The notes under the pieces: generated by a model
Databases searched by the model: none
What the model saw: only the letters and a program-made list of their open reading frames with translations
What the model was told of the DNA's origin: nothing
Assembly: GCA_000827205.1 (NCBI GenBank)
Contig: KN832567.1
Span: forward strand, 661,660 to 725,659
Length of the DNA stretch: 64,000 nucleotides
Direction of reading: 5' to 3'
Source: Plicaturopsis crispa FD-325 SS-3
Taxonomy: Eukaryota > Basidiomycota > Agaricomycetes > Amylocorticiales > Amylocorticiaceae
In this document: one piece after another, positions 1-64,000 of the stretch
How the letters are laid out: each line of letters starts with the position of its first letter
Position numbering within the stretch: position 1 is the first letter of the stretch
Position numbers and translations under genes: made by a program

Positions 1-272
1 TGTGTTCAAAATTATTTCGAGCATTGCGATCGGCTCCCGAGCGAATAGGAGCTTTCCGAATGCCAAAATCGCTCATAATCGTTTACGATCTCCGAGAGTT
101 TTTCCTGATGATGTTCTTACTGACAATGGATACTGTTTCTTACAACTTAGAAAGACTCACAGAGCTCATGATAACTAGCATGCAAACCTGGATGCAAGAC
201 AAACTATGATGCGCCGCATACGGATCATACGTGGAACAAAGGGTCCTGTAAGTTTCCATCCTCTCGACAGGC

Positions 273-2114
273 CTACAATATTTGCGTAGCCGCATCCATA
301 TCTTCACCAGAAGATATCTTGATATCGAATCCGCCGCTATCCTTCAATCGTCGGAGAGGCTCTATAATGGGCACCCAGTTAGGAACAGGCTCGAGTGCCC
401 GGAGCTCTGAGTCGGTATCCATCTCCTCCGGCTCAGCGGCCTCGGTTGCAGAGTCCTGAGGATCAGGAATCCAACGAACGGAGAAAATGTACACCTCCTC
501 GAGATACGCGCGCGCCCCGTCTGCCTCTGCCTCTGGCATGGTACTGCCCGCAATGGTTGGCTCCATACGCGAGGCGATCATTTTGGCGAGGAGTTCGCTG
601 CGGTGGCGATTCAGCGCCACATTGTGAAGTCGGACGGTCCGTAATTTGGGAAGTAGATGTGCGGAATTATAAGACACCGTGCGATCGAGACGCGTCAGTA
701 CGGCGGGGTTGGTGAATGTCCATTTTTCGTATTTTGTGTCCTCGCTGGAATCAGAGGACGCAGAGTCTTCGGAGCCAGATGCGGAGTCGTCGAAGCCTCC
801 ATATTGCTCGGCGAATTCTACATGAACGAGCGAGGGGAAGCGCCGGAAACATGCGACGTAACTGTTTGGGGATGTGGTGAAACGAAGAAGGGAAAGACTT
901 TGGAGTTTGAAGCGGCAGCGCTCGTGGAACTCGAGAAAATAACCCCACGTGAAAAAGGCATAGCGCCCAGCGTCCACACATGTGTTCACGAATCTGACAC
1001 TCCGGAGAGCAGGGAAAGTGATTGAACGCTGGACGAATAGATTGTCCCATGCATCACCTCCCGTACCAATGTGCTCCTCGAAGGTCAGGTGGAGGAGTCG
1101 CGAATGTTTCATGGGTCTCACTTGATCGTAAGAAGACCAAACGTCAATAGATGTGATTTCGACTTTGAGGCTTGTCATGTTGGGGGAGCGGAGAAAGAGC
1201 AGGACGAAGACATCGAAGCTGTGACCTCCGCTCATATTGACGGATGTCAATTGAGCCCATGGTATATCCAAATCTCTGTCAATGGCACCTCCAGAATAGC
1301 TCAGCGTGCGTAACGACGGGGAGTCACGAAACAGGGTCACTGGCTTGAATTGTGGAATCCAAATCGGGGGAGCATCGATGCCGAGGTATGTCAAGTACGG
1401 GAAGCTGGTACTTCTTTCACCATACGGATCCCGGAGGAGTCGGAGATCGATGGGAAAGCCGGGCAAGGAAAGGGACCACCAGCGATGGGCATAGGAGATG
1501 GCGAGCTCGACGTATAGTTTCAACCGCTCCTCAAAGTAGGGGCTGAAGGGACGAGGAGAGCAGGTAATGGTTATTTCGAGGGGGAGACTGCCAGCCCGTC
1601 CGAGCCATTGTTCAACTTTGGTGGGTCCCGTATCATCGGTGAGTCCAACGCAGATAGACGCCCACAAGCGAGGCGTTGACAAAGCTATCGCCCGCCACTT
1701 CCGACAGACGAGCGTCAGCAGAAGCGGTGCCGTATCACTGTGTGGTGTGACCATCGGGGGAAGGCAGAATGTAAATATTTCGGAGAGTAGTTCGGCTGGG
1801 AGTCGACGACACGGTGAAAGGATATTTTCGAGGTTCATTATCGAGTCTTTCAGCATCTGCCGCTCGGTCCAGAGTTGACTCTGAGCGTTTTGGACTCCAG
1901 CTAACTCGGTCTCCACAGCAGCAAGTCGTCTCTTTGCCTCGACAAGCATATCGCGTGCGCTGCGGGTTTCTGCAGACGACGGGGGCTCGTTGTTGCGAAG
2001 TAGTTGAGAGACTGAAGAAGTGGATAGCGCTCCCGCAGTTTGACCAAGAGTGGTAGCACATGTGCTGCTTGGCGGTAGATTCGTGCACATAATTCTAGTA
2101 GTATACGCGCTCAT
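273..2114 (-). CDS. F-box domain protein, single exon
   Basis: This uninterrupted 613-residue frame reads as a typical agaricomycete F-box protein. Residues about 48-98 are a charged, heptad-like coiled coil, and an F-box follows at about 103-150 (LPAELLSEIFTFCLP). The remainder is a long region of leucine-rich character, ending in an acidic C-terminal part. F-box proteins dock substrates onto the Skp1-Cullin-F-box ubiquitin ligase; the substrate here is unknown. The absence of introns contrasts with the intron-dense neighbours but is common in this family, which is greatly expanded in mushroom-forming fungi. The gene is divergent from mtr4 across about 620 bp. The start is the most upstream methionine before the coiled coil; a methionine nine residues on is an alternative. 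Confidence 0.85.
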   Translation of the reverse strand: MSAYTTRIMCTNLPPSSTCATTLGQTAGALSTSSVSQLLRNNEPPSSAETRSARDMLVEAKRRLAAVETELAGVQNAQSQLWTERQMLKDSIMNLENILSPCRRLPAELLSEIFTFCLPPMVTPHSDTAPLLLTLVCRKWRAIALSTPRLWASICVGLTDDTGPTKVEQWLGRAGSLPLEITITCSPRPFSPYFEERLKLYVELAISYAHRWWSLSLPGFPIDLRLLRDPYGERSTSFPYLTYLGIDAPPIWIPQFKPVTLFRDSPSLRTLSYSGGAIDRDLDIPWAQLTSVNMSGGHSFDVFVLLFLRSPNMTSLKVEITSIDVWSSYDQVRPMKHSRLLHLTFEEHIGTGGDAWDNLFVQRSITFPALRSVRFVNTCVDAGRYAFFTWGYFLEFHERCRFKLQSLSLLRFTTSPNSYVACFRRFPSLVHVEFAEQYGGFDDSASGSEDSASSDSSEDTKYEKWTFTNPAVLTRLDRTVSYNSAHLLPKLRTVRLHNVALNRHRSELLAKMIASRMEPTIAGSTMPEAEADGARAYLEEVYIFSVRWIPDPQDSATEAAEPEEMDTDSELRALEPVPNWVPIIEPLRRLKDSGGFDIKISSGEDMDAATQIL

Positions 2115-2732
2115 GAATGTCTGTAAATCAGACTAAGAGCAAAACACACCAGGCAGTAGAAATGATGATCGCTCGAGGGTAGCGGTTCGAGACTTCAATT
2201 ACAACTGTAGATGGTATTGATCGTAAGCACCAATTTTCTGAATTCAATGATATCAAGTATTAGTAGCACTGTTCGAGCCGTATGCTTGAGCTCAACGTCA
2301 CCAAGATTGAGGCAGCACGCCTTGGACTACAGTCGACCGTCAAAAATTTGCCGTGAGGATCAAGCCACTGTTGCAGTACTAGTATAAGCACGCAGAATTG
2401 CGTGGTCCAGGATGGTATACAGCACAGACCAGGGAGCCGAGCAGGATGAGAGTGTGCTGTAAGTAAGTACGACACGCGGCAAGCCCGCGAATTTGACATG
2501 CCTTTACGGGCCGTAAACCTCCCCATTTGGGAAGTTCTCGGCGTAATACTCATAGATGCTAGCCACGTGGTAAACGAGATTTGCACGGTCAAGATTTTGG
2601 CCCAGCGTTGGTGCAGGCTCTCTGCACGGTGCAAGTTGGTATAAGCCGCCCACACGATCGCCGACATTCCAGCTCGTCAGAACGCGTACGAATACGACAC
2701 CTCGGATTTCTCTCTTCTGCGACCTCCGAACC
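2115..2732. promoter_or_regulatory. Divergent intergenic region, F-box gene / mtr4
   Basis: These 618 bp separate two divergently transcribed genes, so they should hold both promoters. Short frames here overlap on both strands without family resemblance. I see no clear TATA box at a convincing distance from either start. Confidence 0.4.
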
Positions 2733-5700
2733 ATGGACTCCAACGATCTCTTTTCCTTCCTGGACGGCTCGCAGGATGGCATGCACGAAGAAGATGCAAT
2801 GGACACGGACGACGCGAACTACACCTCGAAGAAGCGAAAGGCCGACACTTCCAAACACTCTCGACCGCCCGTATCAAAAAATGGCGACGACACTCCAATG
2901 GAACAGGACAACGAGCCAGGCCCATCCGCGCCGAAGAAAATTCGCGTGGGTTCTCCAAAGCCGGTGGTCGTAGATGAATTCGAGACGGAGGCTAAGCGAG
3001 AGGTGGCAGCTAGCGCTGGGTTGACCGGTGGTATCGAGGCGGGGTCGCGCTTAGAGCTGAAGCATCAGGTGTGTTACGGGTCTCCCGTGCCAAAATACAC
3101 GAGCGTTGAACGGGCGGTATACAGGTCAGGCATCAAGTAGCCGTACCACCAGGGTACAATTACATCCCAATTGCAAATCATGTCCCGCCTACAAAACCTG
3201 CACGAGAATACAAGTTTATCCTGGATCCCTTCCAGCAAGTATCCGTACATGCTATCCAACGGAACGAAAGTGTCCTGGTGTCTGCCCATACCTCCGCAGG
3301 AAAAACTGTCGTTGCAGAGTATGCCATAGCTCAGTGCTTGCAAAATAAACAGCGGGTCATTTATACGAGTCCTATAAAGGTCAATCCAACTGCAGATCTG
3401 TCTTTGTTACGAGTCCTGACCGCACGTTGACCAAACTCTAGGCTCTCAGCAATCAAAAATACCGTGAAATGCTTGCAGAATTTGGAGACGTTGGACTTAT
3501 GACTGGTGATGTTACAATAAACCCTTCGGCGACATGTTTAGTCATGACTACCGAGGTATGCACTATGTACTCCACTTGCTACCGTATTGCACTGACTAAT
3601 AACCGACAATGAAATAGATTTTGCGTTCGATGCTATACCGAGGCTCCGAAATCATGCGCGAGGTTGCATGGGTCATCTTCGACGAAATCCACTACATGCG
3701 AGATAAAGAGCGCGGAGTTGTCTGGGAAGAAACTATCATCCTCCTACCCCATACCGTCCGCTATGTCTTTCTCTCCGCCACCATCCCAAATGCCATGGAA
3801 TTCGCGGAATGGATATGCAAATCGCACGAGCAGCCCTGTCACGTCGTTTACACGGACTTCCGACCCACGCCGCTCCAGCACTACTTGTTCCCTGCCGGGG
3901 GTGAAGGTATATACTTGGTCGTCAACGAGAAGGGCGAGTTCAGGGAGGATAACTTTACCAAGGCGATGGGGATGCTTCTGGAGAAGATGGGCGACGATCC
4001 TGCGGACCCTAGAGGCGGGAAGGGCAAGAAGGGCAAAACAAAAAAGGGCGGCGACAAGAAAGGTACAAATCGTTTTCTTCTACTATTCGCCATTCCCTAA
4101 CACATTATTCGTATGTAGGCCCTTCCGATATCTCCAAAATCATCAAGATGATCATGCTCAAGAACTACAACCCGGTCATCGTTTTCGCTTTCAGCAAGCG
4201 CGAATGCGAGGCCCTGGCACTGACGCTATCGAAATTCGAGTTCAACAATACCGAGGAGCAGGACCTAGTGACCAACATATTCAATAACGCCATCGAAAAC
4301 CTATCTGTCGATGACCGCCAGCTCCCCCAAATATCCAACCTACTGCCCCTTCTGAAACGCGGTGTTGGTATCCACCACGGCGGTCTCCTTCCCATTCTGA
4401 AGGAGGTCATCGAGATATTGTTCCAAGAAGGGCTGATCAAAGTCCTTTTTGCGACGGAGACATTCTCGATCGGCCTAAACATGCCCGCGAAGACTGTCGT
4501 ATTCACCACAACGCGCAAGTTTGACGGCCGCGAGTTCAGAAACCTCTCGTCTGGGGAGTATATCCAGATGTCCGGGCGCGCTGGACGGCGTGGGCTCGAT
4601 GACCGCGGAGTCGTCATCATGATGTGCGACGAGAAGTTGGAGCCGGCTGGAGCGAAGGAGATGATAAAGGGCGAGGCGGACCGACTCGATTCTGCGTTCC
4701 ATCTTGGATACAACATGGTCCTCAATTTGATGAAGGTCGAAGGCATTAGCCCGGAGTTCATGCTTGAGCGGTGTTTCTTCCAGTTCCAGAACAACGCAGG
4801 CGTTCCCGTGTTGGAGGATCGTGAGTGCATTCCGCTCTCTCGAGCGCAGCTCACTTCGATAGCTAACCGTTTATCAAGAACTCAAGCGGGAGGAGGAGAC
4901 GAAGGATTCCATCGTCATTGCCGACGAGGGTCTGGTCTCTGATTACTACAACTATCGACAACAACTTGACCAGATGGCGGCTGATTTCCGCGACGTCATC
5001 ACCCATCCGAGCTATGCGCTACCATTCCTCCAGCCAGGCCGTCTCGTCAAGGTCAAGCACCAAAAGCTGGATTTCGGCTGGGGCGTCATCATCAACTATC
5101 AAAAACGGTTACCTCCGAAAGTAAGCGCACTCCGGCCAACCATATTTCGCGCCTATGATTGATATGACTATATCTCCTAGAACAGGCCCATGCCTGTGCC
5201 CGAAGAGCTGCCGCCACATGAGCAATACATCATCGATGTCTTGTTAAATTGCGCGGTTGGCTCTGCTCTCAATGGCAAGGAGCGTAATAACGTGGTACCC
5301 ACGCCTGGCGGGATACAGCCTTGTCCTCCCGGTCAGAAGGGTATCCCGCTGGTCGTTCCCGTGCTCCTTACGACGCTGAATGGTATCAGCCACATCCGCA
5401 TATTCTTACCGAAAGACTTACGGCAGGATCAGGCCCGCGAAACGGCCTGGAAGAGCGTATTGGAAGTACAACGCCGATTCCCAGATGGAATTGCCCTCCT
5501 CGATCCGATACAGAACATGGACATCAAAGACGAAAAGTTCAAGACGCTAGTCAAGGTGCGTATAGTGACTTGCATAGCTCATACGACGCTTAAATTATGA
5601 TCGGCAGAAAATTGAAGTCATGGAGGAGAAGATGTTCTCCAGCCCGCTGCACAAGGACCCGCGCTTACCAGAGCTGTATTCTGTGTTCAGCCGAAAGCAG

Positions 5701-6468
5701 GAGTGCCAAACAAAGATCCGTGACCTCAAGAAGCGCATCCAAGCCACGCACGATGTCTTACATCTGGAGGAGCTCAAGTGTCGTAAACGAGTCTTGAGAC
5801 GACTAGGCTTTACCACCGCGGCAGATATCGTCGATATGAAGGGTCGGGTCGCTTGCGAGATCAGCACTGGCGACGAGTTGCTGTTGACAGAATTGATATT
5901 CAATGGCGCCTTCAACTCGCTCTCGCCAGAGCAATCTGCTGGCCTTTTAAGCTGCTTCGTGTTCACGGAAAAAGTGCGTGCTTGCTCTATTTCTTCGTGA
6001 CCGCAGTACTCACCGCGGGTGTTTCAGAGCGAGCACCAAGTCAAGCTGAAGGAAGAGCTGGCCGCACCCTTGCGAGTGATGCAGGAGATCGCGCGAAGAA
6101 TAGCGAAAGTCTCGAAGGAATCCAAACTCCCTGTCGTAGAGGAAGACTATGTGTCTTCCTTCAAGGTTGAGCTCATGGACGCTGTTGTACAATGGTGTCG
6201 GGGCGCGTCCTTTGCCGATATATGCAAGGTGAGAATCACCCGGTTTCATTCTCTACCTTCACGTTCGCTGACTTCTGGCCTCTAGCTCACCGACCAGTTT
6301 GAGGGAAGTCTGATCCGGGTATTCCGTAGGCTTGGAGAGCTCCTCCGACAGATGTCACAGGCGGCGAAGGTCATCGGGAATACGGAGCTGCAGGAGAAGT
6401 TCGAGAAATCCTCAGAGATGCTCGAGCGTCCCAATTCTGTTATCTTCTGCTCGTCGTTGTATCTGTAG
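2733..6468 (+). CDS. mtr4: Mtr4/Dob1 exosome RNA helicase (Ski2-like)
   Basis: This is the nuclear DExH helicase of the TRAMP and related complexes, which unwinds RNA and feeds it to the exosome for rRNA processing and nuclear RNA decay. The acidic N-terminus ([15 protein letters not shown]) leads into the diagnostic HQVRHQVA segment. Then come Walker A (AHTSAGKT), motif II DEIH, motif III SAT, and in the second RecA domain the strongly conserved [10 protein letters not shown]. The arch/KOW insertion ([19 protein letters not shown]) and the C-terminal helical DSHCT region follow. At least seven short introns interrupt it, for example after HQ near 3069, inside the region 3380-3440, and near 4060-4120. 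The last exon ends VIFCSSLYL then TAG at 6466. A lysine-rich linker ([16 protein letters not shown]) lies between the RecA domains. Near-identity to yeast and human Mtr4 around the motifs separates it from cytoplasmic Ski2. Confidence 0.95.
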
Positions 6469-6661
6469 TTGATCCTTGTAATGATATGGCTTGGCATGGA
6501 ACATTGAGGGAGCACCCGAACACACATCGTAGAAGTTGCACATCTTGCATCGCGTTTCACGAGATCAAGCCAAGTTACATATGAATACTACATTTCCCCG
6601 GATTCTTCGCCTACCTACTGATAAAGCAGGTAAATCAACCTTTATACCAATTGTTTTAATC

Positions 6662-9138
6662 CTAGCATGCAGCACCCTCAACCCAGACACCGGCTTAGTA
6701 GAGCGTGAGCGTCAATTAGTGAGAGTGATTCATTGAAAAAGACAAGAGCACTGACCTGCTCCGCCCGGGGTGTCGCCCTCAGTCCACCAGGACGCCGTCC
6801 ACAAGTTACCATCTGTACGGCCACGTTAGTCATCGAAATAACATGATTTAGCCATCGCTGTACTCACTGTAAGTGACGGTTGAGCCACCGGTGTACGCGG
6901 TCTTGTTATACATGGTCAGTATCATGGAAAGGTGGGTACTACACTACAGATGAAACTCACAGATGAGCTCCAAGCCGATGCCGAGCTGCAGCTCGATCCC
7001 GAAGCTGTCGTAGTAGCGGGAGCAGATCCAGACGTAGATGCGGTTGAAGACGTCGGAGCGGCCGTGGTAGACGCGGGGACTGAAGTAGAGGAGCTAGCAG
7101 CAGTGGTGCTAGAACTCCCACTGCTGGACGTGGTCGAGGTGCTGGAACCGTTCATGTTGTCGCGGATGTTATCCCATTTACTGTTGGGGTAGCTAATGTG
7201 GTTCTAGTCCGAGTGTAAGCATCTCAGTGATTGAATAACACAGTCGCCCTCACCTGTGTCTGATCCAAGCTTCCGTAGACACCAGAAACAGTGCCGACCA
7301 GCGAGTCGGCGCCAACTTTGTCGGTTGAAAGATCCCAGTACATGGATCCGGCAAGGTCATTTGCCTGTACGTATTTTGCCTTGAGAGTCACAATATTCGG
7401 TGTGTCGTAAGACACGAGCTCCTTCTTGGCGGAGTCGTACGAGTAACTGGATACGTCCGTCGTATTTTCGTAGACTACAGCCGCAATCAACACGGGAGTC
7501 AATCTTAGAGTGTCGGTGTGTACACGCACCTTGTGACCCTGAAAGAGGTAGGGTGTTGTATGAGTATACTCCGGCCTGGATTGTACCTGGGCCAATGCCC
7601 GTGTACGCATCACCAAGACCATCGGTCTCCTCGAATGCGCGGCCATAGAGCGGTATGCCTGGCAGTTACGCATAAGCGATACATCCAAATGAATGAGGCG
7701 ATCGTCAGGAAGTCATACCCATGTTTATCTTTCCGATTGTGGCACCGTTTGCGGTGAAAAATTTAATGGCCTTGTCGGTACTGACATTGGTGCGCACGCC
7801 TCCGTACAAGTTAGCCTGGTTGTCGGCCTGCGAGATGTCTCAATAAGCAAACGGAACTCTTTGTTTTCGAGGATGTGGATGCTCACAAAGGTTAGCCAAG
7901 ATCCAGCATAGTCATAGGCCTGGTGATAATAGTTCAGACGCTGAGCTTGAGATCAAGGCAGGACACATTTTCACTCACCATGAGATTCCAGTATGTCAGT
8001 GCTTTGTCCATTTGACCGAATACGAGATTCTCCGAGTTGTTGTATCCCGCAGAGACAGCAGCCTGCACGAAGAGCCGTAAGCATCAGCACCTCTAGATAC
8101 AGCGGTAGACGAACGGTAAGCTGGTAAGGAGTCTTGTCGCCTTTCTTCGTCTGGAGGTTATCAAAAGCCGTGCGCAAGTCAGTGAGCAGGTCGGCAAATC
8201 CTTGGGCGTTTGTCGTCGAAGGGTATTCGAAATCGATGTCTCTGAATTCGAAGGGTTAGCTTGAGCATCTCCACACGCGTCTGTTACTTACATTCCATCG
8301 AAGCCATAGTCTTCGATGAGCTGAACCGCACTGGTGATAAATGCTGAACGGAGGGATGCATCCGTGACGAAGTCGAAATGGTTTTCTTGCGAATAGGTCC
8401 AGCCACCGATGGACAAGAGAACCTTCAAGTTTCTGAGGACATTACGAGGATTAGCACGACCATAAACAACCCCCATTGACGGGCACTACCTGTTAGCGAG
8501 TTTAAGAAGATACATCTACGAGCCACGTTAGCCCATGCAAGTCAGCAAAAGAACGAGTGTAAACGCTCACCTGCTTGAGGCATCCGTATAAGTTATTGCC
8601 AGGTTCATCCCAGGAATCACCGTCGTAGTGTTTCTGTTATTGTCCTGGTTTCAGCAACTCCATCATGTGGCATTTGACAGAGACTGTACCTGTTCATCTG
8701 CATACGAGTCTGTGAGACTGATCACACCAGTCGAAGCCGAGACGTCCGCGAACGCATACAGGATATGCGTCAAGTCGGATGGAGTGATGTTTTGTGGCTC
8801 TGTAGATGTGACGTATAGTGAGAACGGTAAACATGTGGATAAGTCAGAACGTACGGAAGTTTGCGCCATATATTCCCCTGCAGAAGATTATTTTTTTCAG
8901 TTCAATCGACAGCTGAGAAGGGTGTCGTCACGCACCAGTTCGTGAAGTATGCGGCTTGTACCTTTCCGGTGTCGCGCTTCTGGATAGTGTGCGGGTGGAC
9001 GGTTTTCTCCATGGAATATACGCGTGCCGGACTCTTATAGTCGGCAGGGCGCTGCATAACCTGCGTCCCTTGGACAAGCACAAGAGACGCGAGCAGGGAA
9101 GCCACTAGGAGGGCGGCATTGCGAAAACTCGGAGACAT
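6662..9138 (-). CDS. Secreted GH18 chitinase with C-terminal CBM5/12
   Basis: This is an endo-acting chitinase for cell-wall remodelling or degradation of fungal or insect chitin. A signal peptide (about residues 1-24) and a propeptide-like stretch ending in KR precede the TIM barrel. Barrel landmarks are VQAAYFTNW, ILYAFADV, LLSIGGWT and, across an intron near 8240-8290, GFDGIDIDFEYP. The last is the DxxDxDxE catalytic motif with its acid glutamate. MYWDLSTDK marks the late barrel strand. A Ser/Thr/Ala-rich linker (about 6975-7150) leads to a small module with TAYTGGSTVTY and LWTASWWTEGDTPGG, the aromatic pattern of chitin-binding CBM5/12. The protein ends GVWVEGAAC then TAG. Many introns of 50-70 nt break it. 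Its promoter lies downstream of the aspartic protease on the same strand. Confidence 0.93.
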
Positions 9139-9933
9139 TCTCGCAGAAAGTGCCGTTTATCGACCACAGCGGAGGTTTGGAATCGGGCTGAGTGCTCACA
9201 AGAAGGAACCCGCCTTATATCTGAAAGGGACCGCCGTAGAAGCAGCGATCCATGAGGGCGCCCTCCCCGGTGCACCTCATGGTCGCAGATAAAGCTTTTG
9301 AGCTGTCTTGAACGAATAAGGGCTACAGCACCGCGGCAGGGCACCGTACATGAGCATCGATAGGTTCCTGTGAGCACGAGACACTGTAGCGCATGTGTCC
9401 GAGGTTCCTAAAGAATCATGGAAATCAATATCTACAACCAGACATACCAACAGATATTCGCCCAGTTTGTTTCAGATTTGAATAGAAAGCATTGTTGATT
9501 CCCATGCAAGGTTGAAATCATCTTGAATACAAGGGTGAAACTGTGTTCCGTTCATTGAGTTACATCCGCAGAGCAGGCCAAAAACGTGAGGATAGGTGCG
9601 TATTCTCCAGGGCACCTCGTAGAATTCGAAGCTCGGTGAATGCCAATCCAGAACCAAGCCGTCAACGCACGATATTAACAAAGAGACGACAGAACCCGTA
9701 GACAACAGATTCAGATCCCGAGAACGCGATAAATAGCCAGTACAGCGCCGTGTACATATCAGATGCAGAGAGAAGCAGAGCGAAAGCATGGGTCCCGTGC
9801 GATAGCGTTCGGAATCGGAATTCGGATATCGCAACTCAAATTGGACAGGAGGGGGAAACAATGGTCGACGGCAGGTCTCGAGTGCAGGGGGAGGCCAGGC
9901 CAGGGAGGCGAGATAGCATAGGATAGCACGCGG
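9139..9933 (-). promoter_or_regulatory. Upstream region of the chitinase gene
   Basis: These 795 bp between chitinase and protease hold no supportable gene. The short frames at 9105-9377 and 9472-9861 on the minus strand lack domains. The proximal part carries a TATA-like element, listed separately. Confidence 0.4.
9214..9220 (-). promoter_or_regulatory. TATA-like element of the chitinase promoter
   Basis: Read on the minus strand this is ATATAAG, about 76 nt upstream of the chitinase start codon. The spacing suits a short 5' leader for a regulated secreted enzyme. The assignment rests on motif and position only. Confidence 0.4.
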
Positions 9934-11737
9934 CTAACGCCTCGGAGTGTAGGCAGTGTGAGGGGCCGAAAATACGTGCAGATCCACGGGAGCGGCGGGC
10001 GCAGGATCGTAGAGCGGTCGGTAGACTTGGCCCTTCATGATAGTACCGCCAGTATTGCTCCTACGTCGTTTGACGAACCAGAAGCCCAGCGCGACAATGG
10101 CGCCCGCAGTCAAGGCGCCAAGGACTGTGATGGCAGCGATGACCACTGTGCGAGTATTTTTCTGCGTCGCCCGTAATTTCTCGAATTCGTTATGGGCAGC
10201 TGTAGTGTCATTCGTCACCGAGAGAAGCTGAACGAATGGTGGCGCGATAGATGTCCCATTGTCTCCGTCCACGAAATTGCCGAAATTGATGAGCACATAT
10301 GCATTTCGGACTGGATGGGGATCGCGTAGTCAGTGATGGCGCCGTGTGACGCAGAGTTTGAGATACATACGCCAAGCCATCCCGAATATCATATCGTACG
10401 TTGGCGCAGAATTAGTTGAAACAGGCATGGGCTGAAACTAAGTAGGAAGTTGGGTCAGGTCAGAGTTGGGCGCTCGTGGAATATAGCGGCGTACCGATCC
10501 GATACACATTGAGGCACCCGAATTAAACGTTGTATCCAAGGGGTGTACAGGAAAGTCCTTCCCTCCAAAACGAAAGCTGATGTTCAAGGCCTGATTGCAG
10601 GGTAGCGACCAAAATCCGTTTGCGAACTTAGCCCCGTCGACTTTGCTATAAATCGCATCCGAGACGGACCTGCGTGATCACGAGGATATGTCCAGGTCAA
10701 GACATCGTCGACTGAAGCTGAACTGTACGCACTTGGGAACTTGTGGAAATGTGAAACCTGTGTCTATTATGACAGTCGGCCTTTTCTCCGTGCCATTAAC
10801 CATAGTGGTGATCGGAATGACGGAGCCGTCCGGCCCAGTGATGCCGTTTTCGTCCAGGAATATCCCCCAATGCTGCGTGGTCTTTCCTGGGATAGTTGCG
10901 ACGTCGAGCTTCGGCTGACTGGAGATGTCTTCGTATCCAGGAATGATTTCTCCGATGGTTAGATCACCCGGAAATGGATCATCTGGATCGTCGGAGCGAC
11001 CGAGGAGTACACTTATGAAGTTCGGGGTAGACGTGTTCTGGCGAAAGATTCTATCCAACGGAGGATCACCAGCACTGCTGTTCATGGTGTGTCGCACCTC
11101 GGACCCTGTGCTTGGCCCCAGGCCAATGATACCTTGTGTACCGGTAGGAAAGCCGGTCACAGTGCCCAAAGCCGCGTCGACTAGACACATGCTTTGAGTA
11201 AAATCGCAGAACAGAGCAGTGACACTTCTTACTATATGCCTGGTCAGATATCACGTATCCCGAGAAGTTCATGGGTGCAGTCCTGATGGGAGCTGTTTGA
11301 TTCTTCGTAAGGAACGCGCGAACCGCCTGAAAGTTGAACGAGTTACTTACCATGTAAACTTCCTTTGACGTATGTGATACTCGCGCTCTTCCCAGTGTCG
11401 GTACTCCCCGTAACGTTGCCCAGCACCCATAAATCGGCGCTATGCATGCATTGATCAACAGGTGCTGCAGGGTGTGGACGATAGTATGCGCATACCTTCC
11501 GGTGTCTATCAGGATATCAAACTGGTGGCTCCCAACCGTGACTTCGGTCAGATATTTGACATCGTCGTCGTCGGTCAGGGTGGCATTGCCAACGAGGTTT
11601 CCTCTTCGAGTCAAAGATGCAGCACTGGAATGACGCTTGGGAAGTATGCCCTTCAAGGGCATTCGTATCGCGCCGGCAAGCTCATTGAGCAAGCACGAGC
11701 TGGTGAAGAGTAGCATACATTGTGAAAATGGCTTCAT
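9934..11737 (-). CDS. Membrane-anchored pepsin-like aspartic protease (A1)
   Basis: This is an aspartic endopeptidase of the A1 family. An N-terminal signal sequence and prosegment precede the first catalytic motif, DTGSADLWV, which is split by an intron after the second base of the Ser codon (near 11455-11510). The second catalytic motif is VIIDTGFTF at about 10775. A conserved core block GIIGLGPSTGSE lies between them. After the fold comes a juxtamembrane stretch, a transmembrane helix (VVIAAITVLGALTAGAIVAL) and a basic stop-transfer KRRR with a cytoplasmic tail of about 40 residues. It should therefore be a type I protein with its catalytic domain outside the cell or in the secretory lumen, a layout shared with yapsin-like and basidiomycete surface proteases. 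The position-plus-one residues (S and F) are acceptable variants. Substrate is unknown. Confidence 0.9.
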
Positions 11738-11893
11738 GAGAGGTGGAGAAAACTAGACAAGTGACAAATTTCTCTACTTACCAAGGTTTGGCGCTTATGG
11801 AGGCATGCAGCCATCAGCGTGTAGTTTAAGGCACTGCCGAGGTGCTGTAAAACTTGTGCGGCTGTGCCAACGCGGCGCGTAGCCTTCGACTTG

Positions 11894-11913
11894 AGCGCTC
11901 AGCGCTCAGCGCT
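11894..11913. repeat. Three AGCGCT palindromes at 7-bp spacing
   Basis: AGCGCT occurs at 11894, 11901 and 11908 in the region between the minus-strand protease and the plus-strand F-box gene. It is a short head-to-tail array of a self-complementary hexamer, possibly a cluster of factor-binding sites or simply slippage. Confidence 0.5.
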
Positions 11914-12225
11914 CGTTCATTCCGCTACATTGCCGACAAGGCTGTGTACTCACCGTGTCCCGTACTGCAACACTTTCCTGCCACTGGGATATTGACGAAA
12001 CCAGGCTGGACATCCAGAAAAGAGGCGTTTTCGAGTTGTCAGTCACGGTACAGCGGCAACCGTGACGATGATTTGATTCCGATGCTCGGCTGCAGTGATT
12101 TGTTTGGGACATGGGCGTCGCGGAGATGAACCAACCTTCATAGCAATTCTTTGCACTCAGACTTGACTTGGGCTCTATTTCTTGCGTGTGATTTCATTAC
12201 ATCTCCTCATCCAAATACTTCATCG

Positions 12226-14077
12226 ATGGCGTGTATGCTTTCAGCACTACCCACTGAAGTCGTCTTGGAGGTTTTGGCCTACTTGGACATCCAGATCTTG
12301 TGCTCGTTACAGTCATTGTCGCGCAACTGGAATGACTTCATCAAAGCCAACGAGTCTTCCATCTACCGAAACGCCGCTATCCTTCATCGCCTGCTCGACT
12401 CACCCTATGGGACACTATCCGAGACGAAATCGTTATATTCAGACAGAGCTATGGACGGCGTAAACGACTGGAAGGACTTTTGTGAGTTGTAGCGATTTGC
12501 GTGCAGAGCGTATACACGCTGACAATCCGTCACGTAGGTCAGAAACGTTTATGCCTGGAGTCAGGCTGGACAGGAAAAGGCCCATCTTCTGCCCACTTTC
12601 ATGAGGCTGCAGGTAAACGAGTACACCGGCTGAAAGTTGACGAAAAGGTGGGCATAATCATCACCACGGCGATCGAAGGGGGTGTGGTCGTCGCCGACCT
12701 CTATACCGACGAAAGACTCTGGGGTTTATCCTCGGTATGCATTTCTCCTTTCTACAGCGTGTTAGTGCTTATGCGTTATGATTTCCCAGGCATACGTGCG
12801 CCCTTACGCGCACTGCGAATACTCGAACGGCTATCTGGTCTTTGACCGTGTTGGTGGCTTCAAAGAGGTATGGCGCCTTGCATCGGATGCAGCTGGTGCC
12901 GAGCGACCAACAGCGTCCTCCCCCGATTCCGAGCAATGGCTTGAGTCCGAGGCATCAGCTCGACGTTATGTGTCTTCTACGACTAGGAAGGGTCATTTCG
13001 AGCCATGGGCACTTCTCCGACTTCCTGAACACGGGCGGGCCTTCCGTCTAGTGTACCCAACGCTTCTAGTCGCCTCTGCAAACTCCGCGTTCATGTGGGA
13101 TGTGACCACTGGCGAGCAGCTTACAACTATACGCGACACACAGAGGTGTGGCGAGGGTTACATGGGAGGAATAAATTACGTCGAGGTCAGCGACCACTAC
13201 GCCATTGTATGTGGTTCCGAAAAGCTACGCATCTTTTCGCGGAGCGATGGTTCCCTTTTGCTCGACCTATCTCCCGATGATCTCCCCTGGTATACGCATT
13301 CTATATGTTTGAAAGAGGGAACCGGTCAGCCGCTCGAATCTTCTGCGGTCGTGGTACCTCAGATACTTGAGCAGGCCGGCGGAGCTCGGACCCCCGCTTT
13401 TGCTGAATTCTGTGCAGGTATATACCGATTACAGAACATCAGCGTCATGCTCACACATACTTTACAGCGCACATATCTCCGTGCGAACATTTCCTAGTTG
13501 CAGTCGTCGACTTTGGGCAGCTGGTCGTTGTCCATGATCTCGAGGCCTTGCTATCTCGGAAAGTGCAGGTAGCTGATTGCGCTGCCATCTTGGACCTCAA
13601 CCCCAGAGACATCGGAAGCTCCGTGTTGTATCTTGCGTTTGAGAATGGGAAGGTTGGCTTTGCCACAGTACGTCTATCAGTTGGCGGTCGTGCGTGTAGA
13701 AAATTCATCTATCGACATTTCACAGAGTCTAGGCATATATGTCGTTGTGATCGATCGAGAAGTCCATCGTCCTGATGCTCCGCCATTCTCCGCTAACGAC
13801 TTATCCACACTCTTGTCGAGGCTTTCTGTTTCTCGCGTCATGCACTTCAACAACGAAGAGCTGATCGATGATTTGAGCTGCCTTCAACTATCGGACACAC
13901 GGCTCTTTTTCGTCTGGAGCTCCTCCGACCGCACCTTGCCAACTGCGATTCAACCAGCAACTCCATCGCTATGTGAGTACTGTGGTTTATTGCCCTTCCC
14001 CGCTATAGACTGATTACGCACAACGCCCAGCCGAATCTCAGTTCTCTGTCTATAGCATTGACTTTTCACCACCATGA
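12226..14077 (+). CDS. F-box protein with probable beta-propeller
   Basis: The N-terminus MLSALPTEVVLEVLAYLDIQ is a clear F-box. The rest alternates beta-rich segments that resemble degenerate WD40/propeller blades, such as HRLKVDEKVGIIITTAIEGG and SAFMWDVTTGEQLTTIRD, followed by DHYAIVCGSEKLRIFSRSDG. It would act as a substrate receptor of an SCF ubiquitin ligase. At least five exons are seen, with introns near 12492-12537, 12735-12790, 13417-13468 and 13973-14031. The last exon encodes ESQFSVYSIDFSPP and stops at 14075. An in-frame ATG at 12151 would add 25 residues without the F-box pattern improving, so I prefer 12226. No substrate can be named. Confidence 0.8.
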
Positions 14078-14793
14078 ATGTGTACTCGTTCTTGTTACCG
14101 ATCGATTAAAGAGCACCTTTCATAACGAGCGAATATATGGGATGCATTAGGACATGGATAAAGAAGGGGTTGGCCATAGGAAAAAAGTACAAGTAATGCG
14201 ACTGGCTGTCCGAACGTGACCTTGTTGAGATGGGAAATATATAGTAAAGACTGTGCGGGGGGCGGTCGATCTTGGGGGAGGTGACGAAAATCTGTCTTGG
14301 TGAAGGGGAAGTGAGAATAATGAACAGCCTGGGGAACGATTTGTAATTGTGCAACGGACGAGCGAGGAGCGTGAACAGATTATGCAGCAAAACGAAGTTA
14401 ACGACAACACGACAGATGAGGGGATGGGGGTATGGCCTCGCAAAGGTGCGAGACGCGGAAATACAAGTGCGAGAATAGAAATATGGGATGGTGTTGGATA
14501 GTTTATCTTGCGGTAGTCCTTCCGCTCTCCGTCAGCGATCAAGATGTCTATGGGTGGACCAAGTGTCGATACGAAATCGTTCGGTCGCCGTAGGGTGAAG
14601 GGACTTGTTGAGGAACTGTTTCCCCGTGGATGGAGCTGCATGGTCACGACGATCAGGAATGTAGTACGATATTGTAGGGGTCATTGCATGCTTACATTCG
14701 CGCCTTTCACCTATCCCTCCATTCCCCTCAAAGCCAGTAGACGCAGCTACCATTGGTATGCATTTTCATGGTAGGACCGCCATCCCGGTCACA
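14078..14793. other. Convergent intergenic region, no supported gene
   Basis: These 716 bp separate the ends of the F-box gene (plus) and spg1 (minus). A 166-codon open frame on the minus strand (14147-14647) has Pro/Ser/Arg-rich composition and no domain, so I read the region as 3' UTRs. Confidence 0.5.
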
Positions 14794-15792
14794 TTATACA
14801 TCGACGTAGATCAGCACCGGCTCTCCCACCCCCTCGATCTCTGGTATGACACATTTAAGGTCGAAGGCTTTTGCGAGAACGATCTTGAAGATCTTTTGCA
14901 CGTTTATCGATGCGGACGTCGAGCAGAAGATTAAAGACGCGTGCATCGCTCGCGCGAAACGTTTGGCCTGAGCACGCGCCGTGTTAGCCATGATGCGTGA
15001 AACGAGGCATAGCAGATATGCGCACCTGTTTCGTGATTTCTTCTTGCTCGTCACGCGGGAAAGTGGCGAAAGTGTCGAACTTTGTCCCAATTAGAAATGG
15101 AATGGCAGTCTGGGACATAGTAGTACCCAGTCAGCACAAGGTCTCAGAAACGCGGATAGATGTCAAGGGAACGCCACAGTTGCAAAGGTACAGCACGCGC
15201 CCAAATGATGATACATCCCAAACCACAGCTCTTTATGCTGTGTTGAAACCGATATCGGACGTGCTTACTTTGTTGAATCCTCGTGCTTGTCGATACCACT
15301 CCTTCACCGAATTTAGCGTCGATTTCCGCGACAGGTCGAACATGAAGAGAATCGCGACAGCATCGTTACAAACCAACGGTAGCATGTTGACAAACTCCCG
15401 CTGTCCGCCTAGATCCCATATAGAAAAGGTGATGGTCGTCCGCCGCACGGATATGGTTTTCTCCATGAAATTGACGCCTACGCTGCTGTGAATACGGGAA
15501 AGCGATGCAAAAAGCAATAGAGCGCACCTAATGTTTGAATGTAGTCCTCGTCAAAACTTCCTTCTACGTACTTGACCATGAGGCTCGTCTTTCCTATCTG
15601 CGAGTCTCCAACCATGCCCACTTTGATCACCACGCTGAGGCGTCACATTTCGTCAGGACGCGATTGCGGCTAGTCGACCACGATTCGAACTGACCTATTC
15701 TTCTCATCGTTGTTTTCTAACAGAGGATGAGGATTTTGGCCGCTAGGACCTGCGTTCGAAGATGACGTTGATGAGGAAGCTGAAGCAGACAT
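14794..15792 (-). CDS. spg1: Spg1/Tem1-type septation GTPase
   Basis: This Ras-superfamily GTPase sits at the top of the septation initiation / mitotic exit network on the spindle pole body. A Ser-rich N-terminus is followed by the G1 loop GDSQIGKTS, the switch I strand around the ETIQTLGVNF-equivalent (here [13 protein letters not shown]), G3 as WDLGGQ and G4 as GTKFD. The DLGGQ and TKxD variants, in place of Ras DTAGQ and NKxD, are characteristic of Spg1/Tem1. The late strand [15 protein letters not shown] is the G5 region. It is split into at least five exons; the first ends NNDEKNR. The C-terminus ([10 protein letters not shown]) has no prenylation motif, consistent with the family. Confidence 0.93.
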
Positions 15793-18019
15793 GGCGATCG
15801 ACACAATCCACTATACAGACGAATGAACGTATGTGAGCAGTGCGATTGTTCCAGTGGATCGGAGGGAGGTGTTGTCGAGGCGAGGCAGAGGTGAAGGCGA
15901 AAGGCGGCTAAAAAATAAAGGAAACGAAGGAACGTGTTCTGTCGTGCGGGTTGTGATCAAGAATGTTGAATCGAGCAACTAGCCCTCGTCCAGTCAAATA
16001 CGCGATTCCGTAGAGCAATTGACTGGTGGTCTTGAACACAAACCACTGCAGCAGACAGAGCAAAGAAAATGAACAAGACAAGGTACGAAAGGGTCTCCTC
16101 GGCGCTCGCTGCCGCGCGACTTGCTATCGGAGTCGGATTCGGCAAGTGAACGTTCTTTCAACTTTGGTGGTAACGGTGGCGATTTTATTTCTCAGCGTCA
16201 GCTTTGCCCGTCAATCTCTGGTATGGCACAGGTGAATCTCATCAACGATTTATTTCCTACGAGGACAATGGGTGTTTGTGTTTTTTTTTTCATTCTCGAA
16301 TCTCGCCGGATGATTTCGAAGTGGCAAGCGCAGGCAGGCCATCTACTTGTGTGCTTCTCTCGTTACGCGTTACGAGATCACTTCTTGTAGACAATGTAAG
16401 TCGGGAACGGACAGGCCAAGAAGCAGGAGAACAAAAGGCATATTGCTCGTGCGCTGGTCATATATCACAATTGACACGGCGTTTGACAAGATCTACTGCA
16501 TTCGAAATCTTGGGGACTGTGCGCCGTTTGGCATAAAAGCGTTATGGTATGACAAACGCACGTACTATCTGTAGGGTCCACAGCTGCGACGCCGAGGTGC
16601 GTAGCGCTTGCATACATATCCACGGCGGCGGGTGAAGAGGGAGTCCAAGAGCTGGGATCCTACTCGGACTAGTGCTGGCATGACGGCCTCTTGAACTTAC
16701 CTATGCGAGGCATTTGCATTAACTTCAATCCATCCCCGAGTTCGAAGTATCAACATATCGAGGATCCGTGAATGCCGACGAGTCGATGGGGATCAGGCGG
16801 AGGTAGTACAAATCGACATGTAGGCGCCATCTAGGCATTGAAGCGACCCACTGCTGGTCATTGACTGGTATGATCGAAAATGCCGATGGGCTTGAAACTA
16901 GAGATAGGACACATTGTCTTGTTGTGGATGAAATGCCTGGTTCCAGGGCTCAGAGAGTCTCGGACACAGTCGAGCGGAAGTAAAAACCAAAGCGGACACC
17001 GGAGGCAAAAGCGTGTGTTTGGCTGTGGCGTGGCTTTCTAACTCGTAACTCGTCCTCTTGTACTGCCATCCCCGTCGCCGGGCTCCCTATTAGCGCTAAA
17101 ACGCCTTCAAACCTCAGTATGTATGGACCACTGTAGACGCAATCACAGACCTAGTGCTGTTTCCCTGCTATGTGACTCCTGCTCCCCGAAAGTCCTTCTC
17201 GTTGACACACGGATACGCGTCTCTGCTGATAATTTTCCGAAGTTTTTGGATGTCAACGAGTCATGATCAATGAACTGATCAGAATCTACTCTTCTGCGCA
17301 GAGCTTGTCACCAGAACCCACGGTTTAGAGCTAGTGGTCATGCATCATGTCTGACCAAGCTGGACCACCAAATTGCTATCCGTCTCATGTGGACGATTAT
17401 CAGAAGCCGGAGAAGTTCAGTCGTGCGCCCTCGACACGTCGACAAGCCCAAGAGAAGTCCAGGCCCTGTGGGGAGTGTTTTGAGCCAGCTAGCCACATGT
17501 TACGATTATGGATCGAATAGCGTTCGGTGTGTCTGCAGTCATGGTATGTCGTGACCATCTACTCAACTTGCTAAATAAGTCATGGATATAGGTCGGAACG
17601 TTATCGGGTCGGCGACTCTACGGAATCCATTGGCCGGGCGTATAAAGCGTTCTCTAAATCATGGAAAACGACGAATGCAAGGAAAGACGAAATATTCTCG
17701 GAGTTTCCGAATATCGTTGGTCTCCGTATCTACGACACGAGGGTCACGGGCATCACCACGGTCCCGAATTCTTTCCGCATTTAAGGCCATTGTCTATAAC
17801 GGATACGCTCTTCCCCTCTCATTCTCTCGATCGTTCCTTGTTCCTTGATATCAGAGTGCAACTCTACCCCCCAGTCTGCTCATGACACGGTACCGCATAT
17901 GCAAGGTACAGGATTGGCACGCCGTCTACCCCAGCTCCCGGAACCATTTCGCTGGGACCAATTTTATAGCACCGCATAAATAGCCCCGCTGAGATTAGCG
18001 TCTGACAGACTTCACGAAC
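15793..18019. other. 2.2-kb region without a supported gene
   Basis: Frames of up to 110 codons (for example 16204-16536 and 17582-17848, plus strand) lack domains, do not join across plausible introns and overlap one another. The left end should be the spg1 promoter and the right end the promoter of cellobiose dehydrogenase. No repeats or transposon ends stood out. Confidence 0.5.
17958..17983 (+). promoter_or_regulatory. CCAAT and TATA-like elements before cdh
   Basis: CCAAT at 17958-17962 and ATAAATAG at 17976-17983 lie 36-60 nt upstream of the cdh start codon. The very short implied leader is typical of strongly regulated secreted-enzyme genes. This is motif-based only. Confidence 0.4.
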
Positions 18020-21678
<3,659 letters not shown>

Positions 21679-21887
21679 GGGCTTGAATAACATCGCGGGT
21701 ATAGCTGTAGAATGTTGCATTGTTTATCGGGTTTTGCGGGGTCCAACTTGACGTTCGGTTCATATCATGATGGTCGCGACTTTGGAAGGAAGCAAAAATG
21801 TGGATATTAACGGGACAGACACAACTACGGATATCCTCAGTCCAAATGCATGCGGAGGAAGGCAGTTTGAGTGAGCAGGGAGTGGGC

Positions 21888-22841
21888 TCATGTGAAGAAT
21901 TTCCGGTTCTCGTTCGGTCCAAAGAGATCTTTCCGGATTTCGGGCAACATCTAAGGAGAACATTGAGAGCCGTCAAGTTGAACGAGAGCGCGCGACGAAC
22001 CCTGTCCTCCAGCAACCGCAATCGCTCGTCGAGAGTATTATCGATCGTTATGCGATTTGATCCGCTCACAAGTTTAATCCCACCAGCACTGAGGGGGGCA
22101 ATAAGTCAGACAATGCTTAGCTAAACTCGTATAGACTCACCCCTCGTCGCTGAGAGAGCCCTCAACCTCCACGGTGACTTCCCTCCCGCTGATTTCTTTA
22201 TATGTTTCAGCGGCCGAGGCAGAAGCTTGTTTCACTAGCTCCACGTCCTTTGGCCGGGAGTGGACGGTCACCGAGGGTTCCAGTAATTGGAGGAATCCTT
22301 GCACAATTATACCCTCCAGGAACTGAACGTACTGGCCCTCTTCCTGCGCAAGGGCGACTATGCGTTCACGGGATGTAGAGAAGAGGTCCTGTAGGTGCTC
22401 TTCGCGACGCTGGAGGAGTTTCAGGCGGGATTTGTTCGTCAGGGTAGATTGTGCACTGAGGGTATACAAGTTGAGTCGCGGTACGGTGATATATGAATCT
22501 GAGTACATACATCTTCTGAGCAACGTCTGCGCCTTTGCTCTTCTTCTCGTATAGCGCGTCAATGGCCTGTTGCTCTTGCTTCACTAGCCTAGCCTGTGTA
22601 CCTACCGCCTAAGAAAAGAGAGCGTGTGTATTACAGTCGAGACGAACCTTTTCGATGGCAAACTCCTCGTCGGCCTTGACCTTGATTTCGCGTGCTTTCT
22701 CAAGCGCCTCCTGCTTGATGAAAGCAACCTGGAATGACGAGGATTACTGAGCGTACTCCGGCGGTGCTAGTGCCCACCCTCCCATACCATTTTGTTCATC
22801 TCGCTGAGAACCTCATCGTCGTTCAAGGGTCGTGAAGCCAT
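21888..22841 (-). CDS. vma4: V-type ATPase subunit E
   Basis: This is a peripheral-stalk subunit of the vacuolar proton pump, linking the V1 head to the membrane sector. MASRPLNDDEVLSEMNKM is followed by the long charged N-terminal helix (FIKQEALEKAREIKVKADEE) typical of subunit E. The globular C-terminal domain includes GRITIDNTLDERL-like sequence (SNRITIDNTLDERLRLLED). A last short exon encodes MLPEIRKDLFGPNENRKFFT, matching the conserved C-terminal LFGxNxNRKF signature. The intron before this exon is near 21951-22000. An upstream in-frame ATG at 22973 is not needed by the family. The gene is convergent with cdh and divergent from the DUF2461 gene. Confidence 0.94.
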
Positions 22842-23056
22842 ATTGTCTGGAGTCTGAGGAGTGAAGCAGCTGCAGGTAAATGGTGTAGAGCACGGACGTC
22901 GGAGGCCAAGTCCAAAGTCGATCGAATCAAGGCCTGCTACCGCCGAAAAAGGAATACCCCTGGATCTCGCCACTCAACTTCGCGTCTTATTCAGATTCTA
23001 CCCTGCACTGTCTACGCGCACAAAACTCCATAGTACGTCCTTGAAACTATCTAGCA
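22842..23056. promoter_or_regulatory. Divergent promoter, vma4 / DUF2461 gene
   Basis: Only 215 bp separate the two divergent start codons, so the promoters must overlap or be shared. No clear TATA element is visible. Confidence 0.4.
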
Positions 23057-24720
23057 ATGCCACCAAAACGTGCAGCATCGACGCGAGCCTCTTCAAAAAA
23101 GTCCAGCCCTCGCAAGAAAGCGACAAGTCGAAAACCTGCGAAAGCATCCACTGACGAATCGGTATCCGAAGGGGACGCGTACTCAGAATCGGAGCCTGAG
23201 TCTCTCGATAGCGACGCGCTGGACGAGGATGATGACGAGAATGTAGGAGCGAAAAGAAAACGCGTCACTAAGAAGAAGACGCAGAAGAAACCGAGCCCGC
23301 GAAAGAGGCGCAAGAACTCAGACGAGGAGGAGGAGGAGGGAGAGGATATCGAACTGAAGGAAGGGCAGAAGATTGTTGGGTCTGTCGTGAAAGCGCCTAC
23401 GACTGGAAGAGGTACGTGGCCTAGCTCAAGAATCCCTGTCGGTAACTCATGGGCGTGGATCGACAGTACCCGCGGGTCAGATATCACAGAACACCTTGGA
23501 TTTCTTGAGAAATCTTAAGGACCCGGCATGTAATGACAGAGAATGGTAGGTGCAATATGCTACATTAAGAAGGTAGCCTAATCACGGCTATGCCAAAGGT
23601 TCAAATTGCATGGTGTGTTCGTCGATACTCCGATACTACACACAAGATATTTACTGGACGCGCAGAGCCCGTCTACCGCGTCGCGGAGCAGGAATGGAAG
23701 GATTTTGTCGAAGAGTTCACCAATAATTTGACAGAGGTCGACGAGCAGATACCACCGCTACCACCTAAGGACCTCATTCACCGCATTTACCGAGACGTAC
23801 GCAGTGCTTTGTTTTCTTCGACTTCGCATCCGCACCATCTCATCTAGACCTTGCTCTAGGTTCGCTTCAGCCCGGACAAAACGCCTTATAAGCGTGGCTT
23901 GTCTGCTAGTTTCTCGCGCAGCGGACGCAAGGGAATTTTTGCGGCATGTCAGTCTCAGCATTTGTCTTTGACCGCTCAGCTCTTCTGACAGACCGAGTGT
24001 ATAGATCATGTGTATGTATTTCTCTAGTTTGCCAGAGCTGGGTGCCCCATTCTAACAACGGCACCTACATTCGATAGTGCTAGTACGTTGAGCATACTGC
24101 AGCTGTCGGGAGCTAGAACACTGACTTGCCTGTTCCCCATTGTAGTCAAACCAGGCGGCGAAAGTCTGCTTGCTGCTGGTACCTGGTGCCCTGGAAAAAA
24201 TGAACTCGCTACTATGAGGTTCGTATTCTCTTTCTCGTCCCAATATACTGTATGGGTACCGATGTACGCGTCCTAGATCACACATACTGCGTTCTCCAGC
24301 ACGACTGCGCGCCATTATTGCCGACCCCGAATTCGTCGCCGAATTCGGTGAGGGAAGCATCTTCGGCCGCGAGGACGAGCTGAAAACTGCTCCAAAGGGC
24401 GTGGACAAGACACACCCGGATATTGATCTGTTGAAATGCCGCTCATTCAGCGTCGTCCACTAGTACGTCTTTGCCTTGGCTTCTTTACGGTACGCCTTTG
24501 CTCTGCTCTGATACTTTCCGTGTAGTTTCACAGACCAACAAGTTACTTCGCCTGAGTTTAGACAAGAACTTGCTCGGGTAGCACGCGTGGCGCGGCCTTT
24601 CGTGCATTGGTGCGTTTTCTCCCTGTGCATCGCGAAGTCGTGCTCATATCCATATACTTATGTAGCATTAACGACATGAAGACACTACCCCCAGGTGGCT
24701 CGTCCGACGATGACGAGTAG
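23057..24720 (+). CDS. DUF2461 family protein with basic/acidic N-terminus
   Basis: The first about 110 residues are Lys/Arg/Ser-rich then acidic (ending RKRRKNSDEEEEEGED), with several candidate nuclear localisation signals. The conserved domain begins at LDFLRNLKDPACNDREWF and continues through VRFSPDKTPYKRGLSASF, SRSGRKG, KPGGESLLAAGTWCP, RLRAIIADPEFVAEFG and LKCRSFSVVHYF. This order matches the DUF2461/TIGR02453 family found in bacteria and fungi; its biochemical role is not established. Seven or more exons are needed, including a 14-nt one at 23599-23612. It ends SSDDDE then TAG at 24718. The charged tail on a bacterial-type domain suggests a nuclear role in fungi, which is inference. 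Confidence 0.85.
23599..23612 (+). other. 14-nt micro-exon in the DUF2461 gene
   Basis: Splicing 23599-23612 between GAATG (ending 23544) and AGCCCG (starting near 23664) gives NDREWFKLHEPVYRV, restoring the family pattern. Both flanking introns have GT-AG ends. Without this exon the conserved domain is interrupted. Confidence 0.7.
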
Positions 24721-25512
24721 TCGTGTCCTATCAGAAGGCGATCCTTGAAGTGCTGGACCGTTTACCAAGTGCAGGTGTCTCCGTTCTACCATGGCTAGTC
24801 ATTTCCCTCTCACGGTGTTTCTGTCTTTTGGACTGTTTCTTTGCTATACACGCTTTCCTTTTTGTACGTACACGTCGTTGTGAATAGTATATGGTTTCCT
24901 GATAATACATTGCAGCTTCCTCGGTGTAATAATTCAAAGGCATGAGCAAAGAATGTCTTGCGCCTTGCTACAGCAGGCTAAAGCCGTGATTGAGATGGAT
25001 GATTGATATCCGGCATTGGAGGGACCAGCGAGCAGGCATAGTGATTCGTCAATGGTGAAGACCTTTGAACAGCTTAAAGCGACCTTCACGCAAGCGTATA
25101 GAGGGAATTCCCTTTTTGGGAGTACAAAGTTCTGTTATGTAACGTGCAGTATATCGCGCGTCTGTGTTAGCGTTCGCCATTGACCTACCTTGCACAACTC
25201 TCTCGATTTTGTGGGCATGAGCTGATCAGCAGACAACATCCACGGATGTAGCATACCTGATGTCCGCACCAGCTGCATTTATTAGCTCGACTTTGACCTA
25301 TGAATATACGAATAGTCGAGCTGTAATTTAAACGACTCGGAAAACTAAATCACCTCGAAGTGGGCCATTCATCCCGAAAATGATAGCATTATTGCAAGGG
25401 CATCATAAAGAAGAGATCGACTGTCATCTCGAAATTTTGTCTGACTACAGGAGACTACAAGGGTATGCGTGCAACAATATGAGCAGCATTCAAATAGTAA
25501 GTACCTTCGCAG
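24721..25512. other. Convergent intergenic region, no supported gene
   Basis: These 792 bp lie between the ends of the DUF2461 gene and kinase-like copy A. Only short, compositionally random frames are seen. It probably holds both 3' UTRs. Confidence 0.5.
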
Positions 25513-26610
25513 CTAGGAATCTGAGTCACCGTCTGTCCCAAAAATGATGTTCAAAGGCGGCATGCTCGCTTTATACTCCTCCCGGCTGAGGGTAGACTTG
25601 CGGTAATTTTCTAGCCAGGTCAATATGGTGCGCAGATTGATCAGAAGGTCGGACACGTTGTAGTCCTCTTTCGGAAAGAAGAAGTCGATATCCTCCTGCG
25701 ATGGATATCTCTTTGACGAGTATTTGGAGCCGGCGATCTTGACATCAGGGTAAATGTCTGCGCGAAAAAAAATTAAGCATGCATCTATAATCTTCTGTGA
25801 CTGGACTCGCCGATGGTCCAGATCGATAATTCTTTGCAGTTCATGTACAGGTCAATGCACCCCATGTCATCGACCTCTGGCTCACGTTCGCCCACGTACA
25901 GATTTCCTGGCCACTCGCACTTGTGCGGTTTCAGGCCATGGAAGTCAATCAAGCGATATTGTCCGTCTCGGCAGACGAGGTTCTGCTCCGCGAAGTCGTC
26001 TGGTATGCATCCAGCATGGTGCAATTTTGCCAAGAGGCGAGCTATCTCGGCCCTACACACGCACGTTAGGGAACCCGTCCGTCAGCGCGTCGATCAAACG
26101 AACGCACCTGTCGTCGAAAGAGAGCTCGTAAAAGAATTTCTCGACGCTTTCGCCGCAATCCTCCAACACAAGACAGCCAATTGGTTTCTCGCCTATGCGT
26201 CCGACAAGGCAAGTCCCGTGGAAGAACCCATGGAAGTTTGGTACGACGGTGCCGTGAAGCGTTTTGAGGCGCTTTTGATACGCATGCGCCTCGGCTTTCA
26301 GATCGTTGAAAGAAGTGTGGTCATGTATACGGAATGGACTGGGAACAGAGCATTTGATGATGACTGTGTCGTTGTCTAATGTGGCACGATAGACGATAGA
26401 GTGGTCGCTTCTGGACACGACCGATTGTGCGGTGGCGACGGACAGGAGATCCTGTGAGACACCCCGTTGGGCGGTCGCGGGCCTGCGGTGCTTGGACCGC
26501 GACTTCGTGGATAATTGACCTTTCTTCAGGAGAAGGGTTCTAGCCTCACGGATACCCCGCTCTTTGAAGGCAGGAATTTCGATACGAAGCTGGGGCGCCA
26601 GGGAGTCCAT
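25513..26610 (-). CDS. Protein-kinase-like protein, copy A
   Basis: This is one of three paralogues in the window. Three exons encode about 320 residues. A short conserved N-terminus (LRIEIPAF) leads to the basic STKSRSK motif. Kinase-like landmarks follow: SIVYRATL (degenerate glycine loop), VIIKCSV with the VAIK-type lysine at about residue 86, an alpha-C-like Glu in LKAEAHAY, and hinge GCLVLEDCG. A catalytic-loop-like PDDFAEQN (Asp-x4-Asn) and IDFHGL in the DFG position come next. The C-lobe is very short (PSQEDIDFFFP, ILTWLENY). It resembles atypical or aminoglycoside-phosphotransferase-like kinases of mushroom fungi; substrate unknown. All key residues are present, so activity is possible. 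It ends GTDGDSDS. Confidence 0.8.
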
Positions 26611-27129
26611 GCAGAAAAGGTGGTGGTGCGAGATGGCTAGTTGAAAGCGTAAGTACTTAGACCCAATTTAAGTGCCACCCATTGTGCACTCATCTAGTTC
26701 ACCATACTTAGTTGAAAGTCCGCGATTGAACGGTGTGACACTGTCCTTTAGCCGAGTGTCACCTCCTGGTACAAGACGTTTTGAAGTGTTGTACTGACCT
26801 AGTGCTATCGCGAGTGGGCCACGATAATCGAGCCACAAAACTACATTACCTGAAGAAAGAGTCCATGCGATCGAAAATAGTAGACACTGTACGACACAGA
26901 ATTCAGCGTTCAAACGTTCAAGATCATTCAGAGAAGCACTTCGGTCGTGCAAGGTCGAGCCACCCATTGGCTGAAGGGTTTGGGCCCAAAAGTTGAGGCT
27001 GGGGCGGTGACGGACCAGGTCAGCTTTGGCTGAGGAAAGTGAATACAGCACCAATGCGATTGCTCGTCCGATATATCTCACAAGCACACCTATATATCGT
27101 ACGCGAATCTCCTTCCCAAAAACCTGCAA
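26611..27129. other. Region between kinase-like copy A and eif3l
   Basis: These 519 bp lie upstream of copy A and downstream of eif3l, both on the minus strand. A 153-codon minus-strand frame (26668-27129) has no domain or homologue I recognise. I treat the region as the copy A promoter plus the eif3l 3' UTR. Confidence 0.45.
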
Positions 27130-29513
27130 CTATGCGACTTTGGTGCCGCCCCATGCTACCTTTTGTCCTGCAGTTCTTGTCGCGCCAGATGCGCCGGCAG
27201 GGGTAGGGGCTTCAACGATGGGCGTAGAACCTGGTGCCGGTTTTGCTGGGGGTGGCAGAGGTGCGTTCCGAAGCCCGTCGAGAACACGCTGAGCATGCTC
27301 AGTATTCCGGATAAACCACCCGGCATAGCGTCGCCCAACAGTCGACTCCGCGATGTGCACCATGTTCTGATATCGCGTAAGTCCCTGAAAAAGGCGAATG
27401 GCGGGAGAAAAGACGTACTTCATTGATGACGAAATTGAGATCACTTGTCGAGATAGTCTGGCCCTCCAGTAATCCTCGCTCGTTACCCACTCGGCTGACG
27501 CTTCTGCTTGCTTGCTTCATCACCATCATTTGCTGAACCATGTCTTCTTCGTCTGCGTCCAGGAAATTTGCGAGTTTCTGCGCGTCCAGAGACGTGTAAA
27601 GCTTCAGGAAACTGCGCAGCGTTGGAACGGGGGCTTGGGCCCGGACATCAGAGAGGAAAAGTGCAAGGTGACGCTGGGCCGGCTCTAGGGGTGGTTCGTC
27701 GACAATGCTTGCCAGCGCTTCGGGGTCATCGTATGGAGGAGGGTTGGCAGAAATGAATTTCGGGCAAGCGTGAATGAAGAGCTCCTCGAAGGCAGGAATG
27801 CCCTCCTCTCTGATAGTATCTAAATCAGAACCATGAATACCCGATAATGAAATAGAATCACGGACCCCCGAGACATTTTTCCAAGTTGCTCGCCGTAGCG
27901 TTCCTTCACAATATTGAGGATATTGTCGTCCAGCCGACTGGGCGAGAGAGCATTGCATATCGCAAAAAGGGCGTACATACGGTCAGCAGTTTTGTTGATC
28001 TGGATCTATGTAAGTTGCCATGTCGCTGGAACGGAAAACCGTCATTTACCTGATCGTACTGGTAGCTGCGTGTGTGATATTGCCGCATACGCATGATGAA
28101 GTTCAAGATCGTGACGAATGCGCGAATAGCATCGGGATATCGCCTGAGCATGATGTAGCAGAACCCAACATAGTAGTATGTCGTCACATTGCATGCTGTT
28201 ACCCGCGTTATTGATGCCTGCAAAAGCGATGAGACATCATGAACATGTCTCGAAGGGAAATCTCGATGCGACGTACCTTTTGACTGAGCTCGACGTTGTC
28301 CATCACTTTCAAAGCCAGAGTGAAGTCGCCCAACAAAACGTGCACCCGTAATAGGCCCACAAGACTGAAGTAGCCAAGCATGCGATAGAGTGGTCGTCCA
28401 CCGTATTCCCCGACGAGTTCGCTAATTTTTTCACCGTTGGAATGACACCAATATAACAGAGGGGACTCGACACGCACGATATTTCTTCGGGACTTTTGCC
28501 GTCTTGGACAGCAACAACGTATTCGTTGATTTTCGATTTTTGGATGAGCGAGTACAAGACATTGAGCACACTGTATGAACTCCAAACCTATGTGAATGAA
28601 CCGTATTAGCCGAAAACGAGGTCGAGCAAAGCTAAGCACGAACCTGGCCTCCGTCCGCCAGCATAACAAGCTCGTCGTCAGATTTTGATTTGACTTTAGA
28701 GCGCCATACACAGAACGATTGGAACTGGTAGATGAATTCATCTATGATGTCCCACAGCCATTGTTCAGGAAGGTCCAGCGGTACGGGGCCATCGGAATCT
28801 ACAGGCAAAAGTGATTAATTTGTGTTCATGCGAAGCTAATGGATATACGTACTGAGAAGATAATTGAAAAGCTCGCAGCTGTTCTCGTATGAATGGAATC
28901 GGTCGTCGATGTTGGGAGAAAGTCGCGAATAGACATGTCGGTAGTACAGTTCCCGGTACAAAATGAGGAATATTTGGTCTGAGGGTATCATGTCATTTTC
29001 AGTGGCGCTATTGGACTGTGAAAAATCACGACGGACCATCGTTGACCAAAGGTGCGATAACTTCGGCTTCCGGCCACTCCGCCTTCGCATAAAATTTCTC
29101 TGTTAAGCGGTTCCATCCACTTTCGTATGCCACCGTGATTTCGGACAGATTGTTGTCGAGGACGGCTTGGTGAAAATGAACGATAAACTGGCAACGTCTG
29201 GTGAGCTTTTGAGACGAAATACATGAGACAAACGTACTCTTTTGACAGCATCTGGGATTTGCGCGAACGCAGCCTGTTGCACCATCTGCTGTTGGACGGC
29301 GAGAAACGTAGCTTCATCGATGCGGTTTGCTGGTTGAGCTGTAGACGTTTCCTCCGTTGGATCATATTCACGCCAAACGAAACGCTACAGCATACCTTCA
29401 TCATAGAGTCCGTTCTGACCGTAGTTTCCAATCGCCATGTTGATATCGACATCCTGCAGATCCTCGTCGACTTCGGCTTCGGCAGCCCATAGGGCCATTC
29501 TTTGTTGAGACAT
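27130..29513 (-). CDS. eif3l: Translation initiation factor eIF3 subunit l
   Basis: This is a PCI-domain subunit of eIF3, which scaffolds assembly of the 43S pre-initiation complex on the small ribosomal subunit. It starts [18 protein letters not shown]. Landmarks are [55 protein letters not shown], and the PCI-domain region from [18 protein letters not shown] through [11 protein letters not shown] to [20 protein letters not shown]. The C-terminus is Pro/Ala-rich and ends [10 protein letters not shown]. About nine exons are separated by short introns. eIF3l is present in mammals and most filamentous fungi but absent from budding yeast. The gene starts 148 bp from the divergent mitochondrial release factor gene. 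Confidence 0.94.
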
Positions 29514-29661
29514 TATAAGCAGATATGAAGTATAAAAAGTCGATGTCGAGGTCCGTGCTGAGGCCCTCGAGAAATTTACCAGACTTTCTCGCTGCTCGGA
29601 TTACAATTACGTAAGGGTCCAATACAGCTGGCGGCGCACAACTTGGCTTGAAAACGACGAT
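29514..29661. promoter_or_regulatory. Compact bidirectional promoter, eif3l / MRF1
   Basis: The 148 bp between two divergent housekeeping start codons must serve both. No TATA box is evident, in line with constitutive genes. Confidence 0.45.
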
Positions 29662-31214
29662 ATGTTTGCCCTGCTCCTACGTTCTGCGCATCGGCCTATA
29701 CGAACGCAATGCTTCAGATATTCTATCGACGCAGCTTTCAAGCCTACACCGAACACAACAAACCCGGACTTTGTGCAGCAAATAGAGAAGGATGGTGCAC
29801 GCATACTGGGCATTGTGAAGAACCGAGTCGCTCAACGCGCTAAACTCATGGACGAGGTGGGTCTTTCGTCCACAATAGTCCCAGGCAATCCCTCATAAAA
29901 ATAGATATCCGACGACATGTCATCGCCTGAGGACATTGCACGCGCAAAACACGTCAAGGAACTCGAACCTGTGAAACTTGCATGGGATGAATGGACGCGT
30001 ACAAGCCAGGTCCGCCCTCGGGGATAGCTCATGGAAATAATTCCTAACACTGGATTGAAACAGTAGTCGCTTCGAGAAACTGTGCCCCTTCTCGGCGATC
30101 CGGATCCAACTATGCGGTCTTTGGCCATCGAAGAATATGACGCATTATCGACCGCACTTACACATCAAATCAAGACAGTATTCCCTTCATTGCTTGTCCC
30201 GCCCTCGTCCACGGCCCACCTTTCTGCGATGATAGAGTTAAAGTCGGGCGTTGGTGGCTCAGAAGCATCGCTCTTCCTCGCCGACCTCCTTCGCGTGTAC
30301 ATGCGGTTTGCCAATACACGGAGATGGAAGGCACAAATTGTGGCGAGCAACCACACGGAAGGTGGAGGTGTGAAGGACGCTATCGTGGAGGTGAAGGGTC
30401 AGGGCTCTTACGATGCACTGAGGTGGGAGAGTGGTGTTCACCGTGTTCAGAGGGTGCCTGCAACAGAAGCGAGCGGAAGAACACATACGAGTACGGTGGC
30501 CGTGGTGGTTTGTGTCTTTTGTTCTTCTCCATACATACTATGCGAACTCACGGAACCGTCCAGGTTCTTCCCCTCGCAGACGAGGCGGATGTCAAAGAAC
30601 GGGATAACGAACTCTTTTCAATGGACGACGTGAGACTCGAAGTGATGCGTGCTCGTGGAGCCGGAGGGCAGGTTAGTGTGTCTCGCAAAGTAATATCTTG
30701 AGCCGTCGCTAACATAACATATCAGCACGTCAACAAAACTGAGTCTGCTGTCCGGCTCACACATATACCCTCGGGCATCACAGTATCTATGCAGGATGAA
30801 CGAAGCCAGCATCAGGTGCGCGTCTTCTCTGGCTGATCTCGCCTGCATAGTTTCTCAACTTCGGCTGCCAGAATCGACGTCGGGCGTTCCAAGTGCTCAC
30901 CTCGCGCCTGATGGACCTGAAACTTACTCGGGAAATGCACGAGCGGCGCGCCTCGCGCCAGAACCTCGTTAAAACTGCTGACCGAAGTGAAAAAATCCGG
31001 ACTTACAATTACTCTCAGGTATGCCAGTCCTCTACTATGGCTATTTGATAGTTGACTGAGTATCTTGTAGGACCGCATCACGGACCACCGGATAGGATTG
31101 TCTGTCATGAATTTGATATCGTTCATGGACGGCGACGGGTTAGAGGTGTTCGTAGATGCCCTGCGCAAAGATCACGATGAAAGTGTCCTCGAAAATCTTC
31201 TGCACGATTCGTAG
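29662..31214 (+). CDS. MRF1: Mitochondrial peptide chain release factor 1
   Basis: This class I release factor recognises stop codons on mitochondrial ribosomes and hydrolyses peptidyl-tRNA. The Arg-rich, acid-poor N-terminus ([20 protein letters not shown]) fits a mitochondrial presequence. The PCRF domain contains [14 protein letters not shown]-like sequence ([14 protein letters not shown]) and a conserved [20 protein letters not shown]. The catalytic GGQ lies in [17 protein letters not shown], with an intron placed exactly between Gln and His. The C-terminus includes [17 protein letters not shown], the conserved end of domain 4, and stops at 31212. Seven exons or so are required. The GGQ plus RF1-type architecture excludes the shorter ICT1-like rescue factors. 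Confidence 0.94.
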
Positions 31215-31436
31215 CGCGTAGTCGACGCGTAGATACTGGGGAATACGCGTTTATCTGCCTGCGTACACCATGTAATCGTCCCCTAGCTCAGTCTAGCTGT
31301 CCCTAAATCAGTTTGAGACTCCCCAAATTGGATTACGTAAACCGTGCATACTGCGTCGGCGTCATGACGGCCAGCGTCCTGCAGTCTCTTTCTGTCTGCG
31401 ACTCCTGCGGCTGGCCAACTCGACTTTGCTGCAGCA

Positions 31437-34400
31437 ATGGCCTCGCACATGTTTCTGCAGTACCTTGGGGTGGACGATGGCGACAGTGGTGATCCAGATT
31501 TGCCCCCAGGCTCTCCACCGATGAGTACGACGCGAACATTGCATACACTTTGGACGAAAACTCACCAATTTATGTGCTTTCTCATTGCAGTGAAGTTTGA
31601 AGGACCTTGGTTTACGACCCAAATTATTCTCTCATTGTCTATCGGGATTGTATCGTTCTTCCTGTTCTCTTACTGCCGCACGCGATGGCCAGTCTTGTTC
31701 GCCCCTCGCACCAAGCTGAAAGGTGTGCTCGTGTGCACTCGCAAAATGGGTTATAATTTGACCATCTGCATCTCACTATAGGGTTCTCGCCGCACGAGGC
31801 GCACGCGCACCAAGCGTTTTTTGGGTGGATTCTCCCAACCATTAGAACGTCGGAATTCACGGTCTTGCAGATAGTCGGGTTAGACGCGGCAGTGGTCTGT
31901 ACACAGACAGATTCATTTTGAGGTCTTGAACTAACTCGAGCGGACGATAGTTGCTGAATTTCTTCAAGATGTCATTCTATCTATTCTCCGTATGCTCAGT
32001 CTTTGCAGTGACTATTCTCATGCCTATAAATTGGAGGGTACGGATACATGCATCGCGCCTCATGATGGGGAAGACTCTAACGATCCTCTACTTACTAGAC
32101 GAATAAGCCCGTCGACGGGGAGACCGACGACGAAAGTGATTGGCCCTCCTTCACGAACAACACCCTCCCCGCTCCTGGGAGTGATTGGCTAGACTTAATC
32201 AGCGAAGCCAACTCCTACTTGACCGTGCACCTTCTGTTCACCTACCTGTTCACGCTACTCGCCCTGCGCTTCATCCACAAGAACTACAGACGATTCATCC
32301 GCTCTCGGCAGTTATTCTCGCTCGAGCTCGTGCATTCGATACCGGCGCGCACCGTCATGGTTACACATCTACCCAACCACTTGCAGGGAGAGAGGCCCCT
32401 GGCGGAATATTTCGAGAACATGGGCTTGAGCGTGGAGAGCGTTAGCGTTTGCCGCGAGGTAGCGACGTTGAAAACGCTCCTCGACCGCAGGACGAAGGCT
32501 CTGTTGAAACTCGAAAGTGCGTGGGTGAAGTATGTCGGCAACCCGAGCTCAGTCGAATCGTATGATCCGTCGACAATGGGGGACTTGGAACCGTCGACGT
32601 TGGAGGGGCAGCACGAGCGGTTGGTGGTCCCGCACCGCAAGCGACCCACCATTCGCCCAAGCTTGTTCAAAGGGAAGGTGGATGCGCTGGAATACCTCGA
32701 CACTCAGTTTCAGGAAGCCGATGAACTGGTCAAGAAATGGCGACGCTCTGGGAAATTCAAGGCGACCCATGTTGCCTTCGTCACATTCGAAAAGATGTCG
32801 TGCGCGGTGAGTAAAGGCTACAGCTCTCAATGTAACGATTTCGCTAAGCCTCTGCTATATAGCAAATCGCCATACAAGCCGCAACCGCGCCGAACCCATT
32901 GGAGTGCACAACATATCCTGCACCAGAGCCGCGCGACATTGTTTGGGCCAACATGGCACTATCGCCCCAGGCTACGCGTGTCCGTGAACTCATCACTCTC
33001 GGATGCCTAGGATTGCTATTCTTCTTCTGGACATTCCCTATCATCGCCCTCGCCGGTTTGCTCAGCTACACCGAGATCAAGAAGGTCATGCCATGGCTGG
33101 GCGAGATCATAGACAGCAACGAGAAGCTGCGTGCTATCGTTCAGAACTCGCTGCCTTCATTAGCCATGATCTCCCTCAACGCGCTGCTACCGTTCCTACT
33201 CGAAGGCATGCGCCCATTATATATCCGCCTCGATGAGCGTTACTAACATTCCCGTAGCTTTGACGTACATCCAAGGATACCGTGCGCGCAGCTGGATAGA
33301 ATATTCTATCTTGAAGAAGTACGCGTTATATGTTCCCTCCGCTTGCTCATTGTTGCTAACAGTCCTACCCAGATATTTCCTATTTCTACTGGTCAATGTC
33401 GTCTTCATATTTCTATTGGCCAGCACATATTGGCAACTGATACGTGAACTGGCCAATTCGCCTGCCAAAATACCCGAGAGACTAGCTGAAGCGCTGCAAC
33501 GCGGCAAAGCCAGGTTGGCGCTCAATAACTTGCTTCTTATGCACGGGCTTATCCAGATTTCTTCCTAGATATTTCTTCCTCTCATACGTGATACTTCAAG
33601 GTATACTTGAATCTAAAGCACTCCCACCGTTACTTATATGTCGTAGGTCTGGGCATCATGCCCTTGCAATTGTTGAACCTCGGGGTAATAATACCACGGA
33701 TGTTTTCGCGATTGCTCTTTACGCGGTCTCCTCGTGGTATGTGTTGCGTATTGCATTTCCAAAGACCTTGCATTTAACCCTTATCCAGACTTTGCGGAAC
33801 TTAATGCGCCTCCCATGATAAACTATGGCACCGTCTATCCGCAAGCGATACTCATATTTGTGGTAACAATGCTGTACAGTGTTGTCCAGCCTCTGATTGT
33901 CATCTTCGGCGCCATCTACTTCGGCGTGGCATACGTCGTGTACAAGTACAAGCTTTTATTTGGTGAGCTTATGGCACTTCGCATTTGTCTCGCACCATCT
34001 CAATTTCTGCCCAGTATTCTACAAGCCGTACGAGTCGCAGGGACAAGCCTGGCCGCTCACATTTATCCGCCTCATCTGGGGCGTCGTCATGTTCTTGGTC
34101 TTCATGATAGGCAATTTCATCCTAAAGTCCTCATTCATCCTGGCCGGACTAGTAGGCCCTCTCCTTGGAGTTACGGTCTTGTGGGCCTGGTACATCCACA
34201 AAAACTACAGGCCGCTGAGCAAGTACGTCAGCTTGAGCTCGGTATCCGAGGTGGAAAGGGGAGAGGAGACGGCAGAAGTGATGCGACTACGCGCGGGCCA
34301 CCCTGTGACATGGTCTCAGAGGTAAGGTTTTTGATGGTGTCCAACTAGTGTTTTTCTGATAATTATTTTCATTCAGCAACTTGAATCGACGGCGGTATGC

Positions 34401-35229
34401 CCAAAATGATGAGACGCTGTATGTCGCGCCCGAGGATGAACGCACGGATTATGTAGGGGGTGCTTCTCCGTGGAATCAGAACTCTTGCTGACAGTGTCCT
34501 CTAGTCCCAACCGCCTATGGCCAACTGGTACAGCGGTGTCCTCAAGTACGTTCCAGTCCGAATCGAAAACATCAGCGTACTGATCCCTCATCTAGTACCG
34601 GGAAACGAAGATATGGACACCCAGCCCTCAACGGAGTGCTCCCCCAACCTTGGCTTCCCTTGAAGAAGGGGCAGACTCTCGTCAACAACAGCGGAACCCG
34701 GGCGAAGACAGACTCGGACGCCGTAGTCTTGACCCTCCGGAAACGGCCCAGCATGGCACGCAAGAGTGTCCGCCAGCTTGCCGCCCCCAGGCGCGCGAGC
34801 GTTGGCAACTTGTTATCTGGATCTATTGATGGAGACACATCGTCGGCACCCCCGGCAGCTGCGGATTCCACGGCTCTCAACCCATGGGATGACACGAGGC
34901 CGCGGCCGCCCCATCGCTCACGCACAACCCCTGCCGTCCTCAGTCACCGCCTGAGCTTTGACCACGCCACTGGCGTGATCATGCTCCCGGAGGACGGAGA
35001 CTGGATCGCTGGCGACGAAGGGGACGTGGACTCGGACGAGGAGGACTACGGGAGCCCAACCGGAGACACCCCGCCCCCGGAGCCTGCTGTCGCTGCAGGA
35101 TCGTCTGCCGTGCCTCTCGAGGTGCCAAACCCAGCACCTTCGAAACGTCGGTACGGGACATACTACCATCATCCCGAAAGGCGGGAACGTCGTCAAACCA
35201 TACCTGGAGCGTTCAGCCCTCACGACTGA
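31437..35229 (+). CDS. OSCA/CSC1-type (DUF221) channel-like membrane protein
   Basis: This polytopic plasma-membrane protein belongs to the anoctamin-related OSCA/TMEM63/CSC1 family; characterised members are mechanically or osmotically gated calcium-permeable channels. An N-terminal helix (IILSLSIGIVSFFLFSYCRT) is followed by two more helices and the cytosolic domain. That domain has RTVMVTHLPNHLQGERPLAEYF (an RRM-like fold) and KATHVAFVTFEKMSCA. The seven-helix RSN1_7TM core begins WANMALSPQATRVRELI and runs to about 34200. The C-terminal tail of over 250 residues is Pro/Ser/acid-rich with no membrane segment. More than ten introns are required. Fungal paralogues (CSC1, PHM7, RSN1) cannot be told apart confidently here, so I give no symbol. 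Confidence 0.9.
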
Positions 35230-35510
35230 TGGATTTTTCAGGTCGATATTTGTGTCGGATTATGCTTGCTTCGGAGGTTGGACCTGTACTCAGTAGAAAA
35301 TAGGATACCCATATATTAATGGACACCGTCATTTTTATACTTTTGAGCTGCATGCTTTTGAGGCCCGCAAATTTACTTGCCGCGAGCGTTCGCAAGGTTC
35401 ATTTGAAACTAACGCGTACTTTGACGTGACGCGCGTCGCGTCCCTTTACTGCAACGTCCACTTCGTTTGCTCGCGACCTGGCTCCATATTGATTTTCACC
35501 ACTGAATATC

Positions 35511-36578
35511 ATGGTAAGTACATGCCTTGTACTATGTACACACAACAAGGCCTGATCCAGTATCATTTAGGATATTGATCCTTTGGGAGATACCGTGCCT
35601 CCTCGTCACGCCGTCGAGTCTGACGATGAAGAGGACGAGTACAATCCACTGTCGACAACTTCAAAATACGAATCCCCGGAGGTCGATGTCAAACTCGTTG
35701 GTAATCCCAGCGCCGGAGCGCCTCTCGTCATTGCAACAGGCGACGCTGGCAAGGAATGGGCTCCTGGTGCCAAACTCGGCGAACAGATCGGGGCAGTATT
35801 CGTGAACAAAGTTCAAGTACGCGCGTTCTCTCCTCACCGTTGCAGTCTAGGTCACTGATACGACTCAGGTTGGCCTCCTCTTCAGGCCGCCTTGGACAAA
35901 GGCTACTGTTCTGGTGTCCGAAGTAACTACAAGGCTTCCGGTGTGGGCAATGCACACATATGCAGAGTGTGTCGTCGATTCCATACACCCATCAAGGTGC
36001 GCCGTTACGCTATTCTATGCCTTCTGTCGGGGATGGTAACATCTTTTCAGCGTCTCACTGCTCGATACGTATCCCATACCATCCTATATGTCGTCTGAGC
36101 CTTTGGCGTACGACCAGGCGCCGGTGCGATATCTCGATATTGGCAATGGCAGCCCTTCCAAGGTATGTCGCTACTTCGTTTTTCCCCCTGGTCCAGATCA
36201 GTAAAACGATATACCCAGCTCCCTCATCTTACGAGACTGGAGCCTCCCAACATGATCTCCTCCACGTCTGCCTCATTCCTGTCCATCCTACTCCTCCGCT
36301 CCATCTCCGAGTCTGACAACCACCATGGCACGGCGATTTTCTTGCCCTCACCGCACATCCCCCCGCCCCCGCCGCATGACATCGCACCAACGCGCCTGCC
36401 TCCCGTGGACGACGATGCTGCTTGGCCTTCCGATGTTGTTGCGGCATCGCATCGCTCGCTGTTCCAGGCGATCGGTGAAACCGAGCCCGTCGTTTGGGAA
36501 CGCGATCAGGGTAGAAAAAGTGACCACAGCGCCTCGAAGAAGAGGGGTGACATTGGAGACGGCGGGATGTACATATAG
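35511..36578 (+). CDS. Probable proteasome assembly chaperone 1-like protein
   Basis: The start codon is an exon by itself: ATG at 35511-35513, then an intron 35514-35570, then DIDPLGDTVPPRHAVESDDE. Three or four further exons give about 270 residues. The acidic N-terminus, central beta-rich part (GKEWAPGAKLGEQIGAVFVN, ATVLVSEVTT) and the segment PNMISSTSASFLSILLLRS followed by GTAIFLPSPH resemble PSMG1/PAC1. In that family a conserved proline-asparagine motif precedes a helix and a hydrophobic strand. PAC1-PAC2 helps assemble the 20S proteasome alpha ring. The match is from memory of pattern and order, not an alignment, so an unrelated fungal protein remains possible. Confidence 0.5.
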
Positions 36579-36803
36579 GCGGGCAGCATGCAGAATTTAA
36601 CCACAACAGCAATTTGTACTACAACGAAGCAGCATGATGTATATCAGTCTATGTCTGCGTCTTTCAGTGTTTAGAATCCCGGCTTTTGCTGCACAGCGAA
36701 ATGGACGCGTCTGTGTCACGCTCGCCACTTCTCGCAAGACGCCCTATTTTGTACCCTAACCTCACAAACGTCTCGACGATCGCAGTAAACGACTTGCACA
36801 ACC

Positions 36804-37524
36804 ATGGTACGTATCATTCAGTCCCATATCGCCTCTATGATTCCTTACAAAAACCATGTCGCATTGACAGAGTGACAACGCTGGTAAGCGCTTCGATCAC
36901 CTTTTGCGCAACCTGGTCCTGGTTTGACGCGCCGCAGAGTACAAAGAGGCGTTCGCGCTGTTCGACAAGAAGGGCACCGGCGCTGTCCCCCGCGAAACCC
37001 TTGGTGATCTGCTGCGCGCCCTTGGCCAGAACCCGACGCAGGCAGAGGTCGCCGATCTCATCAACGGTGCTCCACGGGAAGGTGAGCGCTACTCTGCTTG
37101 GGCGGGCGGGCGTGCAGCCCTGAGCTCATCTGTCGTCCTTTTCAGTGGACTACCGGACGTTCCTAGGGATCCTGAATCGCCCGGATGGCTTTAAACCTGC
37201 TGGGACACCAGGTGCGTGTGCATGCTCTATCGATGGGCCATCGAGGGCACTTAATTGTCCGTGCAGAGGAGTTCATCCGCGGGTTCCAAGTCTTCGACAA
37301 AGAAGGGAACGGATTCATTGGTGCAGGAGAGCTGCGGTACGTGCTTACACAGCTGGGGGAGAAGATGTCCGACGAGGAGGTCGACGAGCTATTGAAGGGT
37401 GTGCAGATTGGAGCGTGAGTGCCAGCGACCGTTCCTCGACGCCAGCTTAAACTTACTCACATCTGTGCGCAGGGACGGCAATGTGAACTATGAATCATTC
37501 GTGCGCACTATCCTGAGTCAATAA
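36804..37524 (+). CDS. cdc4: Myosin essential light chain (Cdc4-like EF-hand protein)
   Basis: This calmodulin-fold light chain binds type II and V myosins and is needed for contractile-ring assembly. Exon 1 is only ATG (36804-36806), exon 2 only 13 nt (36871-36883), and exon 3 begins at 36938, together giving [18 protein letters not shown]. The family pattern follows: [59 protein letters not shown] and a final [13 protein letters not shown]. Only the third hand ([12 protein letters not shown]) keeps a near-canonical calcium loop; degenerate loops are normal for this subfamily. FQVFDK with [13 protein letters not shown] points to fission yeast Cdc4 rather than true calmodulin. Confidence 0.92.
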
Positions 37525-37652
37525 TCGCATTGTTTCATACCCACTCTCCTGTAATTATGACTAGCCTCGAAGTTGTCTCCCAGCAAATGTAAACGCTGTT
37601 AGTGTGCAGTGATGCAAGGCGCAAGGTACCCCATACATATAATTATCAGTCT

Positions 37653-39575
37653 CTAATCGCTCTCAGTGCTATACCCATCGGATTCGGTATCCGCTTCGCC
37701 ACTGTCGCGCCGCCCGGGCTCAATGATTAGCTCGACGACAAGCTGGGCACCACCATCCAAGCCCTCAACGCTCGCCAGCGTCTTGCCCGCCTCCCACAAG
37801 ATTTCCCGCCTCGGATATGCAAGCACCAGCTTGAACCCCCACCAGCCCTCCGCGTGCCCCTCGTGCTGTCGTATTTGCCGCTCGAGCGCCGCCTCGCCGA
37901 TCGCCGACCCTTGCGGGGGTGCCTCGGGATCGTCGTCCGGGGACAAGTGCTCCGGTACGAGCTGCGCGTCGACAAACGCGTACAGCCCCGTGAGCGTGGC
38001 AGTCGGGGAGAAATACCGGATGCACCGTGCGTTCCCGGGAAGCTTGATGGCCAGGCGAAGGTCCTCCTTCGTGCCAACTTCGGGGGGAGCAGGGAGGGCG
38101 CGCCGCGACCACCTTCGCCAGTCCATCCGCACGACCGCGCGCTTCCTCGCCTCCTCCTCCAGCCGCCGCGCGCGCTCTGCCTCTTCGCGCTCCTCCGCCT
38201 CTCTTTGCTGCCGCTCCGCCGCGAGCCGGCGCTCCTCCGCCATCTTTGCCTCAATGCGCTCCTTGTCGCGCCGCGCGGAGTCCTTGAACGCGCGGTCCTG
38301 CTCCTCGCGCAGGAGCCGGTCGCGCTCGCGCTCGCGTGCGGACGCCTGGATGCGGTCGAGGAACGGCTTGACGCGGGGAAGGAGTTGCCGCTCGAGGTGG
38401 TCCGTCAGCGTGTGGGCGGAGGTGGGCGCGGTGTCGGGCACGCAGCGGCCCTGGTGGCGCGAGAGGATCGTCAGCACGGGAGGCGCGGCCGTGCGCGAAG
38501 TGGTTGAGGACGGGCTGCGGCGCGGCTGTAGGGCTAGGAAGGCGACGAAGGGGTATGTCGTGACTTGCAGTTTCTGGGCCGCTGTTTGTGATAGTGGGTC
38601 AATGTCAGAAAGCAATGAAGAGACAATGTCGTACCACTCCAGGCATCCTGGTCGCGAACATCCCCGCCCCAGACCACGATATCATTCTCTTGTAGCGTAT
38701 TGACGAACCTAGGGTTCGTGAGGGTAGTTCTGCATCGTCACGTCAGCACAGTTCGCGTCGGAAAAGATGCTGCGCGTGCATACCGTTTGAACTCGGGCAC
38801 ATCGTCATGCTCTTCACTGACGAGTATCACGCAAGCTATCCTAGCGTCTCGTTGACAAGTTCGCAGCACGTCCTCGTAGCTGCCTATAGTGAAGTCGGGA
38901 AGCGGAGTCTTCCCCTCGTCGAAACCGTTTGCCCCGGACCGCGAGGTCAGCGTAGAGGGCCCAGCATCCGCGCCCGACGCCGCAACGGCGCGTGAGGCAG
39001 CAGCGCGTGCGCGAGACACGCAGACACCGCCTGTTTCCTCCTCCAAGGCGCGCACCCACCGGTCTGCTGCGCTGTGCGGGTCTGACGGTCCTGAGCGCAG
39101 CGGGCGGTAGAAGTTGAGGCTCGAAAATCGCAGCTGTGGAATCGGGATGCGGAGGACACCAAAGAAGAACCGGAATATGCTGGATAGCAGGTGCAGTGGG
39201 TACGCGAAAAGGGACCAGATAGACCTGGGATTCGAGGGGAAGAGCCGGCGCGAGGGGCGCGGCTTGAGGAGAAGTAAGGCGACAAGTCGTGCGGTGACAC
39301 TGTAGGACTCACACCACGGCCAACGTGCTCGCCCTGTCCAGAGTCATCTATCTCCATTGCCTCTCTTCTGGGCGCCGGTGTAGGCTCAAAAATGATGTCT
39401 GCAGCGCGCTTTGGAATTGTTAGCGACTTGAGTATCAGGTGGCGCATGTGGTTCGCACCTGGACATCCCAACCGACGCTGGACAAGACGCCAATTGCAGC
39501 CTGGTCGTCTCCGCCGTCGGTAAGCACCTGGAGCTGTGCTAGTGCGCGCTGTTGCTCTGCGCTGAGATTCTCCAT
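37653..39575 (-). CDS. faf2: FAF2/UBXD8-like UBX protein (ERAD / lipid droplet factor)
   Basis: This membrane adaptor recruits the Cdc48/p97 ATPase to the ER for protein extraction. The first exon (MENLSAEQQRALAQLQVLTD through VLSSVGWDVQ) is a UBA-like domain. A hydrophobic hairpin-type segment (LHLLSSIFRFFFGVLRIPI) matches the membrane insertion of UBXD8. Next is the thioredoxin-like UAS domain (FTIGSYEDVLRTCQRDARIA, QVTTYPFVAFLAL). A highly charged coiled coil of about 90 residues (Arg/Glu-rich) follows. The UBX domain starts at RLAIKLPGNARCIRYFSP; the usual FPR-type loop is not obvious. The C-terminus is acidic (TESDGYSTESD). The antisense strand of the GC-rich coiled coil carries a long shadow frame. 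Confidence 0.88.
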
Positions 39576-40098
39576 GCGGCGTACGTGTAGTCCGATATAT
39601 TGGAAGAGCGCAGTTCCAGTAACAAGAGAAAGTATTCCTACCCCGGTTTCACCCTATGTAGTATTGGCGAGTCAGACAGGCCCGCAAAACGTTGGAAGTG
39701 AACCCAATGCTAGGTGATATTGGACAGGTCAAAATGTAGGCGAGAAACGAAGTCAAGGAGAGGACAAGTTTCAAGCAGCGCGTCCTTGCACCGTCCACGC
39801 GGCGGAGACTGGAGCTCGGCGGCGGCGTGCAAGGCCTAAACTGGTCGTTTCCCCGGCTCATTGCTAACCAAAAAGGGAATTTTCCCCTGAGTCCTCGGAC
39901 GCGTTTGCAGTTCTCGCTGTCGCTCTTCACTACTACCCGTCGATTTCTCTGCATCCTCACTGGATCTAAAGTCTTTGCTCGGCCGTCCTCGCGTACGAAT
40001 TTGTCTCTGCAAAATAGTGCCTGGACTCCCCGATAACGCTCTTTCACGAAACCCAGGCAGTAATACGCGACGCGCGTAGGAGCGACACCCCTACTGCA
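39576..40098. promoter_or_regulatory. Divergent intergenic region, faf2 / kinase-like copy B
   Basis: These 523 bp separate two divergent start codons. No gene is supported, and no distinct core promoter element is clear. Confidence 0.4.
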
Positions 40099-41187
40099 AT
40101 GCCCGTGATCACTTCCCACTGGCAGCAACTCCGTATCGATATTCCTGCCTTCGAAGAGCGTGGCGTTTTCGAGGCCCGAACCCTTTTCATGAGGAAAGGA
40201 CATCTGCCCACAAAGTCGCGGTCTAAGCGACGTGCCACTGCCCGCGGTCTCGCAAAACAAGGCATCTTCGAGGAGGTCCTGTCGATCGCCACAGTGCAGT
40301 CGCTCGTTTCCAATACAGACCACTCAATCGTATATCGTGCCACACTGGACAACAACACAGTCATTCTCAAATGCTCTGTGCCCAACGAGTTCCGTATACG
40401 CGACAACAGCTCTTACGTGGATCTCGAAGCCGAGGCGCAAGCCTACCAGAATAAACTAGGATCACTCCGTGGTATTGTTGTTCCAGAGTTCTATGGGTTC
40501 TACACGCAAGAAGTAAAAGGCGAGAAACCGATCGGTTGCCTTGTGTTGGAGGACTTTGGCGACTGCGTCGAGACATTCTTTTACGAGCTTTCTTTCGATG
40601 ACAGGTAGGTTTGCTTATTCGCCGCTCAAAGCTATCCGCACCCTAACGCTTTTGTGCGCAGGGTCCAGATCGCCCACCTTTTAGCTACATTGCACCGTGC
40701 TAATTCCAGGCTAGACAACTTTTCAGAGCAAAATGTCGTTTGTCGTGGTGGCCGGTATCGACTAATCAATTTCCATGACCTGAAATCGCACACCTGCAAG
40801 TGTACGGGACACGTTTACGCAGGTGAACTTCAGCCAGAGGTGGACGAGCTCGGCTGCCTTGATCTTTTCATGGACCTCGAAGAGTTAGACATATGGTCTA
40901 ATGGTGGGTCCTCCTGAGGAACCTCATAAACACTTGCTCACTGCTTTGTTTCAGACATCGGCCCCCATGTCGTGATTGCCGGTGGCAATCATTCCATCGA
41001 AGAATACCCGTCGCAGGAGGATATCGACTTTTTCTTCCCGGCAGACGAGTACAACGAGGCCGATCTCAGTGCCAACCTCCCTACTATACTGACCTGGCTG
41101 CAAGGGTTCAAATCTTTCACTGGCAGCCGGGAAGAGTATAAGGCCAACATGCCTCATTTAAATATCATTTTCGGGGAAAAATTCTAG
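40099..41187 (+). CDS. Protein-kinase-like protein, copy B (catalytic residues lost)
   Basis: Paralogue of the genes at 25513-26610 and 43775-44860, with the same three-exon layout. It keeps LRIDIPAF, PTKSRSKRR, SIVYRATL, VILKCSV (the VAIK-type lysine) and hinge GCLVLEDFG. The catalytic-loop segment is LDNFSEQN where copies A and C have PDDFAEQN, so the aligned aspartate is asparagine. The DFG-position segment is INFHDL instead of IDFHGL, so the metal-binding aspartate is also asparagine. Both changes sit in intact frames with good splice sites. It is therefore most simply a pseudokinase rather than a pseudogene. The third exon (YPSQEDIDFFFPADEYN to IIFGEKF) is well conserved. Function unknown. 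Confidence 0.8.
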
Positions 41188-41776
41188 GCTAGTCTCGAAG
41201 GTATACTAGTGTGCCGTTCCACCGTGCGATATACACGATACTAACAATGCCCCTTATCATCACAGTATGCTATATTGTTGCATCCTAACGTAGCGCCTTT
41301 TCTGCTTTGCGCGCGATTCCAACTCTTGTATTCTGCCTTCACACCATGTCCGCCATCGTCTTTGTACTCCAATACTCACTGTCCTGTTATACAAGTTTCG
41401 CTCTTTCAATGATATACCTTGAATTGTTCTCTCTCGACAATCTCAGTACGTGCATGTTTACTGAGCCGGCATTGAGTCCCCTGACGCCGCCGGATCGCGC
41501 TCAAAGCCTCAAATCGAGCTGTACGGACACTCCTGCCACGCCGCTGTCCACACCCAGGTCACCGGTCTGCACGCTCACTGAGTCTCTATCTACGCATGTC
41601 CTCATTTCACTGACTGTGACCCACAATTCTTATCATGCACATGGGAGGAAGACGTATGAAAACAGAAAGTCATAAGTATAATCATACATGCATGAATTAA
41701 CGTGGCATAAATTCGTTGAAGTCCCTGTGCCCTTCCCCGTCGCAGACACGGGTCTCTCGGGCAGTGAGCATCTTGG
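41188..41776. other. Convergent intergenic region, no supported gene
   Basis: These 589 bp hold a 122-codon plus-strand frame at 41307-41675 with a hydrophobic start and a Thr/Ser/Pro-rich end. It has no recognisable domain and I do not call it. The region is bounded by the 3' ends of copy B and the orphan gene. Confidence 0.45.
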
Positions 41777-43087
41777 CTAAGCCTTCTTCGTCGCGCGCAT
41801 GCGCTGACCAACCGAAATTGATGTATCAGCGCTGTCGTCGTCATCGTCAGCAATCTCGGGCTTCTGGCGCTTCCGAGACCGTTTCGTGGTGGACGGTCCA
41901 CTGGCAGCTGGAGCTTGAACCGCAGACGTGTTAGGGGTCGGCAATTTCACCTCCCCAGTGTCGGCGTAATACTGTGCCATCCTGGAGTAAAAATGACTGC
42001 ATCAGCCTTAATGTTCGTGCAATGGGTCGGATTCCCTAGTGGACCAACTAACGTACTTGATACATGCCCCGAATGCTTTGTATCCGGACCGAGGTGTAGA
42101 CTCGTGTACACGGTTGACACATTCCATGTTGATCGTCTGTGGCACCTGGAAGATAGATTCCGGGAGTACCCCGGAAGCCTGAGCCAGCCATGCAAATACA
42201 TGTCCAAGCGACAACTCATGCCACTGATAGGCCGGAGACATAAAAAGTATGTTCTTGCCGTCAACCTGCTGCCAATAGAAGAATATTGTAGCATCATATG
42301 ACGACAGGACGCTGTAGTGGACGCGGTGTCTGACCATTTGAGAGAAGACCTAAAATAAAAGATGGTGAGCATGCAAATATGTGATTATGATTGAGAGGCA
42401 ACTTACCTGGGTCAGTATTCGCGTGGACTTGTCTACACCCTTCAAGGATGTTGGCCACACAAACGGTATGGCGAAAGGAGTTGAGTCGTCGTAGCCATGA
42501 AGGGCATGGATGTCGCTAAATGTGGTGTAAGGCATGGCGTTCCCTGTCTTGTTCTCCCAGGATAAACAGAAGTCAATGAGATTATGCATGCCCTCGTATT
42601 TGGCCGCAGAGTATATACCATCAGGAACAGGGTATCCCCTTATGCTCTCTGATGATGCTGCCCACGGGAAGGCCTTGCCAGGGTCCTCTCCAACATCAAG
42701 CGGCATGCCAAGGGACGCACGAATGGCAGAGAGTGCTGCGCGCAGAAATACATTGAGGAACCATGCCACCGTATCGGTCTCACTGTTGACAGTAGGCGGC
42801 ATGAGATGCTGGGTAGCGTGGGGATCGACTGTGCCGAGCCACTTGGCGTCGTCGGGACTGGTAGGGTCAACTGCGACGTGATCGGCCCAGGCCAACGCGG
42901 TGTCGAGAAGTTGATCAACCAGCTCCGGGTGGTTGACAATGCCGTGTAGTTTCTGTGTCTGGTCGAAGGCGATCTCGTGTGCGGACACATTACGAGTGGA
43001 TTTGGTCGTTTTGGGTGATCGCGGAGAAGGACGATAACGAGGTGTCCGTCTAAGATATTGGGACAGCGTCTCTGGTGTGCCGGGCAT
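41777..43087 (-). CDS. Unrecognised agaricomycete protein with C-terminal basic signal
   Basis: Three exons give about 395 residues. Exon 1 runs from the start at 43087 to an intron near 42360-42407; exon 2 ends near 42051; exon 3 starts near 41981. The N-terminus is basic (YLRRTPRYRPSPRSPK). The middle is helical (LVDQLLDTALAWADHVAV, FLNVFLRAALSAIRASLG) and then beta-rich (VHYSVLSSYDATIFFYWQQV, NILFMSPAY). The C-terminus has a nuclear-signal-like KRSRKRQK followed by an acidic run. The strand pattern faintly recalls the N-terminal part of fungal FunK1-type proteins, but I cannot confirm this and give no function. It lies tail to tail with kinase-like copy B and head to head with copy C. Confidence 0.7.
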
Positions 43088-43774
43088 CGTAGGTGGATTC
43101 AGTTATAAGGTGATGGTGCGTTCACGGCGTTTGACGAGGGTGCAGTTTGAATGATCGCACTCGCTTGTCGTTGCCTCACTAAATAAGTCTTGAAAAACAA
43201 TTGGACACTGTAAGCGGCGCAGGAATACAAGGAAAGACAAAAGCATGAGAGCATGCCTTTGTTATTGTCAAATATGTGCTAGAGCGTACACCGTTGCAAA
43301 CGGGAAAAGTGCGGGCGCCCACTGTTCCACCCTGATCATCAAGACGCCTAGAAAAACCTTGAGCGGTGTACTATGCCCGCATGCGAAAAAAAAACGGCTG
43401 AATAATGTACCCATGGCACATCGGCCCCTGGCAAAATCGTTCGAAGGGCAACTTGACATAGCAAAGTGAGGTTAGCGTCCACCAGTTACGCGTATCAAAG
43501 CACGGAGACACTTTGAGGACACGACAATACAAAAGAAAAACAAGACAAAAAGAACAAGGTGAAGGCCAGTAGAGGAAATTCACTGGTCGCGACATCATGT
43601 CATGTATCATAATCATGCACCTCCAAGCGCCTACAAATCACAGACTCCGCCGCGGAGTTCGGATTCTGAGCGCCACGATTTACCAAAGGTTCAAAGGTCC
43701 GACTTTCGTTACTCTCATCTCTCCAACTCTCATCTTCACTCTACTCGATCGCGCACTTCGTCTCATCTTGCATC
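43088..43774. promoter_or_regulatory. Divergent intergenic region, orphan gene / kinase-like copy C
   Basis: These 687 bp separate divergent start codons and contain only short frames. The plus-strand frame at 43602-44012 runs into copy C in another reading frame and is a shadow. Confidence 0.4.
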
Positions 43775-44860
43775 ATGTCTACTGCCGCTTCCCAACAGCT
43801 TCGTATCGAAATCCCTGCCTTCCCAGATTGGGGTATGCGTCAGGCCTCGATGCTTTCTCTCAAAAAGGGCGAACTATCCACAAAATCGCGGTCTAAGCGC
43901 CGTAGTTCCGCAATCGCCAAACGAGGCGTCTCCCAAGATGTCTTTTCCGTCGCCACTGTACAATCCGTCATATCCAGTACCGACCATTCCATCGTATACC
44001 GTGCCACTCTAGACAACAACACGGTCGTCATCAAATGCTCCGTCCCCAGTGCATTCCGTATACACGACCACGCATCTTTCAACGATCTCAAAGCTGAGGC
44101 GCGAGCCTATCAGAGCCAGCTTGTACGGCTTCATGGTACTGTTGTGCCATTATTCTATGGTTTCTTTCACGGCTCTTGCCACGTAGAAGACATAGGCGAC
44201 AAGCCAGTCGGCTGCATCGTGTTGGAAGACTGCGGCGAGTCTATCGAGACGTTCTTTCCCGAGCTCCCTCCCAAGGACAGGTACCTTCAAACACTTGTCA
44301 TACCTACAGACCCTTTGCTAACGCCTTTTCTTTTAGAGCAGAAATAGCAGGGCTTTTGGCTCAATTGCACCGCGCTCGATGCATGCCAGATGACTTTGCA
44401 GAGCAAAACGTCGTGTGCCGCGACGGTCAATATCGCTTGATCGATTTTCATGGTCTAAAATCGCACAACTGTAAGTGGTCGGGGAAACTGTATGCAGGCG
44501 AACTTGAACCGGAGGTGGATGAAATCGGATGCCTTGATCTCTACATGAGCTGCAAGGAATTATCGCTCTGGACTACTAGTGAGTTGCACATACATACGGG
44601 AAACTAGTGCTCATCGTTCTCATCCAGGTCGTGTCCGCGGTGTTAAAATTGCCGGTGTCTACTACTCCCCCGATCGACTCCCATCGCAAGAGGATATCGA
44701 TTTCTTCCTTCCAAAAGATGAATACAACCCGTCGGACCTTCGGATCAATCTTCGAACCATACTACCTTGGCTGGCAGGCTACCCTAAGTCTTCCCTCAGC
44801 CGGGAGAAGTATAAAGAGAGCTTGCCGCCTCTGAAGATTGTTCTTGGGAAAACCTCCTAG
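43775..44860 (+). CDS. Protein-kinase-like protein, copy C
   Basis: Paralogue closest to copy A: both share SVATxQSVxSxxDHSIVYRA, FRIHDHxSFNDLKAEA and VVPxFxGFFHG. Three exons are seen, with introns near 44281-44337 and 44580-44626. It retains the lysine in VVIKCSV, the catalytic-loop-like PDDFAEQN and IDFHGL. The C-terminal exon carries PSQEDIDFFLPKDEYN and ends VLGKTS. The basic STKSRSKRR near residue 35 is shared by all three copies and could be a nuclear signal. It probably arose from the same ancestor as A by duplication and inversion. Biochemical activity is unknown. Confidence 0.8.
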
Positions 44861-45517
44861 GTTTGAAGGTATTTCATGAATCTTGCTCGTATGCCATCAA
44901 ATTTTGACGCCTTACTCCATTCATAGTAGGATCGCACAACATCATGCTGCAGTCACATCCTGACCGCAAGTCGCTGTCTTTGCACCATCACACTTTCAAT
45001 CACGTTGTATACCCATGCGTCTCCAAAGGCCACACATTTCTTACTAGCCATCGCTTTCGTATCGCTCTCGTATGTTCTCCAGTGTGTTGTCCTTGTATCG
45101 TCCTGGCTCTCAGTACTGTCTAATATTGATCCTGCTGTATGATTTCTGTCACTGTGTGAACATCAGATGCCGCGCTTGAGCTGCAGTGTTGTTTGGCGAC
45201 ACCTTGTCAAACCAAACAAGCTCCTACGAGCGCGTCTCTCTTGAGTTTTCTTGTCGTCTTTCCCTCATCTCACCCGCAAATTTGGTCTCTAAGGTCCCAC
45301 TGCAGTCCGTCGAAATCAACACTAGTACTGCGATGTCATAGATCGTCTGTCCTTCACACCGTCAACGAGCTCGAGTCTGCGTGTCGCCGAATCATTGCAC
45401 ACTGGCAGTGCAATACCAAGTCGCGCTCAACGCAGTCTACCTCACTAGCGTGGCTCAAAATCTCTTGATTTTCACAGACTTAGCGCACTCCCAAAATACA
45501 TTCGACGCGTCGCCAAC
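44861..45517. promoter_or_regulatory. Upstream region of the alpha-amylase gene
   Basis: These 657 bp follow kinase-like copy C and precede the amylase. No gene is supported. Short frames at 45193-45468 and 45381-45593 have no domain and do not supply a signal peptide in frame with the amylase. Confidence 0.4.
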
Positions 45518-48500
45518 ATGTTACCGAATCTTAAGAACGCGACGCGTGCCCTGTATGGCATGTCTGGGTGCGTCGCCATTACTACAGTGCTAATTTTCAC
45601 ATACCGCGTCCGAGTTCTGACAAAGTTTTGCAGTCTCTCGAATATCATGGACATGATGAGACCCAATGCGGGCGACAGCATGGAGTATGATCTCACCTAC
45701 GCCCCGATTTCCCCGCGCGTCGAGACTGGGACCAAGACCGTGATCGTGCAGATGTTTCAATGGGACTGGTGCGCGTCCTTCGTATCTGTCGCCATGACTG
45801 AGCGCGAATATATGGCTCCTGACTTTGCTGCTATAGGGTAAGTCTCGCGCAGGAGTGTACCGACTTCCTTGGACCCGCTGGGTACGGTTTTGTACAGAGT
45901 GCGCGGATTCCCGTCTTTCCTGGTTCCTCTTTTGACCCTTTCATATCTTGTATCAGCGAGTCCCGCAAACGAACACATCACCGGCGTCCCGTGGTACACC
46001 GACTACCAGCCTGTCACGTATAATATCACATCTAAGCGCGGCACGCGCGAACAGTTCTCGGCCATGATCCAAACGTGCTCAGCTGCTGGTGTGGGGGTTA
46101 TCGCCGGTGCGTCCTGTTTGTGAACACATGAATCGAAATGGTCTCGGGCCTGACAACATATCGTATCTTCGCAGATGTAGTATGGAATCATATGCAGGCG
46201 GGCGGCTCTGCCGTCGGCGTTGGAGGTACTCAGGTTACGCGTTACAGTTACGCTGGAATATACAACACGACTGTATGTCTACGACCTTTTTGCCTTTTCG
46301 GTTTGCTGATACAAACGTCGCTGTCGACGCCGGCACGTAGAACTTCCATCATTGCGGACTTGGTAAGCGTTTACCGTCCACGCATGTATCACGTAGGCTG
46401 ATTCCGGCATTTAGAACCAAACGACCGCATCGTGAACTACAACAACCGTCTCGAAGTTCAGACCTGCGATCTTGTCGGTCTCCCGGAGTGCGTCCCTTCC
46501 TTGGTTCCAGCTGTCGAGCGCGAGGAATAACGCGTGACCGAACAAGTCTGGTAACGGGTGATACATACGTCCAAGGGCGCCTTGCGCAATACGGCGATGA
46601 TCTCGTTTCATTGGGCGTGCAAGGATTTAGACTCGACGCAGCTAAACGTATGTCTTCGCCACACATACGATCCTTTCAGGACCCTGACCCGGTACCTTGA
46701 ATACTAGATATCGCCACGACAGATCTTGCAAGCATACTTGCCATGATGAAGACAAAGCCATGCTACATCACTCAAGAGACCATATACGGAAGCGGGGAGC
46801 CGATCATTCCCTCGGAATATCTTCCAAACGGTCAGTGGTAGTGCGGGTGTGGCGAGATCGCGCTTGCATAATGAAACTGAGCGAACCGTACGGCCTCGCA
46901 CATAGGAGATGCACAGGAATTTAGGTATACAGCTTCGCTAAAATCGGCATTCGCGAACGGCGCAATCAACGGATTGCAGTATCTCGACAGCCAAGGTAAG
47001 TGGTTGTATTATACTTTTCCTCCTGTCCCATCTGAAATTCTGCTAGGTTGGGTGCCTGGTAAACAAGCGAACGTCTTCGTCGCGAATCATGATACTGAGC
47101 GGGTACGTCCTATTCACTAAGTAATGTCTACTTGCCTTACACGCGGTATCGTTCAAATAGAATGGCTGGTCGTTGAATTATAATTCGCCTAAAAACACGT
47201 ACATAACGGCGACCGTCTTCAGTCTCGCGCATCCATACGGCAATCCTACGGTGCTTTCTAGCTATTCCTTTTCCAAGATCGATGATCCGGCACCCAATAA
47301 TGGTGCGTTTTTATGATTCTCTTTCCACCGACTCGTCCTCAATGCCGCGTCTCCATCCTCACAAGGCGCTGGCACATGCGCGAGCACAGGAGGGTCAGGA
47401 GGATGGCTGTGCCAACATCGACTCCCGGCCGTAGCTGGCATGGTCGGATTCCGCAACACAGTGGGAGCCGGGTCCTTGAACAATTTCGTCTCTGGCACTT
47501 CTTCCCAAATTGCGTTTGGCCGTGGTTCCGCGGGCCATGTCGCGATCAACAACGGTGACAAGGACTGGAGCGTGACGCTTGCGACGGCGTTAGGGAATGG
47601 CGCATACTGCGATGTCGTCGGCGGTGCGCTTACAGTGGACGGGATGGGGTGTACTGGCTCTGCGTGCGTTTTTTCTTTGTGATGCGCGTGTAGATTTGGC
47701 GCACTAACTATAGAAATAGATTCATTGTCTATGCGGGGGCGGTGTCGTTCACTGTACCGGCTCGGAACGCTGTCGCGATCCACGTAGGGGCAATGTATGT
47801 TGCTCCTCCTCCCTCAAGCACCAGTAGTTCCACCACCTCTTCCTCGTCGTCGGCGTCCTCGTCGATGTCTTCCCCCAGTCCGTCGGGGTCTGTTTCTGTT
47901 ACCTTCTCGGTGCAGGCTACGACAGCACGTGGCGAGGTGAGCACAATCTCTCATGATATCATACAAGGCGTTGAACAATTACCTGTATAAACAGAGTCTC
48001 TATGTCGCTGGCAGTATCAAGCAATTGGGCACATGGACCCCTGCATCCGCGGTTAGTAGCATTTATTGCTCCCTCCCCGATGGGTGCTTAAATAATCACT
48101 TTTCTTTGTAGATTCTGCTTTCCTCGAGCGGGTCCTCCGTGTGGTCCGGAGCTGTGGCCATCCCGCCGTCGACCGCCTTCCAGTACAAGTTCCTCCGGAA
48201 AACGTCCACCGGCGCGGTAAAACACATCCCCTCCCTTGAGACTCACGTCGCACAGTGCTGACCTTTGGCGGGCTAGGTCACTTGGGAGACAGACCCGAAT
48301 AGATCTAATATCACGCCTGCATCTGGAAGCCAAAACTTATGTGGCATATTCAAGTAAGCTTCTCGTAGAATGTTTGGAATTTGCTCTAGGCGCTGATATG
48401 GCCTACCAAAGCGACCACAAGACGACAACCTGCGCAGTGTCCAATAGTGTCACCGTCGCGAGCGTCAGCAGCAGCTCGTCAACTGACATTAGTACTGTGG

Positions 48501-49086
48501 ATTCATCAACTAGCACTGCTGCCTCTTCTACTAGCACTACCTCTTCATCGAGTAGTGCTGTGTCTTCGTCGACTAACCCAGCATCTACGAGCTCGGCTGC
48601 AGTACCCTCAGGCTCTGTCGCGGTCAGCTTCGTCGTAAGTGCCAAGACTGCGCCTGGCGAGGTACGTGGCACTTTCCATATGGTTATGTATACCCGTAAT
48701 TTGAACGCGAAATCGTGCGACAGGGAATATACCTATCGGGAAGCATTCCGCAGCTAGGAAAGTGGTCAACGTCGTCGTTGGTACGTTTACCCTACTTTTC
48801 AATACTGCGATCTAGTGGGCTTAGCATGCTCTCCAAAGATAACGATGACAGCCGCCAGCTCCACAACCTGGGGCGTTACGGTTAATATACCGAAGTCAAC
48901 TACATTTCAATACAAATTCCTCCGCAAATCGACCTCAGGGACAGTGCGTGTTCTCCTTTATGCATGGTTCGATGGTATTCAGACTGACGGTCGACGGACG
49001 GATAGATTACATGGGAACCTGATCCCAATCGCTCTTACACGACGCCTGCCTCGGGCACGCCCGTCATTAATACTACTTTCAGATAA
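45518..49086 (+). CDS. GH13 alpha-amylase with two C-terminal CBM20 modules
   Basis: The spliced protein hydrolyses alpha-1,4 bonds of starch or glycogen. GH13 landmarks in order are TVIVQMFQWDWVSLAQECTD, EHITGVPWYTDYQPV, DVVWNHM (region I), GFRLDAAKHI (II, nucleophile Asp), CYITQETIYG (III, acid Glu) and FVANHDTER (IV). The HDTER and QMFxW forms resemble animal and actinobacterial amylases, not Aspergillus Taka-amylase (FVENHD-NPRF type). Two CBM20 domains follow, each after a Ser/Thr linker: SLYVAGSIKQLGTW then WETDPNRSNITPASG, and GIYLSGSIPQLGKW then WEPDPNRSYTTPASG. All junctions can be read in frame, about sixteen introns in all; the stop is TAA at 49084. No classic signal peptide is seen. 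The N-terminus depends on an optional intron at 45568-45633. Confidence 0.92.
45568..45633 (+). other. Candidate 66-nt in-frame intron near the amylase N-terminus
   Basis: The segment starts GTGCGT, contains the branch-like TGCTAAT at 45587, and ends TTTTGCAG. Its length is a multiple of three and it has no stop codon, so both spliced and retained forms stay in frame. Retention adds 22 residues including the hydrophobic CVAITTVLIFTY. Confidence 0.55.
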
Positions 49087-49308
49087 TCGCACCGCACAAG
49101 CACCGCAGCATACTGTATCGAATCATCGTCATCGCCAGGGATCATTGTATCGCATAGTCACGGACAAACTGTACTCTTCCTTTCATAGCATGTCGTGAAC
49201 CAATTGATAGTCTTCACGGCGGGGTTTCAGTTTTCAGTCTCAAGCACCAATTAATTATTAGGCTCCTCGTGATGCTCGTACAACTTTTCCGCTACCAAAT
49301 TATCTCAA

Positions 49309-50148
49309 TTAAACATTCCCGGGCGAGCCGTACGACTGGTTGGGTGCCGAGAACGAGTACCCGCCATATGTCGTCGCCATCTGCGGGGGAGGCGTAGGGT
49401 TGCCGATCACCATCCCCGCAGGCGGGCCCATGGGAAGCTTCGCAGCGTCCTCCTCCTCGAGCTGTCCTGCGTAGTTGGACACTATGAAGCCTCCGTCTAC
49501 AGAGGATGTATAGCATCAGCTATAAGTACACTGGGAAAATTGATCGGGAAACTACGCACAAAGTTCGATAAGCCAAATGAGAACAAGGACGCCCACGATA
49601 ACGCCGCGCAGGACAGCGAAACTGCCTTTGCAGACGTCTTTTTGGATCGTGGAGTCTGACCCGTTGATGCACTTCGCGATGTCTTCCTGGCCTGTCTCGT
49701 GGAACAGCGAGTACAAGAAGAAGGCACCGGTCCCGACGCTGAATCCGAAGTGGACCCAGAGCATGACGGAATACGCAGAAACGAGGCGTTGTCCCTTGAT
49801 GATCGTCCCGACCAGACTACGGGACAAAAGTCAGTTTATTCAGTTAAGATTTCGATTTCGACGCGACGCGTACCCAAAGAGCGAGAGCACTGCAAGCAGC
49901 GTGTAGAGCACGGCTTGTATGTACAGCGCGATCTTGTTTGTCATGGAAATGGCATCCGCTGCAGGAGTTCGGGATGTCAATTTCGTCACCAATCATTGTG
50001 TACAATGTCACGCACTGAGACCCATGACTTGTTTCCATGCTGCACCTGCAACGAGACCTCCACCAACGATACCCAGGATGCCCATGACGAAGACACCGAA
50101 CCGGACGGGGAGACAGCAGCAGAATCTGCGAGTGCGAACGTAACCCAT
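49309..50148 (-). CDS. Small four-helix membrane protein, basidiomycete type
   Basis: Four exons give about 210 residues. The N-terminus MGYVRTRRFCCCLPVRFGVF has a Cys cluster that could be palmitoylated. The first helix is VMGILGIVGGGLVAGAAW. Further helices follow in IALYIQAVLYTLLAVLSLFG, YSVMLWVHFGFSVGTGAFFL and VLRGVIVGVLVLIWLIEL. Between the last two is a loop with paired cysteines (IAKCINGSDSTIQKDVCKG), as in tetraspan proteins. The cytosolic tail is Pro/Gly/Tyr-rich and ends SYGSPGNV. The layout resembles a family common in mushroom fungi with no assigned function. The first intron is near 49962-50024. Confidence 0.8.
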
Positions 50149-51731
50149 CTTGACAGAAAATGCGATTATTTAGATGCGTGAAAGCGTGGTGTAGTAGTCG
50201 TCGTTGAGCTAATAAATAGCTTGAAAAATGGAGATCGAGAGACGTGAAAATAATAAAACAAAGTGAGTGGAAGAAAATCGAAAAATGGGCGCAGCCTGGG
50301 GGAAGAGAAACATAGTGCGTTGGGTTATATACCGGGATGGACGAGCGCGTGTCAGGAAGTCGTCATGCACTGGTCTGCACCACATCCATCTGATGGCCGA
50401 CCGAGGCGACTCCCATGCACCGCTTTCATCGTCTCAACCGTCGCCCTCGCTTTCTTGACGTCGTCTGCTGTCACTTGAACACTGCATGAGCGCGTAACAA
50501 AACGTCCACAATGCCGCCCACATCGTCGAGGTCCAGGAGGAGGAGGTACATGATCCCGGCGTTCATCAACGAGAAACAACTTGGCAACATACGAATCGGA
50601 AGCAAGTTCATGACCGAGCTGCACGATGGGACGCGTTTCAGCTTCGTGGCTCCATTCACGCGCCCACTTATTGACCTGGTGAGCCCATCCGAGTCGTAGG
50701 TGGAGTGCTAGAATCGATATTTTGCTTTCGGATTGCGAGTGGTCTAAAGCAGGCCTAAAGACTAAGCTCGTCGACTGGAGCTGCTGTCGACCCTCATCAC
50801 GACAGCGGCAGACTGTCCAAGGCCATCAATACAGTCGAAGTCGAGCTAGCCAAGTTGAGCGGGTTACAGATAGTCGTGGTATAGGTCAGGGAGAGTCGAG
50901 AAACCGACGAAGTGCACTCGCCACAGTCCTGGAGGTTGCGTAAGTCACAGTGAGCCTCAAGCAAGAGACTCAGTCACTAGTCACCGGCCAGCGACGACTC
51001 GGAGATACCGCAATACGCTGCCATTTCGCTTCCCCTTTCCCGCAAGCGGTTATCGACGAAAAACACTGAGTCGAAGCACCGAGTACTGAAGCTTTAGATC
51101 GTTCTCGCCAAGTTCTCAATCATGTACCGTGCAGGTGCGTAATCACTGTCTTGGCAGCCTGCAGGAGTCTCATGGTGATGTAGGCAAGATGTAGGCAGCG
51201 ATCATCTGTAGAGCGTTGTATACCTCCATCTATACCACGAACTGTGATAAAAATTCCGAGAACCCACCTTCAAGACCGACGATTGATCCCGCCGTGCTGT
51301 CTCTTGGTATGAAAATCAGTCGACGTCGACAACAGTACCACCGTTCTCCAGTTGGCGGTCCCCGTATGGCTATTTGTCCAACTGATCCAGGTGATCCGCT
51401 CATGGTTAGCTTGATAGGCGTTGCAACATCGACGCACTGGTATTCGTATAAAGGCGCGAGATTCTAGCACTCATATTTTCCTTAACGTCCCATCTTCAAC
51501 TTTCTGGGTGTTCACTTCAGCTTACGCACATTTTATTTCACTCTTTTCAGGAAAGGTACTGGTTGGTACGTTGCTGTCTCTCACCGTCATCGCGGTCATC
51601 TCCCAGCCACTGACTCGATTCTGTTCAACAGCCCTCCTTAACGTCCATACATTACACATACCCACTCTCTACGACCCAGCCTCATAATCTCTACGAATCA
51701 TTTCCTTCCCGTCCATTCATTCAATCTCACA
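50149..51731. other. 1.6-kb region without a supported gene
   Basis: Several overlapping frames of 60-90 codons occur on both strands around 50260-50700; none has a domain or a continuous splice model. The right part is the promoter and leader of the repeat-protein gene, with a TATA-like element at 51447. Confidence 0.45.
51447..51453 (+). promoter_or_regulatory. TATA-like element upstream of the repeat-protein gene
   Basis: TATAAAG lies 285 nt before the start codon of the secreted repeat protein. It would imply a leader of about 250 nt, longer than usual, possibly with an intron. Motif-based only. Confidence 0.35.
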
Positions 51732-52827
51732 ATGTTCCCCTCGACATCTCTCCTCGTCCTCGCCCTCGCCGCCGCGCCCGCATTTGCCGCGCCCACACCG
51801 GCTCCTGCCTCCACTGATTCACGCGACTTGAAGGCCACAAACATTCAAGCCGGTGGGGGCCTCCCAATCGGTAGCCTCTCCACGCTAGGCCAATTCGGCT
51901 TGGGTCTCCTAGGACGCGACGACGCGCCCCACCTGAAGGCTACGAACATCCAAGCCGGTGGGGGCCTCCCCATCGGCAGCCTCTCCACGCTAGGCCAGTT
52001 CGGCTTGGGACTCCTCGGACGCGAGCCCGAGCCCGACGCGCCCCACCTGAAGGCGACGAACATCCAGGCCGGCGGAGGTCTCCCAGTCGGTAGCCTCTCC
52101 ACGCTAGGCCAATTCGGCTTGGGACTCCTAGGACGCGACGACGCGCCCCACCTGAAGGCCACGAACATCCAAGCCGGTGGGGGCCTCCCCGTCGGTAGCC
52201 TCTCCACGCTCGGCCAGTTCGGCTTGGGACTCCTGGGACGCGAGCCCGAGCCCGACGCGCCCCACCTGAAGGCGACGAACATCCAGGCCGGCGGAGGTCT
52301 ACCAGTCGGTAGCCTCTCCACGCTCGGCCAATTTGGCTTGGGTCTCCTAGGACGCGACGACGCGCCCCACCTGAAGGCCACCAACATTCAAGCCGGTGGG
52401 GGCCTCCCCGTCGGTAGCCTTTCCCTGCTGGGTCAGTTCGGGTTGGGTCTCCTGGGACGCGAGCTCGAGGAGCTCGAGGCGCGTGACCTGAAGGCCACGA
52501 ACATCCAAGCCGGCGGGGGCCTGCCAATCGGTAGCCTCTCTACGCTGGGCCAGTTCGGGCTGGGTCTCCTAGGACGCGACGATGCGCCCCACCTGAAGGC
52601 CACGAACATCCAAGCCGGCGGGGGCCTCCCAATCGGTAGCCTCTCCACCCTAGGCCAGTTCGGCTTGGGTCTCTTGGGACGCGACATCAACGAAATGTAA
52701 GTCTCCCATTTACGCGTCGAGCTTTGGATCAGTCTGACCGATGGCTCTGCTTGCTTTTATCAGTGAAACTCGGGAGCTTGTCGACTCGCTCGCGCTTGTG
52801 CAGAGGATGATTGACGAGCTTGATTAG
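51732..52827 (+). CDS. Secreted protein of eight near-identical 30-residue repeats
   Basis: The first 20 residues (MFPSTSLLVLALAAAPAFAA) are a clear signal peptide. After a short Pro/Ala/Ser stretch come eight copies of a unit that begins LKATNIQAGGGLP, continues GSLSTLGQ and ends FGLGLLGR. Copies vary mainly at one Ile/Val and one Thr/Leu. Linkers are acidic, DDAPH or EPEPDAPH in alternation, with ELEELEARD once. An intron near 52699-52763 splices INE to a helical, charged C-terminus (ETRELVDSLALVQRMIDELD), stopping at 52825. No cysteines are present, which excludes a hydrophobin. The single Arg after each unit and Lys near its start could be cleavage points, but dibasic Kex2 sites are absent. 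By analogy it could be a repeat peptide precursor or surface-active repellent-type protein. I do not recognise a family. Confidence 0.85.
51828..52682 (+). repeat. Eight tandem coding repeats, 105-117 bp periods
   Basis: Each unit has a 90-bp core plus a linker of 15 bp (DDAPH), 24 bp (EPEPDAPH) or 27 bp (ELEELEARD). Short and long linkers alternate in the first five junctions, suggesting that blocks of two units were duplicated together. Synonymous differences between cores (for example GGTGGGGGC against GGCGGAGGT) also follow this alternation in part. Confidence 0.9.
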
Positions 52828-53020
52828 ATGTATAATGGCATTCGTAGCTATTTCTCTGTAGCATGTGGCATGTGTATCTGGATATTTTATTCAACGGCGT
52901 AGCTTTATGACATCTTGATTCACGAATCCTTCAGACAGCACTCCTAACTGCATGCAAAGTAGGTGTGGGTGCTAATCATAAATTATTGTCAAGTATATAC
53001 AAGTCGATGAGACGATGATC

Positions 53021-54248
53021 TCACGGTCCACTTGCTTGCTTCTCCAAACTTTCCACGTCGTCCTTGACCGCGTCCCACTTGGGCGATACGATCGTGAACG
53101 CCTCGCCGAGAGTTGCGTACGTGCTCGAACCCAACCGAGCGATTGGCTTGAAGAGGCCGACATCCAACGTATCGTCTGGCTTCAGTACAGCATTTCTACG
53201 GTACACCACTACGTTAGCTCGGGCAAGAGGCTAGCATAAGCATAGGTGCGTACCTGACGTGTATGAGCTTTACTAGCCCGAACACGACATTCATGCGGAT
53301 GAAATCAGGATCCACGGGATCTGGGATTTCGACTATCTTGTATATCTATACAGTCGAGACGCGTCTCAGTGACCATACATTTTCGCTGTGGTGAATGCGA
53401 GACTTACCTCGCACTCCATCGAAAATGCGCTTTCTCGCACACGCGGAGGCTTCACAATTGTCTGTGAAGGACGTCAGCATATATTTTGACGCGTACTATA
53501 TGGCCAGCTCGGACGTACGCTAGGTTCCATCCGTAAACCAGAGCCAATCCATTCCGACACGTCTGGAGGGGCTTCCACGGATGCAAAATTGGCGGCCTCA
53601 ATCCACGGCTCAGATATGAGATTGACCTGCCAATAAATTTGCGTCATTGTCAAGGGTAATGATAATTATTGGCGGTGTACTTACGGTGAATTCGTTGGTC
53701 GCTTTGATATTCGTGACGGTGTCCTTGACTGGACCGTTCCAGCGTCCGGCGGAAAACATGATCATGGGCGGTCGGTGTGTAATCTGTAATGCTCAATAAA
53801 TTCCAACGGCTAGTATGTTGTCACCGGAGAACTCGCCATTTGAAACCAACTAATAACGGTTCATTTTGTCAGTACTCATCTTGTGACCGGACCAATACTA
53901 AATAAAAGTGAATATACCTGAAAGGCGCGAGGTTGGGGACTCCGTCGGCGGATAGAGTCGATACAAACGAGACAGGCCGAGGGGCAATTCCGCTCGTCAT
54001 TAAACGGTGCAGCGATCTACAGTCGTCACCATATTAGCATTAATTTAGAGATGCGATGGGTCTCGAGCGCACCGGAGTTCCATATCCTGCGGACGAAATT
54101 CCTTCCAACCTTGCTCCTCGTCTTCACGCCATTTCTTCGCGGCGGGAGTATCCCCCAGACCGTCGCCAGGCTTCCACTCCGGATTCGGACTCTGTGTCCA
54201 CTGGAAAGCACCAGATTTCGGGGGGAGACTTGACTCGGAGTTCGACAT
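53021..54248 (-). CDS. Flavin-reductase-like FMN-binding split-barrel protein
   Basis: About eight exons encode a protein of the flavin reductase-like (DIM6/NTAB) family, which binds FMN and usually reduces flavin or acts as a flavoprotein oxygenase partner. The N-terminus (SNSESSLPPKSGAF to ELRCARDPSHL) is fungal-specific. The split barrel contains LMTSGIAPRPVSFVSTLSAD, GVPNLAP, PMIMFSAGRWNGPVKDTVTN, TNEFTVNLISEPW and SMECE. These match the conserved order RPV-x-SxxxxxGxxNxAPFS, then KDTxxNI and FxVNL. The C-terminus (LGSSTYATLGEAFTIVSPKW to EKQASGP) is also shared by fungal homologues. Probably cytosolic; the physiological substrate is unknown. Confidence 0.85.
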
Positions 54249-54664
54249 CGATTTTCTGCGCGTTTGACCGTTGACCGTGTTGACTGTGGTGGGGGTCGTT
54301 AGCTAAGATTTGAGCATCCGGTCCACCTGCGGTAACCATTATATGTATGCTCGTTCTCGGTTTCCGCCGTGCAAGTCATCATCGAGAATGATTGTAAGTG
54401 TGGCCGAAGGCAATCAATTAGCGGCACATTCCGGTTCGCGGGGATACTCATTCTGGTGTGTTGCTGTCCGATTGGAAATTGAATGGCCTTCGTTAGCACT
54501 AGGGATAACAGGTTGAAGCGTCAATATCCGAGTCGCATTTCTCCGGACGGAATCTGACAAAACCGCTCCATAACACGCCGTCGGAAGGCTGCGTCTGACT
54601 CGACCACGACTGCTAACAGCTGTACAGTCTCCCAGTTCGCTCTTGGTCTGTCACTTTCTGCAAC
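54249..54664. promoter_or_regulatory. Divergent intergenic region, flavin-reductase-like gene / cupin gene
   Basis: These 416 bp separate two divergent start codons. No gene and no distinctive core element is seen. Confidence 0.4.
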
Positions 54665-55410
54665 ATGCCGGGATATAGCTACTACCCGAACACCAATCAA
54701 GAGCTAATCGCGCAGCTGAATCTGCAGAAACACCCTGAAGGAGGTGATTAGTAGCTGCATCGCATGTGCAATGTCCAACTGATAAGCATCTACGCAGGGT
54801 ATTTCGTGGAAACAGACAGACAGCCCGATCAGGTACCGACGCCGTTCGTAGGTAGGCACATGCGGGGTTTTCAAAGCATAACGGTGCACCGCTCACACGA
54901 GTTTGGCAGGAGGAGAGCCTCGGTCGCTGGCAACCTCCATTTACTATTTCCTGTCTCACGATAACCCGACTGGGGTCATCCACACGAACAAATCGGTCGT
55001 AAGCACCCCTTGCACACAAACAGAACGGAGATCGGGCTCAATCGGCGTGCTAGACGTACCATGTCCTTCATCAGGGCCGTGCAGAGTATACGCTCATCAC
55101 GCCCGGCAATCCCCCGACGATCGAAAAGAAAATCATGGGCGCCAATGCAAGCGCTGGTGAGCTCCGACAGCTTATCGTGGGCACAGGCGTATGGAAGATG
55201 TCGCAGCTCCTCCCTGAGGATATCAAGTCTGCCGTCACCCAGGAGGAAAAGGATCATACGGGTTGCCTGATCACTGAAGTCGTCGTGCCCGGCTTTCACT
55301 GGGAAGACCACCAGTTTTTGACGTTGAAGACTTTGAAAGATCTGTTCAAGGATAGTCCCGGTGGAGAGGAGAAGATCAAAGAGCTGTCGCCGTTTGTTAA
55401 GAAAACATGA
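54665..55410 (+). CDS. Cupin_5 (DUF985) family protein
   Basis: Four exons splice to about 190 residues: MPGYSYYPNTNQELIAQLNL, then HPEGGYFVETDRQ, then RSLATSIYYFLSHDNPTGVI, then TYHVLHQGRAEYTLITPGNP, and WEDHQFLTLKTLKDLF near the end. HPEGGYFxET, IYYFL and the later His-containing strands are the signature of the cupin_5 (DUF985) jelly-roll family. Members bind metal or small ligands through His residues; no firm reaction is known for the fungal proteins. The three introns are near 54742-54799, 54850-54910 and 54995-55048. It precedes ykt6 by 178 bp on the same strand. Confidence 0.88.
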
Positions 55411-55588
55411 TGTACGGTACAGAGTGAAGCGATGCAAAGTGTTTTCGAGCGACGACGGAGGAGTGGTCCAGTCAGGGGCCGATACCAAAATAGGACCATA
55501 CGTAAGCACGTTGCCGCTGCGGCAACGTTCGACTTGCCGCTGTACGTTGTAGCAGAGTTGTGCTGGAGACCTCTGTCTGCAACCTACA

Positions 55589-56374
55589 ATGAAGATCTTC
55601 TCTATCTCTGTCATTCTCGCGCCGCCATCTGGTCCCTGTACTCTGCTCAGCAATGCGACAGACCTATCGACGTTCTCGTTCTACCAGAAGGGCTCAGTCG
55701 GCGAATTCATGTCCTTCTTCTCCAAGACGGTAGCAGAGCGGACACCGCAGGGCCAGCGACAGAGTATACAGGAGAACACGTATACCGCTCACGTATACAA
55801 CCGCGGGGGCGCTGAACAGCTTGCAGGTAAGGCTCGAACCCTTGCCGTTTGGACGATAGTCTCAATGCCAACAGGTGTTATTATATGCGACGGAGAATAC
55901 CCCGTTCGACCAGCCTTCTCCCTCCTCACGAAAGTCCTCGACGAATTCACGGCGAAAGTTCCCCAATCATCTTATTCCAGTCCCTCAACCATCTCGTTCC
56001 CGGACATCAACACCTACATCCAGAAATACCAGGACCCGCGTCAGGCGGATGCCATCATGAAGGTTCAGCAAGAGCTTGATGAAACCAAGATCGTGCTGGC
56101 AAGTCAAATTCCTTGACTGCGCTCTGAATATAGCGCACTGCCCGAGCTAGAGTAACTGATTGTGTTCCCCACTAGCACAAAACAATCGAATCCGTTCTAC
56201 AGCGCGGGGAGAAGCTGGATAACCTCGTGGACAGATCGAACGCGCTCTCAGCGCAGAGCAAGATGTTTTACAAGACCGCTAAGAAGGTGAGATTTTCCAT
56301 TCCTCCTGCTGTGCTCCACGTTTCGCTCATCCGAATAACCTTATCAGCAAAACTCTTGCTGCGTTATCATGTGA
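55589..56374 (+). CDS. ykt6: R-SNARE Ykt6
   Basis: This lipid-anchored SNARE works in ER-Golgi, endosomal-vacuolar and autophagosome fusion. A longin domain starts [15 protein letters not shown] and includes [19 protein letters not shown] and [18 protein letters not shown]. The SNARE helix runs from [19 protein letters not shown] into [20 protein letters not shown], with the central Arg of an R-SNARE. The last exon (starting 56348) encodes QNSCCVIM, whose CCVIM end is the double-lipidated CaaX-type motif diagnostic of Ykt6. Introns are near 55826-55874, 56099-56175 and 56288-56347; the second has a GC donor. There is no transmembrane helix, as expected. Confidence 0.95.
56099..56175 (+). other. 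GC-AG intron in ykt6
   Basis: The exon ends CTG at 56098 and the intron starts GCAAGT, ending CTAG at 56175. This junction gives DETKIVLHKTIES, matching the highly conserved Ykt6 helix. The alternative GT donor four residues earlier would delete conserved positions. Confidence 0.7.
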
Positions 56375-57886
56375 TGCAGGACATCCGTCGGTTCTGCGTA
56401 CCTATCGCCTTCCTCGTTGGCCGGGGGAAACGCTTACTCTCTGTGTCTCGCCATATATATCCGGATACCTTCTAGCTCGCCTGTCATCCACTTACACGAT
56501 CCCCAATCTGCATAATCACTCTCGCGACATCGGTACGGACTGTAGCCCGTGACTGTCTGCGTACGACTCTGGACTGTGTTCTCTGGCTATTATAATAGCG
56601 CGTGTCTTCGAGAGGCGTCAGTGGTCAGTGCTAACCTGAAGAGGTCGCCTAACTCATCGGCCACAGCAGGCGCAACTGGAAGACAGGTGAGGTTTCGTAA
56701 TTTCACAGCGCCAACCGGTGCTGTGAAATGTCCGGTCCCGACGCACAGCAAATTGTGCACTGCTCAGTGCTCAGCGGGATGATGTTGTCGCATACTATCA
56801 CTGCACGGGTCTTCGACACTTTTTGCGAAACATTTTATTGCTCTTCCGCAACGCAACATTTCATCTCCAATTCTTTTCCGTCATCAATAATAGCATCTTG
56901 CCTTCATGGCTCCGATTTTTTTGGAGCGAAAAGATGAAGTAGAGCGCTGTCGGCACGCTATGGTGTCGGACACTAGAGTTCGACACAGTTGTCACGGAAT
57001 GTCACGCCTCGAATGGCTGCCGCGACTGAACTCCGACTCGGCTAAAAGCTCTCAGCAGCTGTGTCGGATGACGGAGTCTGAATATGGGCGCGCTGCCGCG
57101 CATGAATGTCACGCTTGAGAGTGCTTTTCTCTCTCCAACGAGCACAACTCTTCCTTTCTTCCTGAAAACTGACGAGTGCAATGGTATGGCATGAAAGATA
57201 ACTGAGCCAATTTTTTAGAGGAAAATATCTCCACTGAGTGAAGTACCAGCCAAGGCAACATCAGATTGAAGCTTTTTCGCCACCATTGCATTTTTCACGG
57301 CGGTAGCACCTCGTATTTTAAAATTTCCGCTTCACAGATGTATTCTAGGCATACAAGAGCATATACAGAAAAAAGAACTAGGCAAAAGGATGAAGTGTTG
57401 AGCGTACAGTAGTGATTTAAGTGAATTGTCGAACTCTGGTCCCAGTGTCGAAGTCCCGTGCAATGATAGTATAAGTAAAATCATCCGTGGCAACCTCGTG
57501 CGGTCCGGGCGTTTATTTCTGCTAAGGCCCAGGAATCAGTGGCACCGTTGCGGCTTGGCTGCGGCTATGCGCGCCTGTGGCTGCAGGTTTCTTCGAACCT
57601 TCTAACTTCTTTTCATTACAGCTCAACGGACTGATCGCATTCCATCATGTCCATGGTGCGAAACGATAAGACAGCATGCTCACGCTCGGTGCAGATATCA
57701 TCCGATGCACTCCCTCGAACCTGGAAGGAACGAGGCGTGAGCAGGAAGCGGTCCCGACGATCACAGCCTGTGGTACGTCCAGTTCAAATACGGCCGCTTT
57801 GACATGAATTCCGATTGACACATCCCTGTTCCAGTGCGTTCGCGGTTTTGCGAAATTCCAACATACACCTCTTGCTCCTGAACACG
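56375..57886. other. 1.5-kb region without a supported gene
   Basis: No frame above about 95 codons and none with a domain is seen. The region holds the ykt6 3' UTR, a perfect 10-bp inverted repeat at 56700 and, at the right, the promoter of the oxygenase gene. Confidence 0.5.
56700..56729. repeat. Perfect 10-bp inverted repeat with 10-nt loop
   Basis: Arms ATTTCACAGC (56700-56709) and GCTGTGAAAT (56720-56729) are exact reverse complements around GCCAACCGGT. It lies 326 bp after the ykt6 stop codon, so it could be a 3'-end hairpin, a binding site or an element remnant. Confidence 0.6.
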
Positions 57887-60800
57887 ATGTCCTCGATGTT
57901 TTCCCGCACGCTGGAACGTGGTTCCACTCTCTCAAAACTTATGACCGCGAGTGCGGCGCCTGTCGATCTCGACGGCGCGCGTCCCGTGCCCGACTTGCTG
58001 TCGCGTAGTCTCGATGACATCGAAAAGTTGATGGAGCGCGGGTCGCCCGTTTCTATCAAGGATTTGGTGAATGGCCTTTCAGCTCACTGGATAGTCTCCT
58101 CCAGCTGCTTATATATGCGTCCCGTAGCCGGCGTTCATCGACGCGGTCAAGAACTTAAATGGCATCGGTTTGGACGACCGAAAGTTCCTTGTAGGCTTTC
58201 CCGTATCCGTACATCCTATCGAAGATGAGTTAATCCTGGCTGTAGTTGGAAAAGCTCCTGGTCTTTATGTCCAGAAGCCCCGATGACAGCGAGGTATCCA
58301 CAAAGGTTCAACAGTTTGTAATCGACACCCGTAAGTTACGGTCACGGACGCCCGAAAGCAAGTTTCTTACACGCGCCGTTCATTTCAGTGTACAAGGACC
58401 TCCCCCATCCGCCCAGTGGATATCTCTCTGTGCCAACCCATGCATCTGCTACCTCCATCCAATCTTCGTCGCACGGCGTCAAATATGCATACCGTAGCGC
58501 CGACGGTTCAAACTACAACCCTCTATTCCCATCGCTCGGCAAGGCTGGCTCACCTTACGCGCGATCTGTCCCCTCTACCAGCACCACGCCGCTGTCGGCG
58601 CTCCCCGATGCCGGTCTTGTGTTTGATACCCTGCTCAAGCGGGACCATTTCGAGGCACACCCCGATGGAATCTCAAGTCTCTTTTTTGCATTCGCCGATC
58701 TCGTTATCCACTGCATATTCAACACCAGCCATTCGGACTGGACGATCAACGACACGAGCAGCTATCTGGACCTGAGTGTCCTGTATGGGAACTCCGAAGC
58801 CGACGTCGATAAAGTGAGGAGGAAGGACGGCTCGGGGAAACTTTGGAACGATGTTTTCGCGGATGCGCGGGTGCGGTTCATGCCTCCCGCTGTCTGCGCT
58901 CTGCTTGTACTGTTCAACCGCAACCACAACGTACGTTCACCTCTGCAGACGACTGTATTATGCTGATTTTTTCTTAGTATATTGCACAAAAAATTCGCGA
59001 CATCAATGAACGAGGCAATTTCGACACACCGGGGGTTAAGGACACCATGGCCCAAGACGACGAGATATTCCACCGGTCGCGCCTCGTCAACACCGGGTTT
59101 TTCATGCAGACCATATTGTATGTTTAATCGCGCAATGTTTGATACCACTTGATCACGACCTAATATCTTCCTATGCAGGGGCGACTATGTCGGGGCCATC
59201 CTAGGCTTGGTTCGCGACGGACTAGCGTGGCGGCTCAGGCCACTCGAGGTAAAAATCTTACGTGCTGTCTGAAAGTATTCTTTGTTGACATCGTTCCCAG
59301 ACAATGCGGCAAATGGATCACGAATTTGCGCCTCAGGGCGAAGGGAATGTCGTCAGCTTGGAGTTTAACCTCCTCTATCGGTACACTGTTTTGTGCATAT
59401 CTCAACTGTATCATCACTCTTATTATGCTATCTTAGATGGCATGCCTGCCTGTCCGCTCAGGATGCAGAGTGGACAGAGGCAGAGTTCAAGAAGCTTTTT
59501 GATGGAAAGGATTTTGGTTCTGTAAGTCAACGAACAGTACGAAGCTTGGCACGCTCATCTTTCGCTATGTGCAGGTCGACATCAAGGATTTCGAGAGAGC
59601 AGCGCACAAGTACATGATTCCCGATCCCGACGTCAAGACATGGACGTTCAGCGAGTGAGTTCCCGCCTTCTGCTAGCACAACTTCACTATCAATTCTCAT
59701 GGCACGACGTTCACAGTCTGAAACGAGAGAGCGATGGACGCTTCAAGGATGGGGACCTGGCGAATATCCTCCAAAACGCCACGGAAGCCTCTGCTGGTGC
59801 GTTCAAAGCGCGAGGGATCCCCGAAGCGCTACGCGTTGTGGAGATTCTCGGCATCATGCAGGCTCGCAGCTGGGGAACATGCTCTGTGAGTATCGTATTG
59901 ACTTGCATGTTGCACATCCTCATCTATGTTTTGATTGCAGTTGAACGAGTTCAGGAAATTTATGGGATTGAAGCGTATGTTTCATGTACATACCAGCGCT
60001 CCCCGCTAATATGTTATCTCAGCGTACAAGTCTTTCAAGGAGTGGAATCCCGACCCAGAAATACATGTACGCATCTCCTTGTCTTGTAGGCGGATCCATC
60101 CGTTAACTTCGCGTCCAGACCGCGGCCGCCACCCTCTACCACGACATTGACAACCTCGAGCTGCACGTACGTACCTCCTCTATATCGCACACAGACGCGC
60201 GACATGCTCAACGTGCCCCAGGTTGGCCTACAAGCGGAAGACGCCAAAAAGCCAATGCCCGGCGCGGGCCTCTGTCCCGGGTACACGATCTCGCGCGCCA
60301 TCCTCGCCGACGCCGTCTGCCTCACGCGCGGCGACCGCTTCCTCACCGTGAATTTCACACCCTTCAACCTCACCTCGTGGGGCTACCAGGACTGCCAGTA
60401 CAACACCGCGGACGGCTCGTACGGCGGCATGCTCACGAAGCTGCTCTTCCGCACGCTGCCGGACCACTACCCCGCGCGCTCCGCGTACGCGCACTTTCCC
60501 ATGCTCGTCCCCGCGCGCGCGCGGATGCATTTGAGGAAGCTCGCGAAGGACCCGACGGGGAAGTATATGTGGGAGCGCCCGGGGAAGCCAATGGGGCTGG
60601 TGGAGGTGACGGAGTATGAGGATGTGGTGAGGGTGTTGGCGGACGGGGCGTTTGAGTCGCAGGGCGACGACCGCATGCGTGGGCTGGCGAAGGGCGTGCG
60701 CGTCGAGCGCCAGATGGTGCGTGTTTGCCATTCCTGTGTGCTGTCCGGGCCATTACTTACGCGGAGGATGCGGCTGCTAGGTGCACGAACTGCTGTTCGC

Positions 60801-63318
60801 GGACAACGACGTGCAGGCGTGGAAGAAGTATTTCGGGGAGACCGCGCGCCGGCTGATCAGGGAGAAGTCGATAGACCACGTCGGGTCCCCCGCGAAGTAC
60901 GTCGACATCGTGAAGGACGTGATCAATCTGGTGCCAGTGCACTGGATCGCGAACGAGATCGTGAGCACCCACTTTACCATCTCCTACCTACGCCGCTGTG
61001 ACCGTACTGACATATTGGGCGCGACAGATCGGCCTCCCCATGAAGACCGCCGAAAACCCCTCGGGCACGTACAGGGAGTACGAGCTCGTCGAGAAGTTCC
61101 AGGACGTCGCCAAGTAAGCTGGCCTCTCCTCTTCCCCTCTCCCTCTCTCCTTCCCCATAACCTGTCGGCTTACGCTATGATAGCTACATCTACCTAAACG
61201 CAGCACCCGACAACGACTGGGCATTGCGCGAGAGCGCCGCGCACACTGCGCACCTCGTAAGGGAGTGCGTCAAGAGCCAGCTCGCGCTGCAGAGCCCCAA
61301 AGGCCTCGTACGTCCCCTCCCCTTCCTTACCTTTGCCCTGTCCTGTGATGTGTGAAGGCGGATTACTGATTAATGCGTGTTGTTGGTGTTGGTGGGGCAG
61401 ATCGGGTCCGTGCGCGGGATGCCCGATTTCTTGATGCAGAAATTGACGGGGACGGGCGTGCGGAACGGCGCGTTTATGCAGAGGCTGGTTGTTGCTGGGA
61501 AGAAGCCTGCTGCGGTGTCGGGGGAGGGAAGGAAGCCGGGTGAGGTGAAGAAGACGTCCTCCAGCGAGGGGAAGAAGACGGGCGAGGTGAAGAAAACGGC
61601 CTCTGGGGAGGGCAAGAGAGCGTCGTTCAGTGACGTGATGAGAGGGTCGGCTAGCGGCGGGTGGAAGATGGTGGGTGGCGGCGGGTCGAAGTCGTCCTCT
61701 GGGAACACGTCGAGGGCGTCTTTGAACGGCACTGCTTCTACCAACGGTACCTCCACCAACGGCAACGGCCACGGCGACACCCTAAAACCACCCCCCGCAC
61801 ACACCCACCCCTCCCTTCCTTCCCTCCCCTCCATCAACACCTCCACTTCCCACACCACTTCAAACACTATGAACAACACGGCGCTCTCCCCGGACGCACT
61901 CGCCCTAAGCCTATTCGCCGCCGCCGTGCCCACCGCCGCATGCTTCGCGCAGGCCCTGACGAACGTCGTGGATTTCTACCTGGATGAGGGGAGGGAGGGG
62001 GTGAGGGGGGAGATTGCTGCGCTATGTGGTGGTGGGGGCGCAGACGTTAATGGTAATGGTGGCACGGACCTTAAGAGTAGCGAGGTGGATGAGAGGTTGT
62101 TGGTGTATATACGGGAGGCGTTGAGGTTGGAGCCGCCGGTGCGTCCTTCCTTCCTTCCTTCCTTCCTTCCTTCCTTTCTGGCGGGTGATTTGAACTGAAC
62201 TGACGGGTGGGGGGTTTTTGAATGCGAACAGGTACGGGGCGTGTACCGGACTGCGACGGCGGAGTGCGTGCTGAGTGACGGGCGGGTGGTGCGCGAGGGG
62301 GAGCGCGTGTATGTGGGTGTTGGGGAGGCGAATGTTGATGTGAGTCGTTTGTTGCTCGTTTATCCCCCTTATCTCCCTTAATACTGCTCGTTCAATACTA
62401 ACCTCGCACTCTGCAGCCACGCGTCTTCGGCCCCGACCCACAGGAACCGCGGTACGACCGCCCTGCGCCGAAGAGCGGTGTGCGGGGTGTGCTCGATGAG
62501 GGGTGCGTCTCGTCCTTCCCTCTTTGCTCCTTCTTTTCTTCCCTTCCCCGTCCTTGCCCCTTCCCTCCTCCCTTACCCCACCTGTCTGCTCCTGCTCCTG
62601 CACAAGCTAACTACCGCCTAACAGCCTACTATCCACCCCCTTCTTCGAAGCAGCCGCGCCCGCGGTGGTGCGCGCCGTGTTTGGCCTTGCGGGTGTGCGG
62701 CGCGCGGGGAGGGTGAGTCGGTTTACGCAGGGTGGGAGGGGGTCGGTGCGTGGGGTAAAGGAGGGTGGGGAGGGGGAAGGGGTCAAGGAGGGTGGGGAGG
62801 GTGGGGAGGATGGGGAGGGTGCGACGAATGGGACGAACGTAGAGGGCCTACCGAACGTGGAGGGTACCCCGAACGTGGAGGGCATACCGAACGGGGCGAC
62901 GCAGGCTGCCCCGAACGGGACGACAAACGGCGCCCACGCGCACACCACCCAGAACGGCGCAACGAACGGACAGGCCGCAACGAACGCAGCGACGAACGTG
63001 GAGGGCACACCGAACGCCCCAACGAACGGCACACCTACAAATGGGACCACCAACGGGGCCGCAACGAATGGTAAAACCGCAGCGAATGTGGAGGGCACAC
63101 TCAACAAACTTGACACCCACGACACGCACAAGCACCCCACGCGTAACACGCACAAGCACCCGACGCGCGACACACGCGGCGCGCGGGAGACGTTGTACGT
63201 GGACGCGCGCGGGGCGGAGACGCCGTGGGCGCCGTCGTTGGTCGTTGCTGTGAGTTCCTCTTTCCTTCCCTTCTCTTCGCTTTTTTTTGGGTTACTGACT
63301 TAGGCGGGGGTAGTATGA
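57887..63318 (+). CDS. ppo: Psi-producing oxygenase (heme dioxygenase + P450-like domain)
   Basis: This Ppo-family enzyme makes hydroperoxy/hydroxy fatty-acid (oxylipin) signals that regulate sporulation and development. The peroxidase-like half has ADLVIHCIFNT (distal His), NDTSSYLDLSVLYG, RNHNYIAQKI, and EFNLLYRWHA with the radical Tyr and proximal heme His. The C-terminal P450-like half includes LLFADNDVQAWKKYF, LVPVHWIANEIIGLP, YIREALRLEPP (ExxR) and DPRVFGPDPQEPRYDRP. The heme-thiolate Cys motif is missing; the segment GVLDEGLLSTPFFEAAAPAV stands where it should be. Two low-complexity insertions interrupt this half, about 61500-61885 and 62740-63180. About twenty introns are needed. The final exon after an intron at 63250-63303 gives AGVV and TGA at 63316. 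Confidence 0.9.
61500..61885 (+). other. Low-complexity insertion 1 in the P450-like domain
   Basis: About 130 codons separate FMQRLVVAGKKP from SPDALALSLFAAAVPTAACF. They are Lys/Ser/Gly-rich with near repeats (RKPGEVKKTSS, KKTGEVKKTAS), then Asn/Gly/Thr-rich and Pro/His/Ser-rich. The frame stays open across the region, so it appears to be coding. Confidence 0.7.
62145..62174 (+). repeat. (TTCC)n microsatellite inside a ppo intron
   Basis: Seven or so TTCC units follow the GTGCG donor of the intron between EALRLEPP and VRGVYRTAT. The intron ends GAACAG near 62231. The array lies close to the donor and could vary in length between strains. Confidence 0.85.
62731..62820 (+). other. G-run-dense coding segment (quadruplex-prone)
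   Basis: More than ten runs of three to five G occur within 90 nt on the coding strand, separated by one to six bases. They encode the Gly/Glu-rich start of insertion 2 (VKEGGEGEGVKEGGEGGEDG). The spacing fits G-quadruplex formation. Confidence 0.65.
62836..63102 (+). repeat. 18-bp coding minisatellite in ppo (NVEGxP units)
   Basis: Three adjacent 18-bp units encode NVEGLP, NVEGTP and NVEGIP (62836-62889). Two more copies lie at 62995-63012 and 63085-63102, separated by Asn/Gly/Thr/Ala-rich sequence. A further coding duplication, THKHPTR twice, lies at about 63118-63165. Confidence 0.85.
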
Positions 63319-63500
63319 TGGGAGTGCGTGAACACGATACGGAACGATGGGATATGGAACGAGGACACAACGCAAGGATATGGAGTTACGATATGATATA
63401 GTGTACGATATAGGGTATAGGATAGGGCGGTAATTCTGGCCATGGGGGGACGGTGATATTTTGGTATGTACGGCAATGGTATGGTATGGGATATGATATA
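63319..63500. other. Region 3' of ppo, TATG/GATA-rich
   Basis: The sequence after the ppo stop codon is rich in variants of GATATGG and GGTATG and merges into the 20-bp repeat that follows. No gene is seen. Confidence 0.5.
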
Positions 63501-63560
63501 GGATATGTATGGTGATATTTGGATATGTACGACAATATTTGGATATGTACGGGAATGATA
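63501..63560. repeat. 20-bp degenerate minisatellite, three units
   Basis: Units at 63501, 63521 and 63541 each start GGATATGTA and end in ATATTT or ATGATA. A related unit precedes them near 63461 (TTGGTATGTACGGCAATGG). Confidence 0.75.
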
Positions 63561-63781
63561 ATGTTTGTGCACGTACGGGAGTCGATGGATGATTTGGACG
63601 CTTGGCTTTGAGATTGGGATTGGGAAGTGGCGAGGTTGACGCGGAGTCGACCGTGTCGTGATCACGACGCGTAGGTTCGCTAACGCGTACTACTACTTTC
63701 TTCTGGGAAACACGTACTTTTCTTCTGCTGGACGACGCGTACACCTGAATCCGTGTTGCGAATCTTCATTGACCGTTGAAG

Positions 63782-63834
63782 TCTCGAGTCTCGACAGACT
63801 CGGTATCTCGAGTCTCGACAGACTCGGTATCTCG
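63782..63834. repeat. 24-bp tandem repeat, 2.2 units
   Basis: The unit begins TCTCGAGTCTCGACAGA and ends CTCGGTA; copies lie at 63782-63805 and 63806-63829, with TCTCG beyond. The unit contains imperfect palindromes (TCTCGAGTCTCGA). Confidence 0.85.
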
Positions 63835-63856
63835 TTCGATGCCAGCTGTGGACGAT

Positions 63857-63904
63857 CAGGGTGCCCACGCCGAATACGCAGGGTGCCCACGCCGAATACG
63901 CAGG
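63857..63904. repeat. 22-bp tandem repeat, 2.2 units
   Basis: The unit starts CAGGGTGCCCACGCC and ends GAATACG; exact copies lie at 63857-63878 and 63879-63900, followed by CAGG. Confidence 0.9.
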
Positions 63905-63909
63905 CTGCT

Positions 63910-64000
63910 GGGCGCTGTTACACGCGAAGGCGGGCGCTGTTACACGCGAAGGCGGGCGCTGTTACACGCGAAGACGGGCGCTGTTACACGCGAAGGCGGG
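63910..64000. repeat. 22-bp tandem repeat, at least four units, cut by the window end
   Basis: The unit starts GGGCGCTGTTACACG and ends CGAAGGC; copies begin at 63910, 63932, 63954 and 63976, then GGG reaches the window edge. The third copy has one G-to-A change. The array probably continues beyond the window. Confidence 0.9.

What the first reader, a model, noticed from the sequence alone, without database searches (positions are those of the whole stretch)
51732..52827. Secreted protein built of eight near-identical Gly/Leu-rich 30-residue repeats: candidate new peptide or surface-protein system
The frame has a clear signal peptide, eight almost invariant units (LKATNIQAGGGLP then GSLSTLGQ then FGLGLLGR) and acidic variable linkers. 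The core is strongly conserved while the linkers vary, the pattern expected if the core is the functional product, either excised as a peptide or acting as a repeated amphipathic unit. It lacks cysteines (not a hydrophobin) and dibasic Kex2 sites (not a standard Kex2-processed precursor), although Arg-Asp/Glu ends and His-Leu-Lys starts recur. Known analogies are fungal repeat precursors and the Ustilago repellent protein Rep1. I know of no family with this unit.
Basis: partly seen in the sequence, partly recalled or inferred. Interest (0 to 1): 0.8.

Follow-up and report, generated by a model that had tools for sequence, protein, structure and literature searches.

The report
Fungal repeat peptide precursor, altered cleavage sites
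A fungal gene encodes a secreted protein made of eight almost identical 30-residue pieces; a sister gene in the same genome shows it belongs to a known class of precursors that are cut into small peptides, but here the usual double-basic cutting signal has become a single arginine, so it may be cut in an unusual way or no longer cut at all.

Summary
In detail: a secreted 342-aa protein of eight 30-residue units at 51732-52827, one 67-base intron. Between units 21 codons vary only silently and 2 change the residue; pN/pS 0.048. It is not an orphan. The same unnamed fungal genome holds one clear paralogue of nine units; eight end in the classic Kex2 site KR before an acidic spacer. The two share a similar start, the last intron position, the C-tail (16 of 25 identical) and a 5' leader whose exact pattern occurs only there. 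So the window protein descends from the Kex2-processed repeat protein (KEP) class, but every KR is GR (LLGR before Asp/Glu). It most resembles the paralogue's last unit, its only GR-ended one, so the array probably grew from such a unit. Most likely it is still a peptide precursor cut at single arginines by kexin or another protease; the main rival is that cutting was lost and the intact repeat protein works outside the cell. Neither is proved. It lacks the dibasic sites that two published KEP surveys required. New variant of a known kind; moderate interest.

The parts
51477..51523 (+). conserved 5' leader element (47 bases, 39 identical to the paralogue), ahead of the start codon
   Evidence: blastn E 1e-9 against the paralogue's upstream region; the exact pattern GGGTGTTCACTTNNNCTTNC occurs twice in the genome, at these two loci, with 0 control hits
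51549..51567 (+). second short conserved leader stretch (17 of 19 identical); may be a small 5' exon or splice junction
   Evidence: E 0.017; splice reading is inference
51732..51788 (+). signal peptide MFPSTSLLVLALAAAPAFA (read by eye)
   Evidence: sequence; paralogue starts MFSKSLLVFALVATSACAAPTPA
51789..51827 (+). short pro-segment APTPAPASTDSR plus D before unit 1
51828..51917 (+). repeat unit 1 (30 aa), ends LLGR
51918..51932 (+). linker DDAPH
51933..52022 (+). repeat unit 2
52023..52046 (+). linker EPEPDAPH
52047..52136 (+). repeat unit 3
52137..52151 (+). linker DDAPH
52152..52241 (+). repeat unit 4
52242..52265 (+). linker EPEPDAPH
52266..52355 (+). repeat unit 5
52356..52370 (+). linker DDAPH
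52371..52460 (+). repeat unit 6
52461..52487 (+). linker ELEELEARD, close to the paralogue's spacer EFDELEAR
52488..52577 (+). repeat unit 7
52578..52592 (+). linker DDAPH
52593..52682 (+). repeat unit 8
52683..52696 (+). first part of the C-terminal tail (DINEI...)
   Evidence: 16 of 25 tail residues identical to the paralogue
52697..52763 (+). intron (GTAAGT...CAG, 67 bases), same position as the paralogue's last intron
52764..52827 (+). exon 2: rest of the tail (...ETRELVDSLALVQRMIDELD) and stop
   Evidence: a tail search up to E 10 matched these two loci only

Best explanation
It is a secreted precursor of a repeated ~30-residue peptide, a member by descent of the Kex2-processed repeat protein lineage. 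The signal peptide sends it into the secretory pathway. A protease (kexin, or another enzyme that cuts after single arginines) cuts after LLGR, where an acidic residue always follows. That releases up to eight copies of a Gly/Leu-rich peptide which still carries a short acidic head (DDAPH or EPEPDAPH), except where a single Arg also lies ahead of the core (units 1 and 7). Exopeptidases then trim the ends. The peptide probably has a flexible first half and a helical, surface- or membrane-active second half (SLSTLGQFGLGLLG) and acts outside the cell, on the hyphal surface or on neighbours. Shown: gene structure, repeat, selection on the unit, homology to a KR-bearing precursor, presence of a kexin gene and of a DPPIV-type gene. 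Inferred: that cutting happens at GR, which enzyme does it, the peptide's shape and what it does.
For: Paralogue with KR at 8 of 9 unit ends, GR at the ninth. Shared tail, intron position, leader and similar start. Alignment of all 17 units: 7 invariant positions, among them the final Arg. Unit similarity 61 between window unit 1 and the paralogue's last unit, reached by 0 of 5000 shuffles. Purifying selection: pS 0.363, pN 0.0174. All 8 unit ends are GLLGR before D or E; acidic P1' is over-represented at cleaved Kex2 sites (PMC2515848, passages), and an expanded motif LxxR with variable P2 has been used to find Kex2 substrates (PMC8528282, part 1 of 3 read). Some products of mushroom KEPs expressed in Pichia appear to be cut after single Arg (PMC9769878, results part 1). 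Another secreted repeat protein of the genome has P2 = R, K, G, P or S at 11 like junctions, with Arg at P1 in 11 of 11. Kexin gene; DPPIV-type gene.
Against: Any non-basic P2 scores zero in the published Kex2 matrix, where Leu at P4 also scores low, 0.09 (PMC2515848 Table 1). Gly is not among the five alternative P2 residues (R, T, P, E, I) named in PMC8528282. The Arg ahead of the core, present in 9 of 9 paralogue units, is kept ahead of only 2 of 8 window units, as if processing were being lost. The 11-junction protein is not a proven relative (E 0.0045, 28% identity). As to function: six mushroom KEP knockouts showed no phenotype and tested KEP peptides no antibacterial activity (PMC9769878, results part 2). 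No transcript or peptide data were available. The unit model is weak (mean pLDDT 59.5), and the window unit's helical moment (0.36) is lower than that of three paralogue units (0.50-0.60).
Confidence: 0.5

Rival explanations
1. Cutting was lost: the KR to GR change turned a peptide precursor into an uncut, repeat-built surface or cell-wall protein whose Gly/Leu units stack or coat the hypha.
For: No dibasic site at all; P2 Gly is a poor Kex2 site; the front Arg is absent in 6 of 8 units; the best full-length AlphaFold2 model is a beta stack, mean pLDDT 71.0, pTM 0.68; selection on the unit fits this too.
Against: Single-sequence AlphaFold2 is reported to produce unrealistic beta-solenoids for perfect repeats (PMC11795689 abstract) and the other four models scored 42.5-53.5. 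Foldseek found 0 matches at E <= 0.001. With the 17-unit alignment the unit is modelled as a helix, not strands, though at low confidence.
Confidence: 0.33
2. The GR end is an amidation signal: after cutting at Arg, Gly donates a C-terminal amide as in animal neuropeptides.
For: Every unit ends in Gly-Arg, the order used for amidation in animals (recalled).
Against: The amidating monooxygenase family PF01082 was not found in the genome; but the tool's controls also found nothing, so this does not show absence.
Confidence: 0.03
3. Ustiloxin-like (dikaritin) modified peptide precursor with UstYa enzymes.
For: Secreted repeat precursor; the genome does have UstYa genes: six matches on C1, C10 and C4.
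Against: None of the six UstYa matches is on the window's contig C14, and the nearest to the paralogue is about 0.9 Mb away on C1. None of 10 scanned frames near the gene matched a peptide-modifying enzyme (not a full annotation). The core has no Tyr, the residue cyclised in ustiloxin (recalled).
Confidence: 0.03
4. A decaying or neutral repeat, kept by unequal exchange without function.
For: Tandem repeats arise readily; the paralogue keeps the canonical sites.
Against: 21 codons vary silently against 2 with residue change, one-sided binomial p about 7e-10, codons taken as independent; open frame, intron and leader kept.
Confidence: 0.04

Closest known systems
Kex2-processed repeat proteins (KEPs; Le Marquer 2019 PMC6339444, Umemura 2020 PMC7329392, Vogt 2022 PMC9769878; abstracts and named sections read)
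   Same: Secreted, tandem near-identical units, acidic spacers, basic residue at each unit end; the paralogue has the dibasic sites
   Different: The window protein has no dibasic site; the surveys required KR, RR or KK and KR, KK, RK or RR, so it would be missed
Ustilago maydis Rep1 repellents (table and passages of PMC4617103)
   Same: Secreted precursor with tandem repeats (there 34-55 aa, amphipathic)
   Different: Rep1 has Kex2 sites between repeats and a 228-residue last product; here GR and a 25-residue tail; no sequence comparison with Rep1 was made
Ustilago Hum3 (table of PMC4617103)
   Same: Secreted, tandem repeats of similar length (31-36 aa)
   Different: Fourteen of its seventeen repeats are separated by putative Kex2 motifs and a hydrophobin domain follows; here neither
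Candida Ece1, the candidalysin precursor (abstract in listings; passage)
   Same: Multi-peptide secreted precursor; candidalysin has 31 residues
   Different: Named only, no sequence comparison made; function of the present peptide is unknown

Membership tests
KEP (window protein) | Signal peptide for secretion | tested here: inconclusive
   Clear by eye and similar in the paralogue; no prediction program run
KEP (window protein) | At least three near-identical repeats | tested here: met
   Eight units
KEP (window protein) | Repeats separated by KR, RR, KK or RK | tested here: not met
   None in 342 aa
KEP (paralogue) | Repeats separated by dibasic sites | tested here: met
   KR at 8 of 9 unit ends; one further pair, RR, in the tail
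KEP (window protein) | Common descent with a KEP | tested here: met
   Tail, intron, leader, units
KEP (window protein) | Peptides released in vivo | not testable with these tools
   No proteome data
Rep1-type repellent | Kex2 sites between repeats | tested here: not met
   No dibasic site
Rep1-type repellent | Surface-active amyloid-like fibrils on hyphae | not testable with these tools
   Needs experiment
Hydrophobin | Eight conserved cysteines | tested here: not met
   No cysteine in the protein (sequence); two PF01185 matches lie elsewhere, on C16
Ustiloxin-type RiPP | UstYa (DUF3328) genes near the precursor | tested here: not met
   Six matches, none on C14 (searched exon by exon, lower bound)
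Amidated peptide precursor | Peptidylglycine monooxygenase in the genome | tested here: inconclusive
   No PF01082 match, but controls silent too
Known Pfam/NCBIfam domain | Match over cut-off with a real aligned stretch | tested here: not met
   Pfam, exon 1 product: one match just over cut-off (PF25444, 27.3 against 27) with 0 stretches passing on their own, taken as repeat bias; NCBIfam none at E <= 0.01

The most novel reading that the evidence does not exclude
A whole repeat precursor switched its processing code from dibasic KR to monobasic LLGR before Asp/Glu, by amplifying its one GR-ended terminal unit, and is still cut. If so, kexins of this fungus (or a second protease) accept Gly at P2, a hidden set of 'monobasic KEPs' exists that the dibasic-based surveys skip, and the second repeat family of this genome (11 junctions, P2 free, P1 Arg fixed) is part of it.
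Probability: 0.4. Interest if true: 0.6.

Novelty: new variant of a known kind. Interest (0 to 1): 0.42.

Why it matters
KEP catalogues (1193 and 7878 proteins in the two surveys) were built on dibasic sites. A gene whose sister has textbook KEP sites, but which has none itself, gives a natural paired test of what fungal kexins accept at P2. It would show either that the catalogues are incomplete or that peptide precursors can turn into uncut repeat proteins.

Tried and rejected
Rejected: orphan or chance repeat; hydrophobin (no cysteine); ustiloxin-type cluster; Pfam matches of the two repeat proteins, e.g. HIRAN for the paralogue, all with 0 independently passing stretches, taken as artefacts of repeat summation.

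In print: six strings of 7-8 residues from the two proteins gave 0 papers; GLLKR and GLLGR are absent from the main texts of the two survey papers. Supplements could not be searched.

Led nowhere: PDB by sequence (3 sequences at E <= 10, best 0.12); Foldseek; viral contigs (36 pattern matches, 0 confirmed) and prokaryote contigs (64 pattern matches, 0 confirmed), both unlikely places for a fungal gene. No fungal collection is held, so conservation in other species was not tested. C1:2675400-2677500, fetched for a weak match (E 0.224), looked by eye like an unrelated enzyme gene.

Against a general claim: genome patterns for G-x-[LF]-G-R-[DEQH] and G-x-[LF]-K-R-[DEQH] gave 86 and 25 matches against 69 and 36 control matches. 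Without the window gene (8), the C2 gene (4 GR, 1 KR), the paralogue (1 GR, 8 KR) and the two related C14 genes (1 GR each), 71 and 16 remain, not clearly above control. So the motif alone is not enriched in this genome. Three identical hits on C6, two of them 0.9 kb apart, were not followed up.

Full report
What is there. The window is G000:C14:661660-725659 of an unnamed 33.2 Mb genome in 49 contigs. Introns, a kexin gene, hydrophobin and UstYa matches point to a filamentous fungus (inference); the species was not identified. At 51732-52827 on the plus strand lies a two-exon gene: exon 1 51732-52696, intron 52697-52763, exon 2 52764-52827. It encodes 342 aa. After a hydrophobic start read by eye as a signal peptide come eight 30-residue units, LKATNIQAGGGLP[IV]GSLS[TL]LGQFGLGLLGR, with linkers DDAPH (after units 1, 3, 5, 7), EPEPDAPH (2, 4) and ELEELEARD (6), and a 25-residue tail. 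All eight units differ in DNA but only three protein versions exist. The array scores 1335 in Tandem Repeats Finder.

Selection. Between the eight units, 21 of 30 codons vary only silently and 2 change a residue; pS 0.363, pN 0.0174, ratio 0.048; one-sided binomial p about 7e-10, codons taken as independent. The silent differences suggest that the copies are not fresh duplicates and that each has been kept by selection. In the paralogue, the four KR-ended A-type units give 0.045 and the four B-type units 0.117; adding its terminal unit to the A type gives 0.23.

The paralogue. A protein search of the same genome found one clear relative, G000:C1:3465348-3466671 (read as L006). Spliced with a 57-base first intron (a 48-base choice is also in frame) and a 58-base last intron it gives 403 aa and nine units. 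Two unit types alternate irregularly: NVAVTGITTDGGSPFGSIPSKIAEFIGG[LI]LKR and, typically, ALIAGPAEQTGSPFGSIPSKVEQIIGGLLKR. Eight of nine units end in KR followed by an acidic spacer such as EFDELEAR; the ninth ends in GR. This is the layout of a KEP. The window gene shares with it the tail (16 of 25 identical), the last intron at the same place, a similar start (MF, SLLV, AAPTPA), and a 47-base leader element (39 identical, blastn E 1e-9). An exact pattern from that leader occurs twice in the genome, at just these loci, with 0 control hits. A tail search up to E 10 found the same two loci only (the tool scores best candidates only). Over all 17 units seven positions are invariant, including the last Arg.

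How the site changed. The window protein has no dibasic pair at all. The window units score highest against the paralogue's terminal unit (mean 60.4, against 24.4-49.4 for the other eight), which is the one that ends GR. The simplest history, inferred, is that the window array grew from a GR-ended terminal unit.

Is GR cut? For: all eight ends read G-L-L-G-R then Asp or Glu. Cleaved Kex2 sites favour acidic or small residues at P1' and P2' (PMC2515848, passages). P2 is described as variable, with aliphatic P4 preferred, and an LxxR motif has been used to find substrates (PMC8528282, part 1 of 3 read). Some products of mushroom KEPs expressed in Pichia appear to be cut after single Arg (PMC9769878). 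In a third secreted repeat protein of the genome (375 aa as read, C2, L019) eleven comparable junctions have P2 = R (3), K (1), G (5), P (1), S (1), always Arg at P1; apart from residue 2 it has no other Arg. Against: the published matrix gives any non-basic P2 a zero and Leu at P4 0.09; Gly is not among the alternative P2 residues named in PMC8528282; the Arg ahead of the core, in 9 of 9 paralogue units, remains ahead of 2 of 8 window units. The third protein is only weakly similar to the family (E 0.0045), so it is an analogy. Outside these genes the GR pattern is no commoner in the genome than the reversed control (71 matches left against 69). Neither outcome is proved; I put cutting at about 0.5 and an uncut repeat protein at 0.33.

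Machinery and surroundings. One kexin gene was found (C7; P domain match E 2.3e-16; a 454-aa frame of it matches yeast kexin structures at E about 1e-105) and one place with a DPPIV-type gene (C13), which could trim EP-EP-DA dipeptides; whether it does is inference. UstYa matches lie on C1, C10 and C4, none on C14. Of 51 long frames listed for 36-64 kb, 10 were scanned against Pfam; CBM20, Longin, UBX and animal haem peroxidase matches passed their cut-offs, none of them a peptide-modifying enzyme. The gene just downstream on the minus strand (about 53.0-54.6 kb) was read only by eye and not scanned.

Structure. The exon 1 product without an alignment gave a beta stack in the best of five models (mean pLDDT 71.0, others 42.5-53.5). 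[quoted passage not shown] Foldseek: 74 matches at E <= 10, none at 0.001. With the 17 units as alignment, one unit gave a helix at residues 18-32, mean pLDDT 59.5. The best helical moment is 0.36 in the window unit and 0.50-0.60 in three paralogue units. These are hints only.

Function. No experiment bears on it here. For other mushroom KEPs, six knockouts had no visible phenotype and the tested peptides no antibacterial activity (PMC9769878); Rep1 peptides of Ustilago coat hyphae (PMC4617103 table). A surface or signalling role outside the cell is therefore a guess from the class.

Novelty. The class is known; both surveys demanded dibasic sites (KR/RR/KK; KR/KK/RK/RR), so this protein would escape them although its sister meets that rule. 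No paper text held any of six core strings, with the limit that supplements were not searchable. Verdict: new variant of a known kind, moderate interest.

Noticed in passing
L019:2228-3416 (G000:C2, minus strand): Another secreted repeat protein (375 aa as read) with VEGVAGGLLGR-type units; at eleven junctions P2 is R, K, G, P or S while P1 is always Arg. A natural series for testing kexin specificity.
   Followed up: partly
L038:2219-3114 and L039:1735-2603 (G000:C14 near 50 and 75 kb): Two related genes, on opposite strands, with three VEG-type segments ending GR, GR and PR, then a part of about 100 aa; that part of L038 had no Pfam match at E <= 1, that of L039 was not scanned.
   Followed up: partly
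L006:3496-4551: The paralogue's units come in two types in irregular order (A B A B B A A B and a distinct terminal unit), so one precursor could release at least two different peptides.
   Followed up: partly
L041 (G000:C7:896500-902500, minus strand): Kexin gene; by eye it has a prodomain, catalytic domain, P domain and a membrane span. One P-domain match was found in the genome, whereas three kex2 genes are reported for Coprinopsis (PMC9769878).
   Followed up: partly
window 58322-58966: Animal haem peroxidase match (PF03098), possibly part of a fatty-acid oxygenase gene running on to about 61 kb (by eye).
   Followed up: no
window 48758-49198: Starch-binding domain CBM20 match upstream of the repeat gene; a Ser/Thr-rich frame lies just before it.
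   Followed up: no
window 63782-64000: Three short minisatellites in a row (units of 24, 22 and 22 bases, 96-100% matches) run to the window's end.
   Followed up: no
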